From positions 1 to 48,885 of the forward strand of contig JAFGDP010000032.1 in NCBI GenBank assembly GCA_016932075.1: DNA of 48,885 nt, in the 5' to 3' direction. The stretch is from Chitinispirillaceae bacterium. Lineage in GTDB: Bacteria; Fibrobacterota; Chitinivibrionia; Chitinivibrionales; Chitinispirillaceae. Positions 1 to 48,885 of the stretch are shown here, one piece after another (positions within the stretch are counted from its first letter, which is position 1; each line of letters starts with the position of its first letter). The notes under the pieces are model-generated. The model saw nothing but the letters and a program-made list of their open reading frames with translations, searched no databases and was not told the DNA's origin. Position numbers and translations under genes: made by a program.

Positions 1-249
1 CTCGCTGCATGCCGCGGGAAGCGCCAGGGGAATGCAGATCCTGTCACCCTCGAAAAGCGCCATGGCGGCATGCCGGTCGTTTAACAGCACACGGCGCATA
101 CCGATCTCCAGGAGCCATAGCCGGGCATGGCCCAGGAGAATGCGCGCCTTGGTTCCGGGGAATCCGTGCCGCTGAAGAAAATGCTCGACGGTCTGTCGCT
201 CCCGGACCGGCAGTTCTTCGTATCCTGCGGGGCAGCCGTACATGCTCAT
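1..249 (-). CDS. Partial hypothetical protein running off the left edge
   Basis: The minus strand is open from an ATG at 249 to the window edge, giving 83 residues that begin MSMYGCPAGYEELPVRERQ. A second ATG lies two codons later. An AAGG sits about 9 bases upstream of the ATG, and the stop of the preceding minus-strand gene (262-264) is only 12 bases away, so the two genes are probably co-transcribed. The residue mix (a helix-like stretch around HFLQRHGFPGTKARILLGHARL) looks like real protein. I do not recognise the family. The C-terminal part is missing, so function cannot be judged. Confidence 0.5.
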   Translation of the reverse strand, partial: MSMYGCPAGYEELPVRERQTVEHFLQRHGFPGTKARILLGHARLWLLEIGMRRVLLNDRHAAMALFEGDRICIPLALPAACSE

Positions 250-261
250 CAACGGCGGCCT

Positions 262-3200
262 TTACTTTGCGGGCAGCGTTTCGCCGAACGCGATATCGAG
301 CGCCGGTGTCGGGGTGTATTCATACCAGACGCCGACCAGCGACGATTCGGCCCAGTTGGTAATGTCCGCGTTTTCACCTTCCCCCCCTTCCTCACCGTCG
401 GCGCCCAGGCAGACGAGATCGTACTCCGCGTACGTCCCGGGAAATTTGTAGACAAACTCCCTTCCCCACGGATCGGAAAAAGACCGGTTGAGTGAACCCA
501 GGTTCGGCGGATACTCGCCGTTCGTGTCGCGGTACGATCCGATGCAGGCGATAATCTCCTGCATGGTCTCCCACGCTTTGCGCTGTGAGGGATAGATCAG
601 GGGCCGGAAATTCGTTTCGGGATTCGCCGGGGGTATGCCCGGATAGTTGGATTTGGCGTAATTGCAGAACTCGTTGCCGATTTCCAGGTACGGGTGCGGG
701 GGGAGCTGGCTCGTGTCGCCGGTATTGATAAAGGCGAGGAACGCCTGCTCGAATCCCGGCCTGATCGTAAGCACCACCCGCGCGCTCCCCGACTTCAGAA
801 ACGCCCGGTGCAGCGGATCGGGATGCTCCAGGTATTTCTTGAATTCCCATCGCCGGGGATGGCACCAGAAATACGGGTAAAGAAAGAACAGGACATTTTC
901 CCATTCGATCGCGTGTTGCAGAAATTTGACCGTTTCGCCGTGCAGAAGCATGGTTTCGCGAACCGATTCGCTGAACACCATGCCGGAATCTTCTTCATAC
1001 ACATCGGACTCCAGCTCGCCCGGAACACCATCGGGAAAATAGCCGAACAGGTCTTTGCCCAGCAGCCATCGGAGCACGCCCTTCATGACCTCCTCGCGCT
1101 CTTTTTTCCGCAGGCTCAGGGAATCCTGCGCGCCGAGTTCCTCCTCGAGACGGGCCAGCTTGCTTTTCAGCATCTGGCGCTGCTCGTAGAAATTCGCCTG
1201 CGCGCCGTCATGGATCGTTTTCCACACCTGCTGCTGCCACGCCCGGAAATTCGCCTGGTCGATCACCGCATCCAGATGTATGGTCATGCTGAAAAACTTG
1301 ATCTTCCAGATACGAACCCAGATCGCCAGCTTCCCGCTCCTTCCATCCCATTTGTCATACGTGTCGATTTTGATTTCAGGACCGGGCGTGCTCTCCAGTT
1401 TATAAAGATATCTGTTCGGGCCGCGCGTTTGATCGATCACCTTTATCCCGTACCCGTTATGAATATCGCCGTCAGGGCACTTTTCGAACGCATACGCGAT
1501 ATGCGCATCGCCTTCGATATGATAGCCCTTGGGAATCTCCGGCTCCAGGGTATATGCCAGCACGTGCGTTCCTCCGCACTGATCCTGCCAGTCGTGCCAA
1601 TCGACGACAAACGGCTGTGAGAGAACCGGTTGAGGCGGTTCCTCGACAATGGCAACACCCCAGTCAGAAGCGATTTCCGAATAATTCCTCAGGCCGCTGG
1701 TATACCCTTCCAGGCCGATTTCATCGGGTCGCAGGGTAAACAGGTCTTCAAAACTGTCCTCGACCTGTCGCCGCAGTTCGTGTATCTGTATCAATTTGGA
1801 AAGCAGTCCCGAACCCGGTTCCGGAATGGCAATGTCCCAGGTGAGCCTGATCCCGCTGCGGAAAAGACCGACCTGCCATTTGCGTATCAGGCGGTAGTAA
1901 TCGATCCGGGCCGCCCGGTCGGCAAACGGATTTTTTATCGTTCGCACGGTCTGGTCTTCCCTGCCCGCTTTGGAGCTGATCGTAAAACTGAATTTCTGCT
2001 CCTTGCGCGTCCGTGACGAGGCCTTGGAGGTCAGCTCGGCGGTATGGTTGCGCGACAGTTCCCTGGAGGTGCTGTCCGAATCCGAGACATTCAGCGCGGT
2101 CGTCGTGTTGACCTTGACCGAACCGTATGAAGCGCTCGCGCTGACGCTGGTATTGAGCCCCATGGAATGCTTCTCCTCGGAATTGACCGATTGCGACAAT
2201 TCCGATTTCTCGCTTACGCCTTCCTCGCTGAATCCCTCGAAATAGTCGGTGGCGATCCGCTCGAACTCCTCGGAGGTGTTCGACCATTCCTTCTGCATCA
2301 GATTCACTTCCTCGCCCGGTGAAAGGGGGACCGAATAGACCAACTCCCCGCGTTCGATCCCGGCCGGATGGAACTCTACGCGTTCGAGGTGAAGGTAGCC
2401 GACGGGTTCCCGCTCGATGACCGATCGAAAAACGCCGATGAGCCTTTCGAGATTGCCAAGCGCCTCGTCCATGGCGGATACAACGCTCCGGCTGTCGCAC
2501 GCGTCCGGGTCACTCAAGAGCATTTCGCCCAAACCGGAGACGGTTCGTACCATGGCAAGGGAATCGGGCGAGTTTTTCTCCGCCCAGCTTTTCAAACGGT
2601 CCATTCCGAACGGCGCGGCCGCTTCCGCCGAACGAGATCGCGCGCGGTTTTTTTTGGCCGGTCGCCGGTCGCTCTGCGCGGTCGAAAAAGCCTCGACAAG
2701 GCCGGCATATTCCTCCCGTACCCCCGCGAGAACCTCACGGCGCGCGGCAACGATCTCCTTTAAAAGAACGCACAGGTCATCGGAAGGTATAGGAGAAAAC
2801 CCTGCGGCGTTCTTAAAAGACGCGGCTCCCGGCGGACCGGCCGGCTCGCGACGGATGAGGCGTGCGGTTCTGATGACCGGATCATCCTCCGCACCGGCCC
2901 GGCCTTCTCCGGCCGCACCCATGCGCCGTTGCTCAATATCCGCCAGCTCCCGGTCCGTGATCTTGAAAGCCCGTGCAAATGCGCGTTTTTCCAACCCCCT
3001 TACCGCTGCCGCTTTTTGGCCGGCGGAGGAGCCGCGCTGCGTGTATATGGCCTGGTAAAAACTGCGGGAGGAATTTCCTCCCGCGCGAATGCCGGATTGG
3101 GCCGTTTCCGGGAGGCCGGCGCCCGGCGATTCGACCTCGATAACCGCTTCGATATCCTCGCGATCAACATTTACAATAAGCAAATGACGGGTGTCGGCGA

Positions 3201-3435
3201 GAAGGTGTGTCGCATCGTACACCTTGAAAAAGATATCCGGCCGGCCTTCGAACCCAAGGTCCTTGAAGCAGCTTTCATCAAAAACGATCCTGAACGTCCC
3301 GCTCGAAGAGGTCGTTGCGCTGCCGAGCAAATCGGAAATAACCAAATCCTTGTCCCAGGCCTCTACCCGCAGCCCTCCCAGACCCTCTTCCGTTCCTTTC
3401 CGGACCACTTTTCCGCGAATAACGAACGTTCTCAT
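262..3435 (-). CDS. Large protein with transthyretin-like N-terminus and GspG-like C-terminal module
   Basis: 1057 residues, with a clear AGGAGG Shine-Dalgarno 5 bases before the ATG. Residues 1-100 resemble a carboxypeptidase-regulatory/transthyretin-like beta sandwich (IRGKVVRKG, VEAWDKDL, SSGTFRIVFD). No signal peptide is visible. The middle holds a Ser/Thr-rich segment (roughly 410-500) and charged, possibly coiled stretches around 755-800. Residues about 955-1028 match the C-terminal half of type II secretion major pseudopilins: SDPWGREFVYKFPG, then LGADGEEGGEGENADITNW, the hallmark loop that binds calcium in GspG. The hydrophobic pilin helix and prepilin cleavage site that belong with it are absent. 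The function is unknown; the domain reading is by eye. The gene sits divergently from the pectate lyase gene and upstream of the partial gene at 1-249. Confidence 0.85.
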   Translation of the reverse strand: MRTFVIRGKVVRKGTEEGLGGLRVEAWDKDLVISDLLGSATTSSSGTFRIVFDESCFKDLGFEGRPDIFFKVYDATHLLADTRHLLIVNVDREDIEAVIEVESPGAGLPETAQSGIRAGGNSSRSFYQAIYTQRGSSAGQKAAAVRGLEKRAFARAFKITDRELADIEQRRMGAAGEGRAGAEDDPVIRTARLIRREPAGPPGAASFKNAAGFSPIPSDDLCVLLKEIVAARREVLAGVREEYAGLVEAFSTAQSDRRPAKKNRARSRSAEAAAPFGMDRLKSWAEKNSPDSLAMVRTVSGLGEMLLSDPDACDSRSVVSAMDEALGNLERLIGVFRSVIEREPVGYLHLERVEFHPAGIERGELVYSVPLSPGEEVNLMQKEWSNTSEEFERIATDYFEGFSEEGVSEKSELSQSVNSEEKHSMGLNTSVSASASYGSVKVNTTTALNVSDSDSTSRELSRNHTAELTSKASSRTRKEQKFSFTISSKAGREDQTVRTIKNPFADRAARIDYYRLIRKWQVGLFRSGIRLTWDIAIPEPGSGLLSKLIQIHELRRQVEDSFEDLFTLRPDEIGLEGYTSGLRNYSEIASDWGVAIVEEPPQPVLSQPFVVDWHDWQDQCGGTHVLAYTLEPEIPKGYHIEGDAHIAYAFEKCPDGDIHNGYGIKVIDQTRGPNRYLYKLESTPGPEIKIDTYDKWDGRSGKLAIWVRIWKIKFFSMTIHLDAVIDQANFRAWQQQVWKTIHDGAQANFYEQRQMLKSKLARLEEELGAQDSLSLRKKEREEVMKGVLRWLLGKDLFGYFPDGVPGELESDVYEEDSGMVFSESVRETMLLHGETVKFLQHAIEWENVLFFLYPYFWCHPRRWEFKKYLEHPDPLHRAFLKSGSARVVLTIRPGFEQAFLAFINTGDTSQLPPHPYLEIGNEFCNYAKSNYPGIPPANPETNFRPLIYPSQRKAWETMQEIIACIGSYRDTNGEYPPNLGSLNRSFSDPWGREFVYKFPGTYAEYDLVCLGADGEEGGEGENADITNWAESSLVGVWYEYTPTPALDIAFGETLPAK

Positions 3436-3809
3436 GGATACCTCCTGTATTGTTGAGCGTTCAAATCTGCTTGTTCGGATACCTCCGGCGGCCTATGCCG
3501 TTGTCTTCATATCGTCTACGAAACCGCCTTGCGCGAAATGTTTACTAAGATAGATAGCGAAGAGGGTTGCGAGCAATGGTTCTATCGCGTTATGAGCGAG
3601 TATATTGATGGTTGTTTTTCGGCAAAAACCATACGGCTAATAATTCATTGATAATAGTGCTGCAGCTCACGAACAGAAAACGTTCTTTCCAGTGAACAGA
3701 AAATTGCCCCGCCGTTCAAAAAGGATGGCTCATCCTGGCCCACGACGTTATATTGTAGTCAAACCATTATTGCGGGCATAATTGATTCGAACGTAAACAA
3801 GGAGCAGGT
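3436..3809. other. Divergent intergenic region with a spaced direct repeat
   Basis: This gap of 374 bases separates two divergent genes and should hold both promoters. No convincing -35/-10 pair stands out. A 10-base direct repeat, GAACAGAAAA, occurs at 3671-3680 and 3694-3703, a 23-base period (about two helical turns), which would suit a dimeric regulator. AAGGAG lies just ahead of the ATG at 3810. No credible coding sequence was seen. Confidence 0.4.
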
Positions 3810-5081
3810 ATGACCAGCTCGACGGAAACCGTGGCGTGCGGGTTGTTAGCGGCCGTTTTTTTCATGTCAATACAGTTGACCGCTCAAACCCCTGATTTTT
3901 CCTGCGTCGGATTCGGCGCGGCGACAACCGGAGGAACCGGCGGCACCGAGGTCACGGTCACCAGTCTGTCGCAACTGGTTTCCGAAGCGGGATCGGACGG
4001 GAAAAAGATCATAAAAATCGGCCAGACGATCGAGGGATCGGGAACGATTATTGAAGTGTCGAACGATAAAACCATTCTTGGTATTGGGGACCGGGGATTT
4101 TTAAAAGGAATCGGGTTTCACCTGAAAAACGTGAGCAACGTCATCTTCAGAAACCTGAAAATGACCATGATCGGCGGGGGCGCCGATGATATTATCGGCG
4201 GCGAAACGACAAGCAGCTCTACCGGCGCCAACTACTGGATCGATCATTGCGAGTTTTACAACGAATATCCGACGCTTCCGGAAACCGCTTCCAAAAAAGA
4301 CAAATATGACGGCATGATAGACTTTAAGAAACAGGTTTCAAACATCACCATCTCCTGGTGCTATTTTCATGACCATTGGAAATGCAGTTTAGTAGGGTAT
4401 TCGACCGACAAGGACCCCTACGACAGGAAAATCACCTATCACCATAACTGGTTTAAAAACATCAAATCGCGCACGCCGTCGTACCGGGCCGGCACGGCGC
4501 ATATTTACAACAATTTTTACGACGGCCTGAACGATCCCAACGCCCCGACGAGCGAGGGCGTGCACACGCGCGACGCCGCCTGCCTGTTCGTGGAAGGAAA
4601 TTATTTCCTCAACTACGCCAAATCGATCTATTGGTACGTCGAAGACTCGCCGACCGAAGCGTTCGTGAATGAATCCGGCGTTCCCAATAAATATGTCAAT
4701 TCCCCGCCCAATACCGCCCGGGCGTGCAATTCGTTCACGCCGCCCTATTCGGTTACGGTTGACGCGGCTGACGACGTTCCCGATATCGTCAAAACGTATG
4801 CCGGCGTCGGCAAATTGGACGGCGTTTCCGTGGTACCACCTGCGGCCAAACCGGTGCTGACGTACAAATCCTCGATTGACGGGTCCATGGCGGAATTACT
4901 CTTGCCTTCTGACAACGCATGGGTGGTCGCGCTCTACGATATAAGCGGCCGCACTATACGCGTGCGGAACGCTGCAGGCGGCAGCATTACGTTGCCTATG
5001 GACGGCATGAACAGCGGTGTATATATCGTTTCCGTTGCCGGCAAGAACCTGACAATACGGCAACGCATCGTAAAGAAATAA
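3810..5081 (+). CDS. Secreted pectate lyase, PL1 family
   Basis: 423 residues. A hydrophobic N-terminal segment (about 8-25, ending AQT) looks like a signal peptide. The parallel beta-helix signatures of polysaccharide lyase family 1 are all present: WIDHCEF from W143, DGMIDFKKQVSNITISWCYF from D167 (calcium-binding acidic region), and SRTPSYRAGTAHIYNNF from S220. The last is the conserved R-x-P-x-x-R-x-G-x-x-H-x-x-NN block that includes the catalytic arginine. The enzyme would cleave alpha-1,4-polygalacturonate by beta-elimination outside the cell. Residues about 345-423 form a separate tail (LYDISGRTIR ... GVYIVSVAG ... RQRIVKK) typical of type IX secretion C-terminal sorting domains. AAGGAG precedes the ATG. 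The gene stands alone, with no other pectin gene nearby. Confidence 0.93.
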   Translation: MTSSTETVACGLLAAVFFMSIQLTAQTPDFSCVGFGAATTGGTGGTEVTVTSLSQLVSEAGSDGKKIIKIGQTIEGSGTIIEVSNDKTILGIGDRGFLKGIGFHLKNVSNVIFRNLKMTMIGGGADDIIGGETTSSSTGANYWIDHCEFYNEYPTLPETASKKDKYDGMIDFKKQVSNITISWCYFHDHWKCSLVGYSTDKDPYDRKITYHHNWFKNIKSRTPSYRAGTAHIYNNFYDGLNDPNAPTSEGVHTRDAACLFVEGNYFLNYAKSIYWYVEDSPTEAFVNESGVPNKYVNSPPNTARACNSFTPPYSVTVDAADDVPDIVKTYAGVGKLDGVSVVPPAAKPVLTYKSSIDGSMAELLLPSDNAWVVALYDISGRTIRVRNAAGGSITLPMDGMNSGVYIVSVAGKNLTIRQRIVKK

Positions 5082-5170
5082 CGCCGCCAAGCAGTTTAAA
5101 TGTATGGTCACGTCAAACGTCACCGACATGGAGCGCGATCATTGTATACGCTCCCGGTCATGCCACCATT

Positions 5171-5467
5171 ATGGAGTTTATGATTAAAAACTTGGCCCGA
5201 TGGCCGATGTGGTTTGCGATAATGGCCGTCGTTTTGTGCGTCTGCAAAACAGAGGACAGCTCCGCTCCCCCGCCCTTGGCCTACCTTGAAGAGAAGGTGC
5301 GACGCCTGCGGAAAGCGCTGGACACGGCCACGGGAGAATTTGCCATCGTCGTCTCGATACAACCCGTTTCAAAGGTCGCCGGCCTGCCGTTCACCTTCCC
5401 CTATACCGCAGAGGCCGTGCAGGACTCGCTGCAAAAAGCGTTCGGCATGCTGCGATTCTCGCCTTGA
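5171..5467 (+). CDS. Small hypothetical exported or membrane-anchored protein
   Basis: 98 residues from ATG 5171 (alternative ATG at 5180). The first 27 residues hold a basic start and a hydrophobic stretch (MWFAIMAVVLCVCK) that could be a signal peptide or anchor. It does not fit a good lipobox, because the residue before Cys is Leu or Val. The rest includes a charged helix (YLEEKVRRLRKALDTATGEF) and a short beta-like section. No strong ribosome-binding site is visible. The reading frame after the stop still looks protein-like (TGKNAYEVTA), so this may be the front part of a decayed gene. Family not recognised. Confidence 0.4.
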   Translation: MEFMIKNLARWPMWFAIMAVVLCVCKTEDSSAPPPLAYLEEKVRRLRKALDTATGEFAIVVSIQPVSKVAGLPFTFPYTAEAVQDSLQKAFGMLRFSP

Positions 5468-5520
5468 CACCGTCACCGGGCGTATACCGGAAAGAATGCG
5501 TATGAAGTGACGGCTATTAC

Positions 5521-5634
5521 ATGCCTGACTGGCTCATCAACATACCGGTGGGCATAGTCTGCTATGTCACCATGGGCATCATATGGAACATCCCGCGGAA
5601 AGACTATAAAAGCCATTTTGCGCCTAAAGAATAA
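5521..5634 (+). CDS. Very small putative membrane protein
   Basis: 37 residues starting MPDWLINIPVGIVCYVTMG, with one membrane-length hydrophobic segment and a basic tail (IPRKDYKSHFAPKE). It has no Shine-Dalgarno. The frame is open upstream only to a TGA at 5503-5505. It could be a genuine small membrane protein or the last part of a gene broken by frameshifts between 5171 and 5634. Treat it as doubtful. Confidence 0.25.
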   Translation: MPDWLINIPVGIVCYVTMGIIWNIPRKDYKSHFAPKE

Positions 5635-5835
5635 ATAGTACGCAGTACTATGCGTTATCCCAGGTTCCCGTTCATGCTATCTATAAAAATCCGGCATTCG
5701 CGGTGAAAAATCGATATATTACCAACAGAAGATGTGTTGGTAAAGGGTATATGCTGATTGCTCAGGAAAAAGACGTTAATAAATAGATTACTTTCTTTTA
5801 AGAGGGTCATTTATACATTTCCACTCCATGTTTGA

Positions 5836-5858
5836 GGAATGGTTTTTTAGACCATTCC
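5836..5858 (+). repeat. Hairpin in the 5' leader of the papain-like protease gene
   Basis: Perfect 8-bp inverted repeat GGAATGGT/ACCATTCC with a 7-base T-rich loop, ending 26 bases before the ATG at 5885. It precedes the AAGGAG ribosome-binding site. It could modulate translation or RNA stability. A related GGAATGG/CCATTCC stem occurs at 41240-41275, upstream of the other protease gene. Confidence 0.45.
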
Positions 5859-5884
5859 GTATATGCTGTTAAAAAGGAGCCTTT

Positions 5885-7789
5885 ATGAGAAACTGTATAA
5901 TCGGCCTTTTTTGCGTGGTCGCTGTTGCATCGAGCCTGTTCGCAGACGCGATGAATCCGCAGCAAGCAGAACATGTTTTTTCTCTTCAGGGAACAACCGT
6001 TAAAAGCGTTTCGATCAACCGTCATTTTTCCGCGGGTAACGAGCTTTCCGGGTCGACCCTTGCAATCAACGGTCCAGGCGCGGTGTTCGGGGTCGGTGTT
6101 ACCGCGGAAATAACGCTTTCCGGCGATGCCAGCCTTGCCCGGGTGGTGCTCATTGATGAATCCAACCAGGAATATCTGATATATGAAATAAGCGCGTTGA
6201 TTTCAAAAGGAAGATCGGTTTCTGTCATTGATGCATGCGAGGAGACAAAGCTGCTCGACGGCATCGTTCCCGCCTTTTTGCGAGTCGAACTTTTTGGAGC
6301 AACCTGTAGCCTTGAAAGCATACGCTATGTCCCTACGATCTCGCTTCCATTGAGTGAACTCATGCGAACGCGAAAAGAGATCAGGGCTGTTCAAGTGGAG
6401 CGGAAAATCGCGCTTTTGAACGAGGGTATTAAACGTAAAGGAATGTCATGGACAGCTGGCCCGACCTCGCTTTCGTCACTGACGTATGCGCAGAAAAAAA
6501 GCATGTTTGAGAAAAACGGCATGCTGGCGAACCTGCAGGGATATGACCACTATGCGAGCGGCGTGTTTGAGCTGCGATCCAATGCTCCTGCTGCAACGAC
6601 CCTTGCGCCGTCCGCCATGGTCGACAACTTTGACTGGCGCAGCAGGCACGGCGCTGCGCTCAGATCATCCCCGTACTATGACGGGGATTCCCTTGGCGGC
6701 GGCTGGGTCACCCCGATACGGGATCAGGCGTATCCGAGCTATTGCGGTTCCTGCTGGGTCCATTCAACGGTCGCGACCGCAGAGGTGCTCTGCAATCTCT
6801 TTTACAACCGCCATCTCGACATTAACCTTGCAGAGCAATATCTGATGGAATGCAGCGACGGCCCTCCGGTCAGGGGCTCGGGGTGCAACGGCGGCTATCC
6901 GGCGAGAGCTGCCGCATGGATAGTAAATCACGGCGTCATGGAAGAGGCCTGCTTTCCGTACCAGGCTTCCAATGACCCGGTGTGCGGTGATTCCTGCTCC
7001 TCTCCACGGGAAAACCTCCATTTTGCAGGATACGCTACCCTGTCCGGGGAACGGGCAACGGAAGACAGCCTCAAGCGTTTTCTCATTCACAACGGACCGC
7101 TGATTCTCGGGGTTGAGAGCTTGATGCACGCCATGTGCCTGGTCGGATACCGCAAGGACGCGTCCGGAGCCACGGTCTGGATTTTCAAGGACAGCCACGG
7201 GCTGTCGCGAGGCCAGAACGGATACACAAGTTTCAAGCCGTCCTCGCTCAGCGATTTCAACACAATCGCCGCATTCACCCTCCCTCCATCCAGCCGGATA
7301 TATTCCGGGGATTCAATCCGGTGCGTTGATCTTGACAAGGACGGCTACTATAACTGGGGTATCGGTCCCAAGCCTGCCACATGCCCGGACTGTCCTGACG
7401 AGAAGGATTGCGACGACTCGAGGCCGGATCTCGGACCCATGGATTCAGACGGCTCGTGTAAAGAAATAATCACCGATATTGCCCGCCGCGTGCCTGCAAA
7501 GGAACGGATATTCAGCATCTGTAATTCCAACCCCTTCGGCAGGATTATGTATTTCGATATCAACGAGATTAAAGGCACAAAGGTGAGGGTCAGCATCTAT
7601 GATCTTCAGGGTAATATGGTCAAAATCCTTGACCCGGAAAACCTGCAGAACAGCACCCAGCGGATACAATGGGATGGCAGCGACGCAACGGGAGCCTCTG
7701 TTAAAAACGGGACCTACCTCTGCCGGGTATCGCTACACTCCGCTGTTGGGATATCATCGCATTCATTTAAGATCGTCATATCACGGTGA
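5885..7789 (+). CDS. Secreted papain-family (C1) cysteine protease with altered active site
   Basis: 634 residues. The signal peptide is about residues 1-22 (ends SSLFADA). Residues 23-240 are an unrecognised N-terminal region, perhaps a propeptide. The C1 core follows: Q-x-CGSCW with the nucleophile C290 (YCGSCWVHST), the NGGYP-type block (CNGGYPARAAAW), and the catalytic His H415 (MHAMCLVGY). The third papain signature, normally K-N-S-W-G, reads K-D-S-H-G here, so Asn is replaced by D436 and Trp by H438. Next comes a Cys/Asp-rich stretch (DLDKDGYYNWG ... CPDCPDEKDCDDS) resembling calcium-binding MopE or thrombospondin-3 motifs. The end is a FlgD-like/T9SS-type beta domain (VSIYDLQGNMVKIL ... 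NGTYLCRVSL). AAGGAG lies 7 bases before the ATG. Proteolysis outside the cell is likely; activity with Asp at this site is uncertain. Confidence 0.9.
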   Translation: MRNCIIGLFCVVAVASSLFADAMNPQQAEHVFSLQGTTVKSVSINRHFSAGNELSGSTLAINGPGAVFGVGVTAEITLSGDASLARVVLIDESNQEYLIYEISALISKGRSVSVIDACEETKLLDGIVPAFLRVELFGATCSLESIRYVPTISLPLSELMRTRKEIRAVQVERKIALLNEGIKRKGMSWTAGPTSLSSLTYAQKKSMFEKNGMLANLQGYDHYASGVFELRSNAPAATTLAPSAMVDNFDWRSRHGAALRSSPYYDGDSLGGGWVTPIRDQAYPSYCGSCWVHSTVATAEVLCNLFYNRHLDINLAEQYLMECSDGPPVRGSGCNGGYPARAAAWIVNHGVMEEACFPYQASNDPVCGDSCSSPRENLHFAGYATLSGERATEDSLKRFLIHNGPLILGVESLMHAMCLVGYRKDASGATVWIFKDSHGLSRGQNGYTSFKPSSLSDFNTIAAFTLPPSSRIYSGDSIRCVDLDKDGYYNWGIGPKPATCPDCPDEKDCDDSRPDLGPMDSDGSCKEIITDIARRVPAKERIFSICNSNPFGRIMYFDINEIKGTKVRVSIYDLQGNMVKILDPENLQNSTQRIQWDGSDATGASVKNGTYLCRVSLHSAVGISSHSFKIVISR

Positions 7790-7955
7790 TTGACTATCCG
7801 GGAATTTGCCTTTGCACCGCATCGGCAGAATGTCAGTGCAACGGTGCCGCAATAAATCGATTCCTGGACTCGGGAAATCACCGGAGCGTATCTTATAGGC
7901 AGTGCGGTCAAATTGTGATCTTTCCTCTCAGTATATCCAATCCAAGGAGAACGCC

Positions 7956-8576
7956 ATGCTCATCAGCAACCGTGCTATCATGACAAAGGCCCGGTCCCAG
8001 CTCAAAGGAAAATGGGGAGCCGCGGCGCTCGTGGCGCTCGTCTATATACTGATCACGATCATTCCCGGATCGATTCAAAAAATCGGCGGGCTCATCAATC
8101 TGGTGATCGGCGGCCCGATCGCGTTCGGCCTGGCGTTCTTTTTTCTCAGCTTTGTCAGGGAAAAGGGCCCGGCGCTGGAAGACCTGTTCAAGGGGTTCCA
8201 GGATTTTGCCAGAACACTTGTTGCGTACCTGTTGATGATCATATTCATCATACTGTGGTCGCTGCTGCTCATTGTGCCGGGCATTATCGCGGCCATCTCC
8301 TATGCAATGACCTTTTTCCTCCTTGTGGACAACAAGGAGATGAGCGGCGCGGACGCGATCAGAAAAAGCAAGCAACTGATGCACGGTCACAAATACCGTT
8401 ATTTCTGCCTTCTGTGCAGGTTCATCGGATGGTTTCTGCTCGGCATTCTGAGCTGCGGCATAGGGTTCCTGTGGATCATCCCCTATTTCATGACCAGCAA
8501 TGCGAGGTTTTACGAGACCCTGCTCCATCCTGAGGAGAATCAGGATGCGCCGCCCATGTTCACGCCCGGCGCCTGA
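7956..8576 (+). CDS. DUF975 family integral membrane protein
   Basis: 206 residues from ATG 7956, chosen because AAGGAG lies 7 bases upstream. A longer in-frame start at 7902 lacks one. The N-terminus (NRAIMTKARSQLKGKWGAA) is the typical opening of DUF975 proteins. Membrane segments fall at about 22-38, 43-66, two between 86 and 120, and two between 148 and 178. The loop EMSGADAIRKSKQLMHGHK is the conserved amphipathic region seen in DUF975/glycerophosphoryl-diester-phosphodiesterase-like membrane domains. The function of the family is unknown. The gene is convergent with the GGDEF gene 39 bases downstream; no clear terminator lies between them. Confidence 0.85.
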   Translation: MLISNRAIMTKARSQLKGKWGAAALVALVYILITIIPGSIQKIGGLINLVIGGPIAFGLAFFFLSFVREKGPALEDLFKGFQDFARTLVAYLLMIIFIILWSLLLIVPGIIAAISYAMTFFLLVDNKEMSGADAIRKSKQLMHGHKYRYFCLLCRFIGWFLLGILSCGIGFLWIIPYFMTSNARFYETLLHPEENQDAPPMFTPGA

Positions 8577-8615
8577 CGGGCTTGCGGTTGCTTTCGTGAA
8601 TAAAAAGGGCGGCTG

Positions 8616-9695
8616 CTATTCGTCCCATGCCGGCTCGGTGCAGTTCCTTCCCCTGTTTTTCGCCCTATAGAGTGCGTCATCGATCCGTTTGATGAATCGG
8701 GAAATGGTCTCATTCTTTGCAAGCTGGCCCACGCCCAGGGAAATGGTTATGCCGGGCAGCGTCGTATCCCCGTATGACTCGAGCGGCATCAGGGAGATCT
8801 TCTGGCGCAGCCGCTCCGCGGCCACGAAGCCGCCCGCCAGGTCGGTCTCCATGCAGATGACGCAGAACTCCTCGCCGCCATACCTGACCCCGAAATCCGA
8901 GGGCCGCAGCCGCGTGTCAATGGCGCGGCCCACGGCCATGAGCACGCGGTCGCCCGCGGCATGACCGTACGTGTCGTTGAACTTCTTGAAATGGTCCACG
9001 TCGAACATGATAAGGCTGAGCGGGCGGCCCGACCGCTGGTGCCGGTCAATAAACCGCTTCAGATTGGCATCAAACCACCGCCGGTTCCGCTGGCCGGTCA
9101 GGTTGTCAAAGGTCGCGTCGTGTTCCAGGATTTCGTGCAGGCGCATGGTCTCGGCAATGGTGATATTGGTCGCGCGCATGCGATGCGTCAGGAGCAGGAA
9201 CATGTTTTTCGCGAACTGGTGCGAGACCGCGACCAGGTGCCAGAAAATATCCTCGCTTATTAAAAGGACCTGCGTGGACATGGCGGCCACGATGTCGGCA
9301 GAGGTCGGCCGGTGGTCAATGACCGACAACTCTCCCACTGCCTGGCCGGACTCTATGGTCGCGACAGGCTTGCCCTGCGGCGGATCAAGGTTGACGATCA
9401 GGCGGCCGCGCACGACAAGATACATGGTGGAATTGGGCTGGCCTTTCTCAATGAGCACGTCGCCTTTGTTCAATTGCCGGGTCGGCAGACCTTTGATCAG
9501 ATCCCACACGTCTTCCAGGCCAACATTTTTCAGCAGCGGAAGGCCGGCCAGTTCGTTCGGTTCCAACACATTTCCGGCAGGAATGGTGTTCCGGGCTGCA
9601 TTCGGCGCGGCAGTTGCGCTTCGAGCAGGAGCGGTGCGCCGGTTTTTCCTGCTTTGCGGCCCCGGTCTTTTCTTAGCAGCGGATGGCTTTTTCAT
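8616..9695 (-). CDS. Cyclic-nucleotide-binding domain fused to GGDEF diguanylate cyclase
   Basis: 359 residues from the Lys-rich ATG at 9695 (MKKPSAAKKRPGPQ); an upstream in-frame ATG at 9719 is the alternative, and neither has a good ribosome-binding site. The basic N-terminal 40 residues look disordered. A CNB domain follows (GDVLIEKGQPNSTMYLVVRG, then VGELSVIDHRPTSADI, keeping the phosphate-contacting E and R). The GGDEF domain begins near the LTGQRNRRWF motif, with GGEEF at 273-277. RPSD at 264-267 is the inhibitory I-site five residues before it. The protein should make c-di-GMP under control of cNMP binding and product inhibition; that control is inferred from the domains. No signal peptide or membrane segment is seen, so it is probably cytoplasmic. 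Confidence 0.92.
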   Translation of the reverse strand: MKKPSAAKKRPGPQSRKNRRTAPARSATAAPNAARNTIPAGNVLEPNELAGLPLLKNVGLEDVWDLIKGLPTRQLNKGDVLIEKGQPNSTMYLVVRGRLIVNLDPPQGKPVATIESGQAVGELSVIDHRPTSADIVAAMSTQVLLISEDIFWHLVAVSHQFAKNMFLLLTHRMRATNITIAETMRLHEILEHDATFDNLTGQRNRRWFDANLKRFIDRHQRSGRPLSLIMFDVDHFKKFNDTYGHAAGDRVLMAVGRAIDTRLRPSDFGVRYGGEEFCVICMETDLAGGFVAAERLRQKISLMPLESYGDTTLPGITISLGVGQLAKNETISRFIKRIDDALYRAKNRGRNCTEPAWDE

Positions 9696-9701
9696 GTTTT
9701 C

Positions 9702-9729
9702 AGTATAGCATGATTGCATAAATAATCAA
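9702..9729 (-). promoter_or_regulatory. Possible promoter of the CNB-GGDEF gene
   Basis: On the minus strand TTGATT (9729-9724) is followed after 16 bases by TATACT (9707-9702), a fair sigma-70-type pair. The -10 box lies only 6 bases from the ATG at 9695, which would give a leaderless message and would explain the lack of a Shine-Dalgarno there. It would exclude the upstream ATG at 9719. Confidence 0.4.
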
Positions 9730-9809
9730 CGAATAATCATGGATCTGCGCCGGTATCGGTATCGCCGTCGGAATCGAACACGACCGGTACGCCTGCCGAG
9801 GATTTCAAA

Positions 9810-9838
9810 TTGACACTTCCAACCCAGTAGAGTATACT
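9810..9838 (+). promoter_or_regulatory. Sigma-70-type promoter for the M50-like/CNB gene
   Basis: TTGACA at 9810-9815 and TATACT at 9833-9838 are separated by exactly 17 bases, close to the consensus housekeeping promoter. The box ends 62 bases before the ATG at 9901. Confidence 0.75.
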
Positions 9839-9900
9839 CACAATAAAATCGCACAGACCGTTTTTTAACCGTGCTTTCAGGCTTCGAGGATATCCCGTAC

Positions 9901-12051
9901 ATGACAACACACCAGGGCACCCCTTTGGAAGAAACCAGGCCCAGACTGGTTCCCGGAACAGAGTTTATCCCTTTTAACCAGCATGTTACGTACCTGAAAA
10001 ATGCCGCGCTCGGCAGGTTCCTCAAGCTGACCTCTGCCGAGGCGGTACGGGCGCGCGAATTTGACGGCACCCGCACCTTTTCGGACATCCTGCACAAGCA
10101 TATCAGCACGGCAACCGGGAACAAGCTGCTCAACGTGGCTGAGCTGCTCCTGTTCATGAAAACAAGGGGATTTATTGCCCCGGAATCCGCTTCCGCTGCA
10201 GATGCGGGCACGGCAGCGGATGAAGCGGCGCCTTCCCCGGAAAAAGCAAAGGGGCCGTTCCTGCGCGATCTCTGGCTTTTGCCATGGAAGTTCAAAAACA
10301 CCATTCTTCAGAAAGTGGCGGTATACGCCTCTTCAACCGGAGGCCTCCTGTTCTTAAGTCTGTTGCCGGTGCTCTGCATATTCATCTCTCCCGATTACCG
10401 GGCCCTGTTTTTCGATTTCGGGAGCGTTCCACTCATTGTTGCCTCCCCTGCTGCCGCGCTGCTCCATTATGGATCAGTCATTGCGCTGCTGTACCTGTTC
10501 AGCGCGGTGATTATCTCAGTCAAAAACGTTCTGAGCGCCTATGCGCTTGCCGGCGCGGGCCTGCAACCGTTTCATCCCCGTGTCGTCATGTATTGCGGAT
10601 TCGTCTATATCGATTGCACGACGACCGATATCGTTTCCCTAGGCGCATTCGCCGTTATCCGGCTCTACATATTCAGGCTGCTCATTCCCATCCTGCTGCT
10701 TTTTGTCGTGACCGCGTTCGGCCCGATCGTTTCCGGCATGGTCGCGCTCATGACCTTTAAAAAGGCGTGCATTTTGGTGACCGCGTTCTCGGTCATGCCG
10801 CTGGTAAAGACCGACCTGAACAACATGCTGTACCTCATTGCCAGCAGCACCCGGGATTTCAAGCAGAGCCTCGCCTACCTGGGGAAAAAATATTTTTCAC
10901 GCGCATCGCACTTCTCCCTGAAACCGGGCACGGGGAATGATTTCTGCTATATCATTACCGTGCTCACGATCGTATGGCTGCTCATTACCGGCAATGTTTT
11001 GTGGGACACGCTAATGGCAAGCTTTTTCTATGTTGTTGACGGGTTCCGCTATGGATTCTCGATACAGAACGCCTATGTGCTTTTCCAGACGCTTGCCATG
11101 CTGGTCCCGTTCATCGTTCTCGTGGCCATGGCCTTTTTTGTCGGCGCATCAAACGTTCATCATGCGCTGCGTTCGCCCCTGTACCGTCTCGGCATGCTTT
11201 CCGAAAAAATGAAAGGGGCTCAGAAACCCGGTGTGGAACTGGTGGATTCGTTTGTCAGGCAGCTGCCGCTTTTTTCAACGCTTACCCCTGAGCAGCGATC
11301 GCGCCTGTGCGAGCAGTTCAGTCTGGTCTCGTGCGGGAAGGGACGGGTCGTTGTGCTGCAGGGAGAATCCGGCGACTCGTTTTACATTATCGTATCGGGC
11401 AAGATGCGGGTCGTCATCGAAGACGAATACGGCACGGAGCGGACCGTTGCCGCCCTTGGCGTGGGCGACTGTTTCGGCGAGATCGCGCTTCTGGAAAACA
11501 TCCCGCGCACCGCATCGGTCGTGGCAATGACCCCGGCATCCCTGCTCAAGCTCGAAAAACGGGATTTTGACAAGTTTCTCGAAGCCCTCCCCATTGAGAA
11601 AAACAGAATCACCGACCAGATACGGCACGGAAAGCTGCTCATGTCCATTCCGCTGTTTTCCTACCTTTCTCCGGAGCAGTTCTCATTCCTCATCACCCGG
11701 TCATCGATGGAAAAGTTCGCCAGAGGCGAGGTGATCTTCAAACAGGGGGATGATGGCGACAAAATGTACATTGTGAAAGAGGGGCAGGTTTCGATTCAGC
11801 GCATGGACAACGGCACTATGGTCATTGACAAAACCCTCTCATCAGGTTCGATTTTCGGCGAAATAGCGCTGGTGAAACATATTGCCCGGACCGCGCAGGC
11901 GAGCGCAGAGACCGACGTGGAGCTTCTCTCGGTTGCAAAAGAGACTTTTTACGAACTCATCGGCAAAAGCCTGCTCACCGGAGCAGAAATCGACCGTCTG
12001 GCCGACCGCCGGATCGCGGAGATTGGCACGTTGAGTGCCGGAAAGGCATGA
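9901..12051 (+). CDS. Membrane protein: PqqD-like N-terminus, degenerate M50 (site-2-protease-like) region, two CNB domains
   Basis: 716 residues from ATG 9901 (a GTG at 9871 is possible). Residues about 15-80 look like a PqqD-type winged domain (FIPFNQHVTYLKNAALGRFLKLT ... DILH). Residues about 140-430 hold many membrane helices. The pattern GLQPFHPRVVMYCGFVYIDCTTTD (around 220-243) resembles the GV-x-GF/YVD block of M50 metalloproteases fused to PqqD domains. The zinc motif HExxH expected in the helix near 203-213 reads IISVKNVLSAY, so the ligands are gone. Two C-terminal CNB domains follow, each with a phosphate-binding cassette: FGEIALLENIPRTASV from 525 and FGEIALVKHIARTA from 652. The protein is probably a membrane sensor responding to cyclic nucleotides and not a protease. 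The domain assignment of the middle is by eye. Confidence 0.85.
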   Translation: MTTHQGTPLEETRPRLVPGTEFIPFNQHVTYLKNAALGRFLKLTSAEAVRAREFDGTRTFSDILHKHISTATGNKLLNVAELLLFMKTRGFIAPESASAADAGTAADEAAPSPEKAKGPFLRDLWLLPWKFKNTILQKVAVYASSTGGLLFLSLLPVLCIFISPDYRALFFDFGSVPLIVASPAAALLHYGSVIALLYLFSAVIISVKNVLSAYALAGAGLQPFHPRVVMYCGFVYIDCTTTDIVSLGAFAVIRLYIFRLLIPILLLFVVTAFGPIVSGMVALMTFKKACILVTAFSVMPLVKTDLNNMLYLIASSTRDFKQSLAYLGKKYFSRASHFSLKPGTGNDFCYIITVLTIVWLLITGNVLWDTLMASFFYVVDGFRYGFSIQNAYVLFQTLAMLVPFIVLVAMAFFVGASNVHHALRSPLYRLGMLSEKMKGAQKPGVELVDSFVRQLPLFSTLTPEQRSRLCEQFSLVSCGKGRVVVLQGESGDSFYIIVSGKMRVVIEDEYGTERTVAALGVGDCFGEIALLENIPRTASVVAMTPASLLKLEKRDFDKFLEALPIEKNRITDQIRHGKLLMSIPLFSYLSPEQFSFLITRSSMEKFARGEVIFKQGDDGDKMYIVKEGQVSIQRMDNGTMVIDKTLSSGSIFGEIALVKHIARTAQASAETDVELLSVAKETFYELIGKSLLTGAEIDRLADRRIAEIGTLSAGKA

Positions 12052-12120
12052 TTGGAAAGCCTGTCGCGTTCCCCTTTGGTATCTATCCCGTATGTAACTA
12101 ACCTATAGGCTTTGACGCTC

Positions 12121-12146
12121 GTCATTCCGGCTTCCGCCGGAATGAC
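12121..12146. terminator. Palindrome between convergent genes (bidirectional terminator or REP-like element)
   Basis: Perfect 11-bp inverted repeat GTCATTCCGGC/GCCGGAATGAC around a TTCC loop. It lies between the stop of the CNB membrane gene (12051) and the stop of the PilX-like gene (12170), which converge. No T-run follows, so it is either a Rho-dependent or stability hairpin or a dispersed REP-like unit. Confidence 0.5.
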
Positions 12147-12169
12147 TGCCCCTGTCCATCTGCAGTTAG

Positions 12170-13732
12170 TTATGGAATATTCTCTTCCCGCCATCTCGTG
12201 TTGAGTATAAACAGGTCTTTTCCTCCGCTGGCCGCACGAAAGGTGGGCACTGAAGGCGCCGTAAGACCGCTTGAAAAACGGGTGTCGTAGAAAAACCGGA
12301 ATGTCATATTGCCGGGTGAGCCCTGCGCGTTGTGCGACTCCTCATACACATCGACCGCCCTGGTGCCGAGAGCGCAAAGATTATAGTCATATTGATTGAC
12401 ATGGGTGGAGACCCAGCGAATGCCGTGACCCTGCCCGGTCGCGATCAGCTGCGCGGTCACATACATGTTTGGCAGGCTGTGCGGCTGCGCGGCAATGGCG
12501 GAAAGGGACGCAACGCCTCCGCCGTCAATCGAGAGCACGTGCTTGCTGAGACCGAACGTGATGTCACCGCCGGAAACCAGGGCCAGAACATCGTTGTTGA
12601 GCGGCGTAAGGCCGCCAAGGCCGTAGTTGTCGGAATTATCATACGTGTCCATGTCATTGACGTCCGGCTGATACCCGTGGTACATGATGTCGCCCACCGG
12701 GTAGATGGTCTTGTCAGGGTCAGTAACGACCGTGGTCTGCCCCTTTACCGTGCCGAGCACGCACACGTCATTGGGGACGCGGACCACTTCGTTCGCGCTG
12801 TTGAACGTGAGCGACTGCTGCTGCCCTGCGCCATCGTAATAGTAATAGGTCGCCCGACCGGTGCCGTTCAAAACGTCGAAAAAGAGGATGGCCTTGTTAT
12901 TCACGCTTGCATTCTGCGGGAGCGTTCGTGTCTGGCCGGTGATGGAGGGCAGATACAGGCTGTCCCTGCTGTGCCAGAACTGGGAGTATCTCCCGTTATG
13001 AAAAAAATTGAGGTCGACTTTTGAGAATTGACCCTCCTGTGCATCATGGTTCCATATGCCGAAGTCGTAATTATTGCCGGACAGGTTGCTCGTGCCGTAA
13101 TGGCCCCAGTGACCGCCATCATCAAATAACACCTGCTCGGTCCGGTTATGGACCGTGAGCTTGCCATTGACGAATTTAACGCTCACCTGGCCGCCGCTCA
13201 CACTTGATATGGAAATCGGCGTATTTGAATGCATGGGCCCGTCAAACCACTCGTTATTGAGCCCGCCGCCGCCCACGCCGCCGGCCTGCGACGCGTCATT
13301 GATAAAAAGGCCCGGATTGTCCCACTTCGCCGGTGTTGCCGTCCAGCTCAGGGATTTGGTGTACCCGAGATTGTTGCCCGACACCAGCGACTTGATCTCC
13401 AGGTCGCCGTTTATATCAATGGTAATGGTCACCGCGACGTCAAATCCGTTTATCGTCGCCGTGTATACCGCGCCAGGGTAACCGATCGCTCCGTACTGGT
13501 TCCAATTGGTCTCGTCGCGCAGCCATCGGGTGCCGATGAGCAGTCCCGACTCAGCGGCAAAAAATGCCTTTGCATCGTTCAGCTCATGGATCTCAAAATT
13601 CACCATGTTCCTGGCAAGACCCATATAACCGCCGATGGCAAGGACTATGATAAGGGAAAAAGCGATTACCGGGGCCAGCGCCGAGCCCTTTTCCGACCGG
13701 TACGCCATGGCAATGGTTTTCAGTTCCGGCAT
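12170..13732 (-). CDS. PilX/GspK-like minor pilin or pilus-associated protein
   Basis: 520 residues from ATG 13732; MAYRSEKGSALAPV at 13708 is an alternative start. The N-terminus fits a PilX-type prepilin: a short basic leader, then EKGSALAPVIAFSLIIVLAIGGYMGLARNMV, a hydrophobic helix, and then the characteristic AKAFFAAESGL stretch seen in PilX N-terminal domains. The remaining 450 residues are Gly/Asn/Thr-rich beta-like sequence with two Cys, and are far longer than in standard PilX (about 200 residues). The start overlaps the end of the preceding pilin gene by 13 bases, so translation is probably coupled. The product is likely a minor pseudopilin exposed at the tip of a type IV pilus or related filament. 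The long C-terminal part is not recognised. Confidence 0.8.
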   Translation of the reverse strand: MPELKTIAMAYRSEKGSALAPVIAFSLIIVLAIGGYMGLARNMVNFEIHELNDAKAFFAAESGLLIGTRWLRDETNWNQYGAIGYPGAVYTATINGFDVAVTITIDINGDLEIKSLVSGNNLGYTKSLSWTATPAKWDNPGLFINDASQAGGVGGGGLNNEWFDGPMHSNTPISISSVSGGQVSVKFVNGKLTVHNRTEQVLFDDGGHWGHYGTSNLSGNNYDFGIWNHDAQEGQFSKVDLNFFHNGRYSQFWHSRDSLYLPSITGQTRTLPQNASVNNKAILFFDVLNGTGRATYYYYDGAGQQQSLTFNSANEVVRVPNDVCVLGTVKGQTTVVTDPDKTIYPVGDIMYHGYQPDVNDMDTYDNSDNYGLGGLTPLNNDVLALVSGGDITFGLSKHVLSIDGGGVASLSAIAAQPHSLPNMYVTAQLIATGQGHGIRWVSTHVNQYDYNLCALGTRAVDVYEESHNAQGSPGNMTFRFFYDTRFSSGLTAPSVPTFRAASGGKDLFILNTRWREENIP

Positions 13733-14238
13733 ACGAACATGGCTCTGCGGGGCGACAGGGTGTAGGTGTTACTGCGTTCGGTCTTGCAGATCGACAGGTG
13801 AATGCCCAGTTTCTTTCGCTGGGGAGTGACGATGAAAAAGCTGCCGGCGTCGGCAAGCTGCACCGGCGCGCCTCCCGCGGAGTACTGTTTCTGCGGTATC
13901 CCTTCATACAGCAGGCCGTTGACTATTGCATACTGCGTCACCGCTTGCCCGGTCCAGTCGAACAACCGGACCAAGGGGACCGAGTCAAATCCGATACCGT
14001 GAGAAACCGGGGTTTCGCCTTGGGCAACCACAAACGATGCGCAGCGCACATCGCGTGAAATCCGCGCCGCGACATTGTCGTACTGCTGCTGCATCATGAA
14101 TCGCGATATGGAGGCGCTGGTTTCATTGGTGTAGGCGAATGCCACCGTATAGATGACAAACCCAAGAATCGCCGAGAGCGCCAGGGCGACCAGCGATTCC
14201 ACGAGCGTAAACCCTTTGTTGTTCTTGAGCGTATTCAT
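13720..14238 (-). CDS. PilW/GspJ-like prepilin
   Basis: 172 residues with a classical type III prepilin leader: MNTLKNNKGFTLVESLVALALS, cleavage expected after Gly9, with Phe and the conserved Glu at mature position 5. Downstream it has the SRFMMQQQYDNVAARISRDVR helix typical of PilW/GspJ proteins and a beta-rich C-terminal domain. Its ATG overlaps the stop of the upstream pilin gene (TAATG, 14240-14236). It is the middle gene of a three-gene minor-pilin operon. Confidence 0.88.
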   Translation of the reverse strand: MNTLKNNKGFTLVESLVALALSAILGFVIYTVAFAYTNETSASISRFMMQQQYDNVAARISRDVRCASFVVAQGETPVSHGIGFDSVPLVRLFDWTGQAVTQYAIVNGLLYEGIPQKQYSAGGAPVQLADAGSFFIVTPQRKKLGIHLSICKTERSNTYTLSPRRAMFVCRN

Positions 14239-14708
14239 TATTGCACCGGGGCAAGGATTTTCGTGAGCGTGATCGAATCAGCCGCCTGCGCGTCAACGTT
14301 CCACCGGCAGGTTATGGCGACCTGCTTTCCAGGAAACGTGCAGCCGTTGTCGGTGACCGGCGAAACGTCCGTGACCACGGTCGTCAGCACCCCCTGCAGC
14401 GGATTGCCGCCCCGTGAATCAATGGTCATGGTTTCGGTCTGGGTGATGTTGGACACGATGGTCGGGTAGTTCCTGAAATCAAACCGGTCCTCAAGGACCG
14501 ATTGGATAAGCGCGCGCGCCTGTCTCCGGTCATTGTCGGTCACCTGCAGCCTGACGCCGGAACTGACGGCGGAGATGACGGCAACCACAGAGAGCGCGAC
14601 AAAAATCGCTGAAACCAGCACTTCGACCAGCGAAAGGCCTTGCGTGTTTGCGCACGGGCCAGCGAGCACCCTGACCGTTTTTTTCAACCAACCGAGCCGT
14701 GTCTGCAT
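14238..14708 (-). CDS. PilV/GspI-like prepilin
   Basis: 156 residues from ATG 14708. The leader ends at NTQG and continues LSLVEVLVSAIFVALSVVAV, a prepilin cleavage and N-methylation site with Glu at mature position 5. The next part (VTDNDRRQARALIQSVLEDRF) is the PilV-type helix. The open frame extends upstream to 15824, but that extension only mirrors the plus-strand gene at 14916-16205 and has no leader, so it is not coding. It is the first gene of the minor-pilin operon. A TATAAT at 14745-14740 could be its -10 box. Confidence 0.85.
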   Translation of the reverse strand: MQTRLGWLKKTVRVLAGPCANTQGLSLVEVLVSAIFVALSVVAVISAVSSGVRLQVTDNDRRQARALIQSVLEDRFDFRNYPTIVSNITQTETMTIDSRGGNPLQGVLTTVVTDVSPVTDNGCTFPGKQVAITCRWNVDAQAADSITLTKILAPVQ

Positions 14709-14915
14709 GAAATTGTTTCCCAATGGAAAAGTCCCTATAATTATATCCAAAATCGACAAGCGAGTACAGGGTATTTTTATCTGCCATCTCCGTATCCCCC
14801 GCCATTGTCTCCGGAAGCTCGCCATGGTATACTTTTCATGACAGTACGGCCGGGATTTTTTAGGCGGCACGTGCCGTGACCGCACCGCACCATATTGTAC
14901 CGTAAGGAAATTGTG

Positions 14916-16205
14916 ATGATCCTTGTCCCCTTTATCACCGATAAAAAAGAGCTGATCGAGAGCGTCACCGAAGCCATCAATGAGGGACTTCGCCCAAGCG
15001 ACGCGGCCCAGGTGGTCACGCTCACCAACCATGACAAGGCCATGGACTACCTGAACCTTGAAATGCCTGACCTGGTCTGCATCGATTTCTCCTGCACCAG
15101 CCTCAACCCGTACGTGCTGCTCGACAGCATCATGGGCGATCCCTGGATCCTGCACGCCGGCATCATCGCGTTCTGCAACGATCCCAGGGAGGAACAGCGC
15201 CTCAACGAGATGAAGGCCGCGAACATCATCGTGGTCATGCGGTACGGCGAAATCGAACGCACCCTGCCGAAAATGATCTCCATCATCTATTCCAACCGCC
15301 GGATCCTGTTCCAGCGCGTCATCGGCATGGACCTGCAGGACACCATTTCCGCGTCGTTCCAGCTTGATAATGACGTGCACGAAGCGTCGTGCTACGCCAA
15401 CCTGGTTGCGAACTATCTGCACAACACCAACAAAATCGACCAGGACGGCAAGAACAGTATTGCGGTGTCGCTGTACGAGCTGCTCATCAATGCGATCGAG
15501 CACGGTAACTGCGGTATTTCCTACGACGAAAAAAGCGCCTGGATGGAGAAGGGCGGAGAGATGATCGAGCTCATCCGCAAACGGTGCGAGGACCCCGCGA
15601 TCGGCAAACGCAAGGTGACGTTTGACTATACCATCGATCCGGGATCTTCCAAGTATGTCATAACCGATGAAGGAAACGGTTTCAACTGGAACGCAACCCC
15701 CGATCCAACCGAAGGCGCGAACATTGAACTGCCGCACGGCCGCGGGATCCTCATGGCCCGGGCATTCACCAATGAACTTGCGTACAATGAAAAGGGAAAT
15801 TCCGTACGCTTCGGCCTGGAGCACCTCAACAAGGGAACCCTTATCACGCCGGCCATTTTCAAGAGCATCGAACCGACCGACGTGAAACGGGGAGCAATCG
15901 TTCTCCGCGAGGGCGAAGAGAGCGACTTTCTGTGCTACATCATCCGGGGAACGTACGATATCATCGTCAACGACAAAAAGGTTTCCGCGCTTTCAGAGGA
16001 CGACATCTTCCTGGGCGAGATGTCGTTTCTGCTCAACAACCGGAGGACCGCTACGGTCAAGGCCACCACCGACGGCCGCCTGATCAAGGTGTCGAAACGG
16101 GAGTTCGTGGACGCCATCAAGAAAAAACCCCACTACGCCCTCATGCTCGCGCGCCTGCTTGCCCAGCGCATTCACCGGAACAACATGGTTTCGGCGAAGG
16201 GGTGA
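14916..16205 (+). CDS. Signalling protein: receiver-like, RsbW-type HATPase and CNB domains
   Basis: 429 residues from ATG 14916, with AAGGA 7 bases upstream (a TTG at 14895 is less likely). Residues 1-120 have a receiver-like layout (ILVPFITDKKELI ... DLVCIDFSCTSL ... IIAFCND ... NIIVVMRYGEI), with D at the phospho-acceptor position of CIDFS. Residues about 140-310 are a GHKL/HATPase_c_2 domain of the anti-sigma RsbW kind: N-box SLYELLINAIEHGN, then VITDEGNGFNW and HGRGILMARAFTNEL. Residues about 320-420 are a CNB domain (VLREGEESDFLCYIIRG ... LGEMSFLLNNRRTATVKA). It probably acts as a cNMP-tuned anti-sigma or serine kinase switch. No partner anti-anti-sigma gene lies in the window. Confidence 0.87.
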   Translation: MILVPFITDKKELIESVTEAINEGLRPSDAAQVVTLTNHDKAMDYLNLEMPDLVCIDFSCTSLNPYVLLDSIMGDPWILHAGIIAFCNDPREEQRLNEMKAANIIVVMRYGEIERTLPKMISIIYSNRRILFQRVIGMDLQDTISASFQLDNDVHEASCYANLVANYLHNTNKIDQDGKNSIAVSLYELLINAIEHGNCGISYDEKSAWMEKGGEMIELIRKRCEDPAIGKRKVTFDYTIDPGSSKYVITDEGNGFNWNATPDPTEGANIELPHGRGILMARAFTNELAYNEKGNSVRFGLEHLNKGTLITPAIFKSIEPTDVKRGAIVLREGEESDFLCYIIRGTYDIIVNDKKVSALSEDDIFLGEMSFLLNNRRTATVKATTDGRLIKVSKREFVDAIKKKPHYALMLARLLAQRIHRNNMVSAKG

Positions 16206-16225
16206 GGGCTGTTCCTTGTATTATG

Positions 16226-16766
16226 ATGAAAACAGGCTGTTTTGGATGGAAATGGGAACATCTCTCTGGAAATGGCACTGCTACACGCATAAAAAGGATC
16301 TTCTGCCTGGAAATCACGCTGCCACAATCAGCAGCAGGGTACTCTCACTGAAAATGACGCTGACACGTGTGTAAATGGTGTTTTCTCTCTTGAAACACCG
16401 CTGCCAAATTTGGCAGCGGTGCAATCTCCCTGAAAATTTCATTGTAAATTTTGGCAGCGGTGCACAATGGAGAGAATGCACCATTGCAAAATTTCGCGGC
16501 GGTGCAATCTCTCTGAAAATTTCATTGTAAAATTTGGCAGCGGTGCACAATGGCGAGAGTGCACCATTGTAAAATTTCGCAGCGGTGCACAATGGCGAGA
16601 ATGCACCATTGTGAAATTTATCAGCGTCATTTCCAGAGAGAAAACGCTATTTACAGGGTCATTTGCGGCATTTTGCCCGGAACATGTCCTGTTTTCAAAC
16701 GTCACAGCGCCATTTTTCCGGAAAACGTCATGTTTATAGGATGGGCAGCGTCATTTATCCGGATTG
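16226..16766. repeat. Phased 41/42-bp repeat array with inverted arms
   Basis: Left arm: TGAAAATGACGCTGCC-like units begin near 16270, 16311, 16352, 16393 and 16434 (41-base steps), with an extra weak copy at 16250. Centre: AAATTTGGCAGCGGTGCA-like units at 16406, 16446, 16488, 16530, 16572 and 16614 (42-base steps). Several carry ACAATGG...TGCACCATTGT, which can form alternative hairpins. Right arm: the left-arm motif in reverse complement (CAGCGTCATTT-CCGG) at 16622, 16664, 16705 and 16746. A perfect 26-bp palindrome sits at 16396-16421. Short overlapping ORFs on both strands are by-products of the 42-base (14-codon) period. No unique spacers are present, so it is not a CRISPR. Confidence 0.85.
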
Positions 16767-16947
16767 ATCACGCTTTTCAGGTTGTGCAGGCATGTTTTTA
16801 GAAACGAAAACCCGTTGCCCTGTTTCTCGGGCCAGATAATATCCGGCGCCCCCCCCCCCGGCCATCATTTACCAGCAGCGGCATTCATAACGCGTCGCGT
16901 TTCTCATGCCATACAGCTGCCGGTACCACGGCGTGTTTTCCTGTTCC
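16767..16947. other. Intergenic stretch with a poly-C tract
   Basis: No gene is seen between the repeat array and the stop of the sialidase-like gene. An 11-base C run (16849-16859) is present, about 90 bases past the end of that gene; it is the longest homopolymer I noticed and a possible slippage or assembly-error site. Confidence 0.4.
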
Positions 16948-18696
16948 TCAATACACGCAAAACCGCTGCACCACCGACGCGCTGCCGGCGGACAGCCGGT
17001 AAAAATAGGCGCCGGGAGCGAGTTTGGATGCGTCCAGGGCCAGCGTATGATTGCCGGAGCGCGCATACCGCTTGGCGACGGACGCGACATGCTTTCCGGC
17101 CATTGAAAAGACGGCGCATTGCACTGCCGCGGCCCCGGGCACGGTAAAGGCGATATCGACCCGTCCGGCGTCCTGATGCAGCGTGGTCTCCCGCACCTGA
17201 AAACCGCCCTGCGCAGCACCGTTTTGACCGCCGGCGACCGGCACCTGCTCGGTCATGATTGCCATCCACGCGCTGAGGCTGCTGTTGTCCATTCTCATCC
17301 ATATCGGATAGACGTTCCCGCCATAAGCCGCGATGCCGGTGTAATCGCCGAAAAACACCGAGCTTACGGGCGTGAAGGCCGACTGGCTGACGATGACGTT
17401 GTCAAACGTTTCGCCGCCGTCCCGTGAACGCGCGACGCAGACTTCGGTCGCATCGCCGCTCGTGTTCCGGCGGTCGTAAAAAACGATGTAGATAGAGGCG
17501 GTGACCGGATCAACGCACATCCAGCAGAAAAACTGGTGACGGTTTGAGTTGTCGCTGTTGACCTTTTTCGGGCTCGACCAGGTCTCGCCGCCATCGGTTG
17601 ACTTTATAAAAAACACGTCGGTGTTGTTCGCGCCGTTGCGCTGGTCGGACCAGTTCACATAGATGTTGCCCCGGTGTTCGGTCGCGCTGATATCGGCGCA
17701 GATGATCGGCATTCCATTGCACCGCTGAATGCCCGAAACCGGATAGTTCCAGCCGCCGGGCTGGTCAGCGATGATTTTGTCCCTGCCGAAGGTCTCGCCG
17801 CCGTCAAGCGATTTGTCGAAATAGAGCTTCTCGAACCCGGCCCAGCACTCATACACTTCGCCGTCCGGCCCGACGGCCGGGACCGCGCCCTCGAGCGCGT
17901 CGTCGTTGTCAAGGCAGCCGCCAAGCGTATCGCTGATAACGACCGGTTCGCTCCAGGTGCTTCCCTTGTCCCTGGAGCAGGAGAAACGTATCCGTGTTTT
18001 GTGCGCGGGATCGTTGCTGTCATATTTATCGAACTCGGTCCAGCTCACGTACACGCTGTTTTTGTACGGAGAATCGGACAGGTCCACGGCAAGCCACTCC
18101 TTGTCCTGATTGCGCGCCTGGGAACCGGTAAGCATGCGGTAGCCGATGCCGGACTCATGGCTCCAGGTCGCACCGCCGTCTGTTGATTTGTGGACGACGA
18201 TGCGGTCGGGCCAGTACGACGCCGGCTCGGAAATGTGCCCGTAATACACGACGCCGGTCGCGTCGAACACCACGCACGGGTCCCCGCACATGTTATACTG
18301 GGACGTGACGGCCTTTCCGGTCCAGGTCCTGCCCCGGTCAAACGAATAGTAATAGTAGCGCTTGTTCGATCCGGCCACAAGGTTGTTCGGGTTTGCCGGA
18401 TTTATGGCAATGCACATCTCCTGCGGCCTGAAGTTCTGCGTTGCGTTGTCCACCCGGATGTTTGGGTAGGAGCCATAGACCGCGGCGGACGGGCCGCGCT
18501 CACTTTCCGTACCCTGCTCCTGGTGGGGCAGCGGCTCCCGCACCCGCCGTTTGTTTGATCCGGCCACGGCGCTGTCAGCCTTTGAAAATACGGGTTTTTG
18601 GGCATGCGTCGCGCCCGGCTCGTTTGCATCCGGGGAAAAGAGCATGCCTGCGGCAAGCAGCAGTGCCATTAATGGTAAATAACGTTTTCTGCGCAT
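16948..18696 (-). CDS. Secreted BNR-repeat (sialidase-like) beta-propeller protein with sorting tail
   Basis: 582 residues from ATG 18696, chosen for GGGAG 8 bases upstream and an N-terminal signal peptide (MRRKRYLPLMALLLAAGMLF). At least six Asp-boxes (S-x-D-x-G-x-T-W/F) are spaced along the protein: SFDRGRTW, STDGGATW, SRDKGSTW, SLDGGETF, STDGGETW and SRDGGETF. These indicate a six-bladed propeller of the sialidase/BNR type. A FRIP-type arginine motif and the usual Tyr/Glu pair cannot be assigned, so sialidase activity is not shown; binding or hydrolysis of another glycan is as likely. Residues about 510-582 are a T9SS-like tail (VFSMAGKHVASV ... LAPGAYFYRLSAG ... QRFCVY). Confidence 0.88.
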   Translation of the reverse strand: MRRKRYLPLMALLLAAGMLFSPDANEPGATHAQKPVFSKADSAVAGSNKRRVREPLPHQEQGTESERGPSAAVYGSYPNIRVDNATQNFRPQEMCIAINPANPNNLVAGSNKRYYYYSFDRGRTWTGKAVTSQYNMCGDPCVVFDATGVVYYGHISEPASYWPDRIVVHKSTDGGATWSHESGIGYRMLTGSQARNQDKEWLAVDLSDSPYKNSVYVSWTEFDKYDSNDPAHKTRIRFSCSRDKGSTWSEPVVISDTLGGCLDNDDALEGAVPAVGPDGEVYECWAGFEKLYFDKSLDGGETFGRDKIIADQPGGWNYPVSGIQRCNGMPIICADISATEHRGNIYVNWSDQRNGANNTDVFFIKSTDGGETWSSPKKVNSDNSNRHQFFCWMCVDPVTASIYIVFYDRRNTSGDATEVCVARSRDGGETFDNVIVSQSAFTPVSSVFFGDYTGIAAYGGNVYPIWMRMDNSSLSAWMAIMTEQVPVAGGQNGAAQGGFQVRETTLHQDAGRVDIAFTVPGAAAVQCAVFSMAGKHVASVAKRYARSGNHTLALDASKLAPGAYFYRLSAGSASVVQRFCVY

Positions 18697-18865
18697 TGTA
18701 ACGGCTCCCTTGTCTGGAAAAGAGTGTGTGACGATGTGCCCCGCAGCCATCACGCCCTTCCGCCCTGCTGCCGGCCCTGGTTCGGGCGCGCATACGATGG
18801 AGAAACGACAGGCGATCGGCTGCCGCGGGTATGACTCGATGCAATATAAATTATGCTATTTGTTA

Positions 18866-19040
18866 GTAAACGACCACCGCCATTGGCGGTGGCTTTGCTT
18901 GACGGCCACCTTGCTCCGCCGTAGCGCTTCGCGAAGGCGAGCAGGCCGAAAAGCAAAGAAAGGCACGATAGTGCCTTACGGTAACAATGTGCTCCACGCG
19001 CGGAGCGCGTGTTTTCTATTCAAGAGATGCAGTATGCATA
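18866..19040. repeat. Palindrome-rich intergenic element
   Basis: This gap between the BNR gene and the TPR gene contains several hairpins in a row: CCACCGCC/GGCGGTGG (18874-18892, loop ATT), GCTTTGCTT with a distant AAAGCAAAG, GCTTCGCGAAGGC, GGCAC-GATA-GTGCC and CGCGCGGAGCGCG. No transposase or long ORF accompanies them. The layout recalls ends of IS200/IS605-type elements or a non-autonomous palindromic repeat, but I cannot show this from one copy. Confidence 0.4.
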
Positions 19041-19203
19041 TCTTTAACGCATGAAGAAGCAGCACGTAATGAAAAAGAGTATTTGGCCGGAGAAGGTGCA
19101 CCGTCTTCGAAGAACCAATCCCCGCAATCCCCTCATTTCGCCCTTGTCATTTCCCCTGCCAGGAGAAACCCGTCCCGGGGCGTTGCCGCTTGCCGGTCTG
19201 CTG

Positions 19204-21486
19204 TTAGGGGTAACTGCCGGGCTCCCCTCTTTCATAAAACCGCAGACGGGCCCGTACCTGGTCGGCCACCATTTCCTGGCCTGTGGAGCGGGCCAATGCG
19301 AGCGCCTTGTGCGCGGCGGACAGCGCATCGTTGAACCTGCCCTCTTCGGCATAGGCCGCGGCAAGGGTCTGTTTGATCCTCGCGTCTCCCCCTTGGGTGA
19401 GCGAGTCAGCGCGCTCCGCCAATGCGACCGCCCTGGTTCCGTTACGAAGAGACGCCACGGGACAGGTGGCAAAAATCAGCGCCAGGTTGTTGAGTGCTCC
19501 CACAAAGCGCGGGTCGCACTCCAGCGATTTTTCGTAACTGCCAATTGCCCCGGCAATCTGCCCCGTGTGCAACAATGCGCCGGCCAGGCAATAATGCGCG
19601 GCCGCACTGCCGGGATTGATCTCCACCGCCTTCATTGAAAGGGTCATGGCCTCATCGGGCCGCCCGATTTCCAGAAACACCGAGGCAAGGACGTTCATTG
19701 CATCCGTGTACCCGGGAGTGATGCGGAGTGCAGTGCGAAAATGAGCAATGGCCTGATGGACGTCGCCTGTTTGCAGCAAGGCATTGCCGAGATTGTAGCG
19801 GGTAACCGCGTTTTCCGGATCGAGCTCCAGCGCATGGCGGTAATGGGACACCGCCTCGCCAGTTTGTCCGGTATGCAGCAGCGCGTTGCCGAGGTTATTG
19901 AGGGCCTGAAGATAGTCGGGTTCGATTTTCAATGCTGTGCGGTAACAACCAATCGCCTCATCGATCCGTCCGTTTTTCGAGTGAACGTTTCCAAGATTGC
20001 AGTACGATACCGGATTGTCCGGATTGAGTTCGATTGCTTTCTGGAACTGCGCGACCGCTTCGTCGTTTGTCCAGCCTCTTTCCTGCTGGAGCGCCTGGCC
20101 GAGGTTATTGCGGAACCCGGCATCATCCGGCTTCAGTTCAAGCGCTTTTTTGAAATTTTCAATCGCCTCGCCGAGCCTGCCGCGCTCCTGCAACCAGGTG
20201 CCGAGATTGCTGTAGGCCATCCAGCAACCGGGATTCCTGGCAATGGTGGTTCGAAACAGCTCTTCGCTATTCCGGTACATGCTGCTCTGTCTCCAGGTGA
20301 GTACTGCCAGCCCAAGCAGCAAGATTCCGGCAATCGCCGGACGAAGAAACCTGGTTTTTGCATGCACCATTCCCGGCATTGAGGCAATGCCACTCGCCGC
20401 CAGCGCAATCGGGCCCATGGCTGCCAAATAGAGAAAGTGGTCGGCCACGAATGAATAGCGGAACGGATATACGTTGAAAAATCCCAACGCCGGGAAAAGT
20501 GCTGCGATAAAGAAAAGAAACGCGGCGAACGGCGCCCTGGATGAACGCCGCACCGCCCAGAGCACGCCGGCCAATACAAGCACGGCAAACGGAAAGAGGT
20601 ACTGCCACCATACCGCCTGGCTCACGTGCCAGCGAGGATAGACGAAGGTCAACTGTATAGGAACCAGCAACTTGCTCATGTAAAACCAGACCGCCCTGCC
20701 CGCGATCAGACAGCGTTCGATAACGGTAACATCGAACTCGCTCCCTTTGGCGCCGATGTACCGGCGCTCTATCCATGCGGTGAACAATCCTGAAGCCATG
20801 CCGATCAGAAAGAACGGCACGAGCGGGATGACGTCCCTTTTCCATGAGAGCCGCCCTCGTTTCCACCAAAGGACCGCGAGCAGGCATACCGGCAGGATCG
20901 CGATGACGGACTTTGCCATCAAGCCAACGGTAAAAAGGAACAGCGAAATCGCGTAGTGGCCTTTTTTCCTCCGCCCGTTGAAAGAGAGGTACCACATTCC
21001 GGCGCCAAGGAACAAACAGCCGGACAGCGTGTTTTTTAATTCACTGATCCAGGCGACCGATTCGACCTGCACCGGATGCAGGGCAAAGAGCAATGCGGCA
21101 AGCAAAGCCCCCTGCACATTGAGCCGTTGCAGGGCCTTGAAAAAAAGAAACGCGCAAAGGACATGCAGCAGGATAGTACACAGATGGTACCCGGTCTTTG
21201 CATCGCCCCAGAGGCGCTGTTGCAGCCAAAAGAGACTGTGCGTGAGGGGATAGTATTGCTGCGTGGCGCCGGGTTGCAGCCAGATGCGCGCAAGGCCGTG
21301 CAGTGAACGGAGTTCAGGCGCGGTCATGTGTGCCTGGTCGTCCCATAGCGGCTCTCCGTTCCAGACCGGCTGATAGGAAAGGAGCGTGACCACAAGGAGC
21401 ACCATGCCGGAGAGCGCCTCTTGTTTCCAGAAGCGCCGCGGCCTGCCGTGGACTGCGTCAGGTTCGTCCTTTTGTGCAATTGACAA
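19204..21486 (-). CDS. TMTC-like membrane protein: GT-C glycosyltransferase-type N-terminus plus TPR repeats
   Basis: 760 residues from a TTG at 21486, supported by GGGAGG 9 bases upstream; the first ATG is 27 codons further in and would cut the first membrane helix. Residues about 22-410 hold roughly ten membrane segments. The first luminal loop carries the acidic motif EPLWDD (D49, D50), and later come LHPVQVESVAWISELKNTLSG and FPARRYSFVADHFLYL-like blocks, all as in TMTC/O-mannosyl-transferase-like proteins. Residues about 415-690 are TPR units with the pattern A-x-x-NLG-x-x-L, for example KPDDAGFRNNLGQAL and DPENAVTRYNLGNAL. The protein probably transfers a lipid-linked sugar to proteins outside the membrane, the TPRs binding substrate. 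This is inference; the gene has no glycosylation neighbours. Confidence 0.87.
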   Translation of the reverse strand: MSIAQKDEPDAVHGRPRRFWKQEALSGMVLLVVTLLSYQPVWNGEPLWDDQAHMTAPELRSLHGLARIWLQPGATQQYYPLTHSLFWLQQRLWGDAKTGYHLCTILLHVLCAFLFFKALQRLNVQGALLAALLFALHPVQVESVAWISELKNTLSGCLFLGAGMWYLSFNGRRKKGHYAISLFLFTVGLMAKSVIAILPVCLLAVLWWKRGRLSWKRDVIPLVPFFLIGMASGLFTAWIERRYIGAKGSEFDVTVIERCLIAGRAVWFYMSKLLVPIQLTFVYPRWHVSQAVWWQYLFPFAVLVLAGVLWAVRRSSRAPFAAFLFFIAALFPALGFFNVYPFRYSFVADHFLYLAAMGPIALAASGIASMPGMVHAKTRFLRPAIAGILLLGLAVLTWRQSSMYRNSEELFRTTIARNPGCWMAYSNLGTWLQERGRLGEAIENFKKALELKPDDAGFRNNLGQALQQERGWTNDEAVAQFQKAIELNPDNPVSYCNLGNVHSKNGRIDEAIGCYRTALKIEPDYLQALNNLGNALLHTGQTGEAVSHYRHALELDPENAVTRYNLGNALLQTGDVHQAIAHFRTALRITPGYTDAMNVLASVFLEIGRPDEAMTLSMKAVEINPGSAAAHYCLAGALLHTGQIAGAIGSYEKSLECDPRFVGALNNLALIFATCPVASLRNGTRAVALAERADSLTQGGDARIKQTLAAAYAEEGRFNDALSAAHKALALARSTGQEMVADQVRARLRFYERGEPGSYP

Positions 21487-21837
21487 CTTCCGGATCCTCC
21501 CGTCCCGGTAAAAATACTATAAAAATACACGGCGGGGACCCTTGCGCTTTACGCGCGCCTCAAAAGAGAAGCACCAGCAGCGGGAAAATTGTTGAGCCGG
21601 TGGGCGCCGTCACGGCTCGCCGCATCGTATGATATCCGGTCGTTCTCCCGTACAAGGCCGTTCTGCCAATCCTCCTTCTTAACCGCTTCCCCGTCCTCTA
21701 TCATCCGATCGCGCCAATCCTGTAGCCGGGTGAAGCGCGAAACATATTTTTCTGCATAATCGTAATAGGGCCTCCCGGGGACTTTTCAAATAATTCCTTC
21801 TATGGGTGTAATGAAGGGCTGTCGAACAGTAAACCGC
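21487..21837. other. Intergenic region between divergent genes
   Basis: About 350 bases lie between the divergent TPR and DUF2400 genes. No clear gene, hairpin terminator or consensus promoter is seen. It must hold promoters for both directions. Confidence 0.3.
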
Positions 21838-22638
21838 ATGAACCGCTCCGAGCTGAAAACCTTTCTTGAAGAGCAGTACCTTGCCTTTCACCGACCCAAA
21901 TACCTTTGCCTAGATCCGCTTGTCTGCTTACAGGGATATACGAGCAAACCAGATCTTGAGATTGCAGCACTGACTGCGGCAATGCTGGCCTATGGCAGGG
22001 CTGAAACGATCATCGATAATGTCTCTGATCTGCTGGCGCGCATGACGTCGAGTCCTGCGTATTTTGCGCAACAGGTGTCCCTTGAGGAAAAAAAAACGTT
22101 GTTTTCAGGATTCAGGCACCGGTTCAACACCGGCACGGAGATCGCGGCCGTGCTTCATGCCGCGGGAGGCGTCCAGAAGAGATACGGATCGCTTGAAGCG
22201 CTTTTTATGAAAGGCATGAATCCGGACCATGACACCATAGCAGAGGCGCTCGACCGTTTTACCGCACGGCTGAAAACCTCCGCCACAACGTGCGCGCCCG
22301 GGCGTGAGGCGGAGATCGGATTTCTGCTCTCCTCACCGCGCTCTGGAAGCGCCTGCAAGCGGATGAACATGTTTCTGCGCTGGATGGTCAGGCCAAACGA
22401 CGGCATCGACCTGGGCGTATGGAAACGGATCCGCCCGTCAAAACTGATCCTGCCGCTTGATACCCATGTCGCGAGAATGGCGCTTGCGCTCGGACTGACG
22501 CGGCGTCAAACGGCAACCTGGGCAATGGCTGAAGAAATCACGGGTGTTTTGCGGCGGATCAATCCGTTTGATCCGGTCAAATACGACTTTTCCCTGTGCA
22601 GAAGCGGGATGGTCGGGTATCGCAGGAGAGCGGCATGA
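21838..22638 (+). CDS. TIGR02757/DUF2400 family protein
   Basis: 266 residues from ATG 21838. In-frame starts at 21802 and 21811 exist, but the family usually opens with a helix like SELKTFLEEQYLAFHRPKYL, which starts here. The conserved features include DPLVCLQGY, EIAALTAAMLAYGRAETI, the basic block SACKRMNMFLRWMVR and the DTHVARMALALGLTRR stretch. The last two resemble the helix-hairpin-helix and catalytic regions of endonuclease III-like DNA glycosylases, to which the family is distantly similar. Function is unknown. The stop overlaps the start of ptsI (ATGA), so the two are translationally coupled. Confidence 0.85.
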   Translation: MNRSELKTFLEEQYLAFHRPKYLCLDPLVCLQGYTSKPDLEIAALTAAMLAYGRAETIIDNVSDLLARMTSSPAYFAQQVSLEEKKTLFSGFRHRFNTGTEIAAVLHAAGGVQKRYGSLEALFMKGMNPDHDTIAEALDRFTARLKTSATTCAPGREAEIGFLLSSPRSGSACKRMNMFLRWMVRPNDGIDLGVWKRIRPSKLILPLDTHVARMALALGLTRRQTATWAMAEEITGVLRRINPFDPVKYDFSLCRSGMVGYRRRAA

Positions 22639-24299
22639 GCGAATCATATGCGGCGATGCAGGAATTCAAGGGGATCACCATCAATCCGGGACGCGTCGTC
22701 GCCCAAATCTGTCTTTTTTCGGCAAGCCGCCACAAACTGGTGCCCGAATACCTGCTGGAGAGCGACGACGAGGTCGCGCGCGATCTCCAGCGGTTCGCCA
22801 TTGCCAGGCAGGAGTGTTCCGACGAACTCATGCGCATCGGCAGGGAGGTCGAGGCGTCGATCGGCAAGGCGGAGGCGGAGATCTTCACGACCCAGCGCCA
22901 TATCATGAACGATCCCAAGGTGGTCGACGGCGTGAAGGAGCTGGTGACCTCAGGGCGCAAAAACGTGGAACGGGCCATCGCGGAGGTGCTCGGCGCATTC
23001 GAAGCGATGATGGCGACGCTTGACAACCAGTATCTTCGCGAGCGTTTGGGCGACATCAGCGAGGTGCGGCTGCGGCTGCTGAACAAGCTCAGTAACGAGA
23101 CCGCCGGTTTCATCTGTGAAGGGCAGCGCGACTGCCGCAGGGGCGCGCAACGCATCATCGTGGCCGAGGAACTCACGCCCAGCATGATTGTAAACATGGA
23201 CATGGAAAAAGTGCAGGGGTTCGTTACGGAGCACGGCGGCATGACCTCCCACGCCGCCATCCTGGCACGGTCGCTCGGCGTCCCGGCGGTATCGGGCATT
23301 GAAAACATCATGCAGAAGGTCACCTGCGGGGACACGCTCCTGGTCAACGGCGACACGGGCCAGGTGTTTCTCCATCCCGACCGGAACACGATACAATCGC
23401 TCATCCAGAGCCCGCCCTCCGACCAGGTCATGGCCGATATAGCCGTGACGCCCGAGGGCATGGAGGTTGCGGCAAACGCGAGCACGCTCGAAGACGTGCG
23501 GCAGGCGGTCGCCGTGCATGCCGACGGTATCGGCCTGTTCCGTACCGAGATCCTGTTTGTAGGCGCAGAACGGCTGATGACCGAAGAGGAGCAGTACGCT
23601 TTTTACCTGAACGTTCAAGAGCTGATGGGCGACAAATCCGTCACCTTCAGGCTGCTCGATATCGGCGGCGACAAGCCGCTGCCGTTTCTGCGGCTTAAGA
23701 AAGAGGCCAATCCATTCCTCGGATGGCGCGGGGCGCGGTTCCTTTTGGGCAATCCGGATATTTTTTCCACGCAGATGCGCGCGCTGGGCAGGCTTTCCAA
23801 AAGGGGGCCGGTGCGCATTCTGTTCCCCATGATCATTGACGCGGCCCAGGTACGGTCCCTCATCGAGATGGCGCGGTCCGCGCTTTCGGGCGTGGAGCAT
23901 GACAGCGGCCGCATTGCTTACGGCGCCATGTTCGAAGTGCCAAGCGCGATCATGCAGGCGCTTGAAATCATGCGGGAGGTTGCCTTTGCGAGCATCGGAT
24001 CAAACGACCTGATCCAGTACACCTTTGCCCTTGACCGTGACAACGAAATGGTCGCGGCCGACTACAACCCCGACCATCCGGCGCTATGGCGCTTTTTTAC
24101 CGAGCTGAGCACGATCGCGCGCGATTGTGGCAAGCCGCTGTCGATCTGCGGGGAGATGGCGGGCAGGGAGGGAATGGCGTCGCGGCTGCTCGAAACCGGC
24201 ATCATGTCGCTCTCGGTTTCTCCCCGCCTGGTGCCGCGGGTGCGCGGGGAAATGGTGCGATACGCCCGGCTTCTCGACACCACCTCCCTGGTTTTTTAA
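22635..24299 (+). CDS. ptsI: Phosphoenolpyruvate-protein phosphotransferase (PTS enzyme I)
   Basis: 554 residues from ATG 22635, which overlaps the previous stop (ATGA) and has AGGAG 6 bases upstream. Enzyme I transfers phosphate from PEP to HPr in the sugar phosphotransferase system. The swivelling domain has the active-site motif GGMTSHAAILARSLGVPAV with His206. The PEP-binding TIM barrel has GIGLFRTEILFVG, LDIGGDKPLPF, GWRGARFLL, IGSNDLIQYTFALDRDNE and the catalytic Cys region LSICGEMAG. The length matches standard enzyme I (about 570), without the GAF domain of nitrogen-type enzyme I. No HPr or EII gene lies in the window. The sigma-54 activator gene starts 17 bases downstream, pointing to a regulatory link. 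Confidence 0.96.
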   Translation: MSESYAAMQEFKGITINPGRVVAQICLFSASRHKLVPEYLLESDDEVARDLQRFAIARQECSDELMRIGREVEASIGKAEAEIFTTQRHIMNDPKVVDGVKELVTSGRKNVERAIAEVLGAFEAMMATLDNQYLRERLGDISEVRLRLLNKLSNETAGFICEGQRDCRRGAQRIIVAEELTPSMIVNMDMEKVQGFVTEHGGMTSHAAILARSLGVPAVSGIENIMQKVTCGDTLLVNGDTGQVFLHPDRNTIQSLIQSPPSDQVMADIAVTPEGMEVAANASTLEDVRQAVAVHADGIGLFRTEILFVGAERLMTEEEQYAFYLNVQELMGDKSVTFRLLDIGGDKPLPFLRLKKEANPFLGWRGARFLLGNPDIFSTQMRALGRLSKRGPVRILFPMIIDAAQVRSLIEMARSALSGVEHDSGRIAYGAMFEVPSAIMQALEIMREVAFASIGSNDLIQYTFALDRDNEMVAADYNPDHPALWRFFTELSTIARDCGKPLSICGEMAGREGMASRLLETGIMSLSVSPRLVPRVRGEMVRYARLLDTTSLVF

Positions 24300-24316
24300 A
24301 AACGGAAGGATTCTTC

Positions 24317-26074
24317 ATGGCTGGACTCAGCGTACTGTTCCTTGACCGTCACCACACTTCCTCACGCCTTGCGGCCGCCTATTTTAAGAAGCGGGCGCCG
24401 CAGGGGTGCGCCGTGTCAAGCGCCGGGTTTGAACCGCAGCAGCTCGACGGGCAGTGGAAAGCGCTTTTCAAGCGGCTCGGCATCGACGAGGGGGACCCGC
24501 GGCCGCGCGGCCTGAGCGAAATCAAGGAACTCCATGCCGACCTTACCATCGGGATCGGCCTGGACGCCGTGGCCACCTGCCCGCTGCCGCCGGGAGGTCT
24601 GGTGCGCGTCAACTGGGATCTCGGCGAGCCTGCTGCAAACGACGAGGCGCACCTGACCGGGCACGCCGCCCGGGTCGAGGCGACCGTCGGACATTTCTTT
24701 TCAGACGGGTATTACGATGCGCTCCTCACCCGCCTGGTCTGTTTTGAAAACATCTACGACAGCCTGAACGAAGGCATTCTGGCCCATGACCTCGACCGCC
24801 GCATTTTCTATTTCAGCAGGGGCGCGGAAAAAATCCTATCGATCGATAAGAATCGAGTGATCGGGATGGACTGTCATGAATTGTTTTCACCGACGATCTG
24901 CGGCGGTAAATGCGCGTTCAACGAACAGAGCACTGCTGCCGACATGCAACCGTCCAGCTATACCGCGATCATTACCTCGGCAACAAACGAGCGCAAGGAG
25001 CTGACCGTCACCAGGCTGCCCATGCGGAACGAGAATGAGCAGCTCGTGGGAACGGTGCTCGCCCTAAGCGACGTCACGCGGCTGCACGAGCTCGAAGATC
25101 AGCTTGCTCAGTCGCATTCGTTTTCCGGCATTATCGGCCAGGAACACGGCATGCGCATGGTGTTCGAACTCATCCGTGACATCGCGATGAGCGATTTTCC
25201 GGTGGTGGTAACCGGCGAAAGCGGGACCGGCAAGGAACTCGTTGCCGCGGCCATCCACGGCGAGAGCAACCGGCGCGACCGCCTTTTTGTTCCTGTCAAT
25301 TGCGCCGCGCTGCCCGAAGGCATTCTTGAAAGCGAACTGTTCGGCCATGTCAAGGGCGCGTTCACCGGCGCCATCCGGGACAAAAAAGGGAGGTTCGAGC
25401 TTGCGGACAAGGGGACGTTGTTCCTCGACGAAATCGCCGAGCTGTCGCCGCGCATGCAGGTCAAGCTGCTTCGCGTGCTCCAGGAGGGCGTTTTCGAGCC
25501 GGTGGGAAGCGAGCAGGCCAGAAAGGTGGATGTCCGCATCATCTGCGCCACCAACCGGGACCTCAAAACGCTCGTCAGCAGGGGCGCCTTCCGCGACGAT
25601 CTGTACTACCGTCTCGCGGTCATGCCGATTCACGTTCCACCATTGCGCGAGCGCCGCAACGACATCCCGCTTCTGGCGCGCCACTTCCTCAGACACAATG
25701 CGGAAAAACTGTCGCGTCATGACATGGAAATTTCAGATGAAACGCTCAGCATGCTCATGAACTACTCCTGGCCCGGCAACGTGCGTCAGCTCCAGAACTC
25801 GATCCAGTTCGCGCTTATCAAATGTCGCGGCACGCAGATCAAACCAGAGCATCTGCCGCCCGAGATCACCAAAACCACTTCTCTCCCCTATTTTGAACGC
25901 CGGACGCCGGGAAAAGCGGGCCGCAAGCCGAAGCTCACCTCGGACGCGGTTGAGCGGGCCATGATAAAGGCGGAATACAATAAAGCAAAAGCGGCACGGC
26001 TGTTAGGGGTCGGCAGAGCGACGCTCTATAATTATCTTGGCGAACACCGGGAGATTACGGCCCCCGAGGAGTAA
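24317..26074 (+). CDS. Sigma-54-dependent activator with degenerate LMW-phosphatase-like N-terminus and PAS domain
   Basis: 585 residues from ATG 24317, with AAGGA 8 bases upstream. Residues 1-110 follow the low-molecular-weight phosphotyrosine phosphatase/ArsC fold (SVLFLDRH ... AAAYFKKR ... VSSAGFEP ... LKRLGID-like ... ADLTIGIG ... ACPLPPG-like ... VNWDLGEP). The catalytic C-x5-R loop reads LDRHHTSS, so Cys is lost. A PAS domain follows (about 150-260: DSLNEGILAHDLDRRIFYFSRGAEKIL), with a Cys pair (PTICGGKC) that might bind a ligand. The AAA+ domain has Walker A GESGTGKE (300-307), the sigma-54 contact loop GAFTGA (347-352), Walker B GTLFLDEIAE and the R-finger region. A Fis-type helix-turn-helix ends the protein (NKAKAARLLGVGRATLYNYL). 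It should drive sigma-54 promoters in response to a signal sensed by the front domains. Confidence 0.93.
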   Translation: MAGLSVLFLDRHHTSSRLAAAYFKKRAPQGCAVSSAGFEPQQLDGQWKALFKRLGIDEGDPRPRGLSEIKELHADLTIGIGLDAVATCPLPPGGLVRVNWDLGEPAANDEAHLTGHAARVEATVGHFFSDGYYDALLTRLVCFENIYDSLNEGILAHDLDRRIFYFSRGAEKILSIDKNRVIGMDCHELFSPTICGGKCAFNEQSTAADMQPSSYTAIITSATNERKELTVTRLPMRNENEQLVGTVLALSDVTRLHELEDQLAQSHSFSGIIGQEHGMRMVFELIRDIAMSDFPVVVTGESGTGKELVAAAIHGESNRRDRLFVPVNCAALPEGILESELFGHVKGAFTGAIRDKKGRFELADKGTLFLDEIAELSPRMQVKLLRVLQEGVFEPVGSEQARKVDVRIICATNRDLKTLVSRGAFRDDLYYRLAVMPIHVPPLRERRNDIPLLARHFLRHNAEKLSRHDMEISDETLSMLMNYSWPGNVRQLQNSIQFALIKCRGTQIKPEHLPPEITKTTSLPYFERRTPGKAGRKPKLTSDAVERAMIKAEYNKAKAARLLGVGRATLYNYLGEHREITAPEE

Positions 26075-26095
26075 ATCCTCGGGCGGCCTTTTACG
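26063..26095 (+). terminator. Intrinsic terminator overlapping the stop codon
   Basis: CCCGAGGA/TCCTCGGG stem (26063-26070 with 26076-26083) whose 5-base loop contains the TAA of the sigma-54 activator gene, followed by CGGCCTTTT. It closes the DUF2400-ptsI-activator operon. Confidence 0.7.
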
Positions 26096-26115
26096 CGCCG
26101 CAAACGAAGCAAACC

Positions 26116-27405
26116 CTACTTGATGTTAAAGAAATTGTCCAGCTGATCGCTGATATCGTCACCGGTAATGCCGAGCGTTCCCTTTGCAGGTTCCTCGCGC
26201 GGCGGCGGTTTTTTCTTGCCCAGGATCTCGTTTCGATCGGCAATGATCGTTTCAGCCTCGATATCCAGGATGGTTGCCGGCTCTACGGTCTCGTCCCGTT
26301 TATAATCAGGCGGTCGGGCCGGATGAGGAGGCGGAACAAACGACGGCGGCGGCGGAAGCACGGTTGCAGGCTCAGGGGCAGGAGGAGGTACGGAACCAGG
26401 CAGCGGCAGATCAATCATGGTCTCTTCGGCATACTCAGGCGACACCTCCTGCATGGTGTCCTCCGGCTCATCCAGGACCTGCGGCGTTTCACCGCTGTCA
26501 AACACCACCTCGTCAGGCTCTTCTTCAGCCATTTCAGGTCCGGCATATTCAGGAACCGCCGTTTCGGCAGCAGGCTCAATCTCCTGCGACAATGCCGGTT
26601 CAGGTTCAGGCGCAGGCTCCTGCTCAGGCGCTGGTGCGGGTTCCTGCTCAAGGGGCCGTTCAGCGGTCTCTTCGATGCTATCCGGCACGGGCACGTCAAT
26701 CTGTTCTTCAATAATTCCGGTGGACGGCTCCATCTCAAGAAACGTTTCGATCGGCATGGCATCGTCTGTCTGCGCAGCTTCACTCATGGACGCAACAACA
26801 GGCTCTTCCTCAACGGCAGCCGCTTCCTCCTGGAATTCCTCTGACGGTTCCGCTTCCGCCTCAAGAGAAGGGGCTTCGTCAGAAACAGTCGCGGCAACTT
26901 CCTCCGCCTCTCTTTCCGGTTCTTGTTCCAGCATCGAGGCAACGCCGGTCTCCTCCTCGGACGGCGGGGCGTGCAGATCACGCTCCTCCACCGGCTCCTG
27001 CACCAGGGTTTTATCGCGGTCAGGCTCCGTCTCATACTCACTGATACGGGACGGTGGCGCATCGGTAACGAGCATGCGACCGTACTCTTCAAGCAGTTTT
27101 TCGTTATATTTAACAAAGAATATATCCAGCCGGTGGATCTGAGGCTTATACAGCCTGTTAATGGTCTCCAGTTTTTCCTCGAGCGAGTTTCTAAACACGA
27201 GGCGGGTGATCCGGCCGGACGCAAGCGAGGTGACAAGGCTGTCCACTTCGGTCCATTTCTTCTCAATGGTAGATATCAGCTCTTCCTTGCCCGCAATAAT
27301 CCTTCGGCGCGCCGAGCCCTGGACAAGCGCTGCGACACCCCATATGATGAGAACCGTTATACTGCCGAGGACAAATCCAGGTAACACCGCTGCAGCATAC
27401 TCCAT
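26116..27405 (-). CDS. Single-pass membrane protein with long acidic proline-rich region
   Basis: 429 residues from ATG 27405 (AAAGGA upstream). A single membrane helix lies at about 5-28 (VLPGFVLGSITVLIIWGVAAL). Residues 30-120 form a coiled or helical domain with many charges (RRRIIAGKEELISTIEKKW ... SLEEKLETINRLYKPQIH ... NEKLLEEYG). Residues 125-390 are dominated by Glu, Pro and Ala (repeated EPEREAEE, PAPEQEPAPEPEP) and must be disordered. The last 25 residues, GTLGITGDDISDQLDNFFNIK, are compact and look like a short conserved binding motif at the end of a flexible tether. The function is unknown; a scaffold or tether role is a guess. Composition is unlike its neighbours. Confidence 0.75.
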   Translation of the reverse strand: MEYAAAVLPGFVLGSITVLIIWGVAALVQGSARRRIIAGKEELISTIEKKWTEVDSLVTSLASGRITRLVFRNSLEEKLETINRLYKPQIHRLDIFFVKYNEKLLEEYGRMLVTDAPPSRISEYETEPDRDKTLVQEPVEERDLHAPPSEEETGVASMLEQEPEREAEEVAATVSDEAPSLEAEAEPSEEFQEEAAAVEEEPVVASMSEAAQTDDAMPIETFLEMEPSTGIIEEQIDVPVPDSIEETAERPLEQEPAPAPEQEPAPEPEPALSQEIEPAAETAVPEYAGPEMAEEEPDEVVFDSGETPQVLDEPEDTMQEVSPEYAEETMIDLPLPGSVPPPAPEPATVLPPPPSFVPPPHPARPPDYKRDETVEPATILDIEAETIIADRNEILGKKKPPPREEPAKGTLGITGDDISDQLDNFFNIK

Positions 27406-27627
27406 AGTTGATCCTTTCCCTACCCTCTTTATCGCTTAAAATCGAGGTGCGTTTGTTCGTCCATCCTTACCAACGTACCCCCCCATAACCATAGAGTATA
27501 GTACGCTGGAGGGCATAATGTCAAACAGATCGAAGGCAAAAGTTCATTCCCGAAACGCCTGTTCTGACCAGTGCGGATCCGGCGCCGTCAGCATACGGCT
27601 GCAGGGCGCCATGGTTTTTTCGTCCGT

Positions 27628-29409
27628 CTACACCCCCCTGCTTGACGCAACATCATACACCTGCGCGTACATGCGCGCTGCCCGCTTCCAAGAAAATTTT
27701 TCCACTTCCCTGATCCCGTTGCGAACAAGCGCTGCATACTCGCCGGGGCGATGGCAAAGGGTGATTGCCCTGTCAATCGCCCCATGAGCCGCCTGTACCA
27801 ATGCGTTATAAAGCGGCAAGGCATGCCGTTTTTCCGGCGCGCACTCAAGCAGTGCGCGCCACTCCTTTTCCGCTTTTGCATCAGGATACTCTTCACGGAA
27901 AAGGATGCCGGTCGGGCCGTACTCGCGTTCCAGAAGCCGCAGCGTGCCGTAAAAAGCGGGGACCGGTATTTCCTCCTGCGGATTGACCTGCAGCCACAGG
28001 CCGCCGGTAGCGCGCGCCACGACGGGCGTGCCGCTTAACAGTGCTTCGTTCGCCGATCCAAACGGTTCATAAAGCGACGGCATGAGCAGAAAATTCGACC
28101 CGCCCAGGCAGAGGTCATACAGCGTGCGGGCGATCTTGAACGGCCAGATCTCGATATCGCCGCCGCATCGGGCGGCAATGTCCCTGAAAAAGCGGAGGTC
28201 GTTGCGCGAGGAACCGGACCTGCTGCTCGGGCAGAAAAGAAGCTTGGCCCTGTTGCGGGGCAAGCGCTCAAACGCGGAGAACATCACGTCAAACCCCTTC
28301 TGCATGAAATCGAGACGACCAGCCATAAAAAACACCGGCGTCACCGTATCGTGCGGGTCAATGGCCAGTTTTCCGATGATGCGACGGTCCTTTGCCGCGT
28401 GAAGCGCCATTATAAAACGCCGTTTTCTTATGTTCTTACGTGCAATGAGCCGCTCATCGCCGGTGCTGCTCGACCCAAAGCGTGACGTAACGGAAATCCT
28501 GGATTCCGTATCGCCGAAAATGCCGTTTTCGATGCCAAGCGGGGGGTTCATGGCAAAATGGGTTTGAAGGTGGTCGGTAAACACGGTTTTCTGGAGCGGA
28601 TCATAGCGGACTTCGTGGGCAAATGGGGTGCTGACCGACGTAATAGGACCGTTTAAAAACGGTATCGAGCATTGCAACACGGTCGCTCCGGCCATTTTTT
28701 TGCCAAGAAAATAGTGCTTGGTTGCCGCAGGCAGACTGTGATCAAACGAATTGTGCAGGGTCAGAATGGTCCGGGTCTTTCGCAGCAGGTTGAGCGTAAA
28801 CGCTATACGGGAGGTGATGGCAACGGGCGCGGTTTCCCATTCGTGGACGTGAAACAGAAGGTTTTCCGTCCATCCGAGATGGGCTACGGCAAAGGGGACC
28901 GCAACGGCAAACGCAAGCGCGTCATACAACAGCTCGTCCTGGTCGCGGTAGGCATAGGGGTTCTCGCCTGCCTTGAACCGCTCCGGAATTGCGATATAGT
29001 ACGAGGGTATGCGGGCTGATTTGTCCCGATAACAGGTCAGGCGGGTGCGGTACCCGGCCAGACCAAAAGGCAGATCGGTAATCACGGGCTCAAGCCTGCG
29101 ACTTTTCAGGGCCGCGCGCATACCCGTATGGGCCGCATGATAGGGGCTCACAAATATGATCCGCTCACCCATGCTCTCCAGCCGCTCCGGCAGATAGTTC
29201 ATGACCGGGGTCAGACCACCCAGAGAGGCGATCCTGTTTTCAAAGGCGCACAGAACGATCCGCCGGCTGCCGGCATCAAAACCACATTCCACCCGTTTCA
29301 GTTCTGCAATCTCCGCATCGCTGAAAAGGGCATGAAGGCTGCGCCGCAACGGGGTCCACTGTTCAAGCCGCAATCCGAACAGCAGTTCATAGAGCTCAAG
29401 GTTCGTCAT
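27628..29409 (-). CDS. GT5 family glycogen/starch synthase-like glycosyltransferase
   Basis: 593 residues. The N-terminal nucleotide-binding half has SLGGLTPVMNYLP (62-74), which replaces the usual K-x-GGL-x-x-V motif with Ser, and VSPYHAAHTG. A central HVHEWETAPVAI corresponds to the HCHDWQT-like block. The C-terminal half has GRLDFMQKGFDVMFSA and the sugar-nucleotide and acceptor signature LMPSLYEPFGSANEALLSGTPVVARATGGL. These place it in the ADP/UDP-glucose-dependent starch/glycogen synthase group (family GT5). It is longer than bacterial GlgA (about 480) because of extra sequence near 300-345. Lys to Ser in the first motif suggests a different donor or lower activity. It ends a minus-strand cluster after the flippase-like gene. 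Confidence 0.85.
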   Translation of the reverse strand: MTNLELYELLFGLRLEQWTPLRRSLHALFSDAEIAELKRVECGFDAGSRRIVLCAFENRIASLGGLTPVMNYLPERLESMGERIIFVSPYHAAHTGMRAALKSRRLEPVITDLPFGLAGYRTRLTCYRDKSARIPSYYIAIPERFKAGENPYAYRDQDELLYDALAFAVAVPFAVAHLGWTENLLFHVHEWETAPVAITSRIAFTLNLLRKTRTILTLHNSFDHSLPAATKHYFLGKKMAGATVLQCSIPFLNGPITSVSTPFAHEVRYDPLQKTVFTDHLQTHFAMNPPLGIENGIFGDTESRISVTSRFGSSSTGDERLIARKNIRKRRFIMALHAAKDRRIIGKLAIDPHDTVTPVFFMAGRLDFMQKGFDVMFSAFERLPRNRAKLLFCPSSRSGSSRNDLRFFRDIAARCGGDIEIWPFKIARTLYDLCLGGSNFLLMPSLYEPFGSANEALLSGTPVVARATGGLWLQVNPQEEIPVPAFYGTLRLLEREYGPTGILFREEYPDAKAEKEWRALLECAPEKRHALPLYNALVQAAHGAIDRAITLCHRPGEYAALVRNGIREVEKFSWKRAARMYAQVYDVASSRGV

Positions 29410-29478
29410 GTCGCATTAACAACAGTCGTACGGAGGATGAGGATACGGAACCATGAATCAACGGTATCAGTTTACTGA

Positions 29479-30435
29479 TTATATGGTACTTTTATGCTTT
29501 TTATCAATGAGCATGATGCACAGTCCCACTGCAGCCGGAAATATGATATTCATAAAAAGGATCACCATCGATATGCCGAGCGCTGCCGACGGCGCATCAA
29601 GGGAACGTGCAAAAGGCACCCCCAGATTAAGAAACATCATGGAAAAGGAGTATTCGCGAAGCCCGATATTGGCGATAAAAAACGGCAGGAACAGCATGAA
29701 TGCGTATACCTCCGCCGCGATCACCAGATTGGTACAAAACGGAGCGATGCAAAAAAGCGACATGATGAGCGCGGTCTGCACCAAGAGCGCGGCCTGCGCG
29801 CATAGCGAGCAGAGCATCACCGGTGCGGAAAAATAACGGGGCAGCGCGTCAAGCGATTGCTTCACATGGTGCAAAGCCTTTCCTATCGCGCCGTGTTCGG
29901 GCCGTGCATGGTAAACATGCGCTGACAGGAACACCAGCACCGGCAGTGCCGCGGCAAACCCCGCCATGCACAGACATAACCGCAGGGGCGGACAGGAACC
30001 CAGGAAATAGAAATGCAGGCCCATAGCGACCGCGCCAAAGAAAAACGTTGCCAGCACGGCAAACCATTTGTCCACCACCACCGAGGCCACGGCATCTGCC
30101 TTGCGGTGAGGATCGAGCGCAATGGCCCTGCCGAATTCACCGACACGACCCGGCGTGACAAACGCGAGCAGATTTCCCCAGACAAACATCTTCGCTACAC
30201 GGGCCGTCCCGGGACTGAATCCCTGGATCCTGAGCAGCTCCTGCCAGCGGACCATCTGGAAAAGCAGTGCCACAATACCCAGCGCAAAGGCGGCGGAAAG
30301 CCGGGGCACGGAGCAATAATCGCCAAGCGCTGCAAGCTGCGCTCCGGTCACGCCCCGGCTGAGCATTACCGCGAAAAGAAGGGTAATGGCCAGCTTGATG
30401 CACCAGCGCACTATCGTGGATTTCATGAAAGCCAT
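29479..30435 (-). CDS. Lysylphosphatidylglycerol synthase/flippase-like membrane protein (UPF0104)
   Basis: 318 residues, about eight membrane segments. The marker motif TPGRVGEFGRAIAL (about 95-108) followed by VVVDKWFAVLATFFFGAV is the core of the LPG_synthase_TM/UPF0104 family, whose members move lipid-linked molecules across the inner membrane (MprF flippase domain, AglD-like). A second conserved part, FIANIGLREYSFSMMFLNLGV, matches the family's C-terminal half. The C-terminus is basic (DKKHKSTI). No amino-acid transferase domain is attached. It lies between priA and the GT5 gene and could flip a polyprenol or lipid sugar, but substrate cannot be read from sequence. Confidence 0.85.
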   Translation of the reverse strand: MAFMKSTIVRWCIKLAITLLFAVMLSRGVTGAQLAALGDYCSVPRLSAAFALGIVALLFQMVRWQELLRIQGFSPGTARVAKMFVWGNLLAFVTPGRVGEFGRAIALDPHRKADAVASVVVDKWFAVLATFFFGAVAMGLHFYFLGSCPPLRLCLCMAGFAAALPVLVFLSAHVYHARPEHGAIGKALHHVKQSLDALPRYFSAPVMLCSLCAQAALLVQTALIMSLFCIAPFCTNLVIAAEVYAFMLFLPFFIANIGLREYSFSMMFLNLGVPFARSLDAPSAALGISMVILFMNIIFPAAVGLCIMLIDKKHKSTI

Positions 30436-30526
30436 GTTTGCTTTACTGGGGACAGGGGTGCATACCGTACCATGATGAGGAACAGGAAAAATAAATTATA
30501 CCGCGGCGCCGGGGAGGTGATTTGGG

Positions 30527-32758
30527 CTACAGCATGTTCACCGGATCAACATCATACACGATCCTGGTCTTTCTTGCGGACCTGTTTTCAATGCTCCGCG
30601 CCCGCGCCAGCGCTGCGGCAAGGTGTTTTGACGAATGTGATTTGAGCAGCAGCGAGAACCGGTACCCGCCTTTTAGCTTGAACATGACCGCGGGCGAGGG
30701 ACCTAGTAACATGACTGCCGGCGAAGCTTTTGCGACCTCCGCACCCATCTCCTCGATCGTCATCCGTGCCATGCTTTCATGCGGCGCTTCCACCACTATC
30801 CGCGCGATCCGTGAAAACGGCGGATAGGCCAGTTCCCGGCGGTGCGGAATCTCCGATTCATAAAATCCCTCGTAATCGTGGCTTCCCGAAAAGCGCACGC
30901 TCGGATCGTCCGGATAGCAGGTCTGGATGATGACTTCTCCCGCGCTGTCGCTGCGGCCGGCCCTGCCGGAGACCTGCGTGAGCAGTTGAAACGTGCGTTC
31001 CGACGCGCGGAAGTCGGGAAACAGAAGCCCTGTGTCGGCCTGAATCACTCCCACGAGCGCGACACCGGGAAAATTGAGCCCCTTGGCCACCATCTGGGTG
31101 CCGAGCAATATATCCGCCTCCCGCTGCGCAAACGCATGGAGCAGGCGGTGGTGCGCGCCTTTTCTGCGTGTGGTGTCACGGTCCATGCGCAGTATCCGCG
31201 CCTCAGGGAACCTGGACCTGATCAGCTCTTCAGCCTTTTGAATGCCGGTGCCTTTGTATTTCATCTGATCGCCGCGGCACACCGGACAGACATCCGGCGC
31301 AGGCATGGCAAATCCGCATACGTGGCATTTCAGGCGCAGGTCACTGCGGTGATAGCGGAGCGTAATGGAACAGTTGGGACAATGGTGGGCGTACCCGCAC
31401 TCCTTGCATAACAGGATGACGGAATAGCCCCGCCGGTTGAGAAGAAGAATGATCTGCCGTTTGGCGGCAAGCACCTCCGCCATGCGGGACTCCAGCTGCC
31501 GCGACAAAATGGTCCAGTTATTCGCGCGCCGCTCCCGGTTCATATCGATGATATGCACCGCAGGAAGACACGCGGGACCGAACCGCTCCCGCAGCTCCAG
31601 CAGCGCGAACTTGCCGGTTTTCGCGTTATAAAAACTCTCCAGGCTTGGCGTGGCGCTGCCGAGCACCACCACGGATTTCTGGAAATGGCCGCGCATGATC
31701 GCGACCTCACGCGCATTGTAGCGCGGATCACGATCGTTCTGCTTGTAACTGGCGTCGTGCTCCTCATCAACAATGATCAGCCCCAGATTGTCCATGGGCG
31801 CCAGAATAGCGCTCCTGACGCCGATGACCAGCCGTTTGGCGCCGGTCACGAGCTCCTGCAGCGCATCGCGCCGCTCGCCTGCAGACATCTGGCTGTGGAT
31901 CACCGCGACCACGTCCCCGACCGCGGCGCGGAACCGCATGATGGTCTGCGGAGTCAATGCAATCTCCGGCACCAGGATGATGGCGGATTTTCCACAGGCG
32001 AGCACGTGCCGGCAGATCTCGGTATACACATGCGTTTTCCCGCTGCCCGTAATACCGTAGAGAAGAAACGGTTTTCCCGGACGGTCACATTGTGCGATGA
32101 CGGCCTGCGCCGCCTGCTGCTGCTCACTTGTCAAAACGACCCGTTCAGGAGCTATCGACGTTTTACATTCGTCTGATTCCCGGACAAGTGCCTGACGTTT
32201 GGCAATCAGACAGGCCTTCTTGCACAGTGCTGCGACGACGGACCGGGAAACAGCGAACCGTTTCCGGATTTCGTCCATAGTCAACGGGCTGCGGTGAGAC
32301 CTGAGCAGGTTCCATGCTATAGCCTGTGCCGGCGTGAGATCGCTCCCCGTCGCGGTACCGGTCTCGTAAACGGTGTGCGTCCGCTCCCGCGAAACAGACA
32401 GCCCCTTGCTGATTAGCGGCCTGAACACGCGTCCCAGGTCGCACTGGTAATACTCTGCTATCCACTCGTAGAGCCTGATTAGGGAGCCAGATGCATCTGC
32501 CCAGTTTTCGGCGCGGATTGCAATGATCTCCTTGAGCGACGCAATGGAGGATTCCGGCCTGAGCGCCACGACCACGCCCCATGTCCTGCGGCTGCGGAGT
32601 TCGACGAGCACCGCTGTTCCGCGCATGACCTTTGGCAGCAGCGCCGCCGGGATGCGGTAATCATACACTCCGGAGACCGCCATGGGAAAGGCAACACCGG
32701 CGATGGGCTTGGTGGCCTGGTCCGATAATGAAATATCTTGACCCCTATGTTCACTCAT
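30527..32758 (-). CDS. priA: Primosomal replication-restart helicase PriA
   Basis: 743 residues, the normal PriA length. PriA loads the replicative helicase at stalled forks and unwinds DNA 3' to 5'. The N-terminal DNA-binding domain carries VAFPMAVSGVYDYRIP. The helicase has Walker A GITGSGKT (235-242), ALTPQT, the DEEHDASYK box, LGSATPSLES and the C-terminal motifs ADILLGTQMVAKGLNFP and TQVSGRAGR. Eight cysteines in CKECGYAHHCPNC ... CHVCG ... CPVCRG form the two zinc clusters. No strong Shine-Dalgarno is present at ATG 32758. It is the first gene of the minus-strand cluster. Confidence 0.97.
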   Translation of the reverse strand: MSEHRGQDISLSDQATKPIAGVAFPMAVSGVYDYRIPAALLPKVMRGTAVLVELRSRRTWGVVVALRPESSIASLKEIIAIRAENWADASGSLIRLYEWIAEYYQCDLGRVFRPLISKGLSVSRERTHTVYETGTATGSDLTPAQAIAWNLLRSHRSPLTMDEIRKRFAVSRSVVAALCKKACLIAKRQALVRESDECKTSIAPERVVLTSEQQQAAQAVIAQCDRPGKPFLLYGITGSGKTHVYTEICRHVLACGKSAIILVPEIALTPQTIMRFRAAVGDVVAVIHSQMSAGERRDALQELVTGAKRLVIGVRSAILAPMDNLGLIIVDEEHDASYKQNDRDPRYNAREVAIMRGHFQKSVVVLGSATPSLESFYNAKTGKFALLELRERFGPACLPAVHIIDMNRERRANNWTILSRQLESRMAEVLAAKRQIILLLNRRGYSVILLCKECGYAHHCPNCSITLRYHRSDLRLKCHVCGFAMPAPDVCPVCRGDQMKYKGTGIQKAEELIRSRFPEARILRMDRDTTRRKGAHHRLLHAFAQREADILLGTQMVAKGLNFPGVALVGVIQADTGLLFPDFRASERTFQLLTQVSGRAGRSDSAGEVIIQTCYPDDPSVRFSGSHDYEGFYESEIPHRRELAYPPFSRIARIVVEAPHESMARMTIEEMGAEVAKASPAVMLLGPSPAVMFKLKGGYRFSLLLKSHSSKHLAAALARARSIENRSARKTRIVYDVDPVNML

Positions 32759-32922
32759 GGTATAACTTAAAAAAAGTCAGTGAGATGCGCGCGGCCGTAT
32801 CATGCAAGGATGCGGCAAAGCACTGTCATAATTTAACGTTGCCGCGGTAACAAATCCAGCACTTTTTGCTGTTGCCCGCGGAGTGCTGCAAAAGCGTCTC
32901 TTCTAAAAAAGGGAGCCGGGTT

Positions 32923-35178
32923 GTGTTTATTGGAATCCGTGAAGCGAGACCGGGTATGACGCTTGCGGACGATATTGAACTGCCGGGCAGCGCGGGACTT
33001 ATTGAGAAATCCCGCGTTCTTTCAGCTGACACCATTGAGCTTCTCATCCGCAGCGGTATCTCGCGCATAAAAATCGTCGACCCGGGCATCGGACATGGCC
33101 GCCGCGACGACGCTGTTCAGGAGGGGAAGCCGGCCTCCCCGGAAATGCCATCACCGTCGCCGGAAAAAAGCACAGCACCATCAGCGGCATCCAGCGTAGA
33201 ACCGCTTCCCCCCCGGCTTTCAGTGCATATCTCGCCTGACGCCATGACGGCCCGGCTCGTTATCGATCCCGCCGGACCGGTTTCACAGGAGCTTGACAAT
33301 ACCGCACTACTGCTGGCACTTGAGAACGGCGGTGTCGTGTTCGGCGTCAATAACGAAATGATCGCGGACATCATCCAGCGATGGAAGGCGACCAAGCGCC
33401 ATTACGAGTTCGACCGGATCGCCAAAGGATCGCAACCTGAGCCCGGCAAAGAGGGGGCCTTCCATATCAAATCGCTCTTTCTGTCCAATGCCGCTGATGT
33501 CGAAGCAGTGCAAACCTCCCAGTACTATTGGCAGGCCATTGAAAAGGTCGGCACGCTGCATCGCATAAGCGCGGGCACCGTTGTCGCTGAAAAGCATTTT
33601 GATACGCCCCCGATTCCGGGGTCAAATGTGCGAGGCGACCCGCTGCTCACCGACCAGATGATCTCCAAACCGATCACCCTCAAGGACGGCGTGGCATTCT
33701 CTCCGGACAAAAAGCAGATTGTCGCGCAAACCGACGGCATTCTCTATTTCATAGCCGACACGATCGGGTTGTTGTGCCTGAACTTCAACGGCTCTCTCGA
33801 TGTTGTCATTGAAAAAGACCAGATGAGCGCGCTCCTTGCGGTTCACCCTCCTGCCGAAGGCGGCGGGGGGATGCCCGGTGAAAAAGAGATCATGGAGCTG
33901 CTAGCAAACAACCGCGTTACGTGGGGAATCGACAAGACCGCTATCGCCGATCTTGTCAAAGGGTTTGATGAAGGCCGCTATCCTGCCGAGAATGTTGTCG
34001 TAGCCAAAGGACAGCTTGCGAAAGACGGCGAAAACGGCAAGGTGGATTTTCTATTTACCACCACCACCTCGCTCAAACCAAAAGTGAATCCCGACGGCAC
34101 CGCCGACTACAAAAACGTGAATATCGTGATTTCCGTGACCAAGGGCCAGGAACTGGCGCGGCTCACCCCTCCCACCCGCGGTACTCCCGGGAAAAACATT
34201 TTCGGCGAAGCGCTGCCCTGCAAAGAGGGGAGCCCCGCGGTCCTGCCGATCGGTCCGAATACCGAGCCCCATCCTTCAAGCGATGATATCCTGGTCGCTT
34301 CGGTGGACGGCCTGGTACGGTACTCCGGCTCCTATGTCGAAGTGTGCGAGGGGTACGTGATAAAGGGCGATGTGGACTTTTCAACCGGTAATGTGAAATA
34401 CGAAAAATCGGTGATCATCAATGGCGACATCAAGGCCGGCTTCTCGGTCGAGTGCGGCGGCGACCTTCAGGTATCGGGCATCATAGAAGACTGCACGCTC
34501 ACGGTCGGCGGCAACGTGCTGTGCAAGCACGGTTTCGTGGGGCAGGGCAAGGGAACGATTGACGCGAAGGGAGACGTCAACCTCGGGTTCCTGATGAATC
34601 AGACGGTCAGATCGCACAAAAGCGTCAACGTGGCGAAGGAGGCGATCAACAGCACCATTTATGCCCGCGAATCGGTCTCGATCCACGGCAAACCGGTATC
34701 CATTGCAGGCGGCACGGTGGTTGCGCGGGACCTCGTTTCGGTGTATGCTGCCGGCAACCAGAGCGGCGTGCGTACTGCTATCGAAACCGGGCTGGATTTT
34801 ACCCTGGCCGAAGAGCTGAAAAAAAACGAGCTGCAGGTTGCCGAGGTTTCACAGAAGTCCCGAAAGGTCATCGAGGCGATAAAAAGATACCGGAATGTTG
34901 CGGCCGTCAAGAAAAAGTTCAGCGCGCAGGAGGAGTTTCTGTTCAACAAGCTCAAGCTCGCCATGGCAAAAATAGAGGAACAGCTACGGCTCCTGGAAGA
35001 GCGTAAAAAAATCATCATGGTGAAAATGCAGGAGCTTGAACAGGCCGCCATCAAAATAGAACACGCGGCATTCCCGGGAACGCTCTTTAAAATAGGCGAC
35101 CGGAGGTTTGTGGTAAAAGAGGAGATCATCGGCCCCAAGACCGTGCGCCTCATCAGGCAGGAAATCCACATCCTGTAA
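32923..35178 (+). CDS. FapA/DUF342 family protein with HD-GYP-type N-terminal module
   Basis: 751 residues from GTG 32923, supported by GGGAG 7 bases upstream. Residues 1-50 (IGIREARPGMTLADDIELPGSAGLIEKSRVLSADTIELLIRSGISRIKIV) form a small beta module like that at the front of many HD-GYP proteins, and the gene downstream starts with a similar one. After a Pro/Ser-rich linker (about 65-105) comes the FapA region: PAENVVVAKGQLAKDGENGKV, the signature TPPTRGTPGKNIFGEALP, and a right-handed beta-helix of polar repeats (GDVDFSTGNVKYEKSVIINGDIKAGFSVECGGDLQVSGIIEDC). A coiled coil spans about 620-700. The family is linked to flagellar, cell-envelope or localisation roles; no flagellar genes lie here. 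Confidence 0.87.
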   Translation: MFIGIREARPGMTLADDIELPGSAGLIEKSRVLSADTIELLIRSGISRIKIVDPGIGHGRRDDAVQEGKPASPEMPSPSPEKSTAPSAASSVEPLPPRLSVHISPDAMTARLVIDPAGPVSQELDNTALLLALENGGVVFGVNNEMIADIIQRWKATKRHYEFDRIAKGSQPEPGKEGAFHIKSLFLSNAADVEAVQTSQYYWQAIEKVGTLHRISAGTVVAEKHFDTPPIPGSNVRGDPLLTDQMISKPITLKDGVAFSPDKKQIVAQTDGILYFIADTIGLLCLNFNGSLDVVIEKDQMSALLAVHPPAEGGGGMPGEKEIMELLANNRVTWGIDKTAIADLVKGFDEGRYPAENVVVAKGQLAKDGENGKVDFLFTTTTSLKPKVNPDGTADYKNVNIVISVTKGQELARLTPPTRGTPGKNIFGEALPCKEGSPAVLPIGPNTEPHPSSDDILVASVDGLVRYSGSYVEVCEGYVIKGDVDFSTGNVKYEKSVIINGDIKAGFSVECGGDLQVSGIIEDCTLTVGGNVLCKHGFVGQGKGTIDAKGDVNLGFLMNQTVRSHKSVNVAKEAINSTIYARESVSIHGKPVSIAGGTVVARDLVSVYAAGNQSGVRTAIETGLDFTLAEELKKNELQVAEVSQKSRKVIEAIKRYRNVAAVKKKFSAQEEFLFNKLKLAMAKIEEQLRLLEERKKIIMVKMQELEQAAIKIEHAAFPGTLFKIGDRRFVVKEEIIGPKTVRLIRQEIHIL

Positions 35179-35188
35179 GACCGCCATT

Positions 35189-35240
35189 CCTCCCTGCAAT
35201 TAATTGTGGCGGTGCAACGCGTACCATTATATAATTTTTT
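35189..35240. repeat. Solitary degenerate copy of the 16226-16766 repeat
   Basis: In the gap between the FapA-like and HD-GYP genes, TCCCTGCAATTAATTGTGGC and then GGTGCA ... TACCATT ... ATAATTTT follow the same order of blocks as the central unit of the array (CTCCCTG ... TTGT ... GGCGGTGCA ... CACCATTGT ... AAATTT). It is one diverged unit. Confidence 0.5.
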
Positions 35241-35296
35241 ACTGCATAACAACACATGCCATCGCAATCTGAAAAATTGTCAGCAGCAGGTGACGC

Positions 35297-36709
35297 GTGA
35301 AGACTGTTGAGCTTTCATCGCTGGTCGCGGGACAGGTTACCGAGCACGAATATTGTACTGAAAACGGCGATCTGCTTCTCGCCAAAGGCGTCGTGCTGTC
35401 CGACCGGCACCTCGATCTCCTCAAGCGAAGAAACATCTTCACCCTCTTTATAAAAGAGGATGAGGACGAGGAGGAGCAGGCGTTGCAATCGATCCTGTCG
35501 CCGGATTTCAATAAAATCATTTCCGACATCACGCTCGATGAAAAGCCGGACGCCCCACCACCCGCATCTATAAATAAATTACCGGCCCATGTTCCCGCCG
35601 TGATGAATCAGCCTGAATTCAAAAAAATCAAATCAGGCGAAGAGGGACTGAACCAGCTTGTATCGAGCAAACGGTCGCTTGACCTTGACAAGAGGCTTCA
35701 GGAAGGCCGGTGCGTTGACCGCCCGGTCGGCATCGCCCTCAAGGAAAAAATACGGCAGATCTCCTCAACCGAGCGGACCGACGACTACCGAAAGATGGTC
35801 CTCAACGTATACAACCAGGCGGTCGGACGCACCAAATCGGTGCTGGAATCGCTTGCCGACGGCAGGCGGATCGACTATTTCATGCCCAAGAGCATCCTTG
35901 AACAGCTCATGCGCATTTTTGTCAATGACATGAGTTTCCTGCTCAATACCGTCTCCACGCAGCAGAAAGGCGAGGAGCATATCTACAACCATTCGCTCAA
36001 CGTCAGCATCTACTCGCTCTGCACCGCAACCGCGTTCGGGTACAATCAGCACCAGGTGCTCGAAATAGGGATCGGCGCACTGCTCCACGATGCCGGCATG
36101 CTTCTGGTGCCGCGGGAAATCTACCTGAAAAAGGGCAAACTGGAAAAAGACGAGTGGTACGAAATCATGAAGCACCCCATTCTCGGTCTCCACCTTCTTG
36201 AAAAGGTCGACCGTCTGCCCGAATGGGTGCCGTACATGGCATACCAGTGCCATGAACGGGAAAACGGCAAAGGGTACCCCAAACAGCGTTCGAGCAGGCT
36301 CATTCACAACTACGCAAAAATCTGCGCCATTGCCGACATGTACGAGGCGTTCTCCTCGCCGCGGCCTTACCGCGACGCCTATATCCCCTACAAGGCGCTC
36401 GAACTCATCATCAAGGCGTCGAAACAGGGGCTTCTCTCCGGGGAGCTGGTCAGGTCGTTCGTGCAGTTCATGTCGCTGTTTCCGGTCGGCAGCGTGGTAG
36501 AGCTCTCCAACCGCTGTGTCGGCAAGGTAATAAGAACCAACCCGACCTCCCCCTCCAAGCCGGTGGTCTGCGTGCTTTTTGACGCCGATGGGAACAAACT
36601 GACCGGATCGAATCAATACGAGGAGGACCTTTCCGTCAATTTGTCAATTTCAATTGTCAAAGCGCACCCGAACAACTACCGCGACATCACCTGGATGCAG
36701 GGATTCTAA
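35297..36709 (+). CDS. HD-GYP domain c-di-GMP phosphodiesterase
   Basis: 470 residues from GTG 35297. Residues 1-60 (VAGQVTEHEYCTENGDLLLAKGVVLSDRHLDLLKRRNIFTLFI) are a DUF3391-like beta module; a charged linker follows. The HD-GYP domain spans about 195-410, with the metal residues intact: H232 (YNHSLNVS), H264-D265 (LLHDAGML), the KHPILG histidine, and H319-E320 ... G326-Y327-P328 (CHERENGKGYP), then DMYEAFSSPRPYR. It should hydrolyse c-di-GMP to pGpG or GMP. A PilZ-like or beta-barrel tail follows (VGSVVELSNRCVGKVIRTN ... VCVLFDADGNKLTG). It follows the FapA-like gene by 118 bases and probably shares its transcription. Confidence 0.95.
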   Translation: MKTVELSSLVAGQVTEHEYCTENGDLLLAKGVVLSDRHLDLLKRRNIFTLFIKEDEDEEEQALQSILSPDFNKIISDITLDEKPDAPPPASINKLPAHVPAVMNQPEFKKIKSGEEGLNQLVSSKRSLDLDKRLQEGRCVDRPVGIALKEKIRQISSTERTDDYRKMVLNVYNQAVGRTKSVLESLADGRRIDYFMPKSILEQLMRIFVNDMSFLLNTVSTQQKGEEHIYNHSLNVSIYSLCTATAFGYNQHQVLEIGIGALLHDAGMLLVPREIYLKKGKLEKDEWYEIMKHPILGLHLLEKVDRLPEWVPYMAYQCHERENGKGYPKQRSSRLIHNYAKICAIADMYEAFSSPRPYRDAYIPYKALELIIKASKQGLLSGELVRSFVQFMSLFPVGSVVELSNRCVGKVIRTNPTSPSKPVVCVLFDADGNKLTGSNQYEEDLSVNLSISIVKAHPNNYRDITWMQGF

Positions 36710-36735
36710 TACGGCCGGTTTTTATCTGTTATTGG

Positions 36736-38115
36736 TCAGAAATGCTTTAAAAACGGCTTGCCGACCGGATACACGTTAAAACCGAGTTCAAACAGTTTCG
36801 TGTGGTCAAGAATATTGCGGCCGTCGAAAATAAACGGTGGTTTTTCCATGGTAGCAAGGATTTTTTTATAGTCCAAGTGCCGGTACAGGTCCCATTCGGT
36901 GCACAGCACAATGGCATGGGCGCCCCGCGCCGCCTCGTAGGGGTCTTGAATCAGCGAAATCTTTTCACGGTACCCGGCCAGGTCGGTTTTTGCGTTTTCA
37001 AGCGCCTCAGGATCGGTGACCGCCACCTCCGCACGCTCTTCAATCAGCCGTTTTGCGACATCAATGGCGGGCGATTCGCGCGTATCGCCGGTATCCGCCT
37101 TGAACGCGAACCCGAACAGCGCGATCCGCTTTCCCGCGACCGTGTTGAACATGGCGGTCACCATGTTCTTCACGAACCGGTTTTTCTGGTACTCGTTCAT
37201 GAGCACCACGCTTTCCCAGTAGCGCGCCACTTCATTGAGCCCGTAACTTTCGGCAATATAAACCAGGTTGAGGATGTCCTTTTTAAAGCACGATCCGCCG
37301 AATCCAACGCTTGACACGAGAAAACGTGGACCGATACGGCCGTCCATGCCGACGGCGCGCGACACTTCGGCGACGTTCGCCTCGGTCTTTTCGCAGAGCG
37401 CGGAAATGGAATTGATTGAGGAGATGCGCTGCGCAAGAAAGGCGTTGGCCGCGAGCTTGGACAGCTCCGCACTCCATACATTCGAGGTGAGTATCCGGTC
37501 GTGTGCCACCCAGTTGGCGTAGATCTCACAAATCATGGCGCGCGCGCGCAGGCCTTCGGGCGTCTCCCGCGTGCCGATGAGGACACGGTCCGGTTCTTCA
37601 AGGTCGGCGACGGCCGTGCCTTCGGCCAGAAACTCGGGATTCGAGACCACTTCAAAATGGATGCCCTTGTCGTTCGCGTTCAGGATGCGGGCCATTGCGG
37701 CCGCGGTCCTGACCGGCAGGGTGCTCTTTTCCACGATCACCTTGTCCGAGGCCGCGGTTTTCAGGATCGTCCGTGCGGTTGTTTCCCAGTACTGCAGGTC
37801 GGCCGCTCTGCCCGCGCCGTCGCCGAAGGTCTTGGTCGGGGTATTAACCGACACGAAAATGATCTGCGCGTCCCTGATGGCCGCCTCGACATCGGTGGAA
37901 AAAAAGAGGTTGCGGCCGCGCCCCTGTTTCACGATCTCAAGCAGGCCCGGCTCATAAATGGGCAGCTCGTCGGAATTCCACGCATCAATGCGCGCCGCAT
38001 TCACGTCCACCACCGTGATCCTGTACTGCGGGCACTTCGCCGCAATGACGGCCATGGTCGGCCCTCCGACATACCCTGCACCGATACAGCTTATGGTTTG
38101 CTTGAACGAAGCCAT
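36736..38115 (-). CDS. UDP-glucose 6-dehydrogenase
   Basis: 459 residues from ATG 38115; the frame continues upstream but the Rossmann fold starts here (MASFKQTISCIGAGYVGGPT). It oxidises UDP-glucose to UDP-glucuronate with NAD. The signatures are GAGYVGGPTMAVIAA, SVNTPTKTFG, VEKSTLPVRTA, NPEFLAEGTAV and the catalytic cysteine C276 in GFGGSCFKKDI. The later GFAFKADTGDTRESPAIDV belongs to the UDP-binding C-terminal domain. The length and KTFG/GDGAG segment are closer to the eukaryotic-type (metazoan-like) UGDH than to short bacterial Ugd. It is convergent with the HD-GYP gene. Confidence 0.95.
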   Translation of the reverse strand: MASFKQTISCIGAGYVGGPTMAVIAAKCPQYRITVVDVNAARIDAWNSDELPIYEPGLLEIVKQGRGRNLFFSTDVEAAIRDAQIIFVSVNTPTKTFGDGAGRAADLQYWETTARTILKTAASDKVIVEKSTLPVRTAAAMARILNANDKGIHFEVVSNPEFLAEGTAVADLEEPDRVLIGTRETPEGLRARAMICEIYANWVAHDRILTSNVWSAELSKLAANAFLAQRISSINSISALCEKTEANVAEVSRAVGMDGRIGPRFLVSSVGFGGSCFKKDILNLVYIAESYGLNEVARYWESVVLMNEYQKNRFVKNMVTAMFNTVAGKRIALFGFAFKADTGDTRESPAIDVAKRLIEERAEVAVTDPEALENAKTDLAGYREKISLIQDPYEAARGAHAIVLCTEWDLYRHLDYKKILATMEKPPFIFDGRNILDHTKLFELGFNVYPVGKPFLKHF

Positions 38116-38904
38116 GGATCCCGAATCTTTCTGTTTAGGTGAAACGAAACGACGGGAACGATAATTGATAATAGTATCGGGAATGAAAAAAAGCAATATT
38201 CCGTTGCACGCGGGCGATGGTAGCGCAATTGAACGCCAGCCACGGCATATGACGCGATCCCTGCGGTTTTACGACGATCGGTGTCAAACCCCGTATCCAT
38301 GTGCCCCCCACACCCTTACAAGAAGGTGTTATTCTCTTACTGCAAAGCTACACTCCCTGCCGAAAAACGCAAATATCACCTATCAGCAGGCAAAAAGCTT
38401 TACAGCAAGACTATAGCGGCCTTCAATCCGCTGAAAAAGCAGGCATAGCCTAACATAAACCATAAAACCATGATATAGAATCAAATGAACCCAAAAGACC
38501 ATTTACCAACAGACAAGCAAATCTCTTTACACAAACGATAAAAAAAAGGATCAATTCCAATTTTGAAAATAAAAAAACGATATTACTCCATAAAAAACAA
38601 CAAGTTAAAATATATGCAATAAAAACTTTTCCACCTATTAACACGTGTGATCCCTATGAATTGGAACCGTTTTTACACAGGTTATCAACATTGTTGAAAA
38701 ACAGCACAAAGGAGCAACAGGCAACCAGCTAAACCAGCGGCTCACCGCTTCCCGTAGGAATGTGCGATTTAAAACAAGGACATACAAAAAAGGTTATTGT
38801 CAGAATAATTTCACTATCTTTTCTTTCATGCATTGCCCCCTTTACCTCATACCTCCAATAATTGTACAATTTACCCGCATTTTCAAAACCCGGGAACCTG
38901 TCCC
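38116..38904. other. AT-rich intergenic region with DnaA-box-like 9-mers (possible origin)
   Basis: A 789-base gap with no credible gene. The part 38430-38700 is strikingly AT-rich compared with its surroundings. Within 38525-38700 are TTTTCCACC (38627-38635), TTTTACACA (38671-38679), TTATCAACA (38682-38690) and the complement of TTTTCAACA (38692-38700), each one base from DnaA-box consensus TTWTCCACA, plus a weaker CTTTACACA (38525-38533). Flanking genes point away on both sides. This resembles a replication origin, but dnaA, dnaN, rpmH or gidA are absent. Small frames here (for example 38450-38644 minus) are low-complexity hydrophobic and not supported. Confidence 0.45.
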
Positions 38905-39447
38905 ATGCCTCCACGCTACGTTAAAACCATTGGCGACGAAATTAATTATGAGTATGCGAAGCTCATTTCCAAGTCGGCATTTGGTAGTAAAATCAATTAC
39001 CGGTTTGTGACTGACCGGTACAAGGCGCTCTGTTCCGGCGAGATCTCCATTTCAAGTACCATGCGGGAGTGGGAGAAAGACCTGACAAAGGAGTGCGCTT
39101 TTTGCGGCAAAACAGGGGATCTGACAACGACCCATTTGATACCGATAAACAGGGGCGGGACAGATGATCCCGATAATCTTGTGCTTTGCTGCGCCTTTTG
39201 CAATGCGTCACGGGGGGACAAGGGCGTGTTTGAGTGGCTCGGGCTAAAAAAGAAAGATTCGCTCCACTGGCTGGTTGCGGGCAAATATCTCAAGGAATTG
39301 CATCGGCTGCATGAGGCCAGAGGCACTGTGTCTGTATCGATTACGGAGCTTGAAACGCTGTGTAAAACGTGCAGGAATTCCGCAATATGCAGCTTGTGGG
39401 GTAAAACCGAATCCCTGAGCAGTTTCTGCCTGGAGAGTATTCTTTAA
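38905..39447 (+). CDS. HNH endonuclease domain protein
   Basis: 180 residues from ATG 38905. The core is CAFCGKTGDLTTTHLIPINRG ... DPDNLVLCCAFCNASRGDKG: a zinc-binding CxxC pair, the first catalytic His, the Asn (DN-LVL) and a second CxxC, with the last His replaced by Asn (FCN-ASRGDK), as in many McrA-like nucleases. After it, CKTCRNSAICSLWGKTESLSSFC could hold a second small zinc site. The N-terminal 60 residues (DEINYEYAKLISKSAFG) are helical and unrecognised. Substrate is unknown; a defence or mobile-element link is possible but unsupported by its neighbours. Confidence 0.85.
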   Translation: MPPRYVKTIGDEINYEYAKLISKSAFGSKINYRFVTDRYKALCSGEISISSTMREWEKDLTKECAFCGKTGDLTTTHLIPINRGGTDDPDNLVLCCAFCNASRGDKGVFEWLGLKKKDSLHWLVAGKYLKELHRLHEARGTVSVSITELETLCKTCRNSAICSLWGKTESLSSFCLESIL

Positions 39448-39533
39448 TACAAGAACCATCGTTCCTCTGTATTTTTTGCCTCCTCTTTTTTTTCCATATA
39501 TTTTTCATGCACGAACCCCCACGGAGGAGCGTG

Positions 39534-40577
39534 ATGGATAAAAAAATTGCGTTTTTCGATGCAAAGCCGTATGATATGACCTCGTTTGACGAGGCCAATA
39601 CCGCTTTTGGCTTTTCCATTACCTATTTCGAGGTGCGGCTGTCTGCTGACACGGTTGCCATGGCGGAGGGGTTCGACGGCGTGTGCGCGTTTGTGAACGA
39701 CACGCTGGACAGCAGGGTGATCGATGCGCTGGCAGGCTACGGCATAGGAATCGCGGCACTGCGCTGCGCAGGATACAACAACGTGGATTTCAAGGCCGCG
39801 TATAAGAGGGTCCATGTGATGCGCGTGCCGGCGTATTCGCCGCACGCCGTCGCAGAACACGCGGTCGCGCTCATGATGTCCCTCAACCGCAAGACCCACC
39901 GGGCATACCACCGCACGCGCGACGGCAATTTTTCAATCCACGGCCTGCTCGGGTTTGACATGCACGGTAAAACCGCAGGCATTATCGGCACGGGCATGAT
40001 CGGCAAAACCCTTGCATACATACTCAGGGGATTCGGCATGACCGTGCTTGCGTTTGACCCGTTTCCGGACGCGGCATTTGCGAAGGAAGCGGGCGTTTCG
40101 TACGTGGAAATTGACGTGCTGTACCAACGCTCCGACATCATTTCCCTGCATTGCCCGCTCAACAGAGAAACCCACTACCTGATCGACGGGCGTGCGATCG
40201 GCCGCATGAAAAAAGGGGTCATGCTCATCAACACGGGACGGGGCAAGCTGATCGACTCGAAGGCGCTCATACAAGGCTTGAAAAAAGGGATGATCGGCTC
40301 GGCAGGGCTTGATGTGTACGAGGAGGAGACCCAGTATTTTTTCGAGGACCGGTCAACGGACATGATTGCGGACGATGTGCTCAGCAGGCTCCTGACCTTT
40401 CCAAATGTCATCGTGACCTCGCACCAGGGGTTTTTTACCGCAGAGGCGCTGCATAATATCGCGCACACCACGCTGGGCAACCTTACAGCCTATTTTGAAG
40501 GGGGCAGGCTGGAAAACGAGATCTGCTATTTCTGCAATGAACCGTGCAGGAAAAAGCAGGAAGGGAAGTGTTTTTAG
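39534..40577 (+). CDS. D-lactate dehydrogenase-like 2-hydroxyacid dehydrogenase
   Basis: 347 residues from ATG 39534 (GGAGGAG upstream). It has the D-isomer 2-hydroxyacid dehydrogenase fold: RCAGYNNVD (substrate Arg), VPAYSPHAVAEHAVALM, the NAD motif GIIGTGMIGKTLA, LHCPLNRETHYLID, NTGRGKLIDSKALIQGL and the catalytic His region TSHQGFFTAEAL. The match is best to the fermentative LdhA type (pyruvate plus NADH to D-lactate). The C-terminus has an unusual Cys tail (CYFCNEPCRKKQEGKCF), which might bind metal. It stands between the HNH and MscS genes with 86- and 108-base gaps. Confidence 0.92.
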   Translation: MDKKIAFFDAKPYDMTSFDEANTAFGFSITYFEVRLSADTVAMAEGFDGVCAFVNDTLDSRVIDALAGYGIGIAALRCAGYNNVDFKAAYKRVHVMRVPAYSPHAVAEHAVALMMSLNRKTHRAYHRTRDGNFSIHGLLGFDMHGKTAGIIGTGMIGKTLAYILRGFGMTVLAFDPFPDAAFAKEAGVSYVEIDVLYQRSDIISLHCPLNRETHYLIDGRAIGRMKKGVMLINTGRGKLIDSKALIQGLKKGMIGSAGLDVYEEETQYFFEDRSTDMIADDVLSRLLTFPNVIVTSHQGFFTAEALHNIAHTTLGNLTAYFEGGRLENEICYFCNEPCRKKQEGKCF

Positions 40578-40685
40578 AGCTCAATTGACTTTCAAACATC
40601 ATTTTCACTATTTTTCCCGCACTGCCGCATATGCATGATGTGGAAGAGTTGTTCCACCCCCTATATTCAGGAAAGAACCTCCCCT

Positions 40686-41190
40686 ATGGATCTCATACCT
40701 GTGTTTTTACATAAAATCATGCGGTTCATTCCGCTTGGCCTGGTGATCAGCGGGTCTTTGCTCGTGATGCTTTTTTCCCACTGGCTGCTGATCGGACGTT
40801 TCAAAAACCTGGGCAATGAACGCAGGTTCCCGCGGCAACTCGTCATGCTCGGCCTGGGAACCATCTGCCTTGTGGCCATTATCATTGTCCTGCCGATCCC
40901 TGAAAACATGCGCAACCAGCTCATTGCGCTGATCGGACTGCTGGCATCGGGAATCCTGGCGTTTTCCTCAACAACGGTCTTTGCCAATCTCATGGCAGGC
41001 ATCCTGCTGCGCACCACAAAGCCTTTCCGCATCGGCGATTTTATACGGGTCAGGGAGTATTTCGGCAGGGTGGCTGGTCTGGAAAAATCGCCTGAAAAGG
41101 GAGATGTCGGCTGAAATCGCAGCCGCATACCCTGACATCATGATGCGCTACGTGACCAAGTCGAAAAAAAAAGTTGCATTTCTCCTTTAA
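40686..41190 (+). pseudogene. MscS-type mechanosensitive channel gene, truncated and frameshifted
   Basis: The frame from ATG 40686 gives 142 residues: three membrane segments and the MscS pore block FSSTTVFANLMAGILLRTTKPFRIGDFIRVREYFGRV. Here the intact family continues with about 150 residues of beta and alpha/beta domain, but this frame runs into AGLEKSPEKGDVG and stops at 41114. A second frame then reads LVWKNRLKREMSAEIAAAYPDIMMRYV to 41190, which resembles a family-like C-terminal helix. The simplest reading is an internal deletion with frameshift joining the two ends. Intact MscS-like proteins here would be near 270-300 residues. Confidence 0.7.
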
Positions 41191-41239
41191 ATCCATTATA
41201 TTAATATCACCTACATGCCTCACCGCATGTTCTCTGTTG

Positions 41240-41275
41240 GGGAATGGTTAGCTGGCTCCCGCCAGCCCCATTCCC
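41240..41275. repeat. Long compound hairpin
   Basis: GGGAATGG (41240-41247) pairs with CCATTCCC (41268-41275), and inside it GCTGGC pairs with GCCAGC around TCCC. It lies 50 bases after the MscS remnant and about 417 bases ahead of the subtilisin-like gene. It shares GGAATGG/CCATTCC with the hairpin at 5836-5858. A terminator or small RNA structure is possible; no clean T-run follows. Confidence 0.5.
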
Positions 41276-41691
41276 TTAATAATTTTCAGGGGATTTTTTT
41301 TATTACTGCCAGGCAGGCCCGTACGAACCGGCACGGTCTTTCGCCATTCCTCCTGGTTTTTTGACGCCAATCCTGACGTGCAGCCCAAACGATCCTTTCC
41401 TGTTTTTATGACACAGTGACTGATACCAACCTGACACTGAAATTCGTAATCATGAACGATACGTCTCGGCATAGGTTGCCAGAGCTGATGAATCATTGGT
41501 AGATAAGCTCTGGTATCATTTATATTGATTCTGGTACCTCTATTCTTCTCTCCCCTGCGTCAATAGCCGTTTCGTGCTCAGTATGATATACTATTTTTTT
41601 AAGCGTAAATATTGAATAATGTTTATTTTATTGGTATACAATTAATCAGGCTGAAGTCTCACACTTTTCGTTTAAAAGAGGGGGAAGTGGT
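41276..41691. other. Intergenic region upstream of the subtilisin-like gene
   Basis: No convincing gene. A minus frame (41248-41496) gives 82 residues without family features. The stretch 41560-41650 is AT-rich and could hold the promoter of the protease gene; TATGATATACTA is -10-like but no clear -35 partner is seen. Confidence 0.3.
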
Positions 41692-43455
41692 ATGGCTAAC
41701 ATGCAGTTAAGCGGTTTAACCAGATGCTGTACAATAGCGCTGGTATTCCTGTCAGGTTCAATGGTTCAGGCATACGATATCGGCGCAAAGATCGAGAGGA
41801 ACCTGAAAGGAGGATTGTATATCCACGAACATATCAAGGAGTACAACCTGCTGGTAAAGTTCCGTTCCAAGCTGAGCCCGAACCTTGATTCCCGCGGACG
41901 GGTGCTTCTGAATTACAACCGGTACGTTGAACTGCAGCCAAAGGTCTTTTTAAAGTATAACCTCTCATTTTCACGGGTGATTCCATATTCAAAAAAGGAT
42001 CTTGAAATCCTGCGCACACCAGCGCGTCATATCCCTGATAAAAAGGGATTCAACCGTTTTGAGTTCGCCGGCGTGTTCAAGGTGCATGCATCTGATTCTT
42101 CAAAGGAACGGCTGTTTGAGATCGGGCAGGAGCTTGAAAAACTTGACCAGGTGGAATACTGCAGCCTTGAGCCAAAAGAGATACCAGCTCCGCCCATTGA
42201 TTATCCGCCCACCACACCGAGCTTTGTGAGCAGGCAGACCTATCGCGGTCCGGACCCGGGCATTGATATTGATTATGCCTGGACCCTCGGCGTCCGCGGC
42301 GCTGGACTCATGATCGCGGACATGGAGCACAGCTGGGGACGGCTCGACCACTCTACCCAGGAGGTACATGAAGACCTGCACAACCAGAACATTAAATACG
42401 GCCTGCCGTGGCGCACCGATGATTACCGGGACCACGGCATGGCGGTCATGGGGCTTCTGCTTGCCGGCGACAACGGATATGGCATTACGGGCAGCGTGCC
42501 TCAGGCACGCGGCCTGGTTTATTCGATCATGCACGGCGATCTGAACGCCTTGAACGCCGCGATTGACAGCGCGAAAAGAGGCGACATTATTCTCATGGAA
42601 ATGCAGCGGAGTGCTCCTGACGGCAATCTTGGTCCGCCGGACGTCATCTCCTCGCTCTGGGACGCCATTGACGAAGCGACCGATGCTGGCGTAGTCGTTG
42701 TCCAGACCGCAGGCAACGGCGCTTCGAATATGAATTCGACAAGCTATGCAAGCTATCACCAGCGGGGTGATAACGGCTCCATTATCGAAGGCGCCGGCAC
42801 CGCCGACACGCGACATACCAGGATGAGCTACAGCACCTACGGAGACAGGGTCAATATGCAGGGCTGGGGACAAAATGTGTTTACGCTGGGGTATGGCAAC
42901 GGCTGGAGCGGCTCCAGCGACTGGAAACAGTCCTACTCCGCCTCGTTCAGCGGAACCAGCTCGAGTGGTCCGATCGTGACCTCTGCCGTCGCGCTTTTGC
43001 AATCGTATGCAAAGGAGCGAAAGGACTCCCTGCTCCCCTGCCCGCTTATCAGGACCATCCTCTCGTCAACCGGTATCCCGCAGGGCGATCCGCAGAACGG
43101 TCATATCGGGCCGCTGCCCAACCTGCGCGCCGCGATCAGAATGCTGGACTCCCTGATTCCCAATACCGAGGTGGTGAAAAAGATCGTATCAAGAGAGCTT
43201 GAGTCCAAAGGTTTGTATGTAAATAATGGCACGATTCACTATTTGGTTCCGGCAGCTTCGACCAATGAGCTGCAGAACATCACTGTTTTCCTATATAATA
43301 TGAAAGGAACGCTTGTCGCGACCCTAGTAAACGGCCCACAGCAGGCAGGCCAGCACAAGGTGACGGTATCGCGTGCCACTATCAGCGCCGGCACCTATCT
43401 TTGCGCCATGCAGGTTAAAAGCGTGAAACATGCGGCAAAGGTGGTTGTTCGGTAA
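41692..43455 (+). CDS. Secreted subtilisin-like (S8) serine protease with sorting tail
   Basis: 587 residues; GGGGGAAG precedes ATG 41692. The signal peptide ends near VQAYD (about residue 27). A propeptide-like region runs to about 190. The peptidase has the Asp motif GLMIADMEHSW (D210), the His motif DHGMAVMG (H248), the oxyanion Asn in QTAGNGAS and the Ser motif SGTSSSGPIV (S423). All are recognisable but altered from D-T-G, HGTHVAG and GTSMAxP. Residues about 510-587 form a T9SS/FlgD-like tail (VFLYNMKGTLVATL ... GTYLCAMQVKS ... KVVVR). It probably digests proteins outside the cell. Its tail is very similar in layout to that of the papain-like protease at 5885. Confidence 0.88.
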   Translation: MANMQLSGLTRCCTIALVFLSGSMVQAYDIGAKIERNLKGGLYIHEHIKEYNLLVKFRSKLSPNLDSRGRVLLNYNRYVELQPKVFLKYNLSFSRVIPYSKKDLEILRTPARHIPDKKGFNRFEFAGVFKVHASDSSKERLFEIGQELEKLDQVEYCSLEPKEIPAPPIDYPPTTPSFVSRQTYRGPDPGIDIDYAWTLGVRGAGLMIADMEHSWGRLDHSTQEVHEDLHNQNIKYGLPWRTDDYRDHGMAVMGLLLAGDNGYGITGSVPQARGLVYSIMHGDLNALNAAIDSAKRGDIILMEMQRSAPDGNLGPPDVISSLWDAIDEATDAGVVVVQTAGNGASNMNSTSYASYHQRGDNGSIIEGAGTADTRHTRMSYSTYGDRVNMQGWGQNVFTLGYGNGWSGSSDWKQSYSASFSGTSSSGPIVTSAVALLQSYAKERKDSLLPCPLIRTILSSTGIPQGDPQNGHIGPLPNLRAAIRMLDSLIPNTEVVKKIVSRELESKGLYVNNGTIHYLVPAASTNELQNITVFLYNMKGTLVATLVNGPQQAGQHKVTVSRATISAGTYLCAMQVKSVKHAAKVVVR

Positions 43456-43476
43456 CAGCTCTGGTGTCTCTGTTTC

Positions 43477-43506
43477 CACGGGTTCTTTTCCGTGTGCCTT
43501 TTTTAA
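43477..43506 (+). terminator. Probable intrinsic terminator after the subtilisin-like gene
   Basis: CACGG/CCGTG stem around an 8-base loop (43477-43494), followed by TGCC and six Ts. It lies 22 bases after the stop, between convergent genes. Confidence 0.5.
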
Positions 43507-43517
43507 AACTATTACGG

Positions 43518-44612
43518 TTATGGATTCCGTTCTTCCCCGCCGGTACCGCGTGAAGAGGTGTCCGGCTGCTCCAGGAGACGGCGCACATAGTCACGCGGGT
43601 CTTTCGGTTTCTTTTTATGCAGGGGCTTAAGCTGTGCGACCGTAGCGAAAAGATCATTCCCGTTCTTTTTGAAAAGCCGGTAAAAAAGTGAAAGGTTTTT
43701 TGTATAGGTCATGCGAATGGCAAGATAAGCGTTGTTGATCTCCGCATGCCTGACCCCTTTGAACAGTCCGGTCGCGAACAGCGAATCATAGTCCTCGACC
43801 ATGCGGGTCTTGAAATCACGAATAACCTCCTGCTTGAGCCGCAGCTTTTCGTCGCGAGGCATGCCACGCGCATAGACGGCCGACAGCGTGTCGTACAGCC
43901 GGCGCAGTTCCCGGTCCCATGTGTCAAGGTCATGCTTTTCACGCAGCGCATCCCGGTAGGCGGCGGAGCTGTCACCGAAGGTCTCGCGGATATAGCGGAG
44001 GGCGCCTTCGGCGCCCACGAAAGAGGCGAGCTCCTCGTTGAAGCTGATGTTGTTTTTCAAAAAGATGGTGGCATGGGTCTGTTCATGGATGATCAGATTT
44101 GCCAGCCGGAACAGCGACAGTTTTGTCATGAATGAGTACACCGGGTCAGACACGATACCCAGGGTGCTGAACGCGTCAACCGGACTCACGATCACGTCAT
44201 AACCCTTTTTCTTGAGCTTCCGGGCGGTACGTACCGCGTCCGTGCGCTGGAAAAAACCGAGATACGGCGCATGGCCGAAAAACGGGAACCACCATTCGTA
44301 CAAAGAAAAGGTGTCCTGTTTCGACGCCGCGACCACGTCGATCAGATACTCCCGCTCCACGCGGGCATACCTAGTGTAGTTACGATTGGCGGCGAGGCCG
44401 ATCTTTTCCACCGAATACGCCTTGATCGCTTGAACGTTATGAAGAAACGTCTTCTCGCGTCCGGGCAGGGCGGTATCACTAAGCACTGTTTCGATTTTTT
44501 TCGCCGACCATGTGTATTTCGAAACATAAAATCCCTGCTTCGCAAGGTAACAGCAGTTAACCGATAAAAGAACCAGCAAGAAAAGGAGTACGGTAGTATG
44601 TGAGGTTGCCAT
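43518..44612 (-). CDS. Predicted zinc aminopeptidase (PF10023-like)
   Basis: 364 residues from ATG 44612. The hydrophobic N-terminus ending LLSVNCCYLAKQG resembles a lipoprotein or anchor signal, so the protein is probably at the membrane. The core features of the predicted aminopeptidase family are present: YEWWFPFFGHAPYLGFF, the DAFSTLGIVSDP stretch, then the zinc motif IIHEQTHATIF (HExxH) and the third-ligand region NEELASFVGAEGA. C-terminal helices are basic. Substrate is unknown. It lies 18 bases after the phosphoesterase gene and is the last gene of the tkt operon. Confidence 0.85.
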   Translation of the reverse strand: MATSHTTVLLFLLVLLSVNCCYLAKQGFYVSKYTWSAKKIETVLSDTALPGREKTFLHNVQAIKAYSVEKIGLAANRNYTRYARVEREYLIDVVAASKQDTFSLYEWWFPFFGHAPYLGFFQRTDAVRTARKLKKKGYDVIVSPVDAFSTLGIVSDPVYSFMTKLSLFRLANLIIHEQTHATIFLKNNISFNEELASFVGAEGALRYIRETFGDSSAAYRDALREKHDLDTWDRELRRLYDTLSAVYARGMPRDEKLRLKQEVIRDFKTRMVEDYDSLFATGLFKGVRHAEINNAYLAIRMTYTKNLSLFYRLFKKNGNDLFATVAQLKPLHKKKPKDPRDYVRRLLEQPDTSSRGTGGEERNP

Positions 44613-44630
44613 GGCAAAGGGAAAGGAATG

Positions 44631-45158
44631 TCAGATCTTGTACAGGCCGCTCTCCGACCGCACCAGCTCCATGGTGTGAAGGGTTTTCCCGTCAAGGCCG
44701 AAAATTGAGGCTGACACGTTGCGATCACCCAGGACGAGAAGGCCGAAAGACGGAGGCATGTTCTTGTCAAGCGGTCCTTTGAGATGCCCGGGGTTCATGT
44801 AGAGCCGGCCCTCATTCAGCTTCAGCTCCGCGCGGTGCGTATGCCCGTACAGAATAATATCGGAACGGTTCTCGTCCTCATCGGTCAGGTCCTTGTCAAG
44901 GCTGTGGAGAATGAGCAGGGAAAATCCAAGCACCATCTCGGAAAGTTTTGCCGGCAGGGAGCCGTTTTTATACCTGCCGTCATAAATACCCGGCACCTGG
45001 AGCAGCTCTATATACAGGTCGTCGAGTCCGGAAATATCATCATACTCATCGCCCAGATGGCAGAGCATGGCAATCTTCTGCTTTCTCGTAAGCAGACCGA
45101 CCGCCTGCTTGAGCATATCGATATTGCCGTGTGTGTCGCTGACAACGCCAATTCTCAT
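44631..45158 (-). CDS. YfcE-type metallophosphoesterase
   Basis: 175 residues. The calcineurin-like fold of small bacterial phosphoesterases is visible: GVVSDTHGNIDML (D and H metal ligands), CHLGDEYDDI, a LILHS strand, YGHTHRAEL and NPGHLKGP. The third motif, normally G-N-x-D with a metal-contacting Asn, reads VPGIYDGRY, so this Asn is Ile here. The family usually hydrolyses phosphodiesters with manganese; the change may alter activity. Spacing to transketolase (46 bases) and to the aminopeptidase gene (18 bases) points to one operon. Confidence 0.87.
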   Translation of the reverse strand: MRIGVVSDTHGNIDMLKQAVGLLTRKQKIAMLCHLGDEYDDISGLDDLYIELLQVPGIYDGRYKNGSLPAKLSEMVLGFSLLILHSLDKDLTDEDENRSDIILYGHTHRAELKLNEGRLYMNPGHLKGPLDKNMPPSFGLLVLGDRNVSASIFGLDGKTLHTMELVRSESGLYKI

Positions 45159-45204
45159 ACCATACTCTTTTTAAATAGTCCGCACGACAAGGCTCGGCAC
45201 GGAC

Positions 45205-47274
45205 TCAGCCGATCTTTTTCCTCATGGCCGGATACTCCCCGAGGTACTTCACGATTTGTTCCGCCATGTTTTCCGCGGTAAAGCCGAACTCTTTGTCAAG
45301 CACCTTGTAGGGCGCTGATGCGCCGAAACGGGTAAGCCCCACGACCTTTCCCAGCGGGCCGACCGCTTCGTTGAGAGCGGCCGGCAGGCCAGCGGTGAGT
45401 CCGAACACCGGGACACCCGGCGTCATAACCGATTCGCGATACGCGTCCGGCTGCTCGTCAAAAAGCGCCGTTGAAGGCAGGGACACGATCCTGCACGCAA
45501 GGTTCTTTTCCTGCTTTAATATTTTCGAGGCCTCGTAAAGCGTTCCCACTTCCGAACCGCTTGCCGCCAGAATCACGTCCGGCTTTCCATCGCACTCCAC
45601 CACCGTATACCCGCCGCGGCCCGCCTGCTGCGCGTCGGTTAAGCGGTCACCGCCGCTTCGCGCCGGAAGGTCGGCGATGTTCTGCCGTGACAGAAGCAGG
45701 GCGCAGGGCGATTCCGTGCATTCAAGCGCAAGCTTCCACGCCGCGACCGTTTCGGCCATATCAGCCGGACGCAGCACCAGCATTGAGCGGCGTCCTTCGA
45801 GATTGTTCATCTTTTCAAGCAGCCGTATCTGCGCCTCGTGTTCAACCGGCTGGTGCGTGGGGCCGTCCTCACCGACCCGAAACGAGTCGTGCGACCACAC
45901 ATACGTGACCGGAAGACCCATGAGCGCGGCAAGACGAACCGCCGGCTTCATATAATCGGAAAAGGTGAAAAACGTGCCGCATACCGGAATAACGCCGCCG
46001 TGCGCCGCAATGCCGTTCATGAGCGCGGCCATGGTAAGCTCCGCGACGCCGGACTGCAGAAACGCGCCGTTGAAATCCCCTTTTTTCAGAATCGTGGTGC
46101 CTTTCAGAAATCCGTCGGTCTTGTCGCTGTTGGCAAGGTCCGCGGAAGAGACGATCATATTGCCGATCTCTTTTACGAACTGGCCGAGAACCGCAGCCGA
46201 AGCCGCGCGGGTCGCGCATCCCGGCTTGGGCTGGATCGCTGACCAATTTACTTGCGGAACGGTCCCCGCAATGTATCCTGAAAGCTTTTTCGCCTCCTGC
46301 GGATGCGCTTTTTCCCATGCTGCCTGCCTGGCTTTGAGCTCCCTTGCCGTTTCCGCCTTCCTGGCACAAATCGTGGCATAGTACTCAGCCACTTCCGGGA
46401 AAACACGAAACGGGTCTTCGGGATTGCCGCCCAGGCGCTCCACGGTCTTTGCAAACGACGCGCCCGCCTCTGAGAGCGGCATGCCATGGGTCGATACTCT
46501 GCCTTCGCAGGACTGGCCGTTTTCAGCAACCGCTCCCTTTCCCATGATGGTTTTCCCGATGATAAGCGTCGGACGCTCCTTTTCCGCATGGGCCTTGTCA
46601 AGCGCGTCACGAATCTGGTTCTGGTCATTGCCGTTGATCGTTATGACGCTCCACCCCCAAGCCGCGTATTTTTTTGCCGTGTCTTCACCAGTCACATCGG
46701 AGGTCATGGTCGAAAGCTGCACGTCGTTTGAATCGTAAAACATGATGAGATTGGAGAGCCCGAGATGGCCGGCAATACGGCCAGCGCCCTGCGATACCTC
46801 CTCCTGAACGCCGCCGTCGGAGATGAACGTATAGGTTTTATGCGCCATCCACTCACCGAACCGCGCGACCAGAAACCGCTCCGCTATTGCGGCGCCGACG
46901 GCCATGACATGGCCCTGGCCAAGAGGACCGGAGGTGTTTTCAATCCCCCGCATGACGTTGCGTTCAGGATGTCCCGGCGTGACACTGCCCCACTGCCGGA
47001 AATTTTTTATATCGTCCATGGAATAGTGTCTGGTCAGGACCAGCTGCGCATAGAGCATGGCCGACATGTGACCCGGGTCGAGAAAGAAGCGGTCCCTGCA
47101 GAACCATGCCGGATCAGACGGATCAAAGTTTAAAAATTCGCTGTAAAGAATATTGATGAAATCAGCACCGCCCATTGCTCCGCCCGGATGCCCTGATTTT
47201 GCCTTCTCAACCATTGCCGCAGCCAGAATCCGTATATTGTCAGCTGCCCGTTCAATTACGCGTGCCCTTTCCAC
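45205..47274 (-). CDS. tkt: Transketolase
   Basis: 689 residues from GTG 47274, chosen because AGGAG lies 7 bases upstream; a TTG at 47298 is less likely. The enzyme moves two-carbon units between sugar phosphates in the pentose phosphate pathway, using thiamine diphosphate. Signatures are AKSGHPGGAMGGAD, GHPERNVMRGIENTSGPLGQG, the ThDP/metal loop FISDGGVQEEVSQGAG (the usual G-D-G region, here S-D-G) with the following NDVQLST, and THQPVEHEAQIR. The C-terminal part has GLTRFGASAPYKVL. First gene of a three-gene minus-strand operon. Confidence 0.95.
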   Translation of the reverse strand: MERARVIERAADNIRILAAAMVEKAKSGHPGGAMGGADFINILYSEFLNFDPSDPAWFCRDRFFLDPGHMSAMLYAQLVLTRHYSMDDIKNFRQWGSVTPGHPERNVMRGIENTSGPLGQGHVMAVGAAIAERFLVARFGEWMAHKTYTFISDGGVQEEVSQGAGRIAGHLGLSNLIMFYDSNDVQLSTMTSDVTGEDTAKKYAAWGWSVITINGNDQNQIRDALDKAHAEKERPTLIIGKTIMGKGAVAENGQSCEGRVSTHGMPLSEAGASFAKTVERLGGNPEDPFRVFPEVAEYYATICARKAETARELKARQAAWEKAHPQEAKKLSGYIAGTVPQVNWSAIQPKPGCATRAASAAVLGQFVKEIGNMIVSSADLANSDKTDGFLKGTTILKKGDFNGAFLQSGVAELTMAALMNGIAAHGGVIPVCGTFFTFSDYMKPAVRLAALMGLPVTYVWSHDSFRVGEDGPTHQPVEHEAQIRLLEKMNNLEGRRSMLVLRPADMAETVAAWKLALECTESPCALLLSRQNIADLPARSGGDRLTDAQQAGRGGYTVVECDGKPDVILAASGSEVGTLYEASKILKQEKNLACRIVSLPSTALFDEQPDAYRESVMTPGVPVFGLTAGLPAALNEAVGPLGKVVGLTRFGASAPYKVLDKEFGFTAENMAEQIVKYLGEYPAMRKKIG

Positions 47275-47298
47275 TATCCTTCTCCTTTTCGTATGCAA

Positions 47299-47514
47299 TG
47301 CACTGTCGAAGAAAAATAAAAATAATTTTTACCAGTCCATCATAGAAGGGTTTTTAGGGTTGATGCCGGATCAAAGCATGTACCTTGAAAGAGGCCATGG
47401 GTTGAAAAACCTGTATCACCTTTTACAACAGGATGTTATACTATATACGGTATGCTGCCGGACGCCAAAGCGGTCATGGCAAATACCATCATTGCATGAA
47501 TTATCTTTCCATGC
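47299..47514. promoter_or_regulatory. Upstream region of rnpB and tkt
   Basis: About 215 bases between the divergent tkt and rnpB genes. TATACT at 47437-47442 and TATCTT at 47502-47507 look like possible -10 boxes, but neither has a convincing -35 partner. The latter would place the start of transcription close to the 5' end of RNase P RNA. Confidence 0.3.
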
Positions 47515-47926
47515 GGGCGGAAGATCGGGCAGTCGCTGCATCGCACAACCATAAGACGCTGCAGAGGAAAGTCCGGGCACCGCAGGACAGGATACCTGGT
47601 CACCAGGGGCCCGCAAGGGTACAGAGGTGCAACAGAAAGAAGTCCGCTCTGTTCGTGCTCATGCAGGAACGGGGTGAGAAGTGAAAGGGTGGGGTAAGAG
47701 CCCACCGTCCCGCACGAGCGGGAGCATGTAAACCTTATCCGGTGCAAGACCAAGCAGGGGAAGCCTGCCCGATCAACCGGTCGGGCGGCAAGGTGGTCCG
47801 CCTTGATTTCCCCGGGTAGGTCGCTCAATGCCCCGGTGCGCCGCACCGGAGCCAGACAAATGACTGCCTCTTCCCCGGCGAAGACGCCGGGGAAAAGACA
47901 GAACCCGGCTTACAGATCTTCCGCCC
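47515..47926 (+). ncRNA. rnpB: RNase P RNA (bacterial type A)
   Basis: The universal core elements are in order: GAGGAAAGTCCGGGC (about 47565), the GGTAAGAGCCCACCG block, CAAGACCAAGCAGGGG, then AGACAAATGACTGCC and ACAGAACCCGGCTTACAG near the end. The terminal P1 helix is an unbroken 12-bp pairing, GGGCGGAAGATC (47515-47526) with GATCTTCCGCCC (47915-47926). Seven Ts follow at once (47927-47933), so the 3' end may be set by termination there. A 10-bp hairpin TTCCCCGGCG/CGCCGGGGAA at 47871-47894 is one of the distal helices. It is the catalytic RNA that trims the 5' leaders of tRNA precursors. Confidence 0.97.
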
Positions 47927-47941
47927 TTTTTTTAGATTTGA

Positions 47942-48885
47942 AAAGAGGCGACTATCCGCGGACGCACCTATATATTTCCGCTCATCGCGCTTGCCCTGTT
48001 TCCGGTCTTCCTCAAGGCGGAGGCGGGGGACTCCGCCGGTGCGGTCGCCCGCTCGCCGCAGGGCAAAAAAATCGCGCGCCTCTATTTCAACGGCAACCAT
48101 GTGACCAGGGAGAGCACGATCAGGTGCTACCTGAGGATCGACACCGGCATGGCGTACGATTCGGGAGCAGTCAGGGCGGCCAAGCAGCGGATCATGCGCA
48201 CGGGCCTGTTTTCCAAAACCGATATTATATCTGTCGTGAAGGAATACGGATGCGATCTCTATGTGATAGTCAAGGAAAAGGGGTACCTGAGCGTTCCGCT
48301 GCCGGGAATATATCAGTATCCCCGCAAATACGGCAAGGACAAGCGCTGGTTCTTCGGCGATGCGGGGGTCGATCTCAACAATTTCGGCGGCCGCATGGAA
48401 CGGCTGCGCGTGACGGCGCGCGCCTGGGAGTGGCGTACGCTCGGCGTCGGCTGGACCAAACCGGTGCTTCCCACTCCCTATTTTTTCGGCATCGGGGTCT
48501 ATGCGGACCAGCGGCCCGACGAATTTGACGCATTCGATCGAACCGACCTCTCCGGCCGCCTGTCCTTTGGCGCGGACCTCTATACGCATTCGAGGATCTC
48601 TTTCGGCATTTCTCCCATGTTCCGCCGGGCGGACTGGCACGACGGCGTCGAAACGAACGACTTCTACCAGGCCTACGGTTCGATCGGGTGGTCGACCGAC
48701 CGCCGCGAGACCCCTTTTGATCCGTCACGGGGGTGGCATGTGGGTCTGGATACCCGGTCGAACTACCTGTACTATGACGACAACACGCCCTATGTCCAGC
48801 AGACCGGGGCGTTCACCTTTTATATTCCCGGCTTTTTTTCCAGCGACAAATTCGCCTGCCGCTTCGTCGCCATCGTGCGCGATAA
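47942..48885 (+). CDS. BamA/TamA-like outer-membrane protein, partial, no clear start codon
   Basis: The frame is open from 47942 to the right edge (314 codons). A signal-like stretch (TYIFPLIALALFPVFLKAEAGDS) is followed by a POTRA domain: KIARLYFNGNHVTRESTIRCYL ... AKQRIMRTGLFSKTDIISVVKE ... DLYVIVKEKG. Beta-barrel strands with aromatic girdles follow (RTLGVGWTKPVLPTPYFFGIGVYAD, YGSIGWSTDRRETPFDPSRGWHVGLD), as in BamA/TamA/Omp85 barrels. Only one POTRA is seen, fewer than BamA's five. No ATG, GTG or TTG precedes the signal in this frame. A TTG at 47938 with a one-base shift near 47956-47961 would give a normal signal peptide. Confidence 0.75.

Follow-up and report, generated by a model that had tools for sequence, protein, structure and literature searches.

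The window analysed here, a stretch of 48,885 nt, belongs to an uncultured, Chitinispirillaceae-like host (Fibrobacterota). Within it, a repeat array fills part of a 742-bp gap between a HATPase/cNMP-binding gene on the plus strand and a BNR-repeat gene on the minus strand; the two genes are convergent, with their 3' ends facing the array, which is thus located at a 3'-3' junction. The array is non-coding, and its GC content is 45%, compared with 56% across the window. The features of the locus were as follows.

14916..16205, plus strand: left flanking gene, encoding a 429-aa protein with HATPase_c_2 and cyclic-nucleotide-binding domains (Pfam; homologues)
16219..16239, no strand: left edge, unit-like but eroded (periodic layout, weak)
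16240..16403, minus strand: left arm, four 41-bp units (alignment, matrix)
16396..16421, no strand: perfect 26-bp palindrome CACCGCTGCCAAATTTGGCAGCGGTG (sequence)
16396..16561, no strand: 83-bp tandem duplication (16396-16478 and 16479-16561), 89% alike (sequence)
16404..16444, minus strand: central minus unit 1 (held-out match of the arm-only matrix, 21.9)
16455..16495, plus strand: central plus unit 1, with the different motif CAGCGGTGCACAATGG... (alignment)
16487..16527, minus strand: central minus unit 2, 90% alike to unit 1 and 83 bp distant from it (alignment, matrix)
16538..16620, plus strand: central plus units 2 and 3, 42 bp apart and 93% alike (alignment)
16622..16786, plus strand: right arm, four 41-42-bp units starting at 16622, 16664 (weak), 16705, and 16746 (alignment)
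16787..16827, plus strand: possible last unit, strongly eroded (arm matrix score 6.8, which is background level)
16948..18753, minus strand: right flanking gene, encoding a BNR-repeat protein with a Por-secretion-tail-like C-terminus below the Pfam cut-off (Pfam)

The left flanking gene had 2743 homologues, with identities of at most 78% apart from the gene itself; among the best 120 of these 2743, the 15 carrying an organism name came from Chitinispirillaceae (6), Chitinivibrionales (4), Fibrobacter (1), and other phyla (4). Across 40 genomes of the order, the best full-length match to the PriA protein of the window (genome G013) was 60% identical to it, and no fragment exceeded 61%. PADLOC models of Pycsar TIR effectors matched the cNMP-binding part alone (residues 312-427) of the left flanking protein, which is probably not a defence protein. 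Two further proteins are encoded a few kb before the array: at 8616-9719, a GGDEF protein that shows weak CRP-like matches, and at 9871-12051, a protein of 726 aa containing cNMP-binding stretches. The strand opposite the cNMP-binding gene carries a 528-aa open frame without a Pfam match (14238-15824, minus strand), which is probably spurious and misleads ORF-based orientation calls. Between the same two genes as the array, and approximately 60 bp past it, a run of 11 C (16849-16859) forms the longest homopolymer of the window and could be a slippage site or a weak spot of the assembly.

The periodicity of the array was determined by autocorrelation over 16219-16800, with 500 dinucleotide shuffles as a control. 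Peaks were observed at 41 bp (z 12.3), 83 bp (z 10.7), 42 bp (z 7.1), and 82 bp (z 7.0), compared with a largest z of 4.6 at any tested period in the shuffles, and TRF also returned 41-, 42-, and 83-bp arrays at this site; these results confirmed the regular 41/42-bp period of the preliminary description. That description had also counted more than a dozen units, and 13 could be placed in 16240-16786, six minus and seven plus, at spacings of 41, 42, or 83 bp, which is just over a dozen with one weak unit included. The minus units end at 16280, 16321, 16362, 16403, 16444, and 16527 (spacings 41, 41, 41, 41, and 83 bp; the first four form the left arm), and the plus units start at 16455, 16538, 16580, 16622, 16664, 16705, and 16746 (spacings 83, 42, 42, 42, 41, and 41 bp); the conserved half-unit is CAGCGtCATTTcCAGaGAGA. 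The weak unit, 16664, was placed by spacing and alignment and was missing, at both matrix widths, from the 24 best matches of the arm-only matrix, whose training set consisted of seven arm units, including 16622, 16705, and 16746 and leaving out 16664. The arms are inverted, as had been stated, the left units being minus and the right units plus: inverted pairs joining the arms were 87% identical over 23 nt and 78% over 59 nt, and the dyad score of the whole region was 8.5, compared with a maximum of 4.9 in 200 shuffles. Neighbouring pairs that include arm units were alike at only 51-66% in six of eight cases and less in the other two (16580/16622, 27%; 16622/16664, 37%). Unit 16622 showed 56-71% identity to the four left-arm units, and the other three right-arm units showed 39-56%.

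Plus and minus units are intermingled in the centre of the array, where three pairs are 90-93% alike. Compared with the six minus units, the central plus units reached an ungapped identity of 24-46%, with the arm motif unrecognisable, and the third motif reported for the centre is therefore a fair description. At a matrix width of 41, the central minus units were the top held-out matches (21.9 and 13.6, compared with 11.8 for the best match outside the array); at a width of 22, they reached 14.1, compared with 13.9 for the best match elsewhere. The perfect palindrome at 16396-16421 was found as described and is the only one of at least 20 bp within the 48.9-kb window; it looks like a head-to-head junction at the point where unit orientation flips. 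Short local palindromes were not enriched in the array (3, compared with a shuffle mean of 1.5 and maximum of 4, and with a mean of 2.5 in other stretches of the window). Symmetry axes recur approximately every 20.7 bp from 16408.5 to 16595.5, which is not independent evidence, because a 41.4-bp period with inverted units dictates this spacing. The similarity of 90-93% in the centre, set against diverged arms, agrees with the centre being where turnover was most recent, and the homogeneous centre is probably the younger part.

The exclusion of CRISPR, rRNA, tRNA, and standard IS elements made at the outset was upheld. A CRISPR array was rejected in the absence of unique spacers and at the low similarity of neighbouring arm units given above; Rfam gave no match near the gathering score in 15900-17200, where the best match was far below it; no tRNA was found in the window; and no transposase was present among the 18 window proteins scanned, which are part of the ORFs of the window and include the neighbours of the array (8 against Pfam and 10 against NCBIfam). 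The same 18 proteins contained no par or rep gene, and this result, together with the convergent junction and the many such arrays in genome G027 described below, left the suggested partition site unsupported; the nucleoid-protein site proposed beside it is putative and possible. The other initial proposal, a non-autonomous palindromic element amplified in place, stood in part, since amplification fits the central 83-bp tandem duplication, and the non-autonomous palindromic element is putative. No copy of the unit was found elsewhere within the 48.9-kb window. With head-to-tail units at a fixed period above chance, the array can be classed as a minisatellite. A palindrome in every unit was rejected as a general trait, given the lack of enrichment in local palindromes and the unit dyads not shared across arrays.

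Relatives of the array were searched for by sequence. By blastn, none was found in 81 loci, L001-L080 being without an array, and the junctions behind the cNMP gene in seven relatives that were read (L001-L007) contained none. Searches of 11 genomes and then of 40 genomes of the order gave nothing above chance; in the latter, a degenerate motif pattern yielded scattered single matches in 28 of the 40, and a 42-position model yielded noise-level matches in 32 of the 40 and no clusters. The central 300 bp gave isolated matches of 18-53 nt in 36 of 167 genomes of the phylum, at chance level. No relative above chance was found in plasmids and phages, and three IMG/VR patterns led to a single match (L081), one 18-mer outside any array. 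Candidates were scored in part in the 40-genome, 42-position-model, and 167-genome searches (at most four per genome in the last), and the empty searches are weak evidence, because the DNA is very degenerate and there was no positive control. Among the open-licence PMC papers listed, no description of such arrays in this phylum was found.

We also compared arrays by period instead of by sequence. A first scan of 2.25 Mb, which skipped periods divisible by 3 (and so 21 and 42 too), revealed a sole similar period, at L180 of G027, which is AT-rich and repeats at 41 bp (z 5.1, compared with a shuffle maximum of 4.4). The window host is far from G027 (PriA 55%). This genome was sampled further, in 43 stretches totalling 430 kb, followed by a comb scan and TRF. 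Some of these stretches were non-random, coming from match lists: C72 from the search with the central 300 bp; C34, C41, C266, C299, C116, and C1 from the 42-position model; and C241 from the motif pattern. The remaining ones were chosen by contig number, and the stretches of other genomes were selected in like manner. TRF detected 11 non-coding tandem arrays of at least 80 bp in the 430 kb of G027 and three in 1.47 Mb of nine other genomes of the order, the latter with periods of 14, 18, and 28 bp, none near a multiple of 21 bp (21n). The near-21n periods of G027 were 41 (L180), 43 (L203), 21 (L205), 42 (L242), 129/43 (L252), 42 (L254), 43 (L256), and 63/42/21 bp (L260), and those off 21n were 47, 27, and 38/20 bp. 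The near-21n share is thus 8/11 (p 2.8e-5 against an assumed 15% chance), or nine arrays with L243 (38/20 bp) counted. A 42-bp array at L221 stood outside the TRF count, masked by an array-spanning ORF, and a contig-end array of approximately 21 bp at L218 fell below its 80-bp cut. All-against-all blastn of the window and nine G027 arrays gave one 19-nt match (L218-L180), and the array families are therefore not copies of one sequence.

These results bear on the earlier claim that all units face the same side of the helix. Arithmetically, approximately 41.4 bp is approximately four turns, but one array says little: helical phasing is uninformative for a single array because any tandem duplication preserves its period, and the four-turn period of a single array could be due to chance. 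The claim gains weight because the G027 arrays, mutually unrelated in sequence, mostly share a similar period. The window array, being non-coding, near 21n, convergent, and without a sequence relative, falls into the G027-type category as defined here, which also admits non-convergent cases (4/12), and the class was seen only in the window and in G027. A coding origin was excluded for the 41- and 43-bp periods, which are not divisible by 3; for the 21/42/63-bp arrays of G027, a reading as heptad repeats is conceivable in principle.

The four period scans differed in their thresholds; one masked the window array over spurious ORFs, and the comb scan used a 145-aa mask. Outside G027, the comb scan gave weak 21/42-bp signals at L183, L226, L185, L161, L006, L004, and the control L014, with no peak above the largest of 300 shuffles; six of these seven lay almost wholly inside open frames of at least 60 aa, and L161 was non-coding. 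Strong 14-, 16-, 18-, and 28-bp repeats in G010, G025, and G028 represent other repeat types. The simple arrays of G028 (L150, 13240-13330; L147, 11424-11507; L153, 12223-12317) are unlike the phased class, with an 8-bp unit GACTGAGT or CTCCTT-type 7/14/28-bp units, and one contig of the same genome has telomere-like CCTAAA repeats at its end (L157, 1-86), which are possibly contamination. A degenerate repeat of the type GCTTTTAGCCAATAGC in G010 (L174, 3140-3400) is spaced at 14/21/70 bp, and its dyad score exceeded those of shuffles. In G027, sequences of the type CATTTCGACCAGTCTTCG...GAGAAATCT occur at L203 (5500-5570) and a 27-bp array with CTCGTCGAAATGACATG at L260 (2733-2835), both of which, we presume, recall CGTC-type REP repeats. 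A cobalamin riboswitch (74 bits) was located at L262 (50-240), approximately 1.3 kb from a 43-bp array.

All five G027 families that were tested are dispersed within that genome. Counting the query's own contig, and for families other than those of L254, L260, and L203, the 43-bp family occurred on eight contigs (three with matches of just 35-71 bp), the 42-bp family on eight, the 41-bp AT-rich element on five (three near full length), and the L252 family on three, each in one of 40 genomes; the 21-bp family occurred on five contigs, in one of five genomes searched. Members of the L256 family share approximately 40-90 bp of flank beyond the array, in two groups (L262, L264, and L265; L263 and L266), and these arrays were therefore probably copied as elements, as judged from this sequence comparison. 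The closest architectural match to the window array was L180, with approximately 500 bp, a 41-bp period, and convergent genes. The L180 element spans approximately 480 bp, and copies of it that are nearly full length show 84% and 73-74% identity; it contains a 40-nt inverted pair (70%), but its overall dyad score was not above shuffles (5.8, compared with a mean of 5.6 and a maximum of 6.8), and its sharing of inverted arms is not firm. The other G027 arrays that were laid out look direct by eye.

Among the 12 G027 arrays with both flanks, eight were convergent, two minus-minus, one plus-plus, and one divergent, compared with 16 convergent among 96 gaps of at least 200 bp in the same sample (p 1.6e-4). 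The eight of 12 combine 6/9 by script with 2/3 by eye, on greedily called ORFs; arrays of the same family are not wholly independent, and with the L256 family counted once, the scripted set gave 4/6 (p 0.009). The count leaves out L205, L242, L254, L266, L218, and L279, which lack a flank, as well as L285, which counts as convergent on the basis of short ORFs, and L286, with a single flank. The window itself was scripted as minus-minus owing to the antisense ORF at 14238-15824 and was set as convergent by hand on Pfam and homologues; similar ORF errors may affect other orientation rows.

Properties other than period were less uniform. With the wedge parameters used here, predicted bending was raised in 4 of 14 arrays (the window, z 3.6, L180, L205, and L260) and ordinary or low in 10, and curved DNA was rejected as a common function. 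Uncorrected tests of cyclic dyad symmetry gave p values of 0.0005-0.0115 for five L256-family units, L242, and the window core and of 0.033 for the 83-bp window unit; the symmetry was not significant for L252, L254, L260, L203, and the window arm unit (L180, L205, and L218 being left out). Across three copies of the 41-bp element of G027, conservation was not clearly periodic (p(max) 0.13-0.27), and nine targeted periodicity tests on it included one at p 0.012 and one at 0.051.

Taken together, the near-21n arrays of G027 and the window array have in common that they are non-coding, of similar period, private in sequence, and biased toward 3' junctions; predicted bending, unit dyads, inverted arms, and RNA covariation (one element, one strand) are not common to them. 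Protein binding at two- or four-turn intervals fits these traits best, because what is shared would depend on spacing and tolerate sequence change. Thus, we propose, tentatively and with a probability of approximately 0.4, that the array is a helically phased inverted minisatellite that was amplified in place and whose spacing is perhaps kept by a protein binding one face of the helix. Such arrays would begin by tandem duplication and inversion; those with whole-turn periods may be favoured, as their repeats would line up sites along one helix face for a DNA-binding protein that acts as a dimer or oligomer; and the bound block between convergent genes might act as a roadblock to read-through or as a nucleoid anchor. 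Support is good for the array itself and for the phasing in G027; the protein step is hypothetical and would extend to the window by analogy with G027.

A close second, which we regard as possible although somewhat doubtful, is a neutral or selfish minisatellite that arises by slippage and local inversion and survives where no promoter is harmed, its approximately 42-bp period being functionless. The strong divergence of the arm units beside a homogeneous centre, the absence of a sequence relative in the genomes searched, and the lack of a common bending or dyad are all consistent with this explanation, and the rarity of arrays in divergent gaps (1/12) fits purifying selection alone. It accounts for everything but the common period: near-21n periods shared by unrelated G027 arrays are left unexplained, and the arrays of the other genomes repeat at 14, 18, and 28 bp. 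We consider it improbable that the array is a REP/BIME-like mobile element, in which small palindromes, clustered and mobilised by a tyrosine transposase, would have amplified in place. Its inverted units would suit such an element, as would the CGTCATTT strings in the right arm, which we take to recall CGTC repeats. The intergenic site between convergent genes also agrees with what PMC3733652 describes for REPs. Judged by eye against the same description (PMC3733652), the unit lacks the tagged palindrome (CGTC/GTAG, stem, short loop, and tail), and no CGTC stem 8-9 bp long with a loop of 4-5 nt and a short tail is seen in it. Nor is the array enriched in short local palindromes, and the window holds no second copy. 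Of the 40 genomes of the order, 32 contained a Y1 transposase domain, 30 of them with scores above the cut-off, in favour of mobility, but the presence of this domain does not track the arrays, and a RAYT link was discarded as uninformative at this frequency.

Slightly more improbable still is a role in RNA, in which a long hairpin transcribed from either flank would terminate or protect the convergent transcripts. The convergent position would suit this role, and both strands had a lower fold energy than their shuffles (z -6.7 for 16200-16830 plus, with 20 shuffles; z -8.8 for 16219-16800 minus, with 100 shuffles), but with inverted arms a fold is unavoidable whichever strand is considered. 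Scanning for terminators in 16150-17000 gave one site, outside the array, compared with 1.2 expected. In the three-copy alignment of the G027 41-bp element, taken on one strand, both sides had changed in 5 of 99 pairs and the covariation term was unfavourable; with no covariation support there and no Rfam family at the array, a structured RNA is unsupported.

We conclude that the array is a real and unusual intergenic tandem repeat, belonging to a variant in which the helical period is the constant feature, and that it may represent a poorly described class of intergenic repeats in which spacing possibly outweighs sequence. The shared trait is the period, across unrelated sequences in two distant species of apparently one order. 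If the phasing is selected, these arrays would be a natural experiment on the needs of a nucleoid or insulator protein that reads helical phase, and they would escape grouping in surveys of repeats by sequence; without such selection, they would provide a clean case of satellite-like turnover in a bacterium. It is unlikely, but conceivable, that some Chitinispirillales carry a dedicated system of architecture or insulation, in which a protein would read two- or four-turn spacing over sequence and fast-turnover 'bacterial satellites' would mark or insulate convergent junctions.

Sequence is the usual basis for classifying the intergenic repeats of bacteria (REP, BIME, MIRU, Correia). Minisatellites and intergenic VNTRs such as MIRU consist of tandem units of tens of bp, lie between genes at several loci per genome, and are species-specific, all of which the arrays described here share; what sets the present case apart is the inverted arms of the window array, its very degenerate units, and a helical period common to unrelated families. 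The iterons of plasmid origins are direct repeats of approximately 20-22 bp, two helical turns apart, with one protein per site on one face; the window array differs in that no Rep gene was found among the proteins scanned and that G027 has many loci. The GTAG and CGTC super-families of REP/BIME, as described in PMC3733652, have inverted units in intergenic positions between convergent or unidirectional genes, and the array resembles them in its inverted units, intergenic position, and convergent junction; in comparison with the same description, it differs in that no tag-stem-loop-tail was seen, in its regular 41-43-bp spacing, and in its private sequences. Borg tandem repeats, as described in PMC9879509, are perfect head-to-tail units on archaeal extrachromosomal elements, often within genes, which sets them apart; they resemble the present arrays in that there are many independent arrays per genome, approximately half of them outside genes, with example units of 18-21 nt and contigs that end at arrays (PMC9879509).
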